A stretch of DNA of 64,000 nucleotides. It comes from Albugo candida. Taxonomy: Eukaryota > Oomycota > Peronosporomycetes > Albuginales > Albuginaceae. The DNA lies in the NCBI GenBank assembly GCA_905220665.1, contig CAJNAR010000004.1, positions 186,001 through 250,000 on the forward strand, given 5' to 3'. The first letter of the stretch is position 1. Every line of letters starts with the position of its first letter. The notes under the pieces are model-generated. The model was not told the origin of the DNA and searched no databases. It worked only from the letters and a program-made list of their open reading frames with translations. Below are positions 1-64,000 of this stretch, piece after piece. The position numbers and the translations under genes were made by a program.

Positions 1-900
1 AGCTCGACCTCGACCGGCCATTGTTTTTGCTTGCCTAAACAAAACTTTCGAAATTTAACGAGAAGGTAATGTACATTGTATGGAGCCGAATTGCGATGTT
101 TTAAACACATGTCATTGAAGAATCATTAGGATCACTATTAATTTCAAGGCCTTTCTTCATCAAGGATGCATGTGGTAGAATGTATTAGCCTAGCTTGAAC
201 TAGAAAATAGCTGATGACGTATTCCTTTCAAAACCTCGGACGCGATTTACGCATGATGAGCGTATTTGTCGACTTTGTGCATCTACAGTGATAAATAATG
301 GTTGCACCCGATTCATGTTGTAAGATAATGAGTCCAATTCGATTCACAATCCAATTCGTTTATGCTGATAACAGACGACTATATGAATTCGAAGATACGT
401 TGGAAAGCAGGCCGCCGTAGTTCCAGTATGGCTCTCGTCCTTGTGAGCATCACCATTGTGCCTAAACGTAATTGAATTCGAATAAGGTAAACACGTGCCT
501 ACCTACCATATTTGATGCTCTTGTCGAATGATACTTTTCGAAAGTGACACATTCTGCATAAACCACTACATCAGAGCGTTCATGCATTTTGTAACGCTGC
601 CGTAGTGTGATTTTGAGCGTTCATTGATTTGCTTACCTGGACCACGCTTTCGCACAATTTGGTCCAAGATTGGAAGGATTTTCTTGCATCTTTCAAATCC
701 AAGTCATTGAAGCCTCAACGAGAAGAAATGATGGATTTTAGTACGCGTGATAATCGAGTAGGCTAAGGGTACGAACCTGGTTCGATATGAGCTCTGAAGC
801 CTAACGGTGCTTTACGGACTGCCTTTATGAAATAAGCATTGCACTTTTTGAACATACGTTGATGATCTGCGAACATGAAAGGGCATGTGGTGAAAGTTCT
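1..900. other. No gene recognised
   Basis: I see no long open frame, splice-consistent exon chain, tRNA-like or repeat structure here. The stretch lies just upstream of a decayed transposase and may be part of the same degraded repeat, but no sequence motif shows that. Confidence 0.4.
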
Positions 901-2880
901 TTTCAACAAGCGCATTTGTGAGGGCGACATGTCAAGACAGAGACTCCCTTATTGTGTGTGTGCAACTAAATGTAGTTTATCCTGCCCATCAAGGTCACGG
1001 TGCAACGAATGACCTATCCGCGTACCCAGTTCACCGAACTTTGAGTGCTAAACAGCAGCAATCAATAGCCAACATGTCACGGGCAGGAGAAACACCAAGG
1101 GTGATACTGGATAGTCTGCGACAAGCAGACCAAGATTGTCTGGCGATTGGGAAGGACATATATAATGTAAAACAAAAAGGTGGTACACCACAACTGTCAG
1201 CGACAACGAATATGTTGGACAATAAACACTGTGCTAGCTATCTTTCACTTAGGTGCGTAACAATGATTTGGACGGCCGTTACCCAATTGAAGGTGTTTTG
1301 GACCTTTTGGATGAAGAGAATGTTCATCACAAGGCAAGCTGTGACTACGCCAGACGTTTACGTCGCTTGCTTACCGCACCCAAAGCTGGTGTATCTGTGG
1401 CCAAAGAATTCACATCTAATTCAATCTTTGTGATGGATTCTACTTACAAGACCAACAGGTAATTGTGCATTGCGCCGCGTTCAATTTCAAATCAGATGTT
1501 TTATTCAATATTTCTCAATTAATTATAAAATGCCGTTCTTGCACATCGTTGGCGTTACTCCCACAAATCAGACGATTTTACTTGCCTTTTGCTTCTATCA
1601 AAAGGGTGCGAAAATGATTATGCACGGGCTTTAGTGGAATTCAGGCATGTGTTTAAGTCCCTCTTCACTTCTGTAACTTTCTTTTTTTATTTTACTATCC
1701 AGTCAATCAGGTATTGATAGTTTTCTTCCGTTTGCAGCGTATTATATAGTTGATCGTGAAGTCTCGGTCATGACAGCTGTGCGCCGCATTCTCCCCAAGC
1801 TGGATTATTAATATGCCTATGGCATATAAACAAGAACATTCTGGCGAAGAGAAACGGTGATTTCAGTACAGAATACGACGAGTTTTTCCAGAATTGGACA
1901 CAGTTATGCTCAGCAATAACAGAAGAAGAGTATGCATCTGCTTGGAGAACAATAGAAGAAAGCGTTCTTGTAGCCGTCTCGCGATATGTGCAAATCTACT
2001 TGGCTGCCACACCGGGGACGTTTTGTTGTGGCGTGGACAAGACGCAACGTCCATTTAAGTCACAATATGTCACATCCAGGGTTGAAAGGAAGTAACAGCT
2101 ACACAAAACAATGGATCACTGTATCCACCTCCGATATTCATGAAGTTTACGGGAAAATGGTCTTAGCTGGGGAGGCGCAACGCAGAGAAATTAGCAGTGC
2201 ATTGCCTTAGCAAGTATGCAAACCCCATACGATTGCGCATCACATTTTGGGAAAAGCTGTGCGGAAGGTGTCCAAGTGCTCTTCAAAAAAAGTAGGTTAT
2301 CAATCATTTTATTTTTGAGGATACTATGACTACTGATGGACTATACCTTGTTTGCTGGTCTGTTTCGTTCAGGTCCTCCAGCAGTATGAGATCTCACTTT
2401 CTCCGGAAGATTTATCGCCTTGCACCAGAACTTTTAGAGAAACAATGGGACTTCCTTGCAAGCATGATTTACGCACAATTTTATGGAACAATTCTCAGTT
2501 ATAAATGTCTCAGTTTGACAAACACTGGTGGTTGCAGCGGCCTCGTCTAGTGGAATCTCAGCAAGAGGTATCTGATTTTTCTGAGAAGATCAGAAGGTTG
2601 GAAAGGCGCCACCAGGCAATGAATCCACACCAGTACATCCTTTTGACTGCTGCTCTTGGTTCACTGGACAATTCCAAAACATTTCTGGTCCAAGAACCAG
2701 CTATTGTACGTACTCGTGGCCGCCCGGTGGGAGCTGGATCTTCCACTAGGCGAGATCCATCTTTGTTTGAGCATGCTAAAAGTCAACCTCAACCCCAGCG
2801 GAAATGTAGTCAGTGCAAGAGGGTAGGGCATGATCGACGGACATGTCCCCAATCCTTGTCTAGTGCGTCTTTGGTATAGT
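900..2880 (+). pseudogene. Decayed MULE/FAR1-type transposase
   Basis: Fragments in shifting frames follow the order of an oomycete MULE-family transposase. About 1253-1462 ends in VMDSTYKTN, the first catalytic Asp block. About 1527-1610 reads MPFLHIVGVTPTNQT. About 1740-1800 reads IVDREVSVMTAVRRILPK, the second Asp block. About 1880-2200 includes FVVAWTRRNVHLSHN. About 2380-2500 reads SPCTRTFRETMGLPCKH, a SWIM-like CxCxnCxH finger with its second Cys changed to Arg. An open tail at 2505-2879 ends in a zinc knuckle (CSQCKRVGHDRRTC). In-frame stops and frame changes between every block show the gene is dead. It would have cut and pasted a Mutator-like element. No terminal inverted repeats were found by eye. 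Confidence 0.75.
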
Positions 2881-4268
2881 TGAATTCATACATGTCCTAT
2901 GTTGCAAACAATTGAAATAAAATGTTCTACATAGAAGGGAGTGCTTCCAGTTGTTAAACCCTGGTGCTGTTACGACAGACACGACACAGGGGAAGCGAAC
3001 TAGAACACGGTCTTTAGTTTCCAAAAGAAAAAGTGATATATTGATTTCTTCTTCTTCTTCAGCTAGCTACGAGACGCCTAGCTCCGATACAACAATGTTA
3101 TGTAGTCGACGCATTTCCATATGGCTTCGTCATCATTTCTCCAACATGTTCCACTTTCACCACCACTGGCATAGTTGAAAACAGAGGTGAAACAGTTATC
3201 TACAGGTTCGAACAGTATCGCGACGAAGTTTTCCAGGCTTTCGATTGGCTATTAATCAGGGTGGATGTACAAATAGCAAGGGGGAGGGTGTTCATTTAGC
3301 AGTGGCTAGACTTCATTGCTAGTTCTGTGTAAGAATGGCCTACAATTTCTGCAATCGATATGGTATTTTTGAATGTGTGTGATCCAAATCATCTTGTGCT
3401 CTGTAATAGTCATTAGATGGTTCTTCCAAGAGCTTGGCTAGAATGATGAAGGAGTGCCGCGACTTAATAATAATTCACATAAAGCTGGCTGGAACAACTT
3501 AATTTGAATGATAATTTAATGTCAGCGTACGGTAGCTCTTTAAGCCCTCCAAAAGTATAGCTCTTTCCAGGACCAAATGATGTGCGAAGTACGGGCGCTT
3601 TTATGTTTTGAACGAGAGCTAAACACAATTTTGAAATGAATGCGGAAAACATCATTTTCATTCAATATTTGATTTTTTCAGTGATTGCCATTTGCAAACA
3701 AAAAATATGGAGTTGAGCTCTGCATCCGTATAGCTATGCGCGACGCTCAATACACAAAACTGAATCTTGCACCCTCCATCACAATCAAACTTAGAGTATT
3801 TTGACAGAAAGCAATAAGATACAGTCGACATGTAATGGTTCCAGCGCTTACTCGTACAGAGGAGTGCAGAGGACACGTCGATAAAATGTGACGTAAGCTC
3901 CCAATAGTCTTACGCTATTTCTATTTTATCGAGACATTCGTAGGCGTGTTCAACTAATTCGTCAAGATCGTTGATGCTACTTCAGCAGCACAGAAGCGAA
4001 TTTACCATTGAAGCCTCTAGATGGGCCAAGATACCGTGAGAATGCATCCTCTTATATCCAATGCAAAGGTTGACATGATCTACAGAATTTTTACGTAAAA
4101 GAATCATTTTCTCGCGCTTAAAATTGGAGCGAAGGTACAGACGCGTCGCCCATGTGTGACTTTCATGTTGTCAGATAAATTGAAGCGGGAAGAGCTCAAG
4201 CTTTGAATTTTGACGCTGAGCTATTCCGCAAAATGAGTGGTACACATATTACCACTTAGCGTGAAAAT
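2881..4268. other. Intergenic; possible tail of the MULE element
   Basis: About 2951-3300 still holds coding-looking fragments on the plus strand, for example YVVDAFPYGFVIISPTC near 3095-3145 in a frame different from the preceding open stretch. These may be the eroded C-terminal part of the same transposon. From 3300 to 4268 nothing recognisable is seen. Confidence 0.35.
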
Positions 4269-5423
4269 ATGCCGTTCAAGAAAAAGCGTCCTGAGTTGCG
4301 AGCAAAATCAGAAGTGCAATTCGAAAATGGGGAACATTTTAATGCTGCTACCAACTATTATCATCTAAATCAAAGTGCGAAATACACGACAGCATCAAAT
4401 GCGGCCATACAAACGGAATTAACAGAGCATGCTCTCCTTCTAATGTCAATGTTCGATTTGTTGAGCGACGAATCAGAAAAAAGTAAGGTTCACACTGTAC
4501 TCGATATTGGTGCTGGTTCTGGACTCAGTACGTACTCAGCAGCGAAGTGGTATCAAGCTCATGGTCTAGACGCTTTCATCATTGCATTTGACATAAGCCA
4601 GTCAATGCTCCTTAACACCTCCGCCGGCGAATTGTATATCAATGGTATCGGAGAAGAATATCTCAATACCAAAAAGGGAATAGTCGAACATTATCGCGGA
4701 AACGCGGCTCAATTCTTTCCGTTACGTAGTGCGATAAGCGATTATGTGATGGGAATTTCCATGCTGCAATGGTTGGACGCAGACGGAATTGAATCCTGCA
4801 TTCATTCTTTACGCCGTGTATTAACATCCACGGGATCCTGTGTGTTTCAATTTTACCCGTCCTCTATTGAACAAGTTGAGATGGCTGAACGGATTGCACT
4901 CCATGTGGGATTTCAATACGCTGAAGTATTTGTATCCTTTCCTCACAAAACGCCCGCAAAAAAATGGTATCTGATCATAAGTAATGAAGGCCTCATCGAT
5001 TGCCAGAACATTCCACTCTCCTGTTTTTTTGGTCGACGTTTTCGGCGGCGTTGTGCGTGGCATATCGTACAAAACTCAAAGCGTTTATCGGCTGATGGAA
5101 TTCGATATCGAGACCGTTTACGAACAGCGCATCTAAAGCAAGTTTGGCACATCTATAGAAAGCTTCGCAGAATGAGCATACAGTGTTGTGAACCTGAAGT
5201 GAACATTCTGGCGGTTGATGGAACAAGTGCTGCCAAGCAAACTGATATTCTTAACTTCAAAGAAGGAGAAGAAGCTATCGCGCGAGCGCTGGAGACATAC
5301 TTCGACGGATGCGGCTTGATTAAAAATGCGGTGACGTACAGTTTAATTGTAAAATATGCGGATGAAGTGATCAATCTTTGCCACGAGGTACGAAATCGAT
5401 TTGGCCCAAGAGGAAGGTTTTAA
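4269..5423 (+). CDS. Bud23-like 18S rRNA (guanine-N7) methyltransferase
   Basis: Single open frame of 384 aa. Residues about 5-240 resemble Bud23/WBSCR22, the SAM-dependent enzyme that methylates a guanine of 18S rRNA during small-subunit maturation with Trm112. Visible signs are the N-terminal RPEL start, SAM motif I (VLDIGAGSGLST), the FDISQSML block, GISMLQWLDAD, and the family's FPHKTPAKKWYL segment. The last ~140 residues do not look like the short lysine-rich Bud23 tail, except that the protein ends GPRGRF, like the usual KPRF-type end. The family is normally about 280 aa, so this is long. Either the C-terminus has diverged or part of it is an unrecognised intron. Start chosen at the first ATG before the family N-terminus. 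Confidence 0.72.
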   Translation: MPFKKKRPELRAKSEVQFENGEHFNAATNYYHLNQSAKYTTASNAAIQTELTEHALLLMSMFDLLSDESEKSKVHTVLDIGAGSGLSTYSAAKWYQAHGLDAFIIAFDISQSMLLNTSAGELYINGIGEEYLNTKKGIVEHYRGNAAQFFPLRSAISDYVMGISMLQWLDADGIESCIHSLRRVLTSTGSCVFQFYPSSIEQVEMAERIALHVGFQYAEVFVSFPHKTPAKKWYLIISNEGLIDCQNIPLSCFFGRRFRRRCAWHIVQNSKRLSADGIRYRDRLRTAHLKQVWHIYRKLRRMSIQCCEPEVNILAVDGTSAAKQTDILNFKEGEEAIARALETYFDGCGLIKNAVTYSLIVKYADEVINLCHEVRNRFGPRGRF

Positions 5424-7780
5424 ATACGTCAATTGTACAGGTGTATACAAAAACCATTCTGGAATTAGGAGGCAAAAGTCCAAACTGTTTATAAACAAAA
5501 AAAGCAATTAAAGCGAGCGTGTCGAAACCCATTTATTTTAGAGCTCGATAATCATTGCTTACGGGTACGACAACGGAAGGTTGGCGTACAAATGCAACTC
5601 AGAACTTAGTCCTAGTTGGATGATTCTGGTCAGTGTAGCGCGCTGGACATCCTTGTGAAGAATTATTGGCCACATCATATTTATTACAAGCTAGCCATAC
5701 TTTCGTATTTCGGTGGGGGATGCAGCCGCAGGAAATAAAAACACGATAGACAGCACAATGCATGGTGCTTCACAAACATCAGACGTCAAACATCTAGGTG
5801 TATTTATATTGTACTCAAATCGATCAACCATCTGACCGGATCCACGCGATGAGCACATTCACCAAAAGTCTTATTTTTCAGAAGCGTGACTGCATGTTGG
5901 CTTCTATCAAAATTGCGTGTAACATCTGTATATTATCTATCGTCCAGCTGTAGCATTGTCCAAGAAAGAGAGCTATGCTCCTCATTTATCTCGTAGTGAC
6001 TGATTTGATTTATCGGGCACCTTTATGCAGCTACTAATCAATCGAACGACTATGACTACTTTGTTCCATGCAACGTGTATCGAGAGGAGCGATCACTAAG
6101 ATTTGATGACAGATATGTACACCGACGTCCATTGCTCGGCATAATTTCAGTCGGAATGTCTCGGTATGAGTGTTGGGCCGAATTTGTATGCTGCACTATG
6201 TGTAAAAAAAAGCTAACACTGTGATTGTATCTCGGTATCTAAACTAACCACAGAGTGCGAAGCATAGCGACACAAGCATTCACGCTAATCTTTTTAAATC
6301 GCTGGGACCATGCTTTGATGCTCCATTCCGTTTTCTTATGGCGTGTATAATGCTTCGAACAGTATTTTAATGAGTGCTTGGTCAATTGATTTGCCCGCTT
6401 TCACTGGTTTCGTAACCAAAAAGACCACGGGCGGTGCTATAAATCCAATGTCACTTACCACGCTTTGCAAGCACAACTGTTATTACATTGAACGAGAATT
6501 GTGGAATTGTCGATCGCATCCCACATGATCCGAGTGTAAACAATATTTAGAAAGATCCTGTGAGACGTGCTTGAAGCTGAAAGATGTGTCAAGAAAGCTC
6601 GGACACAATACTACCACGCCCATAATTTTCGAAATCACATGCTGAAATAAAACATCACAATATCTTTGTAAAAATGTCTCACTGCATCAAACTCTGAAGT
6701 CCATGTCCTATCGTAGCATGTATGGTACTTCAATCAATAGATATCCTGAGAACACATCCAGAGGTTATCGGGGCGGGATTTTACGGAAGTGTGTCAAGAG
6801 TTGAGAGCATCCTACACTGTCAAGCATACATTGGCAAAGTGTATTTAATTGATGCTGATACCCAAAGTGACACATAAATAACTGGGTGAGAGCTGATGTA
6901 TATCCTACAGGAATTCGACTATTTGAACACTTCTATATTTCACGTGGTCCTGTGTGCGGCGTAATGCTTTGGAGTACTCGACCGGACAGTGAATGCAGAT
7001 GATGGTACAGTGCGAACACCAGATTATAGTGTGATGAAGACGACACATGGCATTCAGCTACTTGGCATACATTGGATCAAATCGTGACGTCGCTATGTCT
7101 TTGATGAACGCTTCCGTTTGGATTTGATTATATTCGAGGACAAATGTGTCGATCATAGTTACGCGCCACCGCTAGACTGGTGCACTGAGGTACTGCTGTC
7201 ATTGCTGATGCCAAATAGTGATGAATACATTCTCACATGATTGCAATTGATGTAGCAGTAGATCTCGCACGTTTGGTCAATTTCCTATGTCAGATTGGGT
7301 GCGTTTAATGCAATATATCCTTGACTTGACAATCTATTACACCATGAGTTTATGTATCGTCGTACTCTATAGATGCTAAAAATTAACAAAATAGATCGAA
7401 TTCAATTTGTATCGATAATCGTCATCTTTGCTCAATCCAAAAAAGTAACAAAGATCGTGCAAAAGAGGTATAGCCTCCCCATGCGCCTTTACTTGGACTA
7501 CGCTCCATATCCACACGGTATAGCAAGATGAAATGGGACGAACATCACTATTTAAGAGTTCCCAATGCTAAGCGCTCTGCTTTCTACTCAATTCATCGAG
7601 GAAGTCGCATCTCGAAATTGTGACTGGAAAGCGATGCATTCTATGTGGGCTCCATGGAATAGCTCGAAGATGCACGCTTTTTTACAACTATACGGTACAC
7701 TACACGCATGGTCCAAAAATCGAAATAGAGTCGCTGAAAGTCGCTCGTTCTATAATACGAATTCTCCGTCATCATAAACG
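5424..7780. other. Gene-poor 2.3 kb stretch
   Basis: Only short open frames occur; the best, 6343-6528 plus, 61 aa, matches nothing I recognise. No TIR, LTR, tandem repeat or tRNA cloverleaf was noticed. It probably contains the 3' UTRs of the flanking convergent genes and degraded repeat sequence. Confidence 0.35.
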
Positions 7781-10460
7781 CTATCGTGTGAATATAGGAA
7801 GAATCATGGTATCTGTGCAAGGTTCTCTTGCCAAAACTCTTAGTTGCTTCATTGACGCAGGAAGAGCACCGAAAATGACATCGAGTCTTCGACGGAAAGC
7901 TTCAATCACGTGACCAAAGTCCATGTAGCCCTACAGATCAAACCGCTATCATGTGAGATTTGGTTAACCACTCTAATTAGTAATTGCGCTCATACCGCTC
8001 CCATTTCTACAAAAAGCGCATCCAGTACTGGAAACAGAACACAAAACATCTCTTCAAAAGCATGGTTGGAAGAGTCTGCTTTGATTTCTTCCCAGTTTGA
8101 AAAGCTTGATAAAGGTCTCAGCGTCGACTCCTCTTTCACTTCATGACTCGAATCAATGGCCGCGGCTATCAGCTGGAAAAACGTTTTCAGAGCATTGAGA
8201 GAGCTTTCATGAGTATGACTTCCACCATCGCCGAATCCAAGCGTTTCCGTCAGAACGGAGACGACGTTGATGCAGGCAACTGCCAATGGGTAATTCTTCA
8301 TATTTCCCAAGCTGACGCCAAACCGAGTTCTCTCAAAAACACGTCGAAAAACTTCATTGTGAGATTTCACAAAGTAAATAAAGCAGTGAAGGCCTAGTAA
8401 GCCGCTAGATCTCAAATCTGATGCTGGTCCACCCCGTTGAAATCCAATTTCTTGCCACCGTTCATCTGTATTTGAAAGATACGATTCACCAGGGTACAAC
8501 TCAGACCACAGCGTTTTGATCATCATGTTGACCGTTGCGAAGTCTTTTGGCGGGCCATTTACTTCAGGTTTGACATTTGCCTTCAGTAGCCGACGAAGGC
8601 GAGCTACCGTGGAGTGGAACTCGTTCTTGATAAGCATGCGTATTTGCAATTCACTTCGTATAACTCCCTTAGGGAGAGATATCGCCGCTCTTGCTGCATC
8701 ATACCACTGGCGACATTCCGTTGAACTGCAACAAACAAAGCCAAAGCGCCCAAACACAATCAAACACTTTTCTTCTCGACAAGAAATCTGCAGCCCAATT
8801 AAGCGTAAGACATACCACGGAGGGCTGTTGGTATCCCAGTGTTCAGGATAGAGAGCAATAGAGCCCTCATGAAGAAGAACCTGTAAGCGTCCTCGAATGC
8901 TTGTACGTGAAGTTACGCGTCTTGTATCGATATGTTTTCGTTCCAAGACAGCTTTTCTCAAAAGTAGACGAGGGTAACGGCTTTTTAAATCGCTTGCACC
9001 AATTTCACGCCGTGTTATCTTGCATAGGAGCAAGAAGAGATCATCTCGAGCTTCAATCGTGTCGAGAAATATTGCCCAGGGACGACTGAATCCCTGAATG
9101 GACAACAACAAACCATACTCTTGATCTCTCCCCTTACTCGAATGAACAGTGACTGCTTTCAGCTCATTGAAGCTGATTGTACTAATTGCTTCTCCTCGAC
9201 GCAGATCTGTAATCACTTTCTCGGCAAAATTGAGCTCCAGCACCCTTGTTCGCATATGGTTTGCTCGATTTAACTTTCGTATTCCGTAACGAAGAACAAA
9301 AGCTTTCACGCCAAGATCATTCCACAATTCCTCGAATCCCGTCGTCCCTAGACATCTGCTTTGAGATCTCTACTACAAATGAGTGATTTCGCCGTCAACA
9401 TACCTTCAAAAATTGTCCTGGTTCCGACATTCATCGATGCTTGCAATGCATATACCCATTCATTCATTTCATAGGCGGAAGGTGCTGACATCACGTACTC
9501 GTGAACTTCAGAATCGGCGTATGTGACTATTTTGAACTCGTGTTCTTTGGTTTGTTTACAGTTTTCGACTACGATACATCTAGATGTTGATGAGAGCTCT
9601 ATGGTTTTCGTGACCGATTTTTCGACACTATCTCGTGCGTATGATAGTTTCGGGCCTTTTGGTCTATACATAAGAAAGTGATGTATGTAACAAACAAAAG
9701 GTAATGACAATTGGCTCATACGTGCGATGTAATGTGAACCAGCGTTTATGCCATGTTGGTACGTACGGACCACGTTTCAGCAACCAGCCTTCCCGAATCT
9801 TGGTATGTATATCAGACGTACGGCCAAACGAAGCCATCCGATACCAAGCTAGAGACTTGGAACTGGATCCATCGATAAATGACTTTGCTAATTCATCGAT
9901 AAAAGCACCTCTCCCAAGACAAGGATCGAAATAAACCATATCAGTTTTAGGGCAGCCTGAAGATAACGCTTCATGAAGTTGGTGATCAAATTCAATTTTG
10001 TGACCTTTATCCTCAGCCAATATACTTGAATCTTGCTCCGTCTCTGACTTCTTCTCCCAAGTAGGTGTAGGAGGAGACTCATAGCCTTCCGACAAATACG
10101 ACACGGAATGAGTATCGGTTTCTTCGGCATGAGAGTCATACTTGCTTCCATGATGATGATTATCATGAAATATGTTGTGACTGAATGATTTACTTCGATT
10201 CGGCCATTCTTCATACTTATCTTCCGGAATTGTCACAGGTTTAAGTGATATGTGTTCGTCAATTTCGCTGTTTCTATAAGATGAGTCGTCTTCCTGTAAC
10301 GCTAAGCTAGCACGTGTACGGTTGTCAACTTCAAAATCAGTTTCTTGTTCTTCCGAGATAAAAGACTATCAAGCAGCGATCCATCAGCATGGCTAGCTCC
10401 TCAACATTGAGCAAGACGTACATCCAGCGCGAGTAACTCTGCCTCCGATATTTCGTCCAT
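7781..10460 (-). CDS. PH-domain ELMO/CED-12 family protein
   Basis: Five exons on the minus strand: 10460-10422, 10365-9722, 9663-9404, 9347-7996, 7930-7781, giving 814 aa with exact phase. Introns are 53-65 nt; three of the four donors are GTATG-type. Residues about 195-315 form a PH domain (GWLLKRGPYVPTWHKRWF, then NEWVYALQASM), and a second PH-like stretch ending in WYDAARAAI lies further on. The C-terminal third is an ELMO domain: LWSELYPGESY, RWQEIGFQRGGPASDLR, GLLGLHCFIYF. ELMO proteins act with Dock-type GEFs or as GAPs for Arl GTPases in membrane and cytoskeleton control; which applies here cannot be told. The last exon (GYMDFGHVIEAFRRRLD) matches the end of the ELMO fold, which supports the splice choice. 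The first exon is the least certain. Confidence 0.8.
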
Positions 10461-10603
10461 AACAGGATCGCCACCTAAAGATGTGATCCCTGCAGGATAC
10501 GAGTCAATTGCGGATCCAAGTCACTTCAGTATAGTTGCCTAAAGAGGCAGAGATGACCCTGCAGGTGAGATGAGGAAGGACGAACGGTAATTTCCCTAAT
10601 ATT

Positions 10604-11837
10604 ATGTGCTCACACGACTGCCTTTACATGCAAACGCACGTGATGCAAAGGAATTCTACAGAACAATATGATGTTCAACATGAGATCAGAACCAGTCGAG
10701 GAAGTCGCAATATTCACATTCATCCACTCGTAACATTCAATGTTGCTGACCACTACACGAGATTTTGTCGGCAACATTCACCGGCTGTGGCCGCCTCGAA
10801 GACAACGCATGTGATTGGAGCTTTGTTTGGCATTCAAAAAGGATTAGAGGTGTCTATTCTTGATTCGTTCGAACTCAAGTACGAAGTGAGCGACCGAAAA
10901 GAGGTTCAGATCGATAGAGATTTTCTCTCTGGAAGATTGAATCAATGTGAGTTCTTTTATGCAATTGGGCTGATTAGGAATGATTATAACGATCAATTAA
11001 AGTCTCACAGGTATTTCCCGACTATGAGCTTTTGGGGTGGTACTCTACTGGGCCGAACGAATTTGAGATGGATATCACGATTCACAAGACGGTTCGTATG
11101 GCGAAGCACACTTATTAGATCCTCACAACAAATTTAGATGATGGAGTTTAATGAAAGTCCGCTTTTTCTGGTCATGGATCCTTCTATGCAAAGTGGGAAT
11201 GAGAAGAGAAAGCTCCCAGTATACCTATATGAGTCGGAATTGCATGTTATGAATGGAGTACCTAAAATGCTTTTCGTACAAATTGCATTCAAGATTGAAA
11301 CATCAGAGACTGAAGGCATTGCCATCGATCACATATCGAAGGTGACCCCCACAAGTGATAGCAATAGGTCTTCAGGTAGGTCTCCTTATTTGTGTCACTT
11401 GTTACTCAGTACAAGCTGTGTTAGTTCATCCTCATTTGGGCAATGTTCGTGATGCCATAATGATGTTAAGTCGACAGATTGGAATCCTCGTGCAATATCT
11501 GGACGATATACAGAGTAGTACGTGAAGAAATGTCGAGGAATCGCATTTGTCCTTCTTTATCCTAGATGACGTGACGATCGATCATGGCCTCCTCCATCAG
11601 ATCTCAACAATATGTAATCAGCTTCCGGCAATGGGCTCTAATTCCTTTGAGCTTGCGTCGATAAAGGTACTTGGAGTACACATAATGATAGAATTCAAGT
11701 AATCATCTGCTTCTCAGGACCATGTTGACGCCAAGTGCGTTGCATATCTGGCTGCGTTGACGAAGGGTGCACAATCAACCAATACTGTGACCGAGCGCTT
11801 CTCGAGCATTAGCTCCCGGGATACAAAAGGATGTTAA
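10604..11837 (+). CDS. CSN6: COP9 signalosome subunit 6 (MPN domain)
   Basis: Six exons: 10604-10946, 11003-11091, 11138-11375, 11425-11517, 11566-11666, 11718-11837, giving 327 aa, the same length as typical CSN6. CSN6 is the catalytically inactive MPN subunit of the complex that removes Nedd8 from cullins. Family blocks are IHPLVTFNVADHYTR, GALFGIQKGLEVSILDSF, ELLGWYSTG, FNESPLFLVMDPS and the DHISK stretch before the C-terminal helices. No JAMM zinc motif is present, as expected for CSN6. The third intron could end at 11409 or 11424; 11424 is chosen because it gives a 49 nt rather than a 34 nt intron. The donor at 11092 (GTTCGT) is weak. The start could also be one of the next in-frame ATGs. 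Confidence 0.83.
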
Positions 11838-11901
11838 TGCAACATAACGAATAGGAATAACTTAACACAATAATTTGGCAGCCATTGATTAGATAAATTC
11901 G

Positions 11902-13266
11902 ATGCCTATTGACATAAACCGCCTGCGCGTTGAGCGAGGTGGTGATCCTGTGAAAGTAAAAGAAGACCAACGAAAACGATTTGTATCAGCTGATCTAGTT
12001 GATGATGTTGTCGCCCTTGATGAGCAGTGGCGGAAGAAGCAAGGTCAGGTTGAGACTATGCAAATGAATGTGAATACCATACAAACAAAAATTAAAGAAT
12101 TAAGTAAAGCCAAAATGGATTTCAAGGACATCAGTGAAGAACGTAAGCATCTCGCAGCACAAATTCCAGGCCTGAAAAAAGAAGCTGACGCGCTGAAAGA
12201 ACAAGTAGACCGAAAATTGGCCACGATCGCAAATACTGTGGATCCAAGCGTCCCGATCTCTCAAAATGAGGACGACAACCAAATTATTAGAACATGGGGA
12301 CAGCGAACCAGCAAAGAAGGGCTATTGTTTCATCATGAAGTCTTACATCGAATTGACGGCTATGAACCAGAACGGGGTGTTCAAGTTGCGGGACATCGAG
12401 CTTATTTTCTTACCGGTTATGGACTGCTACTGGAACAAGCATTGTTGCAATACGCCACAGCGTTTCTGATGCAGCGTCAATACAAGATGATCAAACCTCC
12501 TTTCTTCATCAACAAAGACATCATGGCTGGAGTGGCTCAACTCGACGATTTTGATGAACAATTATACAAAGTGGAAGGGGAAGATGAAAAGTATCTAATC
12601 GCAACATCAGAACAACCTCTTTGTGGATACCACAAAGGTGACTGGATCCAGGAAAGCTCCTTGCCTCTTCGCTATGGCGGGCTATCGACCTGCTTCCGCA
12701 AAGAATCTGGATCTCATGGAAAAGATACGTGGGGCATCTTCAGAGTGCACCAGTTTGATAAAGTAGAACAATTTTGTATCACTGAACCCGAAAACTCGAC
12801 GGAAATGCACGAAGAAATGCTCAAGCATGCTGAAGATTTCTACCAATCGCTCAACTTGTCATATCGAGTGGTGAACATTGTTTCAGGAGAACTCAACAAT
12901 GCGGCTGTAAAAAAGTATGACCTTGAAGCCTGGTTCCCTGCTTACAAAGAGTATCGTGAACTAGTTTCATGTTCGAATTGTACGGATTATCAAGCGCGAG
13001 CAATGGAAATACGCTGTGGCATAAAAAAGGAAAATCAGCGTGAAAAGAAATACGTACACATGCTTAACTCCACGCTATGTGCATCCACTCGTACCGTGTG
13101 CTGCATATTAGAAAACAATCAAGATGAGAATGGAGTCAAAGTCCCGCACGTATTAATACCCTTCATGGGTGGGGTCACATACATGCCTTTTGTACGAGAG
13201 ATCAAAAAGAATTTGCAAGCAATCAAGATGAAAAAAGCCGCTAAGAAAAAAGGCGAAATGAATTAG
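11902..13266 (+). CDS. Seryl-tRNA synthetase (cytosolic type)
   Basis: One exon, 454 aa, the usual size. It charges tRNA-Ser with serine for cytosolic translation. Residues 1-115 form the long coiled-coil tRNA-binding arm, starting MPIDINRLRVERGGDP. The class II catalytic core follows: motif 2 is FRKESGSHGKDTWGIFRVHQF and motif 3 is the LNSTLCASTRTVCCILENNQ region followed by VPHVLIPFMGG. The C-terminal lysine-rich tail is typical of the eukaryotic cytosolic enzyme. No organelle leader is seen. It lies only 64 bp after CSN6 and 71 bp before ERO1, all on the same strand. Confidence 0.95.
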   Translation: MPIDINRLRVERGGDPVKVKEDQRKRFVSADLVDDVVALDEQWRKKQGQVETMQMNVNTIQTKIKELSKAKMDFKDISEERKHLAAQIPGLKKEADALKEQVDRKLATIANTVDPSVPISQNEDDNQIIRTWGQRTSKEGLLFHHEVLHRIDGYEPERGVQVAGHRAYFLTGYGLLLEQALLQYATAFLMQRQYKMIKPPFFINKDIMAGVAQLDDFDEQLYKVEGEDEKYLIATSEQPLCGYHKGDWIQESSLPLRYGGLSTCFRKESGSHGKDTWGIFRVHQFDKVEQFCITEPENSTEMHEEMLKHAEDFYQSLNLSYRVVNIVSGELNNAAVKKYDLEAWFPAYKEYRELVSCSNCTDYQARAMEIRCGIKKENQREKKYVHMLNSTLCASTRTVCCILENNQDENGVKVPHVLIPFMGGVTYMPFVREIKKNLQAIKMKKAAKKKGEMN

Positions 13267-13337
13267 GTCACATTTTTGGATGTAGCTCTAGTGTTGCCAG
13301 AATGTGTGCAAGAAAGCTGCCATAAATCACTACTGTT

Positions 13338-14894
13338 TTGTTCACCATGCGCTACAAGATAAGCATCGTAGTAATGATCGTCCTAAGTACCTGTTTTGAG
13401 AGCACGCTTCTCAACATAGCTACTGATGTTGATGAGCAGAAAGGTGCTCCCACACATGAGTACCTATTTGGCAGAGATATGATTGATTTTCTGCAGTATC
13501 AGGTTTGCCATACGCCAGACCTCAGCGGGAGCGTAGAAGATTCCGGATGTAACTATGAGACCGTAGATAAGGCCGTCTCCGAACACTTTCATCCACTATT
13601 AGAGGAATTATCTCAGCTACGTTTTTTTCGCTACTTTAAAGTGAATTTGGGAAAAGAATGTCCATTTTGGGTTGATGATGGCATGTGTTCCAGCATCGAC
13701 TGTGCTGTTTGTGAATGCCCACAACATGAGATACCTCACACATGGTCTAAAGTGGAAAAAACCATTCTGGCGACTTTGAAACCCAAAATAGAGACCAAAA
13801 AGTCGGATGGAACCACATCCGATGCTCTTGGTAAACCGTGTTCAGATCAAGCAGGAGAAAGCGCTCTCTCTTGGGTAAACAAACACGATGCATTTTCTGG
13901 TGAAACCTACCAAGAATGGGAGGATGGAGACGAATCTGAAGTTTGGAGTGAGTCTGAAGATGACACTAACATGGTCTACATCAATCTATTAGAGAATCCG
14001 GAGAGTTATACTGGATATAGTGGATACCAGGCTACACGGATTTGGGACGCAATTTATAAGGAAAACTGTTTCGTCCCTTCAGTAGGAATGTGCTTCGAAG
14101 AACGCGTGTACTACAAACTGATCAGTGGTCTACAAGCTTCCATCAACACTCACATTGCCTTGAAATACAAATATGGAGAGTCTTGGGGACCAAATCCTTC
14201 TTTGTATGTAGAACGCGTTGGAAAGCATCCTGAGAGATTGCACAACTTGTATTTTGTACACTTGTTCGTTATGAGAGCACTCGGTAGATACCGAGATGAA
14301 TTACTGCAGTATGATTTTTCTACTGGCGATGTAAAAGAAGACAAGCGTGTGGTGGAGATTCTGCGTCGTGTGGTTCTAGAAGAGAAGGAAAAAGCAGCTT
14401 GTCCCGTGGAAGGCCAATCTGTGCTAACGGGATTTGATGAGCAAGCTCTATTCCGAGTGAAGCGCGGTAAAATGAGCGCGGAGCAATATTTGGTTGCTCA
14501 ATCAGAAAAGCGCCGCATTGAAAATCAATTTCGCGAGAAATTCAGAAATGTCACTCGAATTATGGATTGCGTGAGTTGTGAGAAGTGCCGGTTATGGGGG
14601 AAGCTTCAGATATTGGGACTAGGCACAGCAATCAAAATTCTTCTCGCTGAAGACATCAAACGACTTCCAAAACTACAACGTAATGAGATTATCGCTCTGA
14701 TAAATGTTGCCAACAAACTTGCTCAGAGTATCAAAGGAGTAAAACTGCTTCGCCGACTCGAGCTTTTGGACACCCTCAAGACGTTTGGGGTCATTGTTGG
14801 CATAGCAATCGCCTTCGTCGCATTGATCATTCTTTACAAGCGAAAGCGAGTAAAGCGATCTGAAAAGAGAAAGTCTAAAGAGAAGTCACAATAG
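13338..14894 (+). CDS. ERO1: ERO1, endoplasmic reticulum oxidoreductin
   Basis: Single exon, 518 aa. ERO1 is a flavoenzyme that reoxidises protein disulfide isomerase in the ER lumen, passing electrons to oxygen. An N-terminal hydrophobic signal (residues 4-22) and one C-terminal membrane segment (about 482-500, VGIAIAFVALIILY) followed by a basic cytosolic tail give a luminal type I layout. Diagnostic blocks are CPFWVDDGMCSSIDCAVCEC (shuttle-cysteine region), the YTGYSGYQATRIWDAIY flavin region, and the active-site CxxCxxC in MDCVSCEKCRLWGKLQ. Many ERO1 proteins lack a membrane anchor; this one has it. A TIR transposon begins 32 bp after the stop codon. Confidence 0.95.
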   Translation: MFTMRYKISIVVMIVLSTCFESTLLNIATDVDEQKGAPTHEYLFGRDMIDFLQYQVCHTPDLSGSVEDSGCNYETVDKAVSEHFHPLLEELSQLRFFRYFKVNLGKECPFWVDDGMCSSIDCAVCECPQHEIPHTWSKVEKTILATLKPKIETKKSDGTTSDALGKPCSDQAGESALSWVNKHDAFSGETYQEWEDGDESEVWSESEDDTNMVYINLLENPESYTGYSGYQATRIWDAIYKENCFVPSVGMCFEERVYYKLISGLQASINTHIALKYKYGESWGPNPSLYVERVGKHPERLHNLYFVHLFVMRALGRYRDELLQYDFSTGDVKEDKRVVEILRRVVLEEKEKAACPVEGQSVLTGFDEQALFRVKRGKMSAEQYLVAQSEKRRIENQFREKFRNVTRIMDCVSCEKCRLWGKLQILGLGTAIKILLAEDIKRLPKLQRNEIIALINVANKLAQSIKGVKLLRRLELLDTLKTFGVIVGIAIAFVALIILYKRKRVKRSEKRKSKEKSQ

Positions 14895-14913
14895 TGTAAA
14901 TCCTTTACACTAT
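14891..14913. repeat. Perfect 23-bp palindrome overlapping the ERO1 stop
   Basis: Two 10-nt arms (left arm ATAGTGTAAA) flank TCC, and the left arm contains the ERO1 TAG stop. The arms share the GTGTAA/TTACAC core with the tips of the adjacent transposon. It may be a transcription-end hairpin or a footprint of an earlier insertion. Confidence 0.6.
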
Positions 14914-14926
14914 GGTAACGAGTTTA

Positions 14927-14953
14927 CACCGGTGGACATTTAAAATGGCCCAG
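14927..14953 (+). repeat. Left terminal inverted repeat
   Basis: Begins CACCGGTGGACATTTAAAAT just inside a TA. It matches the reverse complement of 18451-18477 at 24 of 27 positions. Confidence 0.9.
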
Positions 14954-15110
14954 CTAAAGTCGGCAAATCAAAGTCCCTCCGTCAGGCATTTCAGCCCATG
15001 TGTAAATTGTGATTTTATGCTGTCGATGCAACAGCACTGTCCGCCTCAGGCGGTGTTGCGGCTCTACTCAGGTATGTCGGGCGGCTTCTGCCCGCCAGTG
15101 ATTCTCTTGT
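14927..15110 (-). ncRNA. Candidate Fanzor guide-RNA (fRNA) scaffold
   Basis: Reading on the minus strand, the 3' end of the Fanzor frame and the short non-coding stretch to the TIR contain two GC-rich hairpins in an otherwise AT-leaning sequence. One spans 15028-15059: CCGCC/GGCGG stem with a 3-nt loop, extended by GCAACA/TGTTGC with a 7-nt bulge. The other spans 15080-15096: GGCGG/CCGCC with a 7-nt loop. TnpB and Fanzor scaffolds are known to overlap the 3' end of the nuclease gene and run to the element end, with the guide read from outside. Position and structure fit, but no RNA evidence is available. Confidence 0.35.
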
Positions 15111-16966
15111 AAGTCGCGCGGTGTTGATGGCTGAGTTGACATCTCTGTTCCATAGCTTATTGCACTTTTTGCAAGCCAATAAACCATGTACTAAGCGGAG
15201 ACGTCGCTCGTTTTCTGCCAGTTTCTTCTTGGGCTCTAAGCGAACTCGAAACTTCTCACACTTTGCATCTTCCTGCTGACAGTGCGAACACTGACAACTC
15301 GTCCTGAACTCATCGACCAAGTAGACTTTGTAGCCCCCATTGCGAAGCAGATTGCGAAATCCCTTTCCTTTCGTTGGTTCTTTAAACTTCCGATGTTTCT
15401 TCTGTTCCGAGTCAACAATACCGATGACGACCTCTTCAGGCTTTTTTAATTTCTGAGCCAAGCGATGTAGCATTTTCTGTTCGGATTTGCGAGTGTTCCA
15501 GAACCTGTTCAGTTTCAGTTTGCGGTAGATTCGAGCTTTGTAGGAAGTTTCTATTTTGGAGTTGACCAGGAGCTTTGCCTGCACATATGCCTTGAATCCT
15601 TCAAACGACAAAGTTTTATGGTTGTAGACCGTCAAATCAGTCTCCCACTGTGTGATACTGCGTTCCTCGACATACTCGTGGTTCTTGGCGTTCTGTATGA
15701 TCTGGTCGTATTTCTTCTTTTTGGTCTCTTGTCGGCGCTGATTCTGCGTGTATCTGAATTGTTCACTTGCGTCCTCATTGGCACAGTACAGTAGGTCGCT
15801 CATATTGGGATCGATGCCGATGACTTTGCGCTTCGAGAGCTCATCTATTTCGCTTCCCGTGATGTCATCAATGTACTGCTCTGGTTGCACTACTGCTTTC
15901 CTCTTCGGCGTCTTCTTACCATACAAATCACTCCTGATGAATAGTAAAGAAGCCGAAACGCCATCAGTGTCAATCATATTATTGAACCGATACTTCTTCA
16001 TAGCAAACTCTTTCTTGTTGACATGAAAGAAAGTGCCCCAAATCATGGCTTTGTTCCTGACGAGTTCTCCTGCTGTCAAGAGCTTCGACTTTGCTCCTTG
16101 ATCCCACAATAGATGAACGAGAGTGGTTGTATCCAATGTGATATGCTTCGGAATCAGGCTGGTTCTCAGAGGACAGAAGCTTCGGGGTCTTCGATTCGCT
16201 TGTTCAACAAACGCTGTCATCTTCAGCATAGCAGGGTAATAGTCTTGTGGCTTGCACTGAATGTCGTAATAGATTAAAGTCTTCTCAAAGCGGCTCTTCG
16301 ACGGGAGAATAATTTTCTTGTGATCACGAATCCATAAGTGGTAACACACATGCTATTTGAATGGCGAATTGTCGACACTCAATAGATCGTTTTTGATATC
16401 CCTCAGGGTCGGCGTCATTTTCCGAATCGATGCATCTCTTTCTCTATTGGTTTTACGAATCCGACGAATGCGGCTTTCTAGGTCATGTTTCTGCTATGCT
16501 GTGTTCACGTAGGATTCCACGTATTCAACATAATACGCCTTGATATTAGTCTCGAACATGGTCACGACTTGAACCGCTGCATAATCTAAGACAGTGCTCA
16601 GGTATTTGTAAGAGATTGCGGTGTGTTTTCGGGTAGCAATGGAGCAAAATGTTCATTGTAAAAAGCTGTCAGAGTGTTTCGCAAGGCTTGCATCTTTGCT
16701 GAAGGAGGCCGACCGAGCGGAGTCTGCTGGTAGACAGTTTTGAAGATCGTATCCACCAGCTTGAGGTCTACTTTGAGACTATCATCGATTCGATGAATCA
16801 AATACAGCTTCAAGAAAAACAGAGATCTGCTGACTATCTTGTCGACAGTACAAACAGATGAGGTGATCGTTTCTCCTTTCGACTTGAGTTTGATGATTGA
16901 GGCCAGACTGGTCTTCAAAGATTTGTACTGGGGTAATCAGGGATCTGGTGGGTCTACAAATTCCAT
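15015..16966 (-). pseudogene. Fanzor (eukaryotic TnpB-like RNA-guided nuclease), interrupted
   Basis: An uninterrupted 444-codon stretch (16349-15015) holds the catalytic half. It has the Fanzor hallmark MIDTDGVSASLLF, RuvC-I Asp in VIGIDPNMSDLLY (codon at 15812-15810), Glu in YLVDEFRTSCQCSHC (codon at 15311-15309), and RuvC-III Asp in NRDVNSAINT (codon at 15143-15141). A zinc ribbon is formed by CQCSHC and CKKC. The usual RuvC-II Glu position is not obvious, matching the rearranged active site reported for Fanzor. Upstream sequence reads MEFVDPPDP, a TGA stop, then QYKSLKTSLASIIK (16966-16600). A frameshift follows near 16610, then YLSTVLDYAAVQVVTMF, a TAG after YVNTA and a TAG after NSPFK near 16355. 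Repaired length would be about 650 aa, normal for Fanzor1. I read it as a dying gene with an intact nuclease core. Confidence 0.87.
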
Positions 16967-17380
16967 ATGTTGTGTGTTTTTCTATATTGTTCCCCGGGGT
17001 TTTATTATCAGATTTGAAACGCACTTAGTTTTTCTGCAAATAATATCGAGGAAGCCGTTTAGGATCTTTTTGCTGATCTTTACTGCACCACGTGTGGTGA
17101 TCTTTTGTGACGGCTTTGGCGATAGACAGCCACGGACGAGCCAGCTTTCCAGGAGTGTTTGCTCCGGGTATGAGGGTATATGAAAAATATGTCCTTATAT
17201 CCGGTATCAACTCTAGTAACTGGCGTTGCCTATCCGTGTCCTGATCCAGATCACCGAGCTAGACGCTAGAATGCTCGTCGAGACCAAGGATAGCAACAAC
17301 TTTGTCACTAAGTTGGCGCTGTTCAGCAGCGTAAAGATCAGCCTTCGCTCTCATCTTATGCACAAGACATATATATATGT
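16967..17380. other. Spacer between transposase and Fanzor inside the element
   Basis: No convincing frame on either strand. It presumably held the 3' UTR of the transposase and the promoter of Fanzor when the element was active. Confidence 0.5.
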
Positions 17381-18365
17381 TTATGTTTGTTTATACTGCT
17401 TCGGCGACATGAGTAGAGTGGAATCGCGTGGTCTTCGCCTCTGAGGATATTCACGACGTCTATAAGCGTACCGAAAATATTCTCGGTAATTTGATGGCTT
17501 GATCATGCTGATGACTCTCACTATGTCTGTACGAATACCCTGTATGTTGCGGGTGTGAGCTGTTGACATGTGATATTTGAATTGATTAAACCACCCCTCT
17601 CTAGCGTTTGTCTGAGGGTTATAAGGCACACTGTTTAAGCCAGATGGTTCCCGAATCGGCTATCAAGGCACGAATAGAGTGACCTTTGTGAGCCCCGGCG
17701 TTGTCCATAAAAATAGATAGCCACGTGAACGGTTATCATTTATGAGTCTAGTCAAGAGAATGACCATTCTTTCTGTCGTTGGCTCCTTGGTCATACATTT
17801 CCCAACCCAACAAGCTGCGGCTTGTGATTGCCCCGACAAAAGTGTGTTTTGTGAATACCTGGTTGTTATTTGTGACCTGTATGCATCGTTCACCCAAATC
17901 GCATCTGCTGTGTGCTCTATACATAAATGGCGTCAGCGAAGTTTCGTCAATGGATATGATTCGATCAATAGGATGTGCATCCGTCAAACGGTAAAATGCT
18001 CTGAGTTGTTGACTTCAGTTCACTGGCTGCCTGTATCTTTGTCTGGGAAAATGACCATGACGCGTCCTTTTTCTTGTCAAATTATTTTCCCTGTCGACTC
18101 GTGATAGGTGTCTTGCTGAAATATCTATCCTTGGAAAACGTGCTTGAATTGCACTCAACAGCTCTGTAGAAGATATAGTCTGATGAGTTCTGACATATTG
18201 AACCGCCCATGCGGCTTGCTCCTGTGTGATTTTGTAGGATATAGGATCACGGTTTTGACGCTTCAGAGAGTGAATATCACGAAAACGACGCGTCCAACGT
18301 GTAAGTGAACGTTTTGGACAAGAAAAAGCCCTCGCGGTGACTTGCCGGTTGTGTGACTGATTCAA
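17381..18365 (-). pseudogene. IS630/Tc1-like DDE transposase, frameshifted
   Basis: Blocks in at least four frames follow one transposase. 18365-18015 reads as an N-terminal helix-turn-helix region (KRSLTRWTRRFRDIHSLKRQ, then a winged segment with ARHLSR). 17987-17748 includes IISIDETSLTPFMY, the first catalytic Asp. Near 17725-17690 another frame gives FMDNAGAHKG, the second Asp. 17629-17381 includes YNPQTNAREGWFNQFKYH, which carries the terminal Glu. TA target duplication and a DDE triad of this spacing are typical of the IS630/Tc1/mariner superfamily. The frame changes show it cannot make an active enzyme. Confidence 0.8.
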
Positions 18366-18450
18366 ATAATGTTAAACAGCGGCAACTTTGTAATCCTCTG
18401 ACTTATGCTTAATTACAACCTAGAATATACTGGCATTTTAACGGATTTCA

Positions 18451-18477
18451 CAGGGCCATTTTAAATATCCGCCGGTG
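18451..18477 (-). repeat. Right terminal inverted repeat
   Basis: Minus-strand read begins CACCGGCGGATATTTAAAAT and is flanked by TA at 18478-18479. It differs from the left repeat at positions 7, 11 and 26. Confidence 0.9.
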
Positions 18478-18509
18478 TAAAAGCAGTACTTCAACTTCAA
18501 TTTAGAGCA

Positions 18510-20401
18510 ATGCGAGCAATTTCCCGCACGTGTTTACATTGCTCAGGCCCTATGAAAGCGAAGCCGCTACATCGCCATATCACCAAAGTTCTAAGCCCCT
18601 CCAAAGAGTATGTGAGAGTACCTTCGCATACGTATTGCAAGACTACTTTTAACGAGCTTTAGCAGTGTACTGCTAGATAATCCATATACCGGAGAGATAT
18701 TAGCACGAATACCTTATCTCTCCAGAAACGAGGCTTTACACAAAATCGATAAAGCGATAAAGGCACAACGCGATTGGAAGCGTGTTTCTTTGCAGAAACG
18801 ACAGTATCTTTGCCTGGAATGGATCAAGACTTTGGACAAAAATAGAGATAAAATTGCGTCTGAGATCACTCAGCAGATGGGGAAGCCTATTCAACAATCA
18901 TATAATGAAATATGTGGAGCAATGGAAAGAACAAAGTGCGTGATTTAATGGATGCTAGGAACTTTATTCATATCTCTTCATACTTTACGAATTAAGAATG
19001 ATGGTGTATCTTTCGGATCAAGCACTTGGTACGGATACCTTCCCGGAAGAGAGTGGGATATTTAGGCGCATTACACATGATCCGATTGGTGTTGTTTATG
19101 TCATTGTGAGTGTCATTATTTTATTGATGTACGAAGATGAACGCAGAGCCTTATTATTGTAGGCACCATGGAATTATCCTCTATTAACGGTAACGAATTC
19201 GATTATTCCAGCTATCCTTGCTGGTATGTGGACATCCGCTATGGAAAATATGTACAAAATGCGGTGCACCATAACAGGAAATACGATCATTTTAAAGCAT
19301 TCACCGAGAACACCCTTATGTGGGGACCAATTCGTCTGGACGCTTGAGGAGGCAGGATTTCCGAATCATATTATCCAACATGCCTTCACTGATCACGATG
19401 TTGCGGCTGATATTATTATCCACCCAGAAATTGCATCCGTAATTTTTACTGGTTCAGTAGAGGGGTACGCTTGGAAACAGTAAAGATAACTTGAACTGAG
19501 GCTGTGACTATCGCGTAGTGGGCATGCTGTTCAAAAATTGAACCCAGGAAAATTTATGGATATGACGCTGGAGCTTGGTGGAAATGTAAGTATTCAAGCA
19601 CGCAAGTTTTTCGTATCTTATCAATGTCGTCATCCCCAAGGATGCTGGATACGTTGCGTCCGATGCAGACGTCATTAGAGCGGTAGAAAGCCTTACCGAT
19701 GGGGTATGCTACAATGCTGGTCAATCTTGTTGTGGTATCGAAAGAATCTATGTTCATTCCAACCACTATCAGCGATTCTTGGAGGAAGCAAAGGGATCGT
19801 TTGAGAATTATAATTTGGATGACCCACTCTATACATCTTGTACGCTTGGGCCAATGTCTTTGGCTACAGCACCGCAATCCCTGCAGGAGAAGGTGACTTG
19901 ATCAAATTTCGTATAGTGCTACTCTTGATGACTGCGTTCATGTGCCAGGTCGAGGACGCTTTGACGAAAGGTGCTGCTTTGATATCCGGAGGAGGGCCGA
20001 AAACCGACCTAAAAGGAAAAGGCCGCTTTTTTTCTCCTACGTGTCTCGCTAGTTGCAACAACACGATGAAGATCATGTGTGAAGAATCGTTCGGACCTAT
20101 CGTCGGTGTCGAAGAAGTCTTTTCAGATGAAGAAGCTATCCAAAAGATAAACGACAGCAAGTACGGACTGACGAGCAGCATTTTCACAGCTTCCAAAGAG
20201 CGTGCACTAAAATTTGGCGAAGACCTTTCCTGTGGAACAGTTTACATGAATCGCTGCGATACTGTCGACCCTTTATTACCATGGTCCGGCCAAAAAGATT
20301 CTGGAAAAGGCATCAGCCTCTCCAAGTATGGATTCACTCGTTTCACCCGACTCAAAGCTGTACGTTTCTGTGAAGTGTTTCGGATAAAAGCATTTTTATG
20401 A
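18510..20401 (+). CDS. NAD(P)-dependent aldehyde dehydrogenase, SSADH-like
   Basis: Eight exons: 18510-18607, 18663-18935, 18997-19105, 19163-19223, 19278-19464, 19519-19585, 19641-19892, 19949-20401, giving 499 aa with exact phase. It oxidises an aldehyde, perhaps succinate semialdehyde, to the acid. Family signs are NPYTGEILARIP, APWNYPLLTVTNSIIPA, the GNTIILKHS cofactor site, FTGSVEGG, catalytic Glu in LELGGN, and catalytic Cys in YNAGQSCCGIERIYV. Then come ESFGPIVGV and NRCDTVDPLLPW. The first 35 residues are basic and hydroxylated, like a mitochondrial leader. Exon 2 could start at 18663 or 18666. Substrate is inferred only. The Fanzor transposon ends 32 bp before the start codon, so it sits in the promoter. 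Confidence 0.88.
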
Positions 20402-20911
20402 TGAAAGTTTTTTTTGTTAGTGGAATTTTTCTTTGTGAATGTATATTTTGGACCTTAGGAATTTATCCTTCTTGCATCCATTGTTGTTTCAGTAAAATGA
20501 AGTCGCTTTATGCATTTTTTGGCAAGAAAAAAAAACGATTGTGCTCGCAACCTCATGAACAATTATATTTATTTTCAACGCCATCTCTGATGAAATAATT
20601 CATCTTTCAGCGGCCAAATGCCAAAAATGCCTCGATAGATGGAACTCAGCATATATATCAAGAGCGTAGAGCTATGGGGATGATATTGAGTGATGCAAGC
20701 TGCGACGTTTGCGGTAATGAGCTTCCCAAATCATCCAGGTCTGTGCTTGCACATAGAAACAACACGTGACGAAGCAAGAGTATAGATTGGTTTTGACAGC
20801 AATAGCCGTAGTGTCAAATCTATAGTTACCCAACTGTTCCGCTATCAACGAGAAAGCAGAATGGTAACTCAACAAAGCCCCGAAGATCTTTGCATTGATG
20901 TCTCCCTTTGA
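20402..20911. other. Convergent 510-bp intergenic gap
   Basis: Between the 3' ends of the ALDH and J-protein genes. T-rich at its start, with no recognisable gene. A possible extra ALDH exon beginning near 20612 was considered and not supported. Confidence 0.5.
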
Positions 20912-23714
20912 CTAGGTATCCTGAAGTTGGGCTTTATGGGATTCAAAAGCTTGATTTAGCACCATGAACAGCTCCTGGGCTTCAACTTGCTGCGCGATCG
21001 AGACATCACGCAGTTTGTCCGGATGAATAATTCGGATGATATTTCTACATGAAGAGCAATCACTCACAAAGAAATGACATGTCCTGTGGTTGATAAGGGT
21101 AACAAACCTGTACGCTTTTTTCAAGGTATCATTCTCTGGCGAATGAGCGACCATTATCTGGTTTTCTCTCAGCGATTCCAGGGAAGAGATCTGATCAATT
21201 GTAAGAATCAATTGTATTAATCCTTTGCCATACGCCCATTTTTCAACGTGTCGATGCGTATCGCCGCGAATAGCGTCAGCCTCCTGCGCTTCTTTCTTTT
21301 TCAACAGCTCCATCTCATGACGCTCACGAAGACGTGCTTGCTGGCGAATATGAAGTTCCGAATCTATTCCGCTGGATTGAGCGGCGTCAAAAGAGCCTGA
21401 TCTAGCATCTTCCGCTGCAGTAACGGCGGACGCATTTTCAAAATTGTGATTGAACGTATTTCGATTTCGGCGGGTATCTTCGTCCTGAACATTGGCTTCC
21501 CTCTGTCCGAATGGCTTAAAATAGGTAGAATGTTGGTGTTGTGCCTGGAATTGCTGCTTAACCTGTGAAAATCGGGTAGATTTCATGCTTGCGGGTCTTC
21601 GTCTACTCGTGCGCCTTTGTTGCTGCTTCTTCTTTCGTTCTCGTTCCTCTTGCGCAAGCTGTTCCCATTCTTTATCGTATTCTTCCTTTTGGCGGCTTTC
21701 AGCGGTAACTTTTTCTTCCTCTTTGCGGATATTCTCCTGATGCTTACGTGCACGTTTCTCCATGTATTTATTCATCCTGCTCTTACCCCTTTTTTCATGC
21801 GGAGAATCACGTCGAGAATCCTGGACCGATTCAGCGCCTTCATCTTCATCGCTTGAAGAATTGGAATTTTCGGACACTTTACTATCCTTACTAAGAATCG
21901 CCGATTTTGAGCGTGATTTTAAAATATCGTCTGGATTTGGCGAACGATCTTGGTCGTTGCTCTCATCACTGGAACTGACTCCTCGTGAAACCTTGCTGAT
22001 GTGAGACGCATGAACGCCATTCAACGATGGAGAGGATGGAGATGATGACAACGATGATTCCGCACGAGGCTTGATTTTCTCAAATAAGTGTCTCTGTTCG
22101 TCAGTCGGCGGTGGAGGAGGAGGAGGAGATGGTGGTGCTTCTTGATCCTCCGTTGCACAATCTCTGGCACCAGAAAGGGAATGTGAAGACAAACGGTCAT
22201 CACTGTCACTTCCAAACATGCTATCACTGGATTCGTCCTCTTTGCTCATCGTACTTAGTGGAATATGAAGTTTCGGGCGACGCGCAAGGTGTTCAAACTC
22301 GCTTCGAGCTGACGGCAAATTGGAGGATGAGGTCTCAAAAGAGGTAGCATTTTTAAAGGTTTTGTGTGTGCTGTTTTGTGGGGAGACATTTTTCTTGAAT
22401 CGAAATGAGATTTTGTCGAAAAAATTGATGGAAGAACCTTTGCTTGGATGCCTTCTATAAGTATCCTCATGAATGTTTTTCTGTTGATCGTCGATTCCAG
22501 ACTCGTTGGAAGCTACATGATTCTCGTTGTTCACTGATCGTTGCTCGGGATCTCGCGGGTGAGTACATCTTGGTAATTTGACTTCAAGGTTTTGGTCGAA
22601 ATCAGAAGTATCCTGTTTATATATCGAATCCAGTTTCCTCTCCATAATCTCAATCATCTTTTGGCTCTCTTCAAGTTGGTGGTTATATCGAATATTCAAA
22701 GCTTCTGCGCGTTCACAGCGCAGCAAAAGATCCTGATACTCTTTTTTTTCTCTGGAATTCATATTCAGAACTTTTGTTTTACGTTCTTGCTTCAGATTTG
22801 TAATTTGCATTCGCAGAGATTTAATTTTTTCGTCGTAAATTCTAGTTGATTGTACGAGCTTTGAATGCCAATCTTCCCGTTTCATAAGTTGTCTCGAGAC
22901 CTCATCTTCCAAACATTTTACTTCCTTTTTGGCATTTTGTATCACATCTTCCTTTTTCTTTTCCATAACTGCAATTGTAGTATCACGTTCCTTGATGAGA
23001 GCTTCAATTTTCTCACTCGCCTTGATTAATTGTCTGTTCCTTTTTTCCACTGTCTTTTGACAGTCCTTTAGACCCGTTTGTGCCTCGGCATTCGATTTTT
23101 CCGAACTTGCGAGTCGCATTTCAAGGTGCTGAATAGATTTGAATGCATCACCCAACTCTTTTTTCAATTTTTCAAGCTCGACTCTCTTCTGTACATGTCT
23201 TTCTTTCGCCTTCACTCTAAGAGCTTCCAATGAGTCGTTTTCATCATCAATTTCGAATAAACCTCTCCTTCCAGCAGCCAAAAGGCTCTCATGATCGAAA
23301 CGCTCGTCATTGGCGCTACTACGTGATATATCGGGATACTTATTCGGTAATGTATGCCTTCTAGATGAGTCAGTGGTCATGGAACTTGTGTTTTTTCTGC
23401 TTTTGCGACCAAATACGCGCTGTATCGCATGCATCTTGCTGGATGAAGAGCTTCTTGTCGTATCTGTCTTTTGCTGCTGATCCTTTTTCTCTTTCTGAAT
23501 TTGCACAGTCATTGCAGAATCCGATCCCGAAGATGATGAAGAAAATAAGCTGCCTCGTTGCGTGGCGAACGCTTTGGACGCGCGCTTTCTCGCATCCAGA
23601 TCAGAAATTGCGACTACATAAGATGCATGAGAACAAGAAAAGATCAACCATTATACTTTCATGTCCACCTGTTTTGTTCCGCACTCTCTTGCTGTTTAAA
23701 TGTGCTTCTCGCAT
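20912..23714 (-). CDS. Auxilin-like coiled-coil J-domain protein
   Basis: Three exons: 23714-23657, 23613-21108, 21044-20912, giving 898 aa. The second intron (63 nt) is a multiple of three and open, so it can be mistaken for coding, but removing it restores KKAYR joined to NIIRIIHPDKLRD, a proper J domain with HPD. Such C-terminal J domains recruit Hsp70, in auxilins to strip clathrin from vesicles; clathrin binding is not shown here. Residues about 100-380 are strongly charged coiled coil. The middle is serine-rich and disordered, with a run of prolines (SPPPPPPPTDEQ) and long Lys/Glu-rich stretches near 620-690. Before the J domain, EKWAYGKGLIQLILTI matches the auxilin lead-in helix. It shares a 79-bp divergent promoter region with the lipB-like gene. 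Confidence 0.75.
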
Positions 23715-23793
23715 GATGTCGAAGAATTATCCGCGGCAAAGGATAATTCTCAGACTCCAAGTTATCAGAGCGGGAATCAGATTCTGATCAGTC

Positions 23794-24624
23794 TTGATGA
23801 AATGCATCGTCCAAAAAACATCTCGCAACTTGAGCTTCTTTTCTACTAGTCAGAGCCTCCATTGGCTTCAAAGGAGGCATCACAATGCCTTTGCTACCCT
23901 ACAATCTCCTACACCTAACAAGCGGCCTTGTGTCGCTTATCATTTGGGCTTAGTCGACTATGAAACAGCCTGGAGATGGCAAAAGCAGCTTATTGGGGAC
24001 CGTGTACAACGCATGAAAGAATGTGAAAGTGCCATGGAGTTTCCTGATGCGATTTTAATTCTACAGCATCCCGGTGTATATACTCTAGGACGCAGAGCTA
24101 GTATGGCGAATGTTAAATTTGACTCAAACGCGAAGGAATCTTTCAAGCTCATCCGAGTTGATCGTGGTGGGGAAGTTACTTATCACGGACCAGGCCAGGT
24201 TGTCGTATACCCAATACTCGACCTCAATCATCACCGAAAGGATCTTCACTGGTATCTACGTCGAATAGAAGAAGTGGTCATTGCAGTCCTCGCCAAGTTT
24301 GGTATCAGAGGACATCGCCAGACAGGGCTCACTGGTGTTTGGGTTCAAGATCCTCAGACCAAAGATATAAAAAAAATCGCGGCAATAGGAACACACGCGA
24401 CAAAATGGATCACAATGCATGGATTCGCGATTAATGTGACGACTGATTTGACTTCATTTCATCATATAGTACCATGCGGCATCGAGAACTATGGCGTGAT
24501 CAATATGGCAAACTTTGATCATAAGATCGAGAGTCGTCAAGTTGAGACTGCAATTGTGTCCACCATTGAGGATATTTTTGCCCTGAAAATTACTTCTCTT
24601 CATCAGGAATCACCTTTTCTGTAG
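23794..24624 (+). CDS. lipB: Octanoyl-[acyl carrier protein] transferase (LipB family)
   Basis: One exon, 276 aa. LipB moves octanoate from acyl carrier protein to lipoyl domains of pyruvate, 2-oxoglutarate and glycine-cleavage enzymes, the first step of lipoate synthesis. Family blocks are LILQHPGVYTLGRRA, RGGEVTYHGPGQVVVYPILDL, the catalytic Lys in KKIAAIGTHATKWITMHGFA, and the catalytic Cys in HHIVPCGIENYGV. The first about 45 residues are rich in Arg, Ser and His and lack acids, a mitochondrial leader. Start codon is ATG ATG; either could be used. Confidence 0.93.
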   Translation: MMKCIVQKTSRNLSFFSTSQSLHWLQRRHHNAFATLQSPTPNKRPCVAYHLGLVDYETAWRWQKQLIGDRVQRMKECESAMEFPDAILILQHPGVYTLGRRASMANVKFDSNAKESFKLIRVDRGGEVTYHGPGQVVVYPILDLNHHRKDLHWYLRRIEEVVIAVLAKFGIRGHRQTGLTGVWVQDPQTKDIKKIAAIGTHATKWITMHGFAINVTTDLTSFHHIVPCGIENYGVINMANFDHKIESRQVETAIVSTIEDIFALKITSLHQESPFL

Positions 24625-24670
24625 TTTTGACACTGCTCACCTTTTGCACAAACAATATCAAAAATTTTCA

Positions 24671-26200
24671 TCATTGTGTAACTTTCGAACACTGTATTTC
24701 TTGATGAGTAAGGTGCTGCTTTGTCACTGTGATAATCTCATCGACTGTCGCAAGACCTCCGTTACCTACAGATACAAAGATTGACGGATCCACGACATTT
24801 CTCAACTTCATGCACTTGCCGACTACGCCACATGCGAGCTTTTTTCGGACAGGTGGTATCAGCACATAGTGAAGCTCCTCGGTCAACACTCGGAGATGTT
24901 GAGATGTGAAAGGATGATCCCACATGTCAGTGTTCATGGCCGGAGCTATTACAAATGGCTTAGTCGCAGGCCAGGCGCGGGTGATGCAGGTCTACGCATG
25001 AAACATGAATTGGAAGACAGACATATCACATGACTAAATCATTTGTGGCACACCAACAGATTGTCTGCCAGACCATGAGCAACTTTTGCAAGAGTATTTG
25101 CAGATAAAGGAGCCAGTAAAATGAGATCTGCCCAGTCTTTGAGCTATACACAGACCACTGAGGAAGCTGGGGAAGACATCAATGTACATATGTGTCCTTA
25201 CCTGGATATGCAAAACTGGATGACCCACTTCGGTCCATGATTCCCACTCATCTTGGTCTTGATAAATAGTAATTGCAGGTTTATCAGTCAACAAGTCTGC
25301 TGAAAACTTTGTCAACTCGAGAAGATGCATCCAGCTCGAAGGATTGTAATTTTTTGCACGCTGGAAGAAAAATTTGGCGGACTTGGTGAGTACTATTGTG
25401 ACCTACAGAGATAATAATAACTGGAAATTCATGTCTTGTCGCTATGCGAAAACATAGTTTCATACATCAGCAAATCCGTATAGACGAACTACAATTTCTG
25501 GAATTTTGACTGTCGCTACGCTGCCACTTGCACCGAGTAATATACGTGGACGACGTGAGGCGGTCACCGGTCGGACTATCGGGTCTGTGGATTTCAAATC
25601 AGGGTTTCCGCCAGGATTATCGGAATCACCGAGCTTTCTTCGAAACAAGTAACGACTAAGCCATCCATTGGATGCTTTGAACCCGTGCAGCGCTTTTAAT
25701 GTCTGCTCAGGTAAATCGTTTTTCAATTCTTCCACAAGCAGATTCCTCACTTCGATTGCTCTTGTCTTCAGCATTTCACCTGTCAGCTTGATTCCTGGGC
25801 ATGCTTCTTCCACTTGCATATGCCAATCACTCATTCTATCATCGATAATCGATAAATGACTGTGTTGTCGCAGCACTTTAAGTGATTTCTTTTTCGTTGT
25901 GGCCTCTCGCCGGATGACTTCTTTTTCTTTCATGATTCTCGTAACAGCTGCTCGAGATAAATTGAATCGCGTCGAAGCTGTGGAATGCGTATTTTTGTCC
26001 TCAACGAAATTGATGATTTCGAGCTTCTCTGCAATCGATTTTCGCACTCGTTTTGATGCATTCGCCTGCGCAGAATCTTTTCCCATGACGGATTTGTAAT
26101 CATTTCGACCAATCTCTATGCAGGCGAACGATCGAATAAATGGGCATGAAAACGCCGCAACAATGAACGTCAGGCAAACAGAATGTACCCTTTTCAGCAA
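24671..26200 (-). CDS. PPCDC: CENP-B/pogo-type HTH fused to phosphopantothenoylcysteine decarboxylase
   Basis: Four exons: 26200-25466, 25402-25202, 25143-25054, 24991-24671, all phase 0, giving 448 aa (410 if it starts at the later [15 protein letters not shown]). The C-terminal half, from about residue 216, is a PPCDC/HAL3 flavoprotein, which decarboxylates 4'-phosphopantothenoylcysteine in CoA synthesis. It shows [17 protein letters not shown], the catalytic His in [19 protein letters not shown], the APAMNTDMW loop and the flap Cys in KLACG. The N-terminal half has two helix-turn-helix modules like CENP-B/Tc5: about 50-95 ([16 protein letters not shown]) and about 110-195 ([16 protein letters not shown]). 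The join lies inside one exon. No Met occurs between the HTH region and the enzyme, so the enzyme cannot easily be made alone. Confidence 0.85.
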
Positions 26201-26490
26201 TTACAGGGCTAGCATATAGAGCTCTACTGCAAAAACACTAGAGCTTTCAAACAAAGATATTTGGAGTATGTGATATCCGAACTAAGAGGGGAATACTGTG
26301 TCGGACTCGCTGCACAGTGCGTGACTAATTGCATGCAAATCACTATTGCTAGGACCGAGATGTTAAACAATAATATATTGATCAATGAACAAGAATTTGT
26401 GCTGCAAAGTATAACATTGTATAATTTGACATGCTTGATGAATCCCAGAGTCAGCTGACTGCTAGCTAGTATAAAATAGTCTATTTCGTG

Positions 26491-28972
26491 ATGTGTGATT
26501 ATAATGGACCACCTGATGTGAAGGTGTGCTATTTTATCCAAAAGTCGCAAAAAGGATCCACTTTCGCCACACAGCCATCCGTTAATGATAGGAAATGGAT
26601 CTATCCATTCATAATACTTTGATTGCTTGCTGACACAGTTATGCACAATAGACGAGACAAAAAAGCCGAGCATCAAAGAGTTCCGTCTTGGTGCTCAAAT
26701 TGGCGTGGGAAACTTCTCAAGGATTTTTGTTGCAACTCATAAAGTTACAAAGGAGAAATATGCCCTGAAAGTAATCGACAAGTCTCGAGTTCGACGTTTG
26801 CAAGTTCGACATCATAACATATATAATGAAATTAAATTGGAAAAGCAAGTGCTCAATAGGTTGCGCCATCCTAATATAATTCGTTTGTATCATACCTTTC
26901 AAGTAAGCATTCTCCGTCCTTGATGGTATATATACGTCTGATTTTCGTTTTTGGTCTAGGACGAACGAAGTCTTTACTTTCTGTTGGAGTTATTGGAAGG
27001 TGGTGAGCTACTTGCAAAGCTTTTCAATGAGAAAACTCAGGTCGGCGTCGATGAGGAGCTCGCGCGGTTTTATTTTGCAGATATGATCAATGCTTTGGAA
27101 TATATGCACGCAAATAAAGTTATACATCGGTACGCATGCAGCTTGTCGGCTCCTTGTATCTATATGATTGTGACACCAAACAAAGTGACTTGAAACCAGA
27201 AAATATGATCATCGATCTGAAACAAAATGGTCACCTTTGTTTGATTGATTTCGGCACGGCAAAAGATTTAGATGACACGTCCTTAAACGGACCTAATTTC
27301 GTGGGTACTCCAGGTAAGATAGAACTACTTGGATATGAAGCCTACATTCACTCTCATCATAGAGTACATGTCACCGGAGACAATCGATAATAAATCGGTT
27401 AGCCACACCACAGATTTGTGGGCTTTAGGCTGTATATTATATCAGCTTTTGACTGGAGAAACTCCTTATGGTGCTGGAAGTGTTTATCTCACCTTATTGA
27501 GGATCAAAGAGGGCACGTTCGATATTCCCAGTTTCATTACAGATGAGCCAAGGGATCTGATCGAAAAGTTATTAACTCGAGATCCAAATCAACGAATTGG
27601 TGCGGGAGATCGAGGAATGGCTGAAATCAAAGGCAACTACGTTACAGTCTCTGGCAGCCGAGTACTTCCAACAATAATCTGTTCGTAGAGCACCCTTTTT
27701 TACGTGGAATTGATTTTGAGAGTCACCAGCGTTCGCCAGCCCCCAAAACGTTGTATCCGAGTCCATATCTCCTCGAAATCATTTTAGATCTATCTCAAAC
27801 AGAAAATAAGAGAGGCAAAACGGAAAGAGTCGATATCATTGGGGACATAACGCAAGCGAAAATTTTGTCGATGAGTCAGAACGAAAAGCACCAGGTGGTC
27901 CATCTTCTCAGACGAAAACAGCTTCTACACTTGCCAAGTACAGAAGCCCACTCGCTATCGACTATTGCTTGATGCGTTGTTTCCTCTCAGGTATATTCCC
28001 AAGATTCTTTGAGACACCGCAGCGAGGAAGGTGCATGTATGCTAACAGAAGAGAATACACTGGTTACACGCATCAACTCCAGAATACTTTTGACGTGGGC
28101 TTTCAGTTTGCTGTGGTAACCAAGAATTCTAAGAGGATTTTGATCTAAAGTTGACGTATTTGTTTTATAGCTCGTTCTACCATGCCTGTCGAGTGGATGC
28201 GATACTGTTGAGAAGTCAATGGATGATGACGCGTGGAATCAACATCTCACTGATCTGCATCGATTAGTTGCTTCTATAAGCCAGATGGATGTGGAGATTG
28301 TCGTCTTAATTGGTGACTCGGTAGAATCTTTCGTAGATGAGGCTAAAACCTGCACACAGATCGACCAAGTACAGGCTGTATTTGATCAGTTTAGACCAGA
28401 CATCCGCTTGGTATGTCCAGCACATTTTCTATTCGAATTTCCAAAGTTTTATCTCTCTTCAAGGTTTTTGTGCCCGGTCCAATAAGTAGCAAAAGCACCG
28501 AATCCCTGAAAGAGTATCAACAATGTTTCGGTGACGATTACTACACTTTCTGGTTTGCTCTTCAAATCATTGTGCTTTTGTTCAATGCTAATAATGTTTA
28601 TAGGTGCGGTGGTTCAAAATTTATCATTTTGAATTCGTCGATATATTTGTCACAAGAAGCTGAATTGATCGCCGACAAAAGGCAACAACAAAGTGTGTAG
28701 ACTCTATCATGAGAAATGACACCCGTGCTAACTGTAATCTCATCTTCCCAGCCTGGTATCAGAAGGAATTGGAGAATGGGCGGTTATGTGCTCGTGAAGT
28801 GTACGTAGTTTCGTATCACATGATTGCTAGCGCCAAAGAAACGAAAACAGAGGTAGATTGTGTACAATTGTTTGACTTCATCATGACAGTTTGGCTTCGT
28901 GATAGCACGCTGAAGGAGATTGCAATTCGACTCCGACATCAGATCACGTTCGATTATGGATTAGTACAATAA
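26491..28972 (+). CDS. PDK1-like protein kinase fused to CPPED1-like pseudophosphatase
   Basis: Eleven exons: 26491-26523, 26639-26902, 26960-27129, 27186-27313, 27363-27632, 27689-27937, 27991-28115, 28171-28410, 28464-28552, 28604-28692, 28752-28972; 625 aa, exact phase. Residues about 20-290 are an AGC/PDK1-like Ser/Thr kinase with every key residue: GVGNFSRIF, Lys in YALKVID, HRDLKPENM, DFGTAK, EYMSPE. The C-terminal part resembles CPPED1-type metallophosphatases (VVLIGDSVESF, FGDDYYTFWCGGSKFIILNS). However, the metal-binding Asp of the ADPQ-like site and the GNHD motif are gone (FVPGPISSKSTESL in its place), so it is probably inactive as a phosphatase. No PH domain, unlike animal PDK1. 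Exon 1 is the least certain. The intron at 27633-27688 is GC-AG. Confidence 0.78.
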
Positions 28973-29792
28973 ATGGTCAGAGCACGATAGATCCATTTTT
29001 TCCTTGCATTAAAATAGGCGACTCGGACACATCTACTTCATCGGAAAGAGTATTGTGTCGAATTTCAACATGTTCCGATGCTATCATACATACAATCAGT
29101 GTCTCGCATGAGAATACTATCGTCAAAGAGCAGTCAATTGGATGAGAGTATATTTTTGGAGGAAGAGAAGCATGTGCTTGTATCACATTACGATAGAAGA
29201 CACAGCGTATTTTGAATGTTAATACAACTTCGCTACAATGCGAGAAAGCCAAAATACTACAAGTTTGTTCTTGCTCTGAATGGCGTACTGGTTAGATTGC
29301 ACTGCTCTTTTCCATTATGTTGACAACGCCCACGCAAAGTACACGTGACGGAAAATCGACGCATCATTATTTGATCGGGAGAGGTGGGGATCATTCCAAT
29401 GGCAGGACCAACGTTTACACATCCGGACATGAGATGCCAGAGTCTTAAGCCAGACTCGATATCTTGCAGCTAGATCGGAGGTTGGTCTTTGTGTCAATAT
29501 CTACATTGATCTAACGCAACTGCATAGAGAAAATGTCTCTAAAGCCGCAGCATTCAAGAGGGAGCTGTGCGCGAAAGAAGCCCTTAGTCATCTAAGAGTG
29601 GAACTGCCTCGGTATTGCTGAGATCTTGTAGCTTAAGCCGCATATAGGATCTAATCGAAGTGGATATTCAATGTATCGCTTCACTCAAAAACTCACTCCG
29701 CATTTCGTATATATTTCTTAAAGAGTCAAGATAAATCGGAAAGCGTGAGACCTAGTCGACATAGCACACTGATAAATGACTGGCTGACAACA
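28973..29792. other. 820-bp intergenic stretch
   Basis: Only short frames with no recognisable motif on either strand. It should contain the kinase 3' end and the TRM6 promoter. Confidence 0.45.
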
Positions 29793-31418
29793 ATGGATAT
29801 CAAGAGTAGAGAAGCCAACATCATTTACGATGGCGATACAGTCATTTGCGAAGTGAGCGATGGTCGCATGTTTTTTCAAACGGTATCGACAAAAGAGTAA
29901 GACGACATAAATTTGGATAATCATAATCATAATCACTGACTTTGCTCGTTTTAAGATGCATTCGAATAAGCAAAACATTGACATCATTAGCACCAGTCAT
30001 TGGTGCTGCGTACGGGTGAATAACATCGATCTGAATCGCGTTTGAAGCATCTGATTGATGATCTTTAGGTCGACGTTTGAGTATCAAAACCAGAAACTCG
30101 TGAAAGTATCTGGTGGCCTCTTTCCTGATCCAGTGGCACCAGAATTTGGCGAAGCCATCGTACCGATATGCGATAATAGACATTATACGGACACTAACTC
30201 GGCACAGAAATTATCGTCCGAGTCAATAGCAGAATTACGCTCCCAGGGAGCTACAGGAAAAGAAATCATTGAAGCTTTGGTGGAAAATAGCGCGACCTGG
30301 AACGATAGAACTGAATTTTCAAAGCAAAAATATCTGAAGAAGAAGCAAACAAAATACATGCCACGCGTGCGCGTTCTCAAATGTACAGCCGAGTCACTTT
30401 GCAAAACGTATCGCATGAAAAATCCCGAGAAAATTCGGTAAGGAAAGTGATCTTGCTGTTGTTCGTCGAAGATTGTTACCATTTCTTAGTTATATGAGAG
30501 AGGATACCCTTGGGCAAATATTGATGTATGCCAACATTTACGCCACATCTCAAGCGCTTGTTCTCGACACTTGCATGGGTCTTGTCCTGGGAGCGATCGC
30601 TGAGCGTCAGGATGGCAATGGACGCATTCTAGCGCCGTACATCGGCCAGAATCCATGTGTGGATATCCTTCGGCGCTTCAATTTTGGTACTATGTGCGAG
30701 GTGTGCTCACTATTGACCCCTTTTTTCAAATCACTCTGTCGTAGACCGCAAATCCTTGGCGTCAATTCACTCCTTTCCATTCGAAGAATTTGCGCTTTTA
30801 GACGAGGTACATTATCAATAAATTATATATATGATAATTCTCACCCTAATGTGATTTGCGCTGGTAGCGTGAAGACGATATCACCAAGGCAGAGTTGTCC
30901 GAGCCCAAATTGACAGAGGAAGAAAAACGTAAGATGGAGCAAGAACGTATGAAAAAGTATACCGAAGAAGAACGGAAAAAGCACGAACTGAAGAAGTTAC
31001 GCCGCGATCAGAATCGAATAGTTCGACAGCCGCGAGCCGTTATACGAAACTGGCTTCGTGATAAATCTGATCTGCTGATCCTCGCGTCCGAATACGATCC
31101 CGAAAGTACATTCATCACCTTGATGCCGTATCTTGGTGACTCAAGACCGTTTGTCATATACTCAGAGTGCCTTGAGGTACACCATCATGGATTCCCCCTT
31201 CACGGTCCTCATCTTTTTTTTCGTAGCCTTTAACCAAAGCATTCAGTTCCTTTCAGAAAATGAATTCGTTAATCGATCTCCAATTGACAGAGACCTGGAC
31301 GAGAAGGTATCAAATTTTGCCAGGAAGGAGCCATCCGGAAATGAACATGAGCGGCTGCAGTGGTTATCTGCTTACTGGCACCAAGATTGCCTGTAACTTG
31401 TATAAGGGCAAGAAGTGA
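29793..31418 (+). CDS. TRM6: tRNA m1A58 methyltransferase non-catalytic subunit
   Basis: Seven exons: 29793-29896, 29956-30015, 30069-30437, 30490-30686, 30745-30806, 30868-31176, 31227-31418; 430 aa, exact phase. TRM6 (Gcd10) pairs with TRM61 to make N1-methyladenosine 58 in tRNAs in the nucleus; it binds tRNA but lacks the SAM site. Family blocks are VIGAAYGSTFEYQ, DNRHYTDTNSAQKL, NSATWNDRTEFSKQKYLKKK, DTCMGLVLGAIAERQDG, and the C-terminal LTETWTRRYQILPGRSHPEM followed by SGYLLTG. A Lys/Glu-rich linker (about 30900-31010) splits the two Rossmann-like halves, as usual. Introns are 49-61 nt. For exon 4 the acceptor giving KIRYMREDTLGQIL was preferred because it aligns without a gap. Confidence 0.87.
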
Positions 31419-31714
31419 GCTTTACAAAACGAAAACTCTATGGTGTATCACAGACTTCTTGAATTGATAATACGTCGCAATAGAGCAATAGAGATTCTAG
31501 TTTACATATAGCTATGTGTTATTATATTAAGCGCTGTCGTCAAGGTACAAGGGTCATCCCAGTGTACGGCGCGGAGCATATTAGTCAGTGAAGATGAAAC
31601 ACGTGAAGCGGGGTGGCTGAGCTCACAGGTGTCAGGATGAGAATGCTATCATTATGACACGCATTATAACAAGAAGTTTTAAAGCGAATTACAAAGGTAG
31701 TATCATTATAACGA

Positions 31715-33987
31715 ATGGGAAAAAAGAATGCTCAAAAATCGAATGGGAAGAAAAGAGAGTTGAGTAAATCGGAACGAATAGAAGCAAAAAAAGCCAAACA
31801 GGCAGAAAAAAGTCTCAAGAAGGTCAATAAGCAGCAAGATGAAGAGAACATTGAGGCCATTTTGCAAGAATTCATGCAAAAAGATGCTCAGAAACTTGAA
31901 ATCACCATCGAAATAGTCCAACAACCGAGCCCACGAGGCAACTTTTCGATGACAATGCTTCCGAATGGAGAAATTATGGTTTTTGGTGGCGAGTATTTCG
32001 ACGGAGATGTAAATGTCTGTTATAACGAGCTATTTCGCTGGAATTTGGACAGTAATCAGTGGCGATATATTTCTTCTCCCAATACGCCTCCACCGAGATG
32101 TAGCCATCAAGCCGCAATATTTCGTGATCATCTGTATATATTTGGAGGCGAATTCGCCACTACCGATCAGTTTCATCATTATCGGGTATATTTAATACTT
32201 CAGATATCGATGTTCATGAAATTAAGTGTTATGTATAGGATTTGTGGAGAATCAATCTGAAAACGAATGCCTGGGAACAAATGGACGAAAAGGGAGGTCC
32301 TTCAGCTAGAAGCGGACATCGTATGGTCGTATGGAGAAATTACTTGGTTGTTTTCGGTGGCTTCTATGAAGCTGCTCGAGAAACAAAGTATGTGCTTTTT
32401 GAAACCATTTTCATCTCATCCAAGACTAACCATCTGTTCTTGCGGATGGATAGATGGTACAATGATATATATTTATTTAATTTGGTAGATTTCAAATGGA
32501 AAAAAGTGACTTACTCAATCCACAAATCGGTTCCAATGCCTCGAAGCGGATGCCAACTTGCGGTTCATCCATCAAAAGATATCATTTTTATGTATGGTGG
32601 ATATGCCAAAATCAAAGAAGTCGGAGTCAAGTCTCAAGGCAAAGTTTTCTCAGACCTTTGGGCTTTACAAATGGCTCCAGTACTGAAGAAACAAGATCCC
32701 ACGTGGGAAAAACTGACCAAAAAGGGTCATGCACCCTCGCCAAGAAGCGGAGCAACCCTTGCTGTCCACAAGCAGCGATTCATTTTATTTGGAGGAGTCC
32801 ATGACGAAGAGCAACATCGCCATACAATTCAAAGCACATTTTTCGCTGACTTGTTTGTGTACGATATGGATCGACGTCGATGGTTTGAGTTTCAACTTCG
32901 GCAGAAGAAAGCAAAGGATGCAAAAAAGCGACGTAAGCAAAAAGCTTTGGTCGCTGATCCTGAAACGTGCGACAGCGATGCTGGAAGTGACGAAGACGAT
33001 TTTGAAAAAATGCTGGAAGAACAGTTTGGATATGTCGATGAAGAAGGAAATATAGTGTATATTGAAAACAGCGAAGGAGAAGAGGAGGAAAAGTCAGCAG
33101 AGAAGGAGCCTCAACATAATATCACAGGTGAAGTGATAGAGGACGAACCGGTGCCGATGATATCGGAAGACATCCCTCCATCAGCCGAGGACAGTCAGGG
33201 GCTTGAAGAAACCATACCGGATCAGGTAGAAGCTCGAAAACCATGTCCTCGCATCAATCCTGCACTGTTCATTCGTGGTAGCACCATGTTCGTTTACGGA
33301 GGAATGGTGGAAGATGGTGATCGTGAGATAACGCTTGATGATTGCTGGTCTTTGGATCTTAAACGGCTTGACGAGTGGAAAGAAATTTTGCCAGGAACGG
33401 TATCAGATCAAATCTGGAAAGGTACGACCAGTGAGACAGAAGACTCTTTTGACGAGGAAGATAGCGAAGAAGATGATGACCAAGGATCAGAACACAATAT
33501 TGACATCGATGTTGATGGTCTGACCGCACAATCAAAAGATCTCACGATCGATGAAAGTGTACCACACGTGAATACCAAAAAATCTCACGCAAAGAAGGAC
33601 CGAAAAGCGATCCGGGCCGAGATGGAAAAGCTCCAAGAACAACTCGATCTAGATGACCGGGACCGAACACCGCAGCTAGGAGAGAATCTGCGAGACTTTT
33701 TCGCACGTACATGCCACTACTGGGCCGAACAAATAGCCAATTTACCGGATGCTGTTGAAAGACAACTCACCGTCAAAGAAATGAAACGCGAGGGATTCGA
33801 TCGGGCGGAGCAACGATATAACGAGCTACAAAACGGTATGATTCATCGTTGATATTGCCAACCAAACTTTGTCTCACTTCACTCATCCACACTAGTATTG
33901 GAACGACTGAATGAGCTAGAATTGCAGCAAAAAGAAGCTGAAGAATGCCAACAGCATAAGAAGAAGACCAAACAGCGCCGATCCTGA
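31715..33987 (+). CDS. KLHDC4: Kelch-repeat protein, KLHDC4 family
   Basis: Four exons: 31715-32185, 32239-32387, 32454-33835, 33896-33987, giving 697 aa. A basic N-terminus (MGKKNAQKSNGKK) leads into six kelch blades, e.g. MVFGGEYFDG, LYIFGGEF, LVVFGGFYEA, IFMYGGYAK, FILFGGV and, after an acidic insert, MFVYGGMVEDG. The C-terminal part has acidic runs and the conserved block FFARTCHYWAEQ. KLHDC4 homologues are conserved across eukaryotes; the function is poorly known, and the basic ends and acidic stretches suggest a nuclear or nucleolar place. It ends 26 bp from the convergent MinD gene. Confidence 0.88.
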
Positions 33988-34013
33988 AAGAATTAGAATA
34001 ATCCTCGATCTGT

Positions 34014-35016
34014 TTAGCCGAATAATCTTTTTAAGAAACCAAAATTTTGCTTTGGCTCCAAAAATTTCATCTCACGTGTATCGCCTAAAAATCTTGCAAC
34101 CGCATCATCAAAAGCTATCGCTGCCGGTTCACCAGTTGCAGTTATGACGGGTTGGCCCATATTAGAAGATGTGAGCACATGAGCGCTCTCGGGTATGACG
34201 CCTAAAACAGAGAGTCCGAGCATCTCCTCGATATCCTAAAACTCAACGTAAGTCATCACAACTTGCACGAAATGCGTGATTATCTCACATGTACTGACAG
34301 ACATTCATCACTCTTGACACGATTGGCATCATAGCGATTGATCAGCAATGTTTGGTGCACAGGTTGACGATTTTCGATAGCCCGTAGAGAGCTGCTGGAT
34401 ATGTAGCCAACCATTTTATCCGAGTCTCGGCAAGAAGATATTTCTGGATTCGTCACAATAATTGCCTCGTCTGCAAAATACATGGCATGTCTAGCGCCCG
34501 ACTCAATGCCTGCCGGCGAATCACAAATGATATAATCGAATTGCTGCTTCAAATCGTCCAATACTTTCTCCACACCAGCCTCTGTGAGCGCTTCTTTATC
34601 GCGAGTCTGACTTGCCGCGAGGAGGGATAAATTTTCTAATCGTTTATCCTTAATCAATGCTTGATTTAATCGACAATTTTTTTCAATAACGTGAATAAAG
34701 TCGAAAATAACTCTGCGCTCACATCCCTTTCCAAAGTAGTAACATGAGAAAACAAATAAAGCTGGCAAATGATCAAATATTGTACCAAATGCAAATCCAA
34801 GTTACGTAATCCAATGTCGAAATCGATCAGACATGTTCGGTATCCGCGCTCGGCTAAACCGTACCCGATACTTGCAGTTACTGTTGTCTTCCCAACACCA
34901 CCTTTGCCAGAAGTTACAACAACTACACGACCGGACTGCGTATCCGCTGTTATCGTACTTGACAGACGCGCCAAGCGAATGGATTTGGCAACAGTTGAAT
35001 GCGCAAATCGACGCAT
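34014..35016 (-). CDS. minD: Mitochondrial-type MinD division-site ATPase
   Basis: Three exons: 35016-34786, 34726-34295, 34235-34014, all phase 0, giving 294 aa. MinD is a membrane-binding ATPase which with MinC and MinE places the FtsZ ring in bacteria and plastids and in the mitochondria of some protists. Deviant Walker A is [15 protein letters not shown], then [61 protein letters not shown] and VTNPEISS. The last residues, [10 protein letters not shown], form the amphipathic membrane-targeting helix. The first about 28 residues, rich in Arg and Ser without acids, look like a mitochondrial presequence. Closest in pattern to alphaproteobacterial or plastid MinD. Confidence 0.93.
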
Positions 35017-35109
35017 ACTTGTTCGTCCGAATTTAACCTAATTTGGTGTGAATAAGCATGTTTAGGATCGAGTACATCATTCTGCAAACCCGTCAAAGGC
35101 AACTTCAAC

Positions 35110-37786
35110 ATGCACGTCACGCCCAATCGCATTGGAAGCTGCAAGACACGATCGCCTGTCTGGGCTTATTTTGATAACTCGGGCTATGATACCAATGGAA
35201 TTTCATTGAGAAAAGTGAGGCGCTGTCGATGTCTGTTCTGCAATCAAGTAATGAAAGCCGCACCTGATCGAATGATGCGACATATCATCAAAATTTGCCC
35301 AATCGTCGATGAATTTGACCGAAAAGCATTACTTTCTGGAGATGAAAATGCGTTACTGTCTTCGAGAAAGGCTAGGCTGGGCGATTCTATTCAGTATCAC
35401 ACCAGTGATTCGCAGTTGGTGGCTATCAAGTGTGAGCGTGATGGTGATATCGAAGAGAAAAGTTTTTTCCAAAGTAAACAAGAAGAAATATCCGCTCCTT
35501 CTCGAAATGCGCTCCAGAAAATTGATATGAACATTGGCTTTCAGCGGGCTCCTGAAGTCGAAGTAGGCGAGCTGGCGCGTTATACAACTGTCAATGGAGA
35601 AGATGACGTCAGCAATCAACGCAACAATGTCGTTGATAAAGAGTACGATTGTACTATTGAACCAGATAATGCTTTGCATAAGAAAAGACCGAAAGAATGC
35701 GTTCAGGAGGCGCAAAATGTGCTATCGAAGAAGCGTCGTACTGATGCTTACGTGCCAAGATCTTTGAACGTCAAAACTCGGACATTAGCACCTTTCCATT
35801 TAAGAATGACTTCTGATAAAAATAATGATCAAAATGGAGGATCCTTGTTGGAGTCACTGATTCTAGCATGCATCTCAGAGAATGTCTCGTTTGACTTTTT
35901 ATCGAATGGGCACTTCTGCAAAGCTTTACATGATCACTTTGGCGTATCCAGAAATTTGGAGCTGTCCACTCACATCAAGTTGTTCACCCAACAGCTTTAC
36001 TCTCGAGTTGAAACTTCAGTGCGTTCGATCAAAAGTAATGGTGCATTCCTCACACTTGTTTGCTCCAAGGAACTACAGAACAATAGTGAGACCTTCCTCA
36101 AGTATGTTTTGATGGATGAGAAAGGAAATAATGAATTGGTTTACTTCGAGCCAATAGCAAATTTGGAAGGAGCATCCGACACTATCCAGAATATCACAAT
36201 CTCTGTTTTAAATAAGCGCATCTCTGGAATTGCATTTAGTTGTCAGAAGGCGGTTCATGTTTGCCTTCGGGGATTTCCAGTTAGCTTTACAAATCAGCTT
36301 CCCTGTACGCAGGTGCCGTTCTCAAGTGTTCGATTCGGTGGTGTCTGCATGATCCAACATACAAATTGTCTGCTCAGAGATACATTGTATCCTGCTAAAG
36401 GTTTCGCAAGCGTCTTATCCATAGCGACCCAGCTTGCTTTGCTGACGAATGACCTCAGGCTCAGTACAGATTTGAGACAGTCTCCTGTCCCGCTTCTAAT
36501 GGTACCTCAGCCTTCGAAATATGGATGGTTTGGATATTATCTGCTACTTCTTCAGGTACAACAATCTCAAGCAGATGTATTATCAAAATTGCATCAATCA
36601 CTTTCAATTGACGACGACAACTTAGCGAGACAGAAAATTCGTAGCATTCAGCGGAAACACGAGCATTTTTGGCAAGAATTACACACGTATGTCGAAGTTC
36701 TACGACCCATTGCAGTAGCCGATGTTCTTAATCACATCAGTACATTCCAGAGATGTCTCAAATCAGAATGGGACATCGTACGAAATCTTGACTCACGCGG
36801 ATTGGGTACGTTGTCCTGTGGGATATACCTATGCATCGATTTATGGATGTATATCGTGGTACACATGTGTGAGCATGTCAACGATGAGTTCAAACTTGGG
36901 TGGAAACGAGTATTCTGGAGAAGGTTGAAATCTGAGATTACCGAACATCATATCGCCGCTCTGGTATTAGATCCTCGAACACGTGGAGTTGGCCTCAGTG
37001 GCACTGGCCGTCGTGCAGCTCGATCTTGTGTGATGAATATAGCTCGAAGATTTTGTCAAAGTAAGGGTGAAACTCTAGATATTGCCGAGATCGTAAACCA
37101 GTTATCAGATTATATGAGCAAGAAAGGCATTTTTGCGGATTCAAGCATTTGGCAAGAAGTTTTTACAATGCAGCCCATGGCATTTTGGAATGATTTCTCA
37201 GACGCACCACAATTACAATCGGTGGCACAACTTGTCTGTGGTTATGTACCTTACAAGCCTCTGTCTGCATCCTTCATAAATACGGATCTCTTGTGGAAAG
37301 GAGAAGATATTTCAAAGATGGAGCAGATTCGATATCATATCAGCATGAAATGTGAACTGGAGTCAGATATGCTGAAGTATTTCGACTCATTGAAAAACAT
37401 TTTGGGCTACCTGCTTTCGCCCCATTCAAGTGCACACTCTGTAAGACTAACGCCTGTTGACTCACATGTATTTGTTCATCGTGTTACTGCAGGAATACGC
37501 AGCGCCGGACATCTCTTCTTTGGAACAATACTGTACAGGAGAAGTGGAAGTGGACGATTTTGAAGCACTAGCGGAAAATTACACATCAAGTTTCACAAAA
37601 CAGTTAACGGCAGTCGATAGCATGTGCGCCAAAATCGGATACTGTGAAAATACCGAAGTAAATGCATCCGCTGATCAGCAATTCTGTGAGTCTTGGGTGG
37701 ACCTCACCAATCTCGGACTCTGCAATATCGCTGACACATTTTCGAGCATTTATCGATACCTTTCTGCGTTCAATTTAGGTGGATGA
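35110..37786 (+). CDS. BED-finger/hAT-like protein, probably domesticated transposase
   Basis: Two exons: 35110-37440 and 37493-37786, giving 874 aa. The N-terminus holds a BED-type zinc finger (SPVWAYFDNSGYD, then CRCLFCNQ and the HIIKIC pair). Residues about 70-240 are low complexity with a basic cluster (KKRRTD). The rest follows the hAT transposase order: the HFWQELHTYVEVLRPI region, AALVLDPRTRG, and the dimerisation block MAFWNDFSDAPQLQSVAQL. The frame is intact over 2.6 kb, with a clean 52-nt intron, no TIRs seen, and a place between housekeeping genes. That argues for a domesticated gene, perhaps a DNA-binding regulator. Catalytic residues could not be placed with confidence. It starts 93 bp from the divergent MinD start. 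Confidence 0.7.
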
Positions 37787-37862
37787 ACCTTTGCTGAAGT
37801 ATTTTTTTGTTGTCAGGAATAGAGTGGGGCTTTTACAACTCAATCACTCAAACTTTGATGTA

Positions 37863-38948
37863 TTATTTTACCTTCGATTTTTCCAGTTTCCAAGCAGCTG
37901 GAAAGTTGTACAGTTGTCGAATTATGTTGAGGTCCCCAGGGCTCAACCGAACCCGCTGCCCAAGCGATTCCGTTTTTGTCTTATCGCAGTCTTCTTCCTT
38001 CGCTGGTCTGCAATTAGTATCGTTGATACCACAGATCTTCTCTTTTGGGTTAAGGCAATTCCCTGCTTTCATGTCTTCATTTGGTTTACAATCCCTTTTC
38101 CTAACACACACTCCCTGGCTTGCTGGATACATCTGTACGCTTAGCAAATCAAAAGGTCCACCTATTGATTGATAGTCTTTCACAAGATCTGGCCACATTT
38201 CGGGCTTGATCTTATCTAGAAAGAATAGAACTGTTCGAAGCGGGTGCTGGAGTTCATGAAGCATTTTGAGGGAATGACCAAGTTCGTGCAATGCTGTCCC
38301 ATAAGCTGCTCTCATGGGCAGAGCCTCTTCAAAACATCTATCAGATAGATTCATCACATGGACTCCAAGACCCTTATTGTAACCAACGACACTATTACAA
38401 TCTCTTCCAGACTGAGGACGTCTGAGTTCTATATAGTCTCTACACTTATTACAGTAATCAACCGGTTCGTTCTTGCAACCATCGCGTGGAAGGAAGCGTA
38501 CAGCAGTTGGGCTTTCTATCATTTTCATAGCTTTGATGATTTGTTGACGTTGGAAATCGTTAAATAGAAGCTGCTGACTGAATTGATAGCATGCAACACC
38601 ATGCGGCCATATATTCGCAGGCGATCTGGTCGCAAGCGAAAGTTTGCGACGTTCCCTGTTGCTGCTTGTCTTATTGAGGAGTTCGTGCAAATTATTTGGG
38701 CATTCTATGGCTTTGCCATGAGACTCGAAGCTTCGTTTCTGAACACATGTAAGGACTCTGTTTCGGCATGTGACAAATTCCTCCGGCGCATATGTTTTAA
38801 TGTTGTAATTTTGCATCAAATGTGAGCCTATTCGGCAATGATAATTCTCTCCGATGTTTGGCGATTCGCCCTCAGCGTGAAGACCTCGTAAGCACACAAA
38901 AAGCATCAGTAAGCAGAAGCTACGACAGCCTGGTGTACTCATAGCCAT
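37863..38948 (-). CDS. Secreted astacin-like zinc metalloprotease
   Basis: One exon, 361 aa. The N-terminal signal peptide (hydrophobic CLLMLFVCLRGLHA, cut near residue 26) predicts secretion. The zinc site is HELGHSLKMLHELQHP, the astacin/metzincin HExxHxxxxxHE, but the Gly normally found in HExxHxxG is Lys. SVQMYP near residue 280 serves as the Met-turn. Several cysteine pairs (CKNEPVDYCNKC and a cluster after residue 280 with four or more Cys) suggest a disulfide-stabilised C-terminal region. It could be a protease acting on host or wall proteins, or one with weakened activity because of the Gly change. The 3' end faces the hAT-like gene 76 bp away. Confidence 0.75.
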   Translation of the reverse strand: MAMSTPGCRSFCLLMLFVCLRGLHAEGESPNIGENYHCRIGSHLMQNYNIKTYAPEEFVTCRNRVLTCVQKRSFESHGKAIECPNNLHELLNKTSSNRERRKLSLATRSPANIWPHGVACYQFSQQLLFNDFQRQQIIKAMKMIESPTAVRFLPRDGCKNEPVDYCNKCRDYIELRRPQSGRDCNSVVGYNKGLGVHVMNLSDRCFEEALPMRAAYGTALHELGHSLKMLHELQHPLRTVLFFLDKIKPEMWPDLVKDYQSIGGPFDLLSVQMYPASQGVCVRKRDCKPNEDMKAGNCLNPKEKICGINDTNCRPAKEEDCDKTKTESLGQRVRLSPGDLNIIRQLYNFPAAWKLEKSKVK

Positions 38949-41900
38949 ATTTTAAATGTTTATTATGGATCACTAGAGATAATCCGTTTATAATCGATCA
39001 AACTTTGGGGCCTTGATTATCGTTCAAGAAGTATAAAATAAAATAACCAAATTTAATAGTGCGGGCTAGACACGTCACGTCCCTCCTTTTGCCATCTGAC
39101 TACGTGACACGATTCCGTGGACAACCTCATGATGCAGGGATCGAAGGGTGTACCCTTTTCTAAACGTGTAGAATTAGGTCCTAACCAATCAGGTACGATT
39201 GTTGTGTACATTTATGCGTCAGCAATACGCAAACTCAGTCAAGTAAGCGGTTTGTAAATATCGTAAAGAATCGGTGCTGATACGCCTGCTAGAGCATGAT
39301 CTGTCGCACACCTGATGATGAGATGGCAGTCATGCATTCAGACATGAAAGAAAAGCTATGAGGTTGGCCGCGACAACACGCTCATTTGCTTGTACTGTTT
39401 CCAGTATATAGGTGTCCATCATTCAATAACACGCGTTTTGTTACCGGATACAGCAAATTATATGCAATTAAGACCTAATATTATCAACCAAGTTCATTCA
39501 GATTGTCATGCATTAGTCAGAAACTTCCCGGTCATCACGAAATTGCGGTGGCCACGTTGCCAAAGTGATGCACCTCCGCATGTGCATTGGATTCAGATCT
39601 TACACATCATATACAATCGTCAGTTGTGCTGAACACAAGCGCAATCTGATGGATCCTAGCCAGCTTTGTACACGTGTCGGTAAAAGCGCAAGACGGAGCA
39701 GGACGTCCCCTATTCCCAGCGTCTAGATCTGACGCTATGGAAGCTTCACTGTGAAGAGAATAATCGTTCATTTCTAGTCAGTACTTTCATGCTCGTGAAT
39801 GCGGACACGTTTTGGTGCAGGTCAATACAAGAAACTCTGTCGACCGGCTCGACTTCGATTCCAAGTCATCGTAACTCAACATCGTTAGTTTGTTAAAACG
39901 CTCAAACGAATTCATCCAGCAAGTAACGTACGTCACCATCGCATGCTGCTCGTGGAACACACCGAGTATAGACGTGGACACATGATCTTGAAATGATAGG
40001 TCTGATATCGTTCTCAGTGTAAGGCAATGCTGAATCTTCCATATTTGAGCTTTATTGATCTTGGAGAACCTCAGACACGTACAATGCACGCCTGGACGTC
40101 ATTGTGAGCATCCAAGCAAGATTTTTACGTAAATTTATCCGATTAATATTAGCGGTATTGTTCTCATTTGCAGCGCCCTCCTTCATTTAGACTGCAGGGA
40201 AAAAGTGCCACATAATTCGATACATCTCTACAGAAATGAGTTTTGGAAAGTTGCATCTCATTTGACTCAATCAAAAAAACTACGCAAGCCGCCGATATCA
40301 GCGAAATTCTCAACAGCTGATCATTTAGACGTACTTCGACGACACATAAATAGTCTTTGCTCTGGCAAGTCTCTACGTCGCATTTTAGACCTCTTCGACG
40401 GGTAACACCGCCCCACGAATGCACCCCCAGTGATAAGGCATAAGCAGACATTCTCTGACAAGGAACGCACACGTTTTGCAACAGTATCAGGCTGTTCTAT
40501 TAGCAAGGTCACGTAGGTATTATGGTGAAGGTATACCTTTACCGATCAGAGAGGATGAGTCATCAGGAGCATAGATAAGACTCATTGGGATGGGTGTACG
40601 TGTCATGAACACTGACCCTCCGTTCTCACTGCTACAACTGATTGTTCTTGCTACTTTATGGATCAGTCGAGTGTTTTCTCTGCTGATTCGAGTCACGCTT
40701 CCACCATTTCTATTGTCCGAATTATTCAGCGCAGAACGTTTGTATCTAAACCATCCAAAATACTGCACGAATTTGATAACCTAAGGTCTTGTATCCTCTT
40801 CCACATGTAGCTTATCTTGCCTGGAGAACACGCTTTCGCCATCAAGGTGTGCCACTAGAGAACATACCACGCCGATAAAGTTGGAACGATTTTATTCCGG
40901 TTGCATGTTCGAACAGGAAGAAGCAGCACCGCGCTACGATACAGATGCTTACCGAGCATTTTTGGAAATGCTGGATTGACCGAATATGACAATGGACTTG
41001 CGACTGACTTCGCCCAGCTTCTCTCTCCCGTTCCATTTTGAGCGAAGAAGCGATTTTATTGTGTCCACAGTGATCATAATCTGCAGCCGCTTTACAGTGT
41101 GTATGGTGCGAAATGTCTTGCAAGTGTCTAGACTAGAGATACTCCATCAGCTGCGTCTAACAGAGATCTAGATAAGAGCAAGAAAGCAACAGCCTTACGC
41201 TTCATTTGTGCGACTTACCACAAGCTATACCCTTGCTGTAGACTACAGGTCGATTCTTGCTCAATTATCTGTACTTTTACTGTGGCAAACAATAAAAACT
41301 ATGCGTTCGTACATCAATTTTGATTGAAATAACCATGTGTTCTTCATGGGATACTTTCCTGTCTTTATGTATTGGGGCCGATTCTGGACATGAGTCGCTC
41401 CATCAATATCTTTGTATGCATTGACGAGGCACGACAGATATAAACCGCGAGTTTTGCACGTGAAAGCGAAGTTCGCAGCACGGAGCCAGGCCTCATCTGA
41501 AGGACACCCTGACAATCGGCTGAATCAAATCAATTGATATAGTTCGTCGTAAACCTCATCACATTCATACGAGATGAAGGACAGCCTCGTAATGTAATTG
41601 CGATCTTGAAGCTGTGGAACGTAAGCGTAAATCTCGCAGTCAATGAATGATATCGAACACAGGGAAGAAGGTAGCAGTTCTGGAACAAGAATCTGAACTC
41701 AATATCGCTTTTCAGGCTATATCGAATTGGTTGGCAAAGCTGTGATGTATCTCTACTGACAAAAATAAATAGTCTCATTATCTTGTTGATTTCAATGATG
41801 TCAAAACTTTTCCGTATTGTCTATGCGTTTTTTACTATTTCCAGCAAGAGAAAATCAATGGTAATGCTTTGAAGTCTTGGTTAATATGGCAGGGATTTTA

Positions 41901-43412
41901 CCTCATCCAGCACTCAACTCCACATATCACCATCGCAACTGCTTGCATTGTCTATTAAGCAAGACATTATCGTATTGATAGAAGAATTGTACGCTATCGA
42001 AGATTGATACTCGCCTGAACGAGACCCATAATAGGCACCATCCAGAATGACTTTGATGTGGTTATGTACAACGATATGCATGTCGTTGTCAACTTCCTAG
42101 ATTCTTTTTGCAAACACCTCCACGACACTGGAAACTTTGTATACGAGATGACCGAGTCAGCTCGCCTGCGACATAATACGACTTGATATCAGCATCACTC
42201 AACGATTTCTCGTGAACGTCTGCTATTCCTGATCAGCCACATGCGCAATTCTGTTCCAGCATCAATTCTTTTTTCAAACAAATTCGTTCATGCTTTTGTA
42301 CGTCTAGTGGCACCATTTATATCTCCTCAACCACAAATCGCTAAGCGCGCCGGCTGCGTAGAACATTAGATTGCTGACAAAAGTAAAGTTGAAGCGCTTT
42401 TGTAAATATAAAACACCCTTCACGGACTCTACCACTTCGACGATGTCTTCAATGGATCAAGCTGGCCACTACGATAGAAATGTTGTGAACTCTTCGACGC
42501 TGTCGTGCTCGGGTATCGGCTACCAAAAACGAATTGACTCTCGATATAGCAAAGACCTTTCGACAAAGCAAGATTGTAGCACTTCTCCATCTCAATGAAT
42601 TGTCAGATCGCTAAGTCCGAGGTTCGCATCCATTATAGTATGACGGAGCCTTTAGACGCACTTGCCAAGTGCGTGTGTACTCAGAAGAACGACAAATACC
42701 ATCGTTAGCGGCGGCAGCTACAGAGGAACATCGGAGTATCGCTGGATGTTTCCTGTCCTAGAGCAAAATCACGGCTTGTTTCCAATCACTGCATGTGGTC
42801 TGCGTGAACTACGAGGAGAAATTGTACCTCAGTACCAGCGTTAAAGCACAGTGTTTTTTTAGCTTGGCGCCCGAAATACGAGGTACAATCTCTGTGTTGC
42901 GATCGTTCCGATTACAGGGTAGCGTTTAAATGCCAATTTGTATCGACTACTTCTTTTCGCGCACGTTGCGTTAGACAATAAGTCGCTTGTCAATAAGCTG
43001 AACCATAGATCTTACTCACGCTCATAATAGTATCCAGTATCAGGAACAATATTCCTCTGCAAAAATCACCTTATAGCACCTGAGCTTAGGATTGTTTGAT
43101 TTTAGCCGATTAACGCTATGACAGAATTGGCAGACACCGGAGTCATTTGCATTACAGAGCCGGTAAAGCACGTAGAAATATCTATTCGATACAATGACTC
43201 GCCTCTAGTCTCCGATTTTTACTGAGGCTCGGTGCGACTTGGAAGCATATTTTTGCTTCTGGACCATTGCATTCTGAATGACTCAAGTATCATACCCGCC
43301 TCATGATGCGATCCCCGTGCCTCCTTACGTCACGCACACTCAAATATCTGCGGAGCGCATCTATTATTCCATCTTGATAATCAAATGCGAATGAAAAAGT
43401 GTGATAACTGAT
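38949..43412. other. Gene-poor 4.5 kb stretch
   Basis: The region has only short frames with no family I can name. 40205-40405 plus, 66 aa (NEFWKVASHLTQSKKLRK), and 40520-40768 minus have coding-like composition, but neither extends or joins through credible splice sites. Degraded transposon sequence is the likeliest content. No LTR, TIR, tRNA or tandem array was spotted. Confidence 0.35.
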
Positions 43413-44289
43413 ATGGAATCGACGGCTTTGGTCCAATTGTTTCCCAGCTCCCACGATAGCACCAATCTCAATGAGAAAGCGGAGGTGTTGGTGTTTGGAA
43501 CGACTAAATTGACTCTCTCATTGCTGCTAGTACGAATTGCTACTACTTTGATTGTGTTTATTTAAAAGTGTTGCATTCTATAGAAAGAAGAGGAATTAGC
43601 ACCACTTTTCTCTGGGGCTGCATGGGCGGGCACGGTCGTGTGGGATGCTGCGATATATCTTACCCGTTACTTCCTGCATCACTATGGCACGGAGCTGCGC
43701 AATGCATTGCGATCCACGCGAGTCCTAGAGCTAGGAGCCGGCATGTACGTGTTCTGCTCCAACAAATTTGTGATTCTCGATGCTTTTCTACTCTAGAGGC
43801 GTTCCTGGAATGGCCGCGCGAATTGCTGGAGCGGATAGTGTCATTTTGACAGAGCAAGAAGATCTTGTGGATCTTATTCATCGCAATATAAAATCCAATG
43901 CCAACGCTTTAGGCGTCCACCCCGCAAACGACAAAAAAGAACAAGCAATTGTCGGTCGTGTTTTATCGTGGGGGAAAGAATCGATAAATACTTATCTGAA
44001 AACATATCATGACGAGCAAATTGACTTTGTTCTTTCATGTGATTGCATCTTCGAACCACTATACGGTGATTCGTGGAAGGCTTTGGCGATAACAATGCAG
44101 GAAATCTGTGAATTAAATCCCGAGTGCAGTGTGTTTCTATCTGTAGAGCGACGAAAAGAAGATGGCGTGGATAGATTTTTAGAGCACGTTGATGCAAGCA
44201 CCAGTTTAGTCTCAAAATTGCTGGAAAAGTCTATTGGATCAGCAGAGAATTTGTTAGAAATCTATCAACTCAAGCTGCAAAAAATATAA
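43413..44289 (+). CDS. METTL21-like protein (lysine) methyltransferase
   Basis: Three exons: 43413-43529, 43584-43744, 43797-44289, giving 256 aa with exact phase. The SAM-binding motif I is built across the second intron: VLELGAGIGVPGMAARIAGA. Other family marks are the GTVVWDAAIYLTRYF lead-in, where the Trp is diagnostic of METTL21/FAM86-type enzymes, VILTEQEDLVDLI, and the DFVLSCDCIFEPLY post-motif block, where this family normally carries a DxxY-type motif. Enzymes of this group methylate lysines on chaperones, elongation factors or calmodulin; the target here is unknown. Confidence 0.8.
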
Positions 44290-44347
44290 ATTCCGTGACT
44301 AATTACACACAAAATGATAACAGCAAGTGCCGATCAGAGCCTATATT

Positions 44348-46623
44348 TTACATCGGATGGTGCCAAACTTCTTCGCATTGATACGCTTTCGGTGTCACTT
44401 GAATGACAACATGCAGAGGAATGTTGATTGTTGGACATTCAGATGGGTCTTTATTTGTGAGATACGCATACAACACCCGCAGGATAGCCTGATGAGCTAC
44501 TATCAAAACCGGTTGATCCATTCGCATCAATTCTGTGATCACTGGTTCGAGTCGATGGATAACGTCTTGATATGATTCTCCTCGCGGATAGCGATAGTGC
44601 AATTTGTTATTTTTTCGTGCCAAATACTCTTCCGGCATCTCCTCAGCAACCTGCTCGTATGTCATTCCATCGCAAATACCTGCATCAATCTCATCCAATT
44701 GTTTCCATTTCACCACAGCACGGCCACGCGCAGCAATTCGCTCTACTGTCATACCAGTGCGAAGCATTGTAGAGGTCCATACAGAAAGGTTCGTGTTGGG
44801 TGTGGGGTAATAAGTATTGATAAATCGATCCAGCTGCATAGCGTACTGCAGTCCTAAAGGGCTGAGCGGTGAATCCCCGCCAATTCGTTTCTGCGTATTG
44901 AACATGCTTTCTCCATGCCTCGTCAGCCAAATTGGACGTGGTCGAAGCTGTAAATTTGCCAGTAAGAACATAATTCGGGATTGTAAGTACCCATACACTT
45001 GATTGCAGAATATTTGACGACCAACGTCAATCACTTTGATGAAAGGCACGTCCTCTTTATCCGCATTCATAGATTCATACGAATCTTGATAATGTGCGAT
45101 TCGATGATAATAATCTACGGCAGCTTCTTCAAGCGTTTGTGAAGCATAGTCTGCAGAGTTGAGTTTCATGTCATTAATTGTTGTCTTCAGTAACTCGACA
45201 GAATCGCAAACGGACTCAATAAAAAGCATTTCGCATGTCGTTTTCTGTGCGACTTGATCCCTTAAAATGTTTCGACGTTCGACAGTCGCATTGGTTGCAT
45301 CAAAAATGACACAGTGACACTCTTCGTGATTTAGTTCTGAGATGGCGTCTTCCAGGCAGCAATTTATAATTTCCAATCGTTTCTGATACATTTCTTCATT
45401 CTGTGGATCCCAAAATGCATGATTGATATTCGATCCCACAATTTTTCGACGATATTCGCCAGCATTAAACACTTTAGATTGATGACCCATCCAAGTCAGA
45501 TGTCTCGCCAGAATGTGGCCAATAAATGTTTTCCCACGCCCTGGCAAGCCGACCAAAAACAGCATCAGCTTACCAGCCGAGCGATTTCTTGTCTGCTTAT
45601 CCGAATCCTGTGGAACCGCAATATATGACCGATGACCCCCTTTCTGCGCTCGACGATTATGCTCGTGTGTGACGAGATCACCACCAAAATGCTGTGTAGT
45701 AGCTGCTAATAAGACGGAGCTAGAAATGACACTTTCGAGGTACCGAGAATAACGACGAGTAGTAGCCGGTGAGGTAATATCGCTATCATCATCTATTGCA
45801 GCCATAGCCGCAAGTGTCTGCTCACTTTTTGAACGCGTCATAGTTCCAGATCGTGAGCGGCCAGCGCTCGAGGCGGCTGTAACTACCGCTTGTGTTGGTG
45901 TGGATGTACCATTGGTTCCCACAAGAGTTTTCTCATCAATTGGTAGACCATACTCCGAGTCTTCATTCGTGTCTGTGGGCTGTGGTGCTGCAAGATTTAT
46001 AGACGGCAGATCATTAAGTGCGGTAGAGGTCGATTCCGTAGACTGTAAGTAATCATCTGGGGAGCTTGATAGTTCCGCGCGTACTTTAAAAAGTTCCTCT
46101 GTCGCTTGAGGGTTCATCGTTGGTAATTTGAGTCCATCTCGAAGTATCGTTTTAATTGGTGTCTGAAGCGCTGTGGACTCTCCCTGCGAGAACGCATTTT
46201 CCACACGTATGAAATTATTCAAATTACCAAACTGATCCGGTGCGAATACAATTTCGGGATCGTATTTCCAAGCTCCATCCACGCAATATTTAAAGAAATG
46301 TATACCAGCGGGTAAAAAGAGCGTTATCTCGAATTTTGTAGTATTACAATGAAGCGGTATTTGTGAGCCCCAGCTACATGTGATGATATTAGAGACATTA
46401 TCTTTATTATCAAAATTACATACTTATTGAAAGTACCAGTGATTCCAACCGATGATGCATCTGGCTGAGACCAGTGAAATTTGCAGGGATAAAGACCTTC
46501 TCCAGCACTTTGTATGCTTAGAGAGGGTTCCATCTGGTCAGATACCAGTTTTTCCACTACTTCACCCCTTTTACTGTCAGCTTCATCCGATAGATTTTCA
46601 ATGCAATCCCCGTTCATAATCAT
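44348..46623 (-). CDS. PFKFB: CBM48 domain fused to PFK-2/FBPase-2
   Basis: Two exons: 46623-46424 and 46373-44348, giving 741 aa. The enzyme makes and breaks fructose-2,6-bisphosphate, the switch signal of glycolysis. An N-terminal AMPK-type carbohydrate-binding domain occupies about 45-125 (FHWSQPDASSVGITGTFNNW, GIHFFKYCVDGAWKYD). A serine-rich linker follows. Kinase domain from about 335: Walker A GLPGRGKTFIGH, VFNAGEYRR, CVIFDATNATVERR. Phosphatase domain from about 550: LTRHGESMFNTQKRIGGD with the catalytic His, GICDGMTYEQVAEEMPEEY with the acid Glu, and VLIVAHQAILRVLYAYL with the second His. All catalytic residues of both halves are present. Confidence 0.92.
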
Positions 46624-46957
46624 ACTAAAGCAAAAGCCAGCGCGTAATAAGCCCGAAATTAGAGAGAATCAAAGTACCGTAACCGGAGAAAGTATTCATC
46701 CTACATCTCATCGTATGCGTAAGGGATAGGGCTTCAATTTTCTATATTCAAATATAGAACAAAACGACCTGTCCCTGAAATAAATTCAGTTCATACCTGA
46801 TCCAATGAGCATCTGCAATTATAGGAACTAGGGGATAGGCACCCACCTCCGTTTTGTGATTCATCCTTCTTACTAAAAGCTGACTATAATCAGACCCACT
46901 TTACGATAAGAATTTACGTTCGCATCTGAGGCTGTTGTTTTCGATTTTGCTCTTAAG
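46624..46957. other. Divergent promoter region, PFKFB and GH5
   Basis: 334 bp between two divergent start codons; both genes concern carbohydrate. A small inverted repeat (CTATATTCAAATATAG, 46741-46756) lies near the middle. No other motif is obvious. Confidence 0.4.
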
Positions 46958-49007
46958 ATGCACTCACCGAGGAATCAGAACATGAATACGTTCAATGAAC
47001 CGCCCTCTGAACGAGTTTGGAAGGATACCACTGCTGGTGAGACATACGGGTCTTATTTTGCTGATCAAAATGAACAGATGCGCCGATCCAACCGAACTAC
47101 TTTTTCGGGGACCAATGGTGGAGCTCACCACGCTGATATCGCAGTCGGGCTACTGGATTCAGGGGAGAATGTGCTTCGTAAACCGCATTATACTGGGCGC
47201 AAACGTACTTGGCCGGGAGCTTTATTTTTGCTTCTTCTCATTTTCACATCGCTGGCATTGATCACGTACTATGGAATACAAACGCATTCCGAATCTAAAG
47301 AGCAAGAAGAACTTTCTCAGGAAATCATTGGAAGAGGACGAAGGAGAAAAAAGGCCCTTCCGCCAAAAGGTAAGAGTTTGTGCACAATGCAAAGGTTTTT
47401 ATATGCTGATCGATTGTATTAGTTTGTGTGGTACCAAATTATGTCACTTCGGGGACCAAAATATACGCGAAACATGGATCAGTCAAACATGAAGTCCATT
47501 TCACAGGTGTCAATTGGAGTGGAATGGAAAACATAGAAGGTATACCGCACGGTCTTGCCTACAAACAAAGTGATGTGGTACGTGGCTTCAAGTCGTAAAC
47601 GGTCGATTGCATCGTTTAACATTGAATGAGTAGGACACTATTGCGCAAAAATTGGCCAAGCATAAATTCAATGCTGTGCGACTCCCACTGAATGCGAAAA
47701 TGATTATTGAAGATTCACCTGTAGACACAAAAGACTTTTTGAATGTATATCAGAATCCGGATCTTGTTGTGGAAACTTATGTCGATATGATTAAGAAAGT
47801 TGTTCAAGCACTCGCAAAACAGCAGATTGTTGTTCTATTGGATATACACAAAATCGATCCTGCGTTCAAAGAGGACACTTCCGAGCATCTGTGGTACACG
47901 AAAGAATTTCCCATCGAAGTTATGCTGAAAATGTATCAGAAATTAGCGTCCGAATTGTGCAATGAATTTTACTACAACATTGTCGGAATCGACATCAAAA
48001 ATGAGCCGATTGGAGGATGCTGGCCTGCAAAAGCAGGATCCAAAGAATGCCCTCCGAATAGAGACTGGCCACGTGCAGTCGAAGCAATTGGTAATGCGAT
48101 TCTAGAAGTCTGTCCAAACTGGCTTATTGTCGCTGAAGGTCTGTACGCTCAGAATATCAAGGCGACAATCAATGGAAAATCTGTTGTATACAGCGACTGG
48201 TATGGAGCCAGTGCTTCGAATGCTACTCTCAACCCAATCGTGCTAAGCATACCAAACAAGGTTGCATTCGCTGTACACTGGTACTCTCCGAGTGTGTACC
48301 CGACAAGTGTTTATTTTCAGTCGCAGAAAACCGAGAAGGATGGAAGCATATCAGTGGTTGAATACCCTACGACACCTGCTGGAGATGCATTGTTGCACTC
48401 AGGCATGAAGACGATCATGGATAAAGCATTTGGCCAATTGCTTGATTTAGCAGAAGCGCCCGTCTTCTACGGTGAGTTTGGTGGTATTTATGGCAAGGCC
48501 GAATTACTTCCTGGGAAAACAAGTACCAGAGCAATCGAATATATGATGGAGTACGGGTCAGCAAGAGGTATGGTCGGAGGTTTTATCTGGTCTTTGAATC
48601 CCGATGGGCATTATGCATTCAATGACAAATATGAGACGGATGATCCATTCCAGTACGGTCTTTATGCCGATAAAACCTACCAGGATTTCCATGACGATTA
48701 TTCTGTAGCCCTCCAACAGTTAGAAGGGAATGGAGTCATCCCCTGTTTTACAAGGGATGGATCCATCAGTAAGTCAGCAAAGAGCAATGGTACGACAACT
48801 GCGGTCACAAGTTCTGATGATGAGACACCACCGGCTGTAGCCACAGCGTTACCAGCGGAAGGCGTGCCAGCGACGTCCACAGCATTACCAGTCGGAGGCG
48901 TACCAGCAACGTCCACCGTGCTACCAGCAGCTCCATTAGCAGCCCAACCACGAGCTGCAGCCCCTGTGACCCCTGCAGCCCGTGCAGCACCTTTACCAGC
49001 TGTATAA
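46958..49007 (+). CDS. GH5 glucanase, membrane-anchored, with Ala/Pro/Thr tail
   Basis: Three exons: 46958-47369, 47423-47577, 47634-49007, giving 646 aa. The N-terminal ~95 residues are polar, then one membrane segment (GALFLLLLIFTSLALITYYG), so a type II protein with its enzyme outside. The GH5 fold follows: HFTGVNWSGMEN, FNAVRLPLNAKMI, VVLLDIHKIDP, the acid/base Glu in GIDIKNEPIGG, and the nucleophile Glu in VFYGEFGG. It probably cuts beta-1,3- or beta-1,4-glucan, in the own wall or the plant's. The tail contains near repeats of VPATSTALP and a run rich in Ala and Pro, a stalk-like region. The 3' end lies 99 bp from convergent BCAS2. Confidence 0.87.
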
Positions 49008-49106
49008 GGTTTCGGCCACACAGACGGTGTCATGAAGAAGAAATACAGCCTGTGTAGTGCACTACACATTTTGTAAATAAATTGAATTTTTTAAACCTCA
49101 ATTTTT

Positions 49107-49899
49107 CTATGCGATTGTTTTCAGACGCTTGGCACTTCCCATTTCGTACGCTTTACAAGCCATTTCAATCTCATGATTCTTTTGCAACAACTGTTCGTAT
49201 TTGCGTCGATACGAAGTCAGCTTCTTGCTATTCAGGAGCTGAAACTGCTTCCTTTCTTGATTTAATTGGTCCAAAGCTGCTTTACGGTTTGTATGCTCAT
49301 TGGTGTATCTACAACACGATCATTAGCACCATAAAGAGAACACACTTTACAAAACGCAAAAACGTAACTCTTTTTGTAGCTGCTCCAACACTGCAACCTT
49401 GCATTTCCATACATTTGAGACGTATTTCTGCTCCACTTCTAAATTCAAAACTCTAAAGGAAACCGCGTCGTTATTACTGATAAAATCTGACGAATATCAC
49501 CCACTCATTGTGTCGATGCTCAATGAGTATTTTCATTTGATCATTCGCCTGCTTCCAGGCCTTGGCACTACCGACATTTTTCCTGCTTGGTTCATAGATA
49601 GAGTGCTGATTGTATCGATTCATATCTATCGCATTCAGCGCAACTTGAGCTTGCACTCGTTTCCATTCTTTTAACAATCTCGCTCGATTTTGGAACGTCG
49701 GAGTGTAATCCGGCAAAAATGCGATGTATTCATTTAAGTTTGGAGTGAATGTGTTCATTTCTTTCTCTATTTGGCGCTGTGCCTTAATACGAGCTTCCGC
49801 ATCGTTCCATTCCGTGTCGATATACCCAAGAGCGTCAATCAAAGACTTATTTTGGAGAAGCAGCGGGCATATTGTTGGGCTTTTAAGCACTTTGGCCAT
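49107..49899 (-). CDS. BCAS2: BCAS2/SPF27, Prp19-complex spliceosome subunit
   Basis: Three exons: 49899-49505, 49452-49351, 49308-49107, giving 232 aa, near the 225 of the human protein. It is a core part of the Prp19/NTC complex that activates the spliceosome. Family marks are LIDALGYIDTEWND, the PNLNEYIAFLP block, LNAIDMNRYN, then a long heptad-rich helix with LDQLNQERKQFQLLNSKKL and QKNHEIEMACKAYE. Start chosen at MAKVLKSP, since the longer open frame upstream has no ATG. Intron 2 is only 42 nt and carries a consensus-like branch point, GCTAATGA. Confidence 0.88.
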
Positions 49900-50094
49900 T
49901 TTAAGCGATATACGGATATCAACCAATCGCCGCAAAATGCTGATTTGGGCCTTCCACGAGCCTAAATTATCGACGCAAGCGCGTTTTAGTGGGACAAAAT
50001 AGGTGATAATACCTGCATTCTGATGTATTAGTGGGCGTGAATTATTAGCGGTATTGTATACATTTATGGCTTGAGTATGACATTACAGTAAAAA

Positions 50095-50655
50095 ATGAGA
50101 TTTCTAGTTCGATCACATTACTGGCGACAGTTGAGTGAGGTGACGGATCGAGTGTGCGACACCTCACGACATAAAGGTTTGCATATTTCTCATTCATTCC
50201 TAGTTTTGTTTCGAATGGCGCATCTTTTAAAAATCGCAAAACCGGTGCTCGGCCGAAAGCCTTATTGTATTATCAAGTATGCTCATGTGGAACACTTAGG
50301 AAGTTCCACCCTGCTTTCCACTCAACGTTTTGTATCGATTTTGCTGCCCGGGAGGACACAGGCTCTTGATACTAACAATTTAGCTCGTACTTTTGCAAAT
50401 AAAGCAAAGGGTGAAGGGTATCAAGGAACGAACAAGTCAAAGGAGGAGCTTGAAATGGATGAAAGTCGACAATACTCTGCAAGTAATGCTCAGGTCGACA
50501 AAAAGGGCGCTGATTCCTACCCGGAGAAACTCAAATCATCGCACAAAGTGTCAGCAAATGAGGAAAATAATACAGACACCGAATCATCTGATACAGGAAA
50601 ATCGAGAACCGCCAAAAGCAAAGAGAAAGAATCCTCGCTACCAACTTATAGCTAA
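50095..50655 (+). CDS. Uncharacterised basic, hydrophilic protein
   Basis: Open frame of 186 aa that I do not recognise. The first about 60 residues are basic with hydrophobic patches and few acids (MRFLVRSHYWRQ, MAHLLKIAKPVLGRK), as in a mitochondrial leader; the actual start may be the later ATG at 50215. The last 85 residues are highly charged and rich in Ser, Lys, Glu and Asn, probably disordered. It diverges from BCAS2 with 195 bp between. Confidence 0.5.
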   Translation: MRFLVRSHYWRQLSEVTDRVCDTSRHKGLHISHSFLVLFRMAHLLKIAKPVLGRKPYCIIKYAHVEHLGSSTLLSTQRFVSILLPGRTQALDTNNLARTFANKAKGEGYQGTNKSKEELEMDESRQYSASNAQVDKKGADSYPEKLKSSHKVSANEENNTDTESSDTGKSRTAKSKEKESSLPTYS

Positions 50656-50992
50656 TTACCGATATTTAGCCTCAAGATTCTTACTTGTCCTAAAATTTTA
50701 ATTGAAAGCGTAGTTGTACCCCGGTTACTATAGTGAGGCCTCTATCTCTTGCATTCTTTTTGTGTGTCTTCAAAAGAGCTGAGGGGTTCAAGGTAATTTT
50801 ACGAGACTTGCTGTCGACTCTAAAACAAACAAGATTTCCTTATTTTAGCTTCAAGTTGTGAATGAATACCACGATTACGAAAAGCTAAAAAAGTCTTCGC
50901 GTGTCATACCTTTGCGAACGTCACTATGATATTATACTATATTATAAAGGTTCAGCGATTCCAAGGTGGTTGGCCAACCATTCCACATCCGC
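50656..50992. other. Intergenic, promoter of the TFIIIC subunit gene
   Basis: 337 bp with no gene seen. The open frame of the next gene reaches back to 50966 but has no ATG before 50993. Confidence 0.45.
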
Positions 50993-52829
50993 ATGGATTC
51001 CTCTGAGGTTACTTTGAAACTCCGCGATGGGAAGAATCCTACTCCCCAAATGGTTGCATTAGAGCTACCTCTGTACGTACAGCAATTAGATCGCGTCCAA
51101 GAACTCTTTGGAGGTGTAGAAACAATGCAGAAAAAGCATCAATCTAAATCGCGTTTTTTGCCCATTAAACTCCGGCCATCCGAGGCTTCCTGTAAACCAC
51201 TACATGCAGACTTGAGTACAACGCAGTCCATTGTATTGCGCATTAGACGGAAAAAAAATCGATCAGAACCGTCCAATGTGAATGTAGAGGTCGTAGGAAT
51301 CATGCACGACAAATATATGTGTCAGGGAATGGCCGATTTCCAGTATCTGACAGCAAAGCGATTCGTTCCTGCTCCACCGTCGAAAATACCCGATGATGAA
51401 TTGAAAGATAGAAGCAAACGTTACGAGCACCGTCTTGACGAAAGGAAGCGACAGTTGAGCCCATATTTGAACGTTAAACAACAAAAAGACTTGGAGCTGC
51501 TTCCTGAAGTATTCTCTAGAATCGATGTACCGCTCAAATATCAATTCAAACAGCGTCCAGGATACAAAAGTGCCGATTGCGAGAAAAAGAAGTTTTCGGG
51601 TGCAATAGACTTTCTCGACTTTCATGACAAGGCAGACGTTCCCATGCCACCAGATCCAACCGAAAAACTTGAAATCAGAATTCGTACGGTTGGTGAAATA
51701 GAGTCTGAGATTGTCAGCGATGTTCTAGACAATATACAGCGTAAGTTGGTAAAAAAACCGATCTGGCTTCGTTCTACCATGCTCGACGGTTTTGGTCCCT
51801 TAGAGTGCCGCGTAGCCCGTCATATTCTGTGTCGGCTCTGTTATGTTTTTCTCGACGGACCATGGCGATGGTCTTGGATCAAGAAAGGTTATGATCCCCG
51901 TCATACACAAGAAGGTGCGCGTTACCAGGTGGTCGAAATGAGAAGTGCCCAGCAATTACTACAGGGCAAAGTGAATCGTCATGGTAAAGTTCGTGGACGG
52001 AACAGGGCAAAAGTCAAGAAAGGAAACGCTAGAGAACCACTGAAAATGGAAGAAGATACTGAGCCTTCGAAGAGAATGAGAGCGAGACTGAAAAAAGTTA
52101 TCAAATACTCTGATGAAAGCACGGCAGCAAGCGCCCATCCGCGACGAAAGGATCAAAATTCAGTCGTCAGATTGGACCACATTGCGATTGGCGCAACTTC
52201 CTCAACTGAAAATAGTGAAGCAAAAGAGCCTCGGGCTGGAGACTTGCTATATAAAGAAGATGCTTCTGGCCTTCCAGCACAAACAATCTTTGGTATCCCG
52301 ATCCGAGTAGGGAACCTATGCTTTCAGGTGAGCGAGGTTGACGATCCAGAGATCAAGGCGTGGATCGACAAATTTGATGTGCTACAAGAAAAACCGAATA
52401 TCACTCACGGATGGTATTCACCTCACATGTTTACAGCACTCCGGGAAATGATCCGATTTCGCGTTGCTTGTATGGTACAACGTCCCCGAGAAGAACTTGA
52501 ATCTATGAGAAAAAGCATTGGACAATTACAAAGCGACGCTTTGGAGAATTATGAAAAAGCACTCAAGTCTGGCGGAAAGTTACATCAAACTGAGAGTTTG
52601 CGGCAAAATATTGGAGATATAGAAAGTATCGATGATATGGACATCGATAAAGTTGGAGGGGAGGGCGAAGAGGAGGAGGAGGAGGAGGAGGAGGAGAAGA
52701 GAAGAGGAAGACGCACCAATTATACTTGATGGCGATGAAAATTATGATATGGACCTCGATAACGGAGATATTAGCGATAATAATGTGGAGAGTGTGAATA
52801 ATGTTGAAGGAGTGGAATACACTTTTTGA
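50993..52829 (+). CDS. TFIIIC subunit 5 (tau95/GTF3C5)-like
   Basis: The open frame runs 50993-52729. Part of RNA polymerase III factor TFIIIC, which binds the A box of tRNA genes. Family blocks are LELPLYVQQLDRVQELFGG, SIVLRIRRKK, VVGIMHDKYMCQGMADFQYL, LLPEVFSRIDVPLKYQF, the region RPIWLRSTMLDG (read here KPIWLRSTMLDG), and GPWRWSWIKKGYDPR, typical of the second half of the protein. After a (GAG)n run at 52668-52699 the frame ends quickly at 52729. Another frame after the repeat reads EEDAPIILDGDENYDMDLDN and runs acidic to 52829, like the acidic tails of this family. A repeat-length change is the likely cause, so the natural end may be 52829. Confidence 0.78.
52668..52699. repeat. GAG trinucleotide microsatellite in coding sequence
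   Basis: A run of nearly pure (GAG)n encodes polyglutamate near the end of the TFIIIC subunit. Its length appears to be out of phase with the acidic tail that follows. Confidence 0.85.
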
Positions 52830-53162
52830 GCGTTAGATTACGTACTCAAGTAACGACAGAGGTAATGGGTGCAACACCGTGCTAAACGACATGAACATAC
52901 GGAATAAAGTCGTTTTGTTTTGTATCTGTTTGATTAAGTGAATGATTGTTGCGCTATCTGACGCGCAAATTACACGAAAAAAGAGGAGCATGTTATTTAT
53001 AAATGATAACCCTGCGATCGTCGCGTAACTCAGGGTTTGGGGGAGAAGGCATCAACCCTGACTATATCACGACAGATTAGGGTATAAATATACCGTTGAG
53101 ATCATAGACAATTGCAATTACGCACTCTTTATGTTCTGACGTAAAAAAGTAATCACACGACA
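52830..53162. other. Intergenic 333 bp
   Basis: No gene seen. It contains an imperfect inverted repeat around AACCCTG at 53009-53015 and CAGGGTT at 53031-53037, with a further AACCCTG at 53055. Confidence 0.4.
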
Positions 53163-56100
53163 ATGGAAGACGGCAGCAGCTCGAGCGCAACTTTTTTGAG
53201 ACTCACCGAAACAGAGGGAATAAAGACTGATCATGAGCCAATCGAATTACGAAATGCAGAAACAGAAACAGAAGTAACAGAGATTTCAGAGAGGCAAGCG
53301 AGTCACAAAATCAGCAAATTTGCAGGACTCCCACTCAACACAATCGAAACCAATAGGCACAATCTAGATATCATACTCGAAAACAGTCAGAGTACCATAC
53401 ATACGGATGACATTATCATGAGAGGATATCTGCGAAAGAGATATCGAAATAATTATTACATGGGCTCCTATCGGTTTTGCGTTTTGAGGGGAGTCTGTTT
53501 ACGTTGGTTCATTTCTGAGGAAGACGCGACTACTGGAACTCGATGGCGAGGAGAAGAGTACGTAAAAGCAATAGAGCGATGGTCTGGATTCGGATCCATC
53601 CGCACCTATCCTCACGCTTTTGCCATACACACAGAGAGTGGGAGAGTACTTTTATGCTCTGCATCGACTTTGAAAGAAAAGAAGAATTGGGTGGACGCCA
53701 TTGAAACCGCACTTAAGGCGTCCGGGTCGCGACATACATCAGCAACTTTTGGCATGCTGGAAGGGAACCCCGATGGAAGACGAATCGTGCCGGAAGATAT
53801 TATACGTAATCATCAGAGATTGGGTTATGGTAACACCTTGGGCAATGCCGACCAACCGATTCCTTCGTCGGCAGATACGTCCAGTTTGGGCTTATCCACC
53901 GCAAACAGTGCACAGACACAAGCTCCTCGAGAATGTTATCAATGCAAACATCACTTCAAGAAGTTTGTATCACGACGTATCGTATGCAGTTCGTGTAATT
54001 GGACGTTTTGCAGACGCCACTGCCGTCAGTTTATTAGTCTTTATCACATTGAAAGTAACAACTCTTTCTTACGTCGTTGTTGTAATGGCTGTGTGATCCG
54101 ACAAGATTTTTTAAAATATTTGGACTCTTTTATCAAATTTTCAAGCGCGTTGGTACAAAAACGGCAAACTGTTAAAATGCTTATTGAAAGCAAGCTGTCT
54201 GAGGCAATAAGAGGAGATGGAACACCGAATCAGTTTCAATCCGAGTCGTACCCCTCCGTAGTGGAACGATTACGTACGGATCCAATGAGTCTCATCCGAA
54301 CTATTAAGATATTGTATCGGAGTCGTCGTGATCCGTGTTTATTTCGAATCGCCTGTGAACGACTTCCGTTTTATATTGAAAATAGTATTGATCGTGTGGA
54401 AACCTTATGGTATCAAATATTACATCTGGTTCAGTGCTTGGAAGACGACATTGACGTCTCTTTTATCCAAATTTTCTATCTTAAGCGATACATACGAGCT
54501 GTTTGCAGAAGGTCTCCGCGTATCGCATTACAAACAATTTGGAACACTCAAGCATCACTCAATGATATCACCTCACATAACTCCAACTTGTTACTAGAAG
54601 TACTCGCGTTTACTTTTCCTCCCACCAGATTGAGGCTCACCTCAGACAATGACATCGAATGTCCAGACTTGTGGTCCGATATGATTTTAATGGACAGTCC
54701 TGATCATCAGAGATGTGCGATCATCGCGAGGTTGATGCATGTCAGTCGATATGTGGAGGGAATAATCCAGGAAGACGGAGAAGAGGCCTGGGTCGATCGC
54801 TGGCTCAATGCGAATTCTCCTCAAGAATATCAAAAAAGTGCCAAAGAACTCCATGAAACAGGGATATCGCTATGTGAGCAGCAAACGAGCATCACGTACG
54901 AGTCGTTGGATGTTCCAAGTCTGCAGAAAGATGCTGAGAAAATCAATGCCGGCTCACTAGTGTTTGAAGACTTGGTCATGAAACAGGTACAATTTGTCAA
55001 GTCTTTGGCCGCAATTAGCGATGGATTGCGTGGTGTGTACCCGGAGAAACGTCGATCTGTTGTGTTGGAAGAAGAATTGATCCGACTGAATGAGCAATTG
55101 CATGACACTTTATACCCATTGAGCAGTGCATCCGACGAGCTCTACAGAGTACTTCGAGTTCCTCCGACTGAAGGAAAGGTCTTTATGACAAAAGAACGAG
55201 CGCCTACAATGCTCTTGGTCGAGACAGTACCGCTACATGCAAGAGATGAAGCTGTTTATGGTGATGATGACCGCATTTTACGTCCATTTCTCAGCTCGTC
55301 ACGGCTAAGTTGTACGATTTTGGATTTTGAAATGGATGAGAAAAAGTATGTGCCAGAAGCACCAACGTCAATGCATTTGGATGAATTGGATGATGAAGCG
55401 AGTCAATTCACGGATTCTCAGTGTTCTGTGAAGACAGCGCCGTGGTTGACTCCTTGTGCACGCAGTACATCCGCACGAGCTCAAAGAAGCACGGAAATGT
55501 GGAGAGAGTTCTCAACCGATGTGGAGGACGATGGTCCCGAGTATAGTCAGACTATGATAAACACACAGCCAGCACGTTCCAGCGTACATCACGACAGCAG
55601 TCATTTTCGGGAAGCAGAAGGAGATACGGGCTCTTTTCGTCGTAAAAGTCATCACGACGTTGGTGAGAGTCTGGTGTATAACTGCAACGTCTACGGCGAG
55701 AGTTGGAAGGACAAGCAGGAACGTATACGCAGGAATTCACCCGTGGGTAACTTACCTGGCTGGAAGCTGTTCACTATCATCGTGAAAACCAATGATGATC
55801 TGAGGCAGGAAATGTTCACCATGCAGATCATACAAAAGTTTCAAAGTGTTTTTCAACGCGAGCATCTGCCTTTATGGCTTCGAACGTATCGTATCGTTGC
55901 AACAGGAGCGAATATCGGTCTATTGGAAACGATCACGGATGCATGCTCGTTGGATCATTTGAAAAAGAGCTTTGGAAATGGAGAGAAAACACTTTACGAG
56001 TACTTTCAGGCAGCTTATGGAGACACCCGATCGATGACTGTGTCGAAATACGTCGCCGAGGTTGGGCTCGAAGAAGCGCGGAATAATTTCATCAACAGTA

Positions 56101-56614
56101 TGGCTGCATACAGTTTGGTCTCCTACATCCTTCTGCTGAAAGATCGGCATAATGGTAACATTCTACTAACGCCCAAGGCCATCTCATTCACATTGATTTT
56201 GGCTTTATTCTCGGAATCGCTCCTGGAGGTGCCTTCAGCTTGGAAGATGCTCCTTTCAAACTCACACACGAAATGGTCCAAGTGATGGGTGGATTAGACT
56301 CGGACGGGTACCAGCAATATCGTCGGCTTTTATGTGACGGCTTTGTAGCCGTTCGAAAGTATCAACGCGAGATTCTCGCTCTTTTGCAAACAACCGGTCA
56401 ACAATCTCCATTCCCGTGTTTTTCACCTGGAAAAAGCAATAAGAAGAAGCATTTGGCTCGCTTACTTGCAGGTGTTCACGACAGACTACATACCCCGAAA
56501 TCCCGAGAAGAGCTGGAGAAAAAAGTAGATTATCTCTTGCGTAAGAGCTATAACGCATGGGGAACCCGTCGATATGACGCGTATCAGTTACGAAGCAACA
56601 ACATCTACCCTTGA
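53163..56614 (+). CDS. PH- and FYVE-like phosphatidylinositol 4-kinase, one frameshift
   Basis: Frame 1 covers 53163 to about 56180; the catalytic end continues in the next frame to 56614, about 1,150 aa in all. It phosphorylates phosphatidylinositol on membranes. A PH domain lies at about 83-182 (RGYLRKRYRNNYYMGSYRF), a FYVE-like zinc finger at about 255-325 (CYQCKHHF, CSSCNWTFCRRHCRQF, CCNGC; the RRHHCR core is changed), and a lipid-kinase helical domain at about 360-560. The kinase domain shows KLFTIIVKTNDDLRQEMF with the ATP-site Lys and DRHNGNILLTPK, then in the new frame GHLIHIDFGFILG. One missing G at about 56176-56181 explains the break. The gene is otherwise intact, so sequence error or very recent loss are both possible. 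Confidence 0.8.
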
Positions 56615-56677
56615 TCCTTGAAACGTTTGCCTATCAATAGATTCACACGCTGTGCATGAGCTCTGACGAGAAGGTCG

Positions 56678-59600
56678 ATGAACGCTTTGATCGACGTGGA
56701 ATGTGAGTTTGCAGACCACAATGCTGCCATACACACAATGTGTTTCAATGAACGGCAAAACACTTTTGTCTCGTGTGATCCCAACGTACTTCGATTATGG
56801 AAAGCGGGTCAAATGCCTGGAGGAAGCAGTATGGATGGACACAGTTGTCGTGCGACGCAATTGCGTCGAGTCAAATTACCTTCCAGAACGAATTGTCACA
56901 TCCAAGCGATTGTTTATATCGAATCACGCGACCTGTACATCGCCTCAGCTCAAGATGGAACGTTCCGAGTGTACGACAACATGCTGGAAGAGCTGACGTC
57001 TATCCATACGTCTCGCGGACACATTCAGTGTCTCGCTTTCGATTCCAAGCACCAGCTGCTCATTGCCGGAGGATTGGATGGATGCACAGCTTGGCGTGTA
57101 CGAGAGTCGACCCAGGATGCTGGATTCAATCCGCTGTACGAACTCTTTCGACTCGATACATACTTCAAATCCTCTTGCAAACATTTGCAAGCGCATTTGG
57201 CAAACTCTGATCGGCTTTGGATCACTTTTTTGAAAGTCGATACGCACGAAAACAAACTGTTCACACTCTGCAAAGAGCATGTTGAGGTATTTGACACAGA
57301 AGACGGTCGACTCGATGAGACACTTTATAATTTCTACGCAAAAGATTTGGCGCATTAAGCAGTTTGGCTCTCATCCGCAAAGCGCAAATGATGGTTCTTG
57401 GAACTTCAAATGGAGCGATTATGATCGTATCAATTCATCCGACATCGGTTTTGAACGTTTTCAGAGAACATGGAGGCGCGGTAACGAGTATGATGGTGCA
57501 TTACGGGTCGTCGTTCTTACTCTCTTGCTCCCTGGACGGAACGATTCGTGTCTGGGATCTGGAAGTACGACAACATGTCCATTGTCTGACGACAAATGAA
57601 CACATGTATGAGCTTGGAGAATGCAGTGGATCATCATCAAGTCGCTTTTACACTCGATTTCGGAACAGTATACGAGTGTATCGCATCTATTCCGCAGTCA
57701 GAGAATTCTTCTCGAGTCTCGCTCGTATCACGAGAATCGAGCGCGTGAGTGTGAGTTTCTTAGCGTCAAAAGCGATTCGCGAGCGTAATGAAATGGAATG
57801 CGATCACAAAGCACTGGTTTTAATCGCTGCTGCTGACAATACGATTCATATTTTGGATGGAGAACGAACTCGACAAGCTCCATTGTATTCGTGGATTCCT
57901 GGCACTAAAGCATCAGAAATCATCGACGTATCGTTCCATGTCGAAACGCGTCATCTGTTTCTTCTCCACAGGAATCAAACAATAGCAATGACTGACACTC
58001 AGCAGCCCAATATCGACAATACGCGCAACATCTATCGTTCGATTGACTGTAGCCTGAATCCAGCAGCACGAAATGGCGTCCGCATGATCTCTCCGACTCG
58101 ACCGATGGAATGTGACATTCCAGCCGAGATCAGGTCGGCTCGAAGAGGTCGAGATAGCTTTTTGTTTGCGAATTTGACTCCGGAAGGGAATGTTCAGTGT
58201 CTCTGCTGTCTTCATTTCACACCGATTTTGGAAACGCATATTCAGAAACCAATGTGGCGGAACGACACAGTCGATGCGAAAAACTCTTTTCGCGCTGATG
58301 AGATACTTTTCTGCACCTCACACAATCGTCAAAGTCTGGTGAGGCCTCGAGTCACGTGGGAAGAAAGGAGAATGGCTGGTGTACGAGCACCTTTGGAATG
58401 GATTGTATGTGGCACTTCGTCAGGCGAACTCGTTTTTTGGAACACGGAATGTGAGCCAATTGACTGTATGCTTCCATCGGCTATCGTCAAGCGCGTCCAC
58501 AAAGATCCTGTGACATATATCACTGCGAGCATTGCTACTCCGTGTATGGTGAGTTGCAATACATCTCATCAGTACTATATATGGCATCTACAGCCGTCTT
58601 TCGATCTGAAGCAGATCGTCTCCTTCCAGCCTGCAAATCCATTCTCATGTATTGGATTTTCGCCCATTTCCGAGTCGATGGTCGCTGGATATGACGATGG
58701 ATTGGTGCTCATGATCGAGTACAGCGAGCTGCGTGAAGCGAAAGCTGTTGATGACGTTGCGAGGTTCCAAATTGCAAGCGAATTGACCCCCGCTGATGAG
58801 GATCACGACACAACCGTCGTGGCGGTCGATTTTCTGGACGAGAAAGCGATTTTTATCACTGCAAGTGCCGATGCGATACTCAAAATTTGGAGCTCGCAGA
58901 AAGTGTTATTACGACAACTAATGACCGCAATGGCTGTATCATCAGTTCGCTTTATAAACACTCGTGGTGATTTGCTGGTGGCTTCCGAGAAACGAGCGTA
59001 CACGCTGATTCAGGATGAGATAATACCTGATCATGTACGAGTAATGACGCTAGAGCAGATTGGGATCGCCAAAGAGAGACGCCGATGCGAACTGAAGCGA
59101 GAATTCGCTACTGATGAAATGGATCAAAAAGTAGCGCAAGTCGATGCTCCTGTGCCCGAAATGGAAAAAATTGCCAATACAGCAATTCTTTCGTCATCGA
59201 CCAGCAAGCAATTCCAATCTTTGTGCATGGAACACGTGAAATATCATTTAGCGTCTTTGGAAACTCCGATTCTTCGACATGCATCCATTGAGACCGGACC
59301 TCTGAATGCAGACGTCATTACGTGCAAACAAGTGTCAGCGAATATGGTACGGAGGCTGCACATTGAAAATGAAGTCACTGAATATCTCGCTGTAGGGTGA
59401 GGCTGAAAGTATCGTGCAGGAACAGAGAATCACGTCCGATGATGTAAAAGTTCCATCTCAAACATCCATTAGACTCGCCTCAAGTATCGAGAAAAGTGGC
59501 TCGATAAAGCCTCGACAACAAACTTTGAGCGCAAGTGAAAAGATGGCGAAAGGTGACTCTGATAACAGCAAACTCGCATTCAAACCAAAGGAATGTATTC

Positions 59601-59728
59601 ACCTTCCACATCTTCCGTCCAGTAATTGCAAAAAACAAAATTCAATTCACGTGAAGACGCCGCGAATTTTGTGGAATGCAATTGGCGGCAATCAAAGAAG
59701 ATCAATTGCATCCTTTCGACAGTCATAA
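56678..59728 (+). CDS. WD40-repeat protein with frame breaks
   Basis: A large beta-propeller protein of about 1,000 aa. The first part, 56678-57358, includes repeats ending VLRLWKAG, TFRVYDNM and CTAWRVRE. The second, 57364-59400, includes LLSCSLDGTIRVWDLEV, ADNTIHILDGE, GELVFWNTE and ADAILKIWSSQ. They join through a one-base slip at the A run near 57338 (frame then reads RFGALSSLALIRK). A second slip at GGG near 59396 would extend it into QEQRITSDDVKVP and on to 59728. No catalytic domain is seen; the role is not known, probably scaffold. The 5' end is only 63 bp after the PI4-kinase stop. Confidence 0.7.
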
Positions 59729-60199
59729 CAGCTCACAAATGACACCGAGTAGCAATACCAGTGCCAGAACACGAGACGCATATGGACGGGATGCGATACT
59801 GCAGCCACAACGGGCGGCAGCTACACGAAATGAAGCGATCTGATCGCCCCAATATCCATACAAGCTCTTTGATGGATCAAAGTAGTAATCTGGTGGGGTG
59901 TAAACACCTCGACATGATTTTGACATTGCCTGTAGAAGAGATTGGCATCCAGCTGGACAAATCTTCACAACTGGATCGCACGCTAAACACGATCCTGAAG
60001 TCGTTCCATTGCCTCTATGCCCAATTTTCTCGACTATTTGCCCACAGGAGACCCAGGATGCACCCAGAGGCTTTGGCATTGTACTCGCGGCATCCACAAG
60101 CAAACACGGCAGGAAGACGCAGAATTTCGGTCTCATCACAAGGCAGGAAGTTTGCGATTATATTTAGATGATCATATAACCGCTAATGAGATCAGTTGA
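59729..60199. other. Coding-like but unresolved 3' stretch
   Basis: All three plus-strand frames have short coding-looking pieces, e.g. SSQMTPSSNTSARTRD near 59730-59780 and MPNFLDYLPTGDPGC near 60017-60060. They may be the eroded C-terminus of the WD40 gene. No clean splice chain was found. Confidence 0.35.
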
Positions 60200-62296
60200 T
60201 CAGTAGCTTCTTCCCCATAATGTCCAGGTTTTCGCCGGTTTCCCACTGATAAAGCATCGGAGGCTTTCATCGAACGGCTGTTCATTGTTGTCAAAAGGAT
60301 TGCACAATGTTTTTGCTGCCGCACTCGTCGCTGTGTTCTCAGCTTCATCCTCTAAACCCATCAGCGCCAAAGATTCTTGACGGCTTTTTGTCTTGACAAC
60401 TTCCTCCCATTCCACTTCATTGCAAAATGGCGTCAGAATCATATTTCCTTGACTCAGTGCCGACACGAAATCATTCCATTCCGTCACTGTCTGGATGTGT
60501 GAATCTCGCTTATGTCGCGCACGGGCAAGCATGTCGCTTTGTATCTCTTCCAGGAGTGCCGGGATCAACGTCGATAGTTTTGAGACTGGAACATCGGTCT
60601 TGACGCCATTGTCTCGACGAACAACACGCACTTGATGGCTCATGAGGTCTTTGGGTCCGATTTCGAATCGAAGAGGGACGCCTTTGAGCTCCCAGAAATT
60701 GTATTTCCATCCCGGCGTGTAGACTTGTCGATCGTCTACCTGAACTCGGACACCTACAGACTTTAAAAGCTCGCACACTTTGTTCGCTTGATTCGATATC
60801 TCGTCAATTTCTTGTTGGTCCTTGTACGGAATCGGGACAATGATCACCTGTAGTGGTGCAATTCTCGGTGGTAGAACCAGTCCTTTATCGTCACCGTGAA
60901 CCATGATCATGATGCCGATCGAGCGGGTCGTGAAGCCCCATGAGGTTTGAAATGGGATCAGTTTCTTCCCATCTTCGTATTCAGCTGCAATGCCAAACAT
61001 TTTTCCAAAATTTTGACCTAATTGATGCGAAGTCGCAGCCTGGATGCCACGTCCGGTAGCAGGAATAAAGCCTTCAATGGTCGTCGTGTAATCGGCTCCA
61101 GCAAATTTTTCCTTCTCGGTCTTGATGCCTTTGATCATCGGTACAGCTAATAGCTCTTCATAAGCAGCTGCGTAGAAATCAAGAATTTGGTAGACTTGCT
61201 CATCGGCTTCTGCTTTCGTCGCATGAGCCGTATGACCTTCTTGCCATAAAAATTCTCGGGTACGAATAAAAGGTGTTGGATTTTTGAATTCCCAACGTAC
61301 AACATTATTCCACTGATTCAGCTTTAAAGGAAGGTCTCGATGACTTCGTATCCAGTTTTTGAAGGCTGGGTACATGATCGTCTCACTTGTGGGGCGAATG
61401 GCGATCGGCTCTTTCAGGTCGGAGCTTCCAGACTTTGTCACCCACGCGACTTCAGGTGCAAAACCTTCCAAATGATCTTTTTCTCTCTGCAGTTTCTCAC
61501 TGGACACGAAAATTGGAAAGTAGCAATTCTTCACGCCAATTGATTTAATACGAGAATCAAGAAAATCTTGAATATTTTCCCAGATTTCGTACGAATACGG
61601 CCGTAAGATATAGCAACCAGAGATGTCGTAGTAATCGATCATGCCAGATTTTGTGATCACTTCGGTGTACCATTCTCCGAAATTCTCAGTTTGTGTATAG
61701 CTGAGACCCTCGTGTGATTTCTGCTCTGTCGATTTTGCAGCTTTCACGCTTTTTTTCGCCACGATCCGAGTTGGTGTGCTTTCACTCAAATTATCCACAA
61801 AGTCGATAAGTATGGGTTCATGTTTGAATGCCGTAGCGAATGCCAAGAGAGCTTTTGGCGTTAAAGAGAGTGTGATATCATTCCTTAACGGATGACAATG
61901 AATTCTGTTGGTCTCTAACAGCAATGTATCCATCACAAAACGAACTTGTTGCGTTGTATCGTGCATGACACAAAGAGGGGATACAGAGCCTTTTTGAACG
62001 TTTAGCGCCGTTTCCAGTACATCTTCGCCAGCGAATCGTAAATTATACTTTTTACCACTACCTACAGCACTTAATTTTTGACCGAGAAGCTTTGTATCGA
62101 CCTTTGTAGATGCTGCAGTAGTGACTAAAAACACTCCTTCTTTCTTGTCTTTAAACACGAGATTTTTCGTCAAAATACCATCGAGATGGCCTAATTCCGT
62201 CACTAAATCCTCTACTGTCGGAAGTGGTTTATGCTCATGACGCTCATACGTCAGCGAAAGCCGCTCGAGCGCCGCGATCACAGCTACCTCACTCAT
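60200..62296 (-). CDS. Prolyl-tRNA synthetase with N-terminal YbaK-like editing domain
   Basis: One exon; start taken at MSEVAVIAALERL (62296), giving 698 aa, although the open frame reaches back to 62500. Residues 1-165 are a YbaK/ProX-type fold (HEHKPLPTVEDLV, LTKNLVFKDKK, VMHDTTQQVRFVMD), known to hydrolyse Ala or Cys mischarged on tRNA-Pro. A lysine-rich linker leads to an archaeal/eukaryotic-type ProRS: ENFGEWYTEVITKSGMIDYY, motif 2 region NNVVRWEFKNPTPFIRTREF, ATSHQLGQNF, TSWGFTTRSIG (motif 3), then an anticodon-binding domain (DDRQVYTPGWKYNFWELKG) and a C-terminal zinc-type domain ending in Tyr, as is usual. This arrangement is known from apicomplexans and some other protists. Confidence 0.93.
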   Translation of the reverse strand: MSEVAVIAALERLSLTYERHEHKPLPTVEDLVTELGHLDGILTKNLVFKDKKEGVFLVTTAASTKVDTKLLGQKLSAVGSGKKYNLRFAGEDVLETALNVQKGSVSPLCVMHDTTQQVRFVMDTLLLETNRIHCHPLRNDITLSLTPKALLAFATAFKHEPILIDFVDNLSESTPTRIVAKKSVKAAKSTEQKSHEGLSYTQTENFGEWYTEVITKSGMIDYYDISGCYILRPYSYEIWENIQDFLDSRIKSIGVKNCYFPIFVSSEKLQREKDHLEGFAPEVAWVTKSGSSDLKEPIAIRPTSETIMYPAFKNWIRSHRDLPLKLNQWNNVVRWEFKNPTPFIRTREFLWQEGHTAHATKAEADEQVYQILDFYAAAYEELLAVPMIKGIKTEKEKFAGADYTTTIEGFIPATGRGIQAATSHQLGQNFGKMFGIAAEYEDGKKLIPFQTSWGFTTRSIGIMIMVHGDDKGLVLPPRIAPLQVIIVPIPYKDQQEIDEISNQANKVCELLKSVGVRVQVDDRQVYTPGWKYNFWELKGVPLRFEIGPKDLMSHQVRVVRRDNGVKTDVPVSKLSTLIPALLEEIQSDMLARARHKRDSHIQTVTEWNDFVSALSQGNMILTPFCNEVEWEEVVKTKSRQESLALMGLEDEAENTATSAAAKTLCNPFDNNEQPFDESLRCFISGKPAKTWTLWGRSY

Positions 62297-62438
62297 TTTA
62301 ATTTCTGGCTCAAAATCACCAAACGCTAATTCAAGGTCAAGATGAGAAGGAATAGGATCGTACAGCGGAATTGCGCGAATGCTTTGTATTTTGTAGCTAA
62401 AGTAACAGTCAAGTAAAAACAATCGTAATTTCTCAAAT

Positions 62439-64000
62439 CTATGTCGGACTCGAACTTGGTTTCTCCATGCAAACCCATATGACGATGAAAATGAGCCCAA
62501 ACGCGATGGAAGTAGAGCCCATAAAGTTTCCCTTATCGGTCAAACTCGTATAACTCCACCCGAAATACTCTTGAATGCTCATCCGCACGCTCGGAGCGAG
62601 TTTGTACGCGAGGAATAATCCCATCAAAAGACTGGCAAACAGCAAAGACGCGCCGTGAGATGTTTGCGCGCTGTTATATCCCGCAATAAAGCGCACAATT
62701 GCCCAAAGAACACCAACTACGGTGCCTAAAAACACCAATACATTTGGTAATTCAGAAATGGATCCGCGGGAGGCTCCACCGGTGTTGAACCAACGCGGTT
62801 CCTTACCCGTAATTCTCCACCAAACTGCTTCAATAACAGCTGTGCACATTGTGAAAGCGTACGCGAACCATACTTCTTGAGATCGAACGACGTCATTGTT
62901 TTCCACTGTTCGATTACTCAATGCCGAGAGCACTCCCTGAACAAAAAGTTTGGGCACCAATGCGACCAAAAGACGAAGATTCGCCATGTAGATTGGCGCC
63001 AATCCCGTGTACAAAAAGTATAAAGTGATGTAATAGAAAAAGATGGCCGGGAACGATCCCAATGGATACAGTGTTGCGTTGTAGTAGAAGACTTTGCGCA
63101 TGAAATGATTCGGCTTGTAGTGATTCGGTAATGTCACAGCTGGGAACTTCCAGTCGGGATCAATATACTTTTTGTTCTTTCGCATGAGAAAGATCTGGAA
63201 ATTACCTTTGGCCCAGCGTTTTCGTTGAGCCAGTGAACTGGCCACCGAGTCAGGGATCAGACCTTCAGCCAGACGTATGCGTTCCTCAGCTTGACCTTCG
63301 AAATCCTTTCGAAAGTACAGAGCTTTCCATCCCATACTGCATAGACGCTGACCAGTGTAACAATCTTCGGTCAAACTTCCATACTGAATCCCTCCAATGG
63401 AATCCAACGCTTCTCGACGGAATAAAGCATTTGTGCCCGCAAATGAAGCACAATTGTATCCATCTTGACCAGTTTGAATAGCGTCATAAAACGTTGCGTT
63501 TCGATGACCCAATGGATCCCCAATTTGAAGCTGAGTACAATCGTGAAAGTACTGAGGAGTCTGCACAAATGCGACGGCGTTATCCCGAACATCATCCGAG
63601 TAATTGTGGTGGAGTTCGACGCTGGTATCACGAACATTGTTCGTTTTGCATTTCAGACAAATCCCAGACCTCCCGAGTTTTGCATCACATGTCATACAGC
63701 GGAGATCCTTTCTTGTTCGTCGAGTGTCGCTCAGACTGCCGTTCACTTGACGACGATGCAAGTCACCTTGGACATGCATGGCGTTCTCAAAACACTCCTT
63801 GGAGCAGAAACTGATATTTTCTTCAGGAACGCCGGCGATCTTGCATGATGCACAACACAAACTAGCCACGTTGTTACATCCCGTACAGCAGCATGCAAAT
63901 TGGCTTTTATCTTGACGATCTTCGTCAACAAAAAAGAATGCCAGTGCCGCCATTACAAACTTTGGATGAGGTTGCATGTCCGCGTCCAGAATCAACAGAT
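62439..64000 (-). CDS. CesA: Cellulose synthase, 3' part, with embedded zinc-finger segment
   Basis: Open to the right edge of the window; the 5' part is missing. A processive GT2 membrane enzyme that extrudes beta-1,4-glucan. It keeps the second Asp motif (ILDADMQPHPKF), VAFVQTPQYFHD, the catalytic TEDCYTGQRL and the QRKRWAKGNF signature, then at least six membrane helices to the C-terminus (last one STSIAFGLIFIVIWVC). Between DADMQ and VQTPQ lies an unusual ~105-residue Cys-rich insert. It contains CTGCNNVASLCCASCKI followed by FCSKECFENA and two His, much like the C6H2 finger of methionine aminopeptidase 1, and then a CxxC...CxxC ribbon (CMTC, CLKC). The insert is in the same frame with no obvious intron. 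Confidence 0.88.
   Translation of the reverse strand, partial: LLILDADMQPHPKFVMAALAFFFVDEDRQDKSQFACCCTGCNNVASLCCASCKIAGVPEENISFCSKECFENAMHVQGDLHRRQVNGSLSDTRRTRKDLRCMTCDAKLGRSGICLKCKTNNVRDTSVELHHNYSDDVRDNAVAFVQTPQYFHDCTQLQIGDPLGHRNATFYDAIQTGQDGYNCASFAGTNALFRREALDSIGGIQYGSLTEDCYTGQRLCSMGWKALYFRKDFEGQAEERIRLAEGLIPDSVASSLAQRKRWAKGNFQIFLMRKNKKYIDPDWKFPAVTLPNHYKPNHFMRKVFYYNATLYPLGSFPAIFFYYITLYFLYTGLAPIYMANLRLLVALVPKLFVQGVLSALSNRTVENNDVVRSQEVWFAYAFTMCTAVIEAVWWRITGKEPRWFNTGGASRGSISELPNVLVFLGTVVGVLWAIVRFIAGYNSAQTSHGASLLFASLLMGLFLAYKLAPSVRMSIQEYFGWSYTSLTDKGNFMGSTSIAFGLIFIVIWVCMEKPSSSPT

Follow-up and report, generated by a model that had tools for sequence, protein, structure and literature searches.

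The window, by which we mean the whole 64,000-nucleotide stretch of Albugo candida DNA analysed here, contains a 3.55-kb element at 14925-18479 (the TA duplication counted at both ends), in which a transposase gene is followed downstream by a Fanzor1 gene, both read from the minus strand. The features are listed below.

14925..14951, plus strand: left inverted repeat with the TA duplication (repeat proper from 14927)
18453..18479, minus strand: right inverted repeat with the TA duplication (2 mismatches against the left end)
17384..18365, minus strand: broken transposase of the IS630/Tc1/mariner type, its HTH and motifs in two frames
17028..17258, minus strand: conserved middle peptide of 77 residues between transposase and Fanzor, possibly a third gene
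15015..16966, minus strand: Fanzor1 gene, about 650 codons if the ATG at 16966 is its start, which is a guess
15015..16349, minus strand: open C-terminal 444 codons with the TDG motif, the RuvC acids and the zinc ribbon
14923..15006, minus strand: candidate omegaRNA scaffold, 84 nt, with the repeat end and the TA in its closing helix

A preliminary description of this DNA had given the element a length of 3.55 kb, inverted ends of 27 bp and a TA duplication, all of which are present. The ends are identical at 25 of 27 positions, with the TA included, and since the 27 bp contain the duplicated TA, the repeat proper is 25 bp long. In having inverted ends and a TA duplication, the element conforms to the IS630/Tc1/mariner type. 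When the left end was searched against the window with up to 3 mismatches allowed, only its own site and the right end were matched (chance expectation 0.00), and at the same stringency no copy of these ends beyond the two was detected in the 38.9-Mb genome. Further copies with the same ends, which the preliminary description had proposed to look for and whose absence it had named as counting against its reading, are thus missing from the genome at this threshold, although kinship does not require them. The whole element used as a DNA query against the genome likewise matched its own locus only, in a type of search that may undercount repeats.

The element is adjoined by the ERO1 gene (13338-14894; Pfam 4.4e-112), whose stop lies 30 bases before the element start. 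Just outside the element, we also noted a hairpin at 14891-14913 with perfect 10-bp arms (ATAGTGTAAA/TTTACACTAT), which overlaps the ERO1 stop codon and has GTGTAAA in common with the element ends.

The transposase and the Fanzor1 gene

The DDE transposase that had been described is recognizable by its motifs and HTH, but it is fragmented over two frames. The HTH part occupies 18015-18365; SIDETS (17954-17937) and MDNAGAH (17708-17688) are in one frame with stops in between, and NAREGWF (17608-17588) is in another. The NCBIfam model transpos_IS630 was matched by the HTH piece at 1.6e-5 and by the MDNAGAH piece at 0.026, both far under the cut-off, and Pfam HTH_32 was matched at 0.0036, also under the cut-off. 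None of the transposase pieces matched Pfam DDE_3; for the central piece, searches of Pfam, NCBIfam and the PDB were all negative, and the HTH piece matched only unrelated PDB chains (E at least 0.45). We place the transposase with IS630/Tc1/mariner because of the ends, the TA, the motifs and the weak model matches under the cut-off. The genome holds 48 matches to DDE_3; for the 30 of these 48 that were taken as loci, tblastn with the element peptides gave no match at E 0.01.

The Fanzor gene is identified by its open 444-codon frame. In the PDB, this frame matched SpuFz1 (Spizellomyces punctatus Fanzor1, 8gkh) at E 3.8e-36, Parasitella Fanzor1 at 1.2e-30 and Guillardia Fanzor1 at 3.4e-13, the fourth row being unrelated (E 0.83). 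It also matched Pfam PF07282 at 4e-8, over the cut-off, as the single match to this family in the genome, and NCBIfam guided_TnpB at 8.2e-13, under the model cut-off of 100 bits. The motifs TDGVSAS, IDPN, DEFRTS, CSHC, CKKC and NRDVNS are all found in the frame. The Fanzor hallmark noted earlier on the minus strand is in place as TDGVSAS at 15968-15948, the TDG motif being assigned to the WED domain of Fanzors (PMC10711439). The three RuvC acids picked out earlier, D180, E347 and D403 in the numbering of the frame, align with the catalytic residues D383, E541 and D606 of SpuFz1 (numbering from PMC10432273 and PMC11423790), and the zinc ribbon has its four cysteines, in CSHC and CKKC, followed by the RD of NRD. 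The RuvC motif reads DPN, as it does in SpuFz1; DPG is given as the typical motif (PMC10711439).

The 444-codon gene of the preliminary description does exist as an open frame, but it covers no more than roughly two thirds of a Fanzor gene, at the C-terminal end. When 15015-16652 was translated with an X at each TAG, the resulting 545-codon frame matched SpuFz1 at 3.9e-39 over frame residues 22-532, and before this aligned part a different frame reaches the ATG at 16966. On its own, the first Fanzor piece (16601-16936) gave no match in either Pfam or the PDB; we assign it to Fanzor because it is alike to loci L011 and L013 (8.6e-10 and 9.0e-8). By eye, MEFVDPPDP, a stop and LPQYKSLKTS at the start of the gene resemble LEFRDRPPEPDVSSYESTKIS of L013. 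The AlphaFold model of the Fanzor frame from the single sequence had a pLDDT of 33, too poor to use.

The Fanzor1 gene is broken by one frameshift, located somewhere from about 16652 to 16601, and by three stops, namely a TGA (16937-16939) and two TAGs (16494-16496; 16353-16355). The 444-codon frame opens after the second, in-frame TAG with GTG at 16349 and not with ATG. The earlier proposal of a Fanzor nuclease within an IS630/Tc1-like element thus stands for the Fanzor, which is of type 1, but not for a working nuclease; an intact gene, which function would need and kinship would not, is lacking here. Reading TAG as an amino acid was ruled out because the TGA and the frameshift would persist and because the ERO1 frame, the one gene available for this comparison, ends at TAG. 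An intron is an unlikely explanation of the stop at 16353-16355, where the SpuFz1 alignment continues ungapped; at 16494-16496 the SpuFz1 alignment has a 3-residue gap and that of Parasitella Fanzor1 runs through.

Related loci and the middle peptide

With the 444-codon protein as query we found three more loci in the genome, at about 205.5 kb of contig C10 and at about 214.8 and 400.7 kb of contig C158, with stops inside four of the five matches outside the window; a piece from the REC part (16497-16652) recovered the same three. A fourth locus, at about 287.0 kb of C158, was found via the central transposase piece. There, the transposase match is followed by two short stretches that match the first Fanzor piece (E 0.006), and the evidence for Fanzor is the weakest of all the loci, this one being absent from the results of both the 444-codon and the REC-part searches. 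At four of the five loci, the window included, pieces of the transposase precede Fanzor and share its strand. Among these four the C10 locus is the weakest case for a transposase (E 0.013, together with LMDNAGPH read by eye), and at the 400-kb locus of C158 no transposase piece was seen at E 0.1. Inspection of the five longest inverted-repeat pairs at each of the four other loci gave nothing convincing as ends. Judged by these comparisons, the four loci are distant, decayed relatives without ends like those of the element. The decayed Fanzor locus on C10 has a neighbour no more than about 1 kb away, a frame of 922 codons that includes a Myb-like domain (L011 4173-6941; 2.9e-6).

Between the two genes of the window element, the frame of the middle peptide continues beyond an in-frame TAG (17259-17261) and can be followed upstream as far as about 17345. 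A related peptide occupies the same place at the 214-kb locus of C158 (1.5e-5) and at C10 (0.011, or 1.2e-7 when the query was the C158 copy), its core reading RPWLSIAKAVTK in the window and RVWLSITREVIK at another locus. The match at the 400-kb locus is borderline (0.0108) and none was seen at the 287-kb locus, so that the peptide is clear in three of the five loci, counting the window, and weak in a fourth. Used as a query against the genome at E 0.001, the window's own middle peptide found only itself, and searches of Pfam, NCBIfam and plasmid records gave no match.

Between the window and the 214-kb locus, differences occur at 28, 20 and 36 of 50 each for codon positions 1, 2 and 3, and between the window and C10 at 17, 14 and 23 of 33, a pattern that looks as in coding sequence. 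The 214-kb locus and C10 differ from each other at 3, 6 and 5 of 33; the excess at third positions is absent, as expected if both diverged after decay. At the 214-kb locus, the frame of the peptide follows on from the end of the transposase and terminates ahead of Fanzor, and in the window stops flank it on both sides. The peptide may be a separate gene or the lost end of a neighbouring gene. Tentatively, and with considerable doubt, we suggest that the elements carried a third gene for a short protein, maybe one that acts together with Fanzor or with the transposase and has so far escaped recognition. We regard this peptide as the most novel feature of the element; intact elements could be searched for it.

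A candidate omegaRNA

In the predicted fold, the 63 nt from the Fanzor stop to the left repeat, taken together with the repeat, the TA and two flanking bases, form three stems, with UUUACAC (15006-15000) base-paired to the terminal GUGUAAA of the element. When the inner 63 nt were shuffled (n = 1000), the pairing of all of the last 7 nt with the inner stretch was equalled in 36 of 1000 shuffles, pairing of at least 6 of the 7 was reached in 102, and a fold energy as low in 19. The z-scores of the fold were weak: at the Fanzor 3' end, four spans of the minus strand gave values between -0.59 and -1.52, and the other end of the element gave +0.60. These predictions give modest support to the view that the 3' end of the element can adopt an omegaRNA-like shape; the RNA, the guide and the TAM are inferred. 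The flank below the candidate scaffold would be the guide, which might begin directly behind the TA or two bases further on, since the two A's at issue are base-paired in the predicted structure. At the emptied site, the Fanzor strand would show TTTTA ahead of the flank, and TTTTA has its last two bases in common with CATA, the TAM reported for SpuFz1 (PMC10432273).

Nature of the element, its ancestor and known relatives

The ends, the TA, the order of the genes, their homology, the catalytic residues and the breakage are all directly observed, and we conclude, with a probability of about 0.9 for both its identity and its broken state, that the element is a fossil transposon of the Tc1/mariner type with a transposase and a Fanzor1. 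The breakage could be read in another way, in that the open 444 codons might be under selection as a shortened, domesticated RuvC/zinc-ribbon protein without the first third of Fanzor. All four disabling changes indeed fall within the first ~206 of ~652 codons, and with the gene start set at 16972 the chance of such clustering is ~0.01, a figure that presumes even scatter and comes from a test chosen and computed after seeing the data. However, the frame starts with a GTG after a stop and not with ATG, most of the matches outside the window contain stops, and no relative close enough for dN/dS was found, so we regard domestication as very unlikely.

The breaks could also be errors of assembly or base calling in an element that is in fact intact and active. 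Although a frameshift may arise in sequencing, this would have to account for three separate nonsense codons in Fanzor as well as the frame changes and stops of the transposase, and the ends differ at 2 of 27 positions in the single copy found; we give this explanation hardly any credence. The same holds for the idea that the Fanzor and the transposase are unrelated relics that became mere neighbours when one was inserted next to the other. Recognisable ends are kept in one copy only, and the 400-kb locus, where no transposase piece was seen, would fit such an origin, but the transposase precedes Fanzor on the same strand at four of the five loci, and the middle peptide is shared clearly by three of them and at a borderline level by a fourth.

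For the intact ancestor of this fossil transposon, we consider the following working mechanism somewhat probable. The intact transposase would excise the element and paste it into a TA. Fanzor would be loaded with an RNA from the 3' end of the element, in which the last inverted repeat and the TA are followed by a guide of about 15 nt taken from the flank, and the loaded Fanzor would cut the emptied donor site, where repair from the sister copy would restore the element. This role of Fanzor in retaining the copy is suggested by analogy with work on TnpB. The present copy by itself performs none of these steps.

Fanzors have reportedly been surveyed by Jiang and colleagues in 2023. A search of a limited collection of papers for Fanzor together with Albugo returned only Bao and Jurka 2013 (PMC3627910), who report that Fanzor1 is carried by Tc/mariner elements that have TA duplications. 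According to their text, PUl-1 and PGv-1 encode Fanzor1 and a Mariner-like transposase, PUl being the code for Pythium ultimum, PUl-4 encodes Fanzor1 only, and the hosts they list include Pythium ultimum as well as, in their Table 1, Albugo laibachii and three species of Phytophthora (PMC3627910). Compared by description, these elements share with ours the Mariner-type transposase, the Fanzor1, the inverted repeats and the TA duplications, whereas both genes are broken here. PGv-1 also has a third, middle protein, a GIY-YIG endonuclease (PMC3627910); the middle peptide of the window has no Pfam or NCBIfam match. The two-gene arrangement put forward in the preliminary description is thus real, with a conserved peptide added between the genes, but it is not new, since such transposase-plus-Fanzor1 elements, as far as this source describes them, had been published also from Pythium (PMC3627910). 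The window copy is a broken further member of these known elements. With it, the record of Fanzor1 on Tc1/mariner elements gains a fossil as well as four more decayed relatives, and within a single genome the order of transposase and Fanzor is seen at more than one locus.

With SpuFz1, the window protein shares 30% identity over the C-terminal part, the three acids and the C4 ribbon, and the alignment extends further N-terminal; unlike the interrupted window gene, SpuFz1 has been shown to cut DNA (PMC10432273). The likeness to bacterial TnpB (IS200/IS605, IS607) lies in the guided_TnpB match under the cut-off and the Pfam TNB domain over it, but the window protein is closest to Fanzor1 and travels with a DDE-type transposase and a TA duplication. 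Bacterial TnpB elements use other types of TnpA than DDE.

Among viral contigs, neither the 7 pattern-matching stretches obtained with the Fanzor protein query nor the 42 obtained with the alignment query included a relative, a DNA pattern for the IDPN stretch had 0 matches there, and a search of phage records for Fanzor returned none. In prokaryote genome contigs, one of 15 stretches was Fanzor-like (26% identity; 2e-9, a value that refers to the candidate stretches alone). It lies at L050 3453-3854 on a 3.9-kb contig binned as Methylophilaceae, which is perhaps a stray eukaryotic contig.
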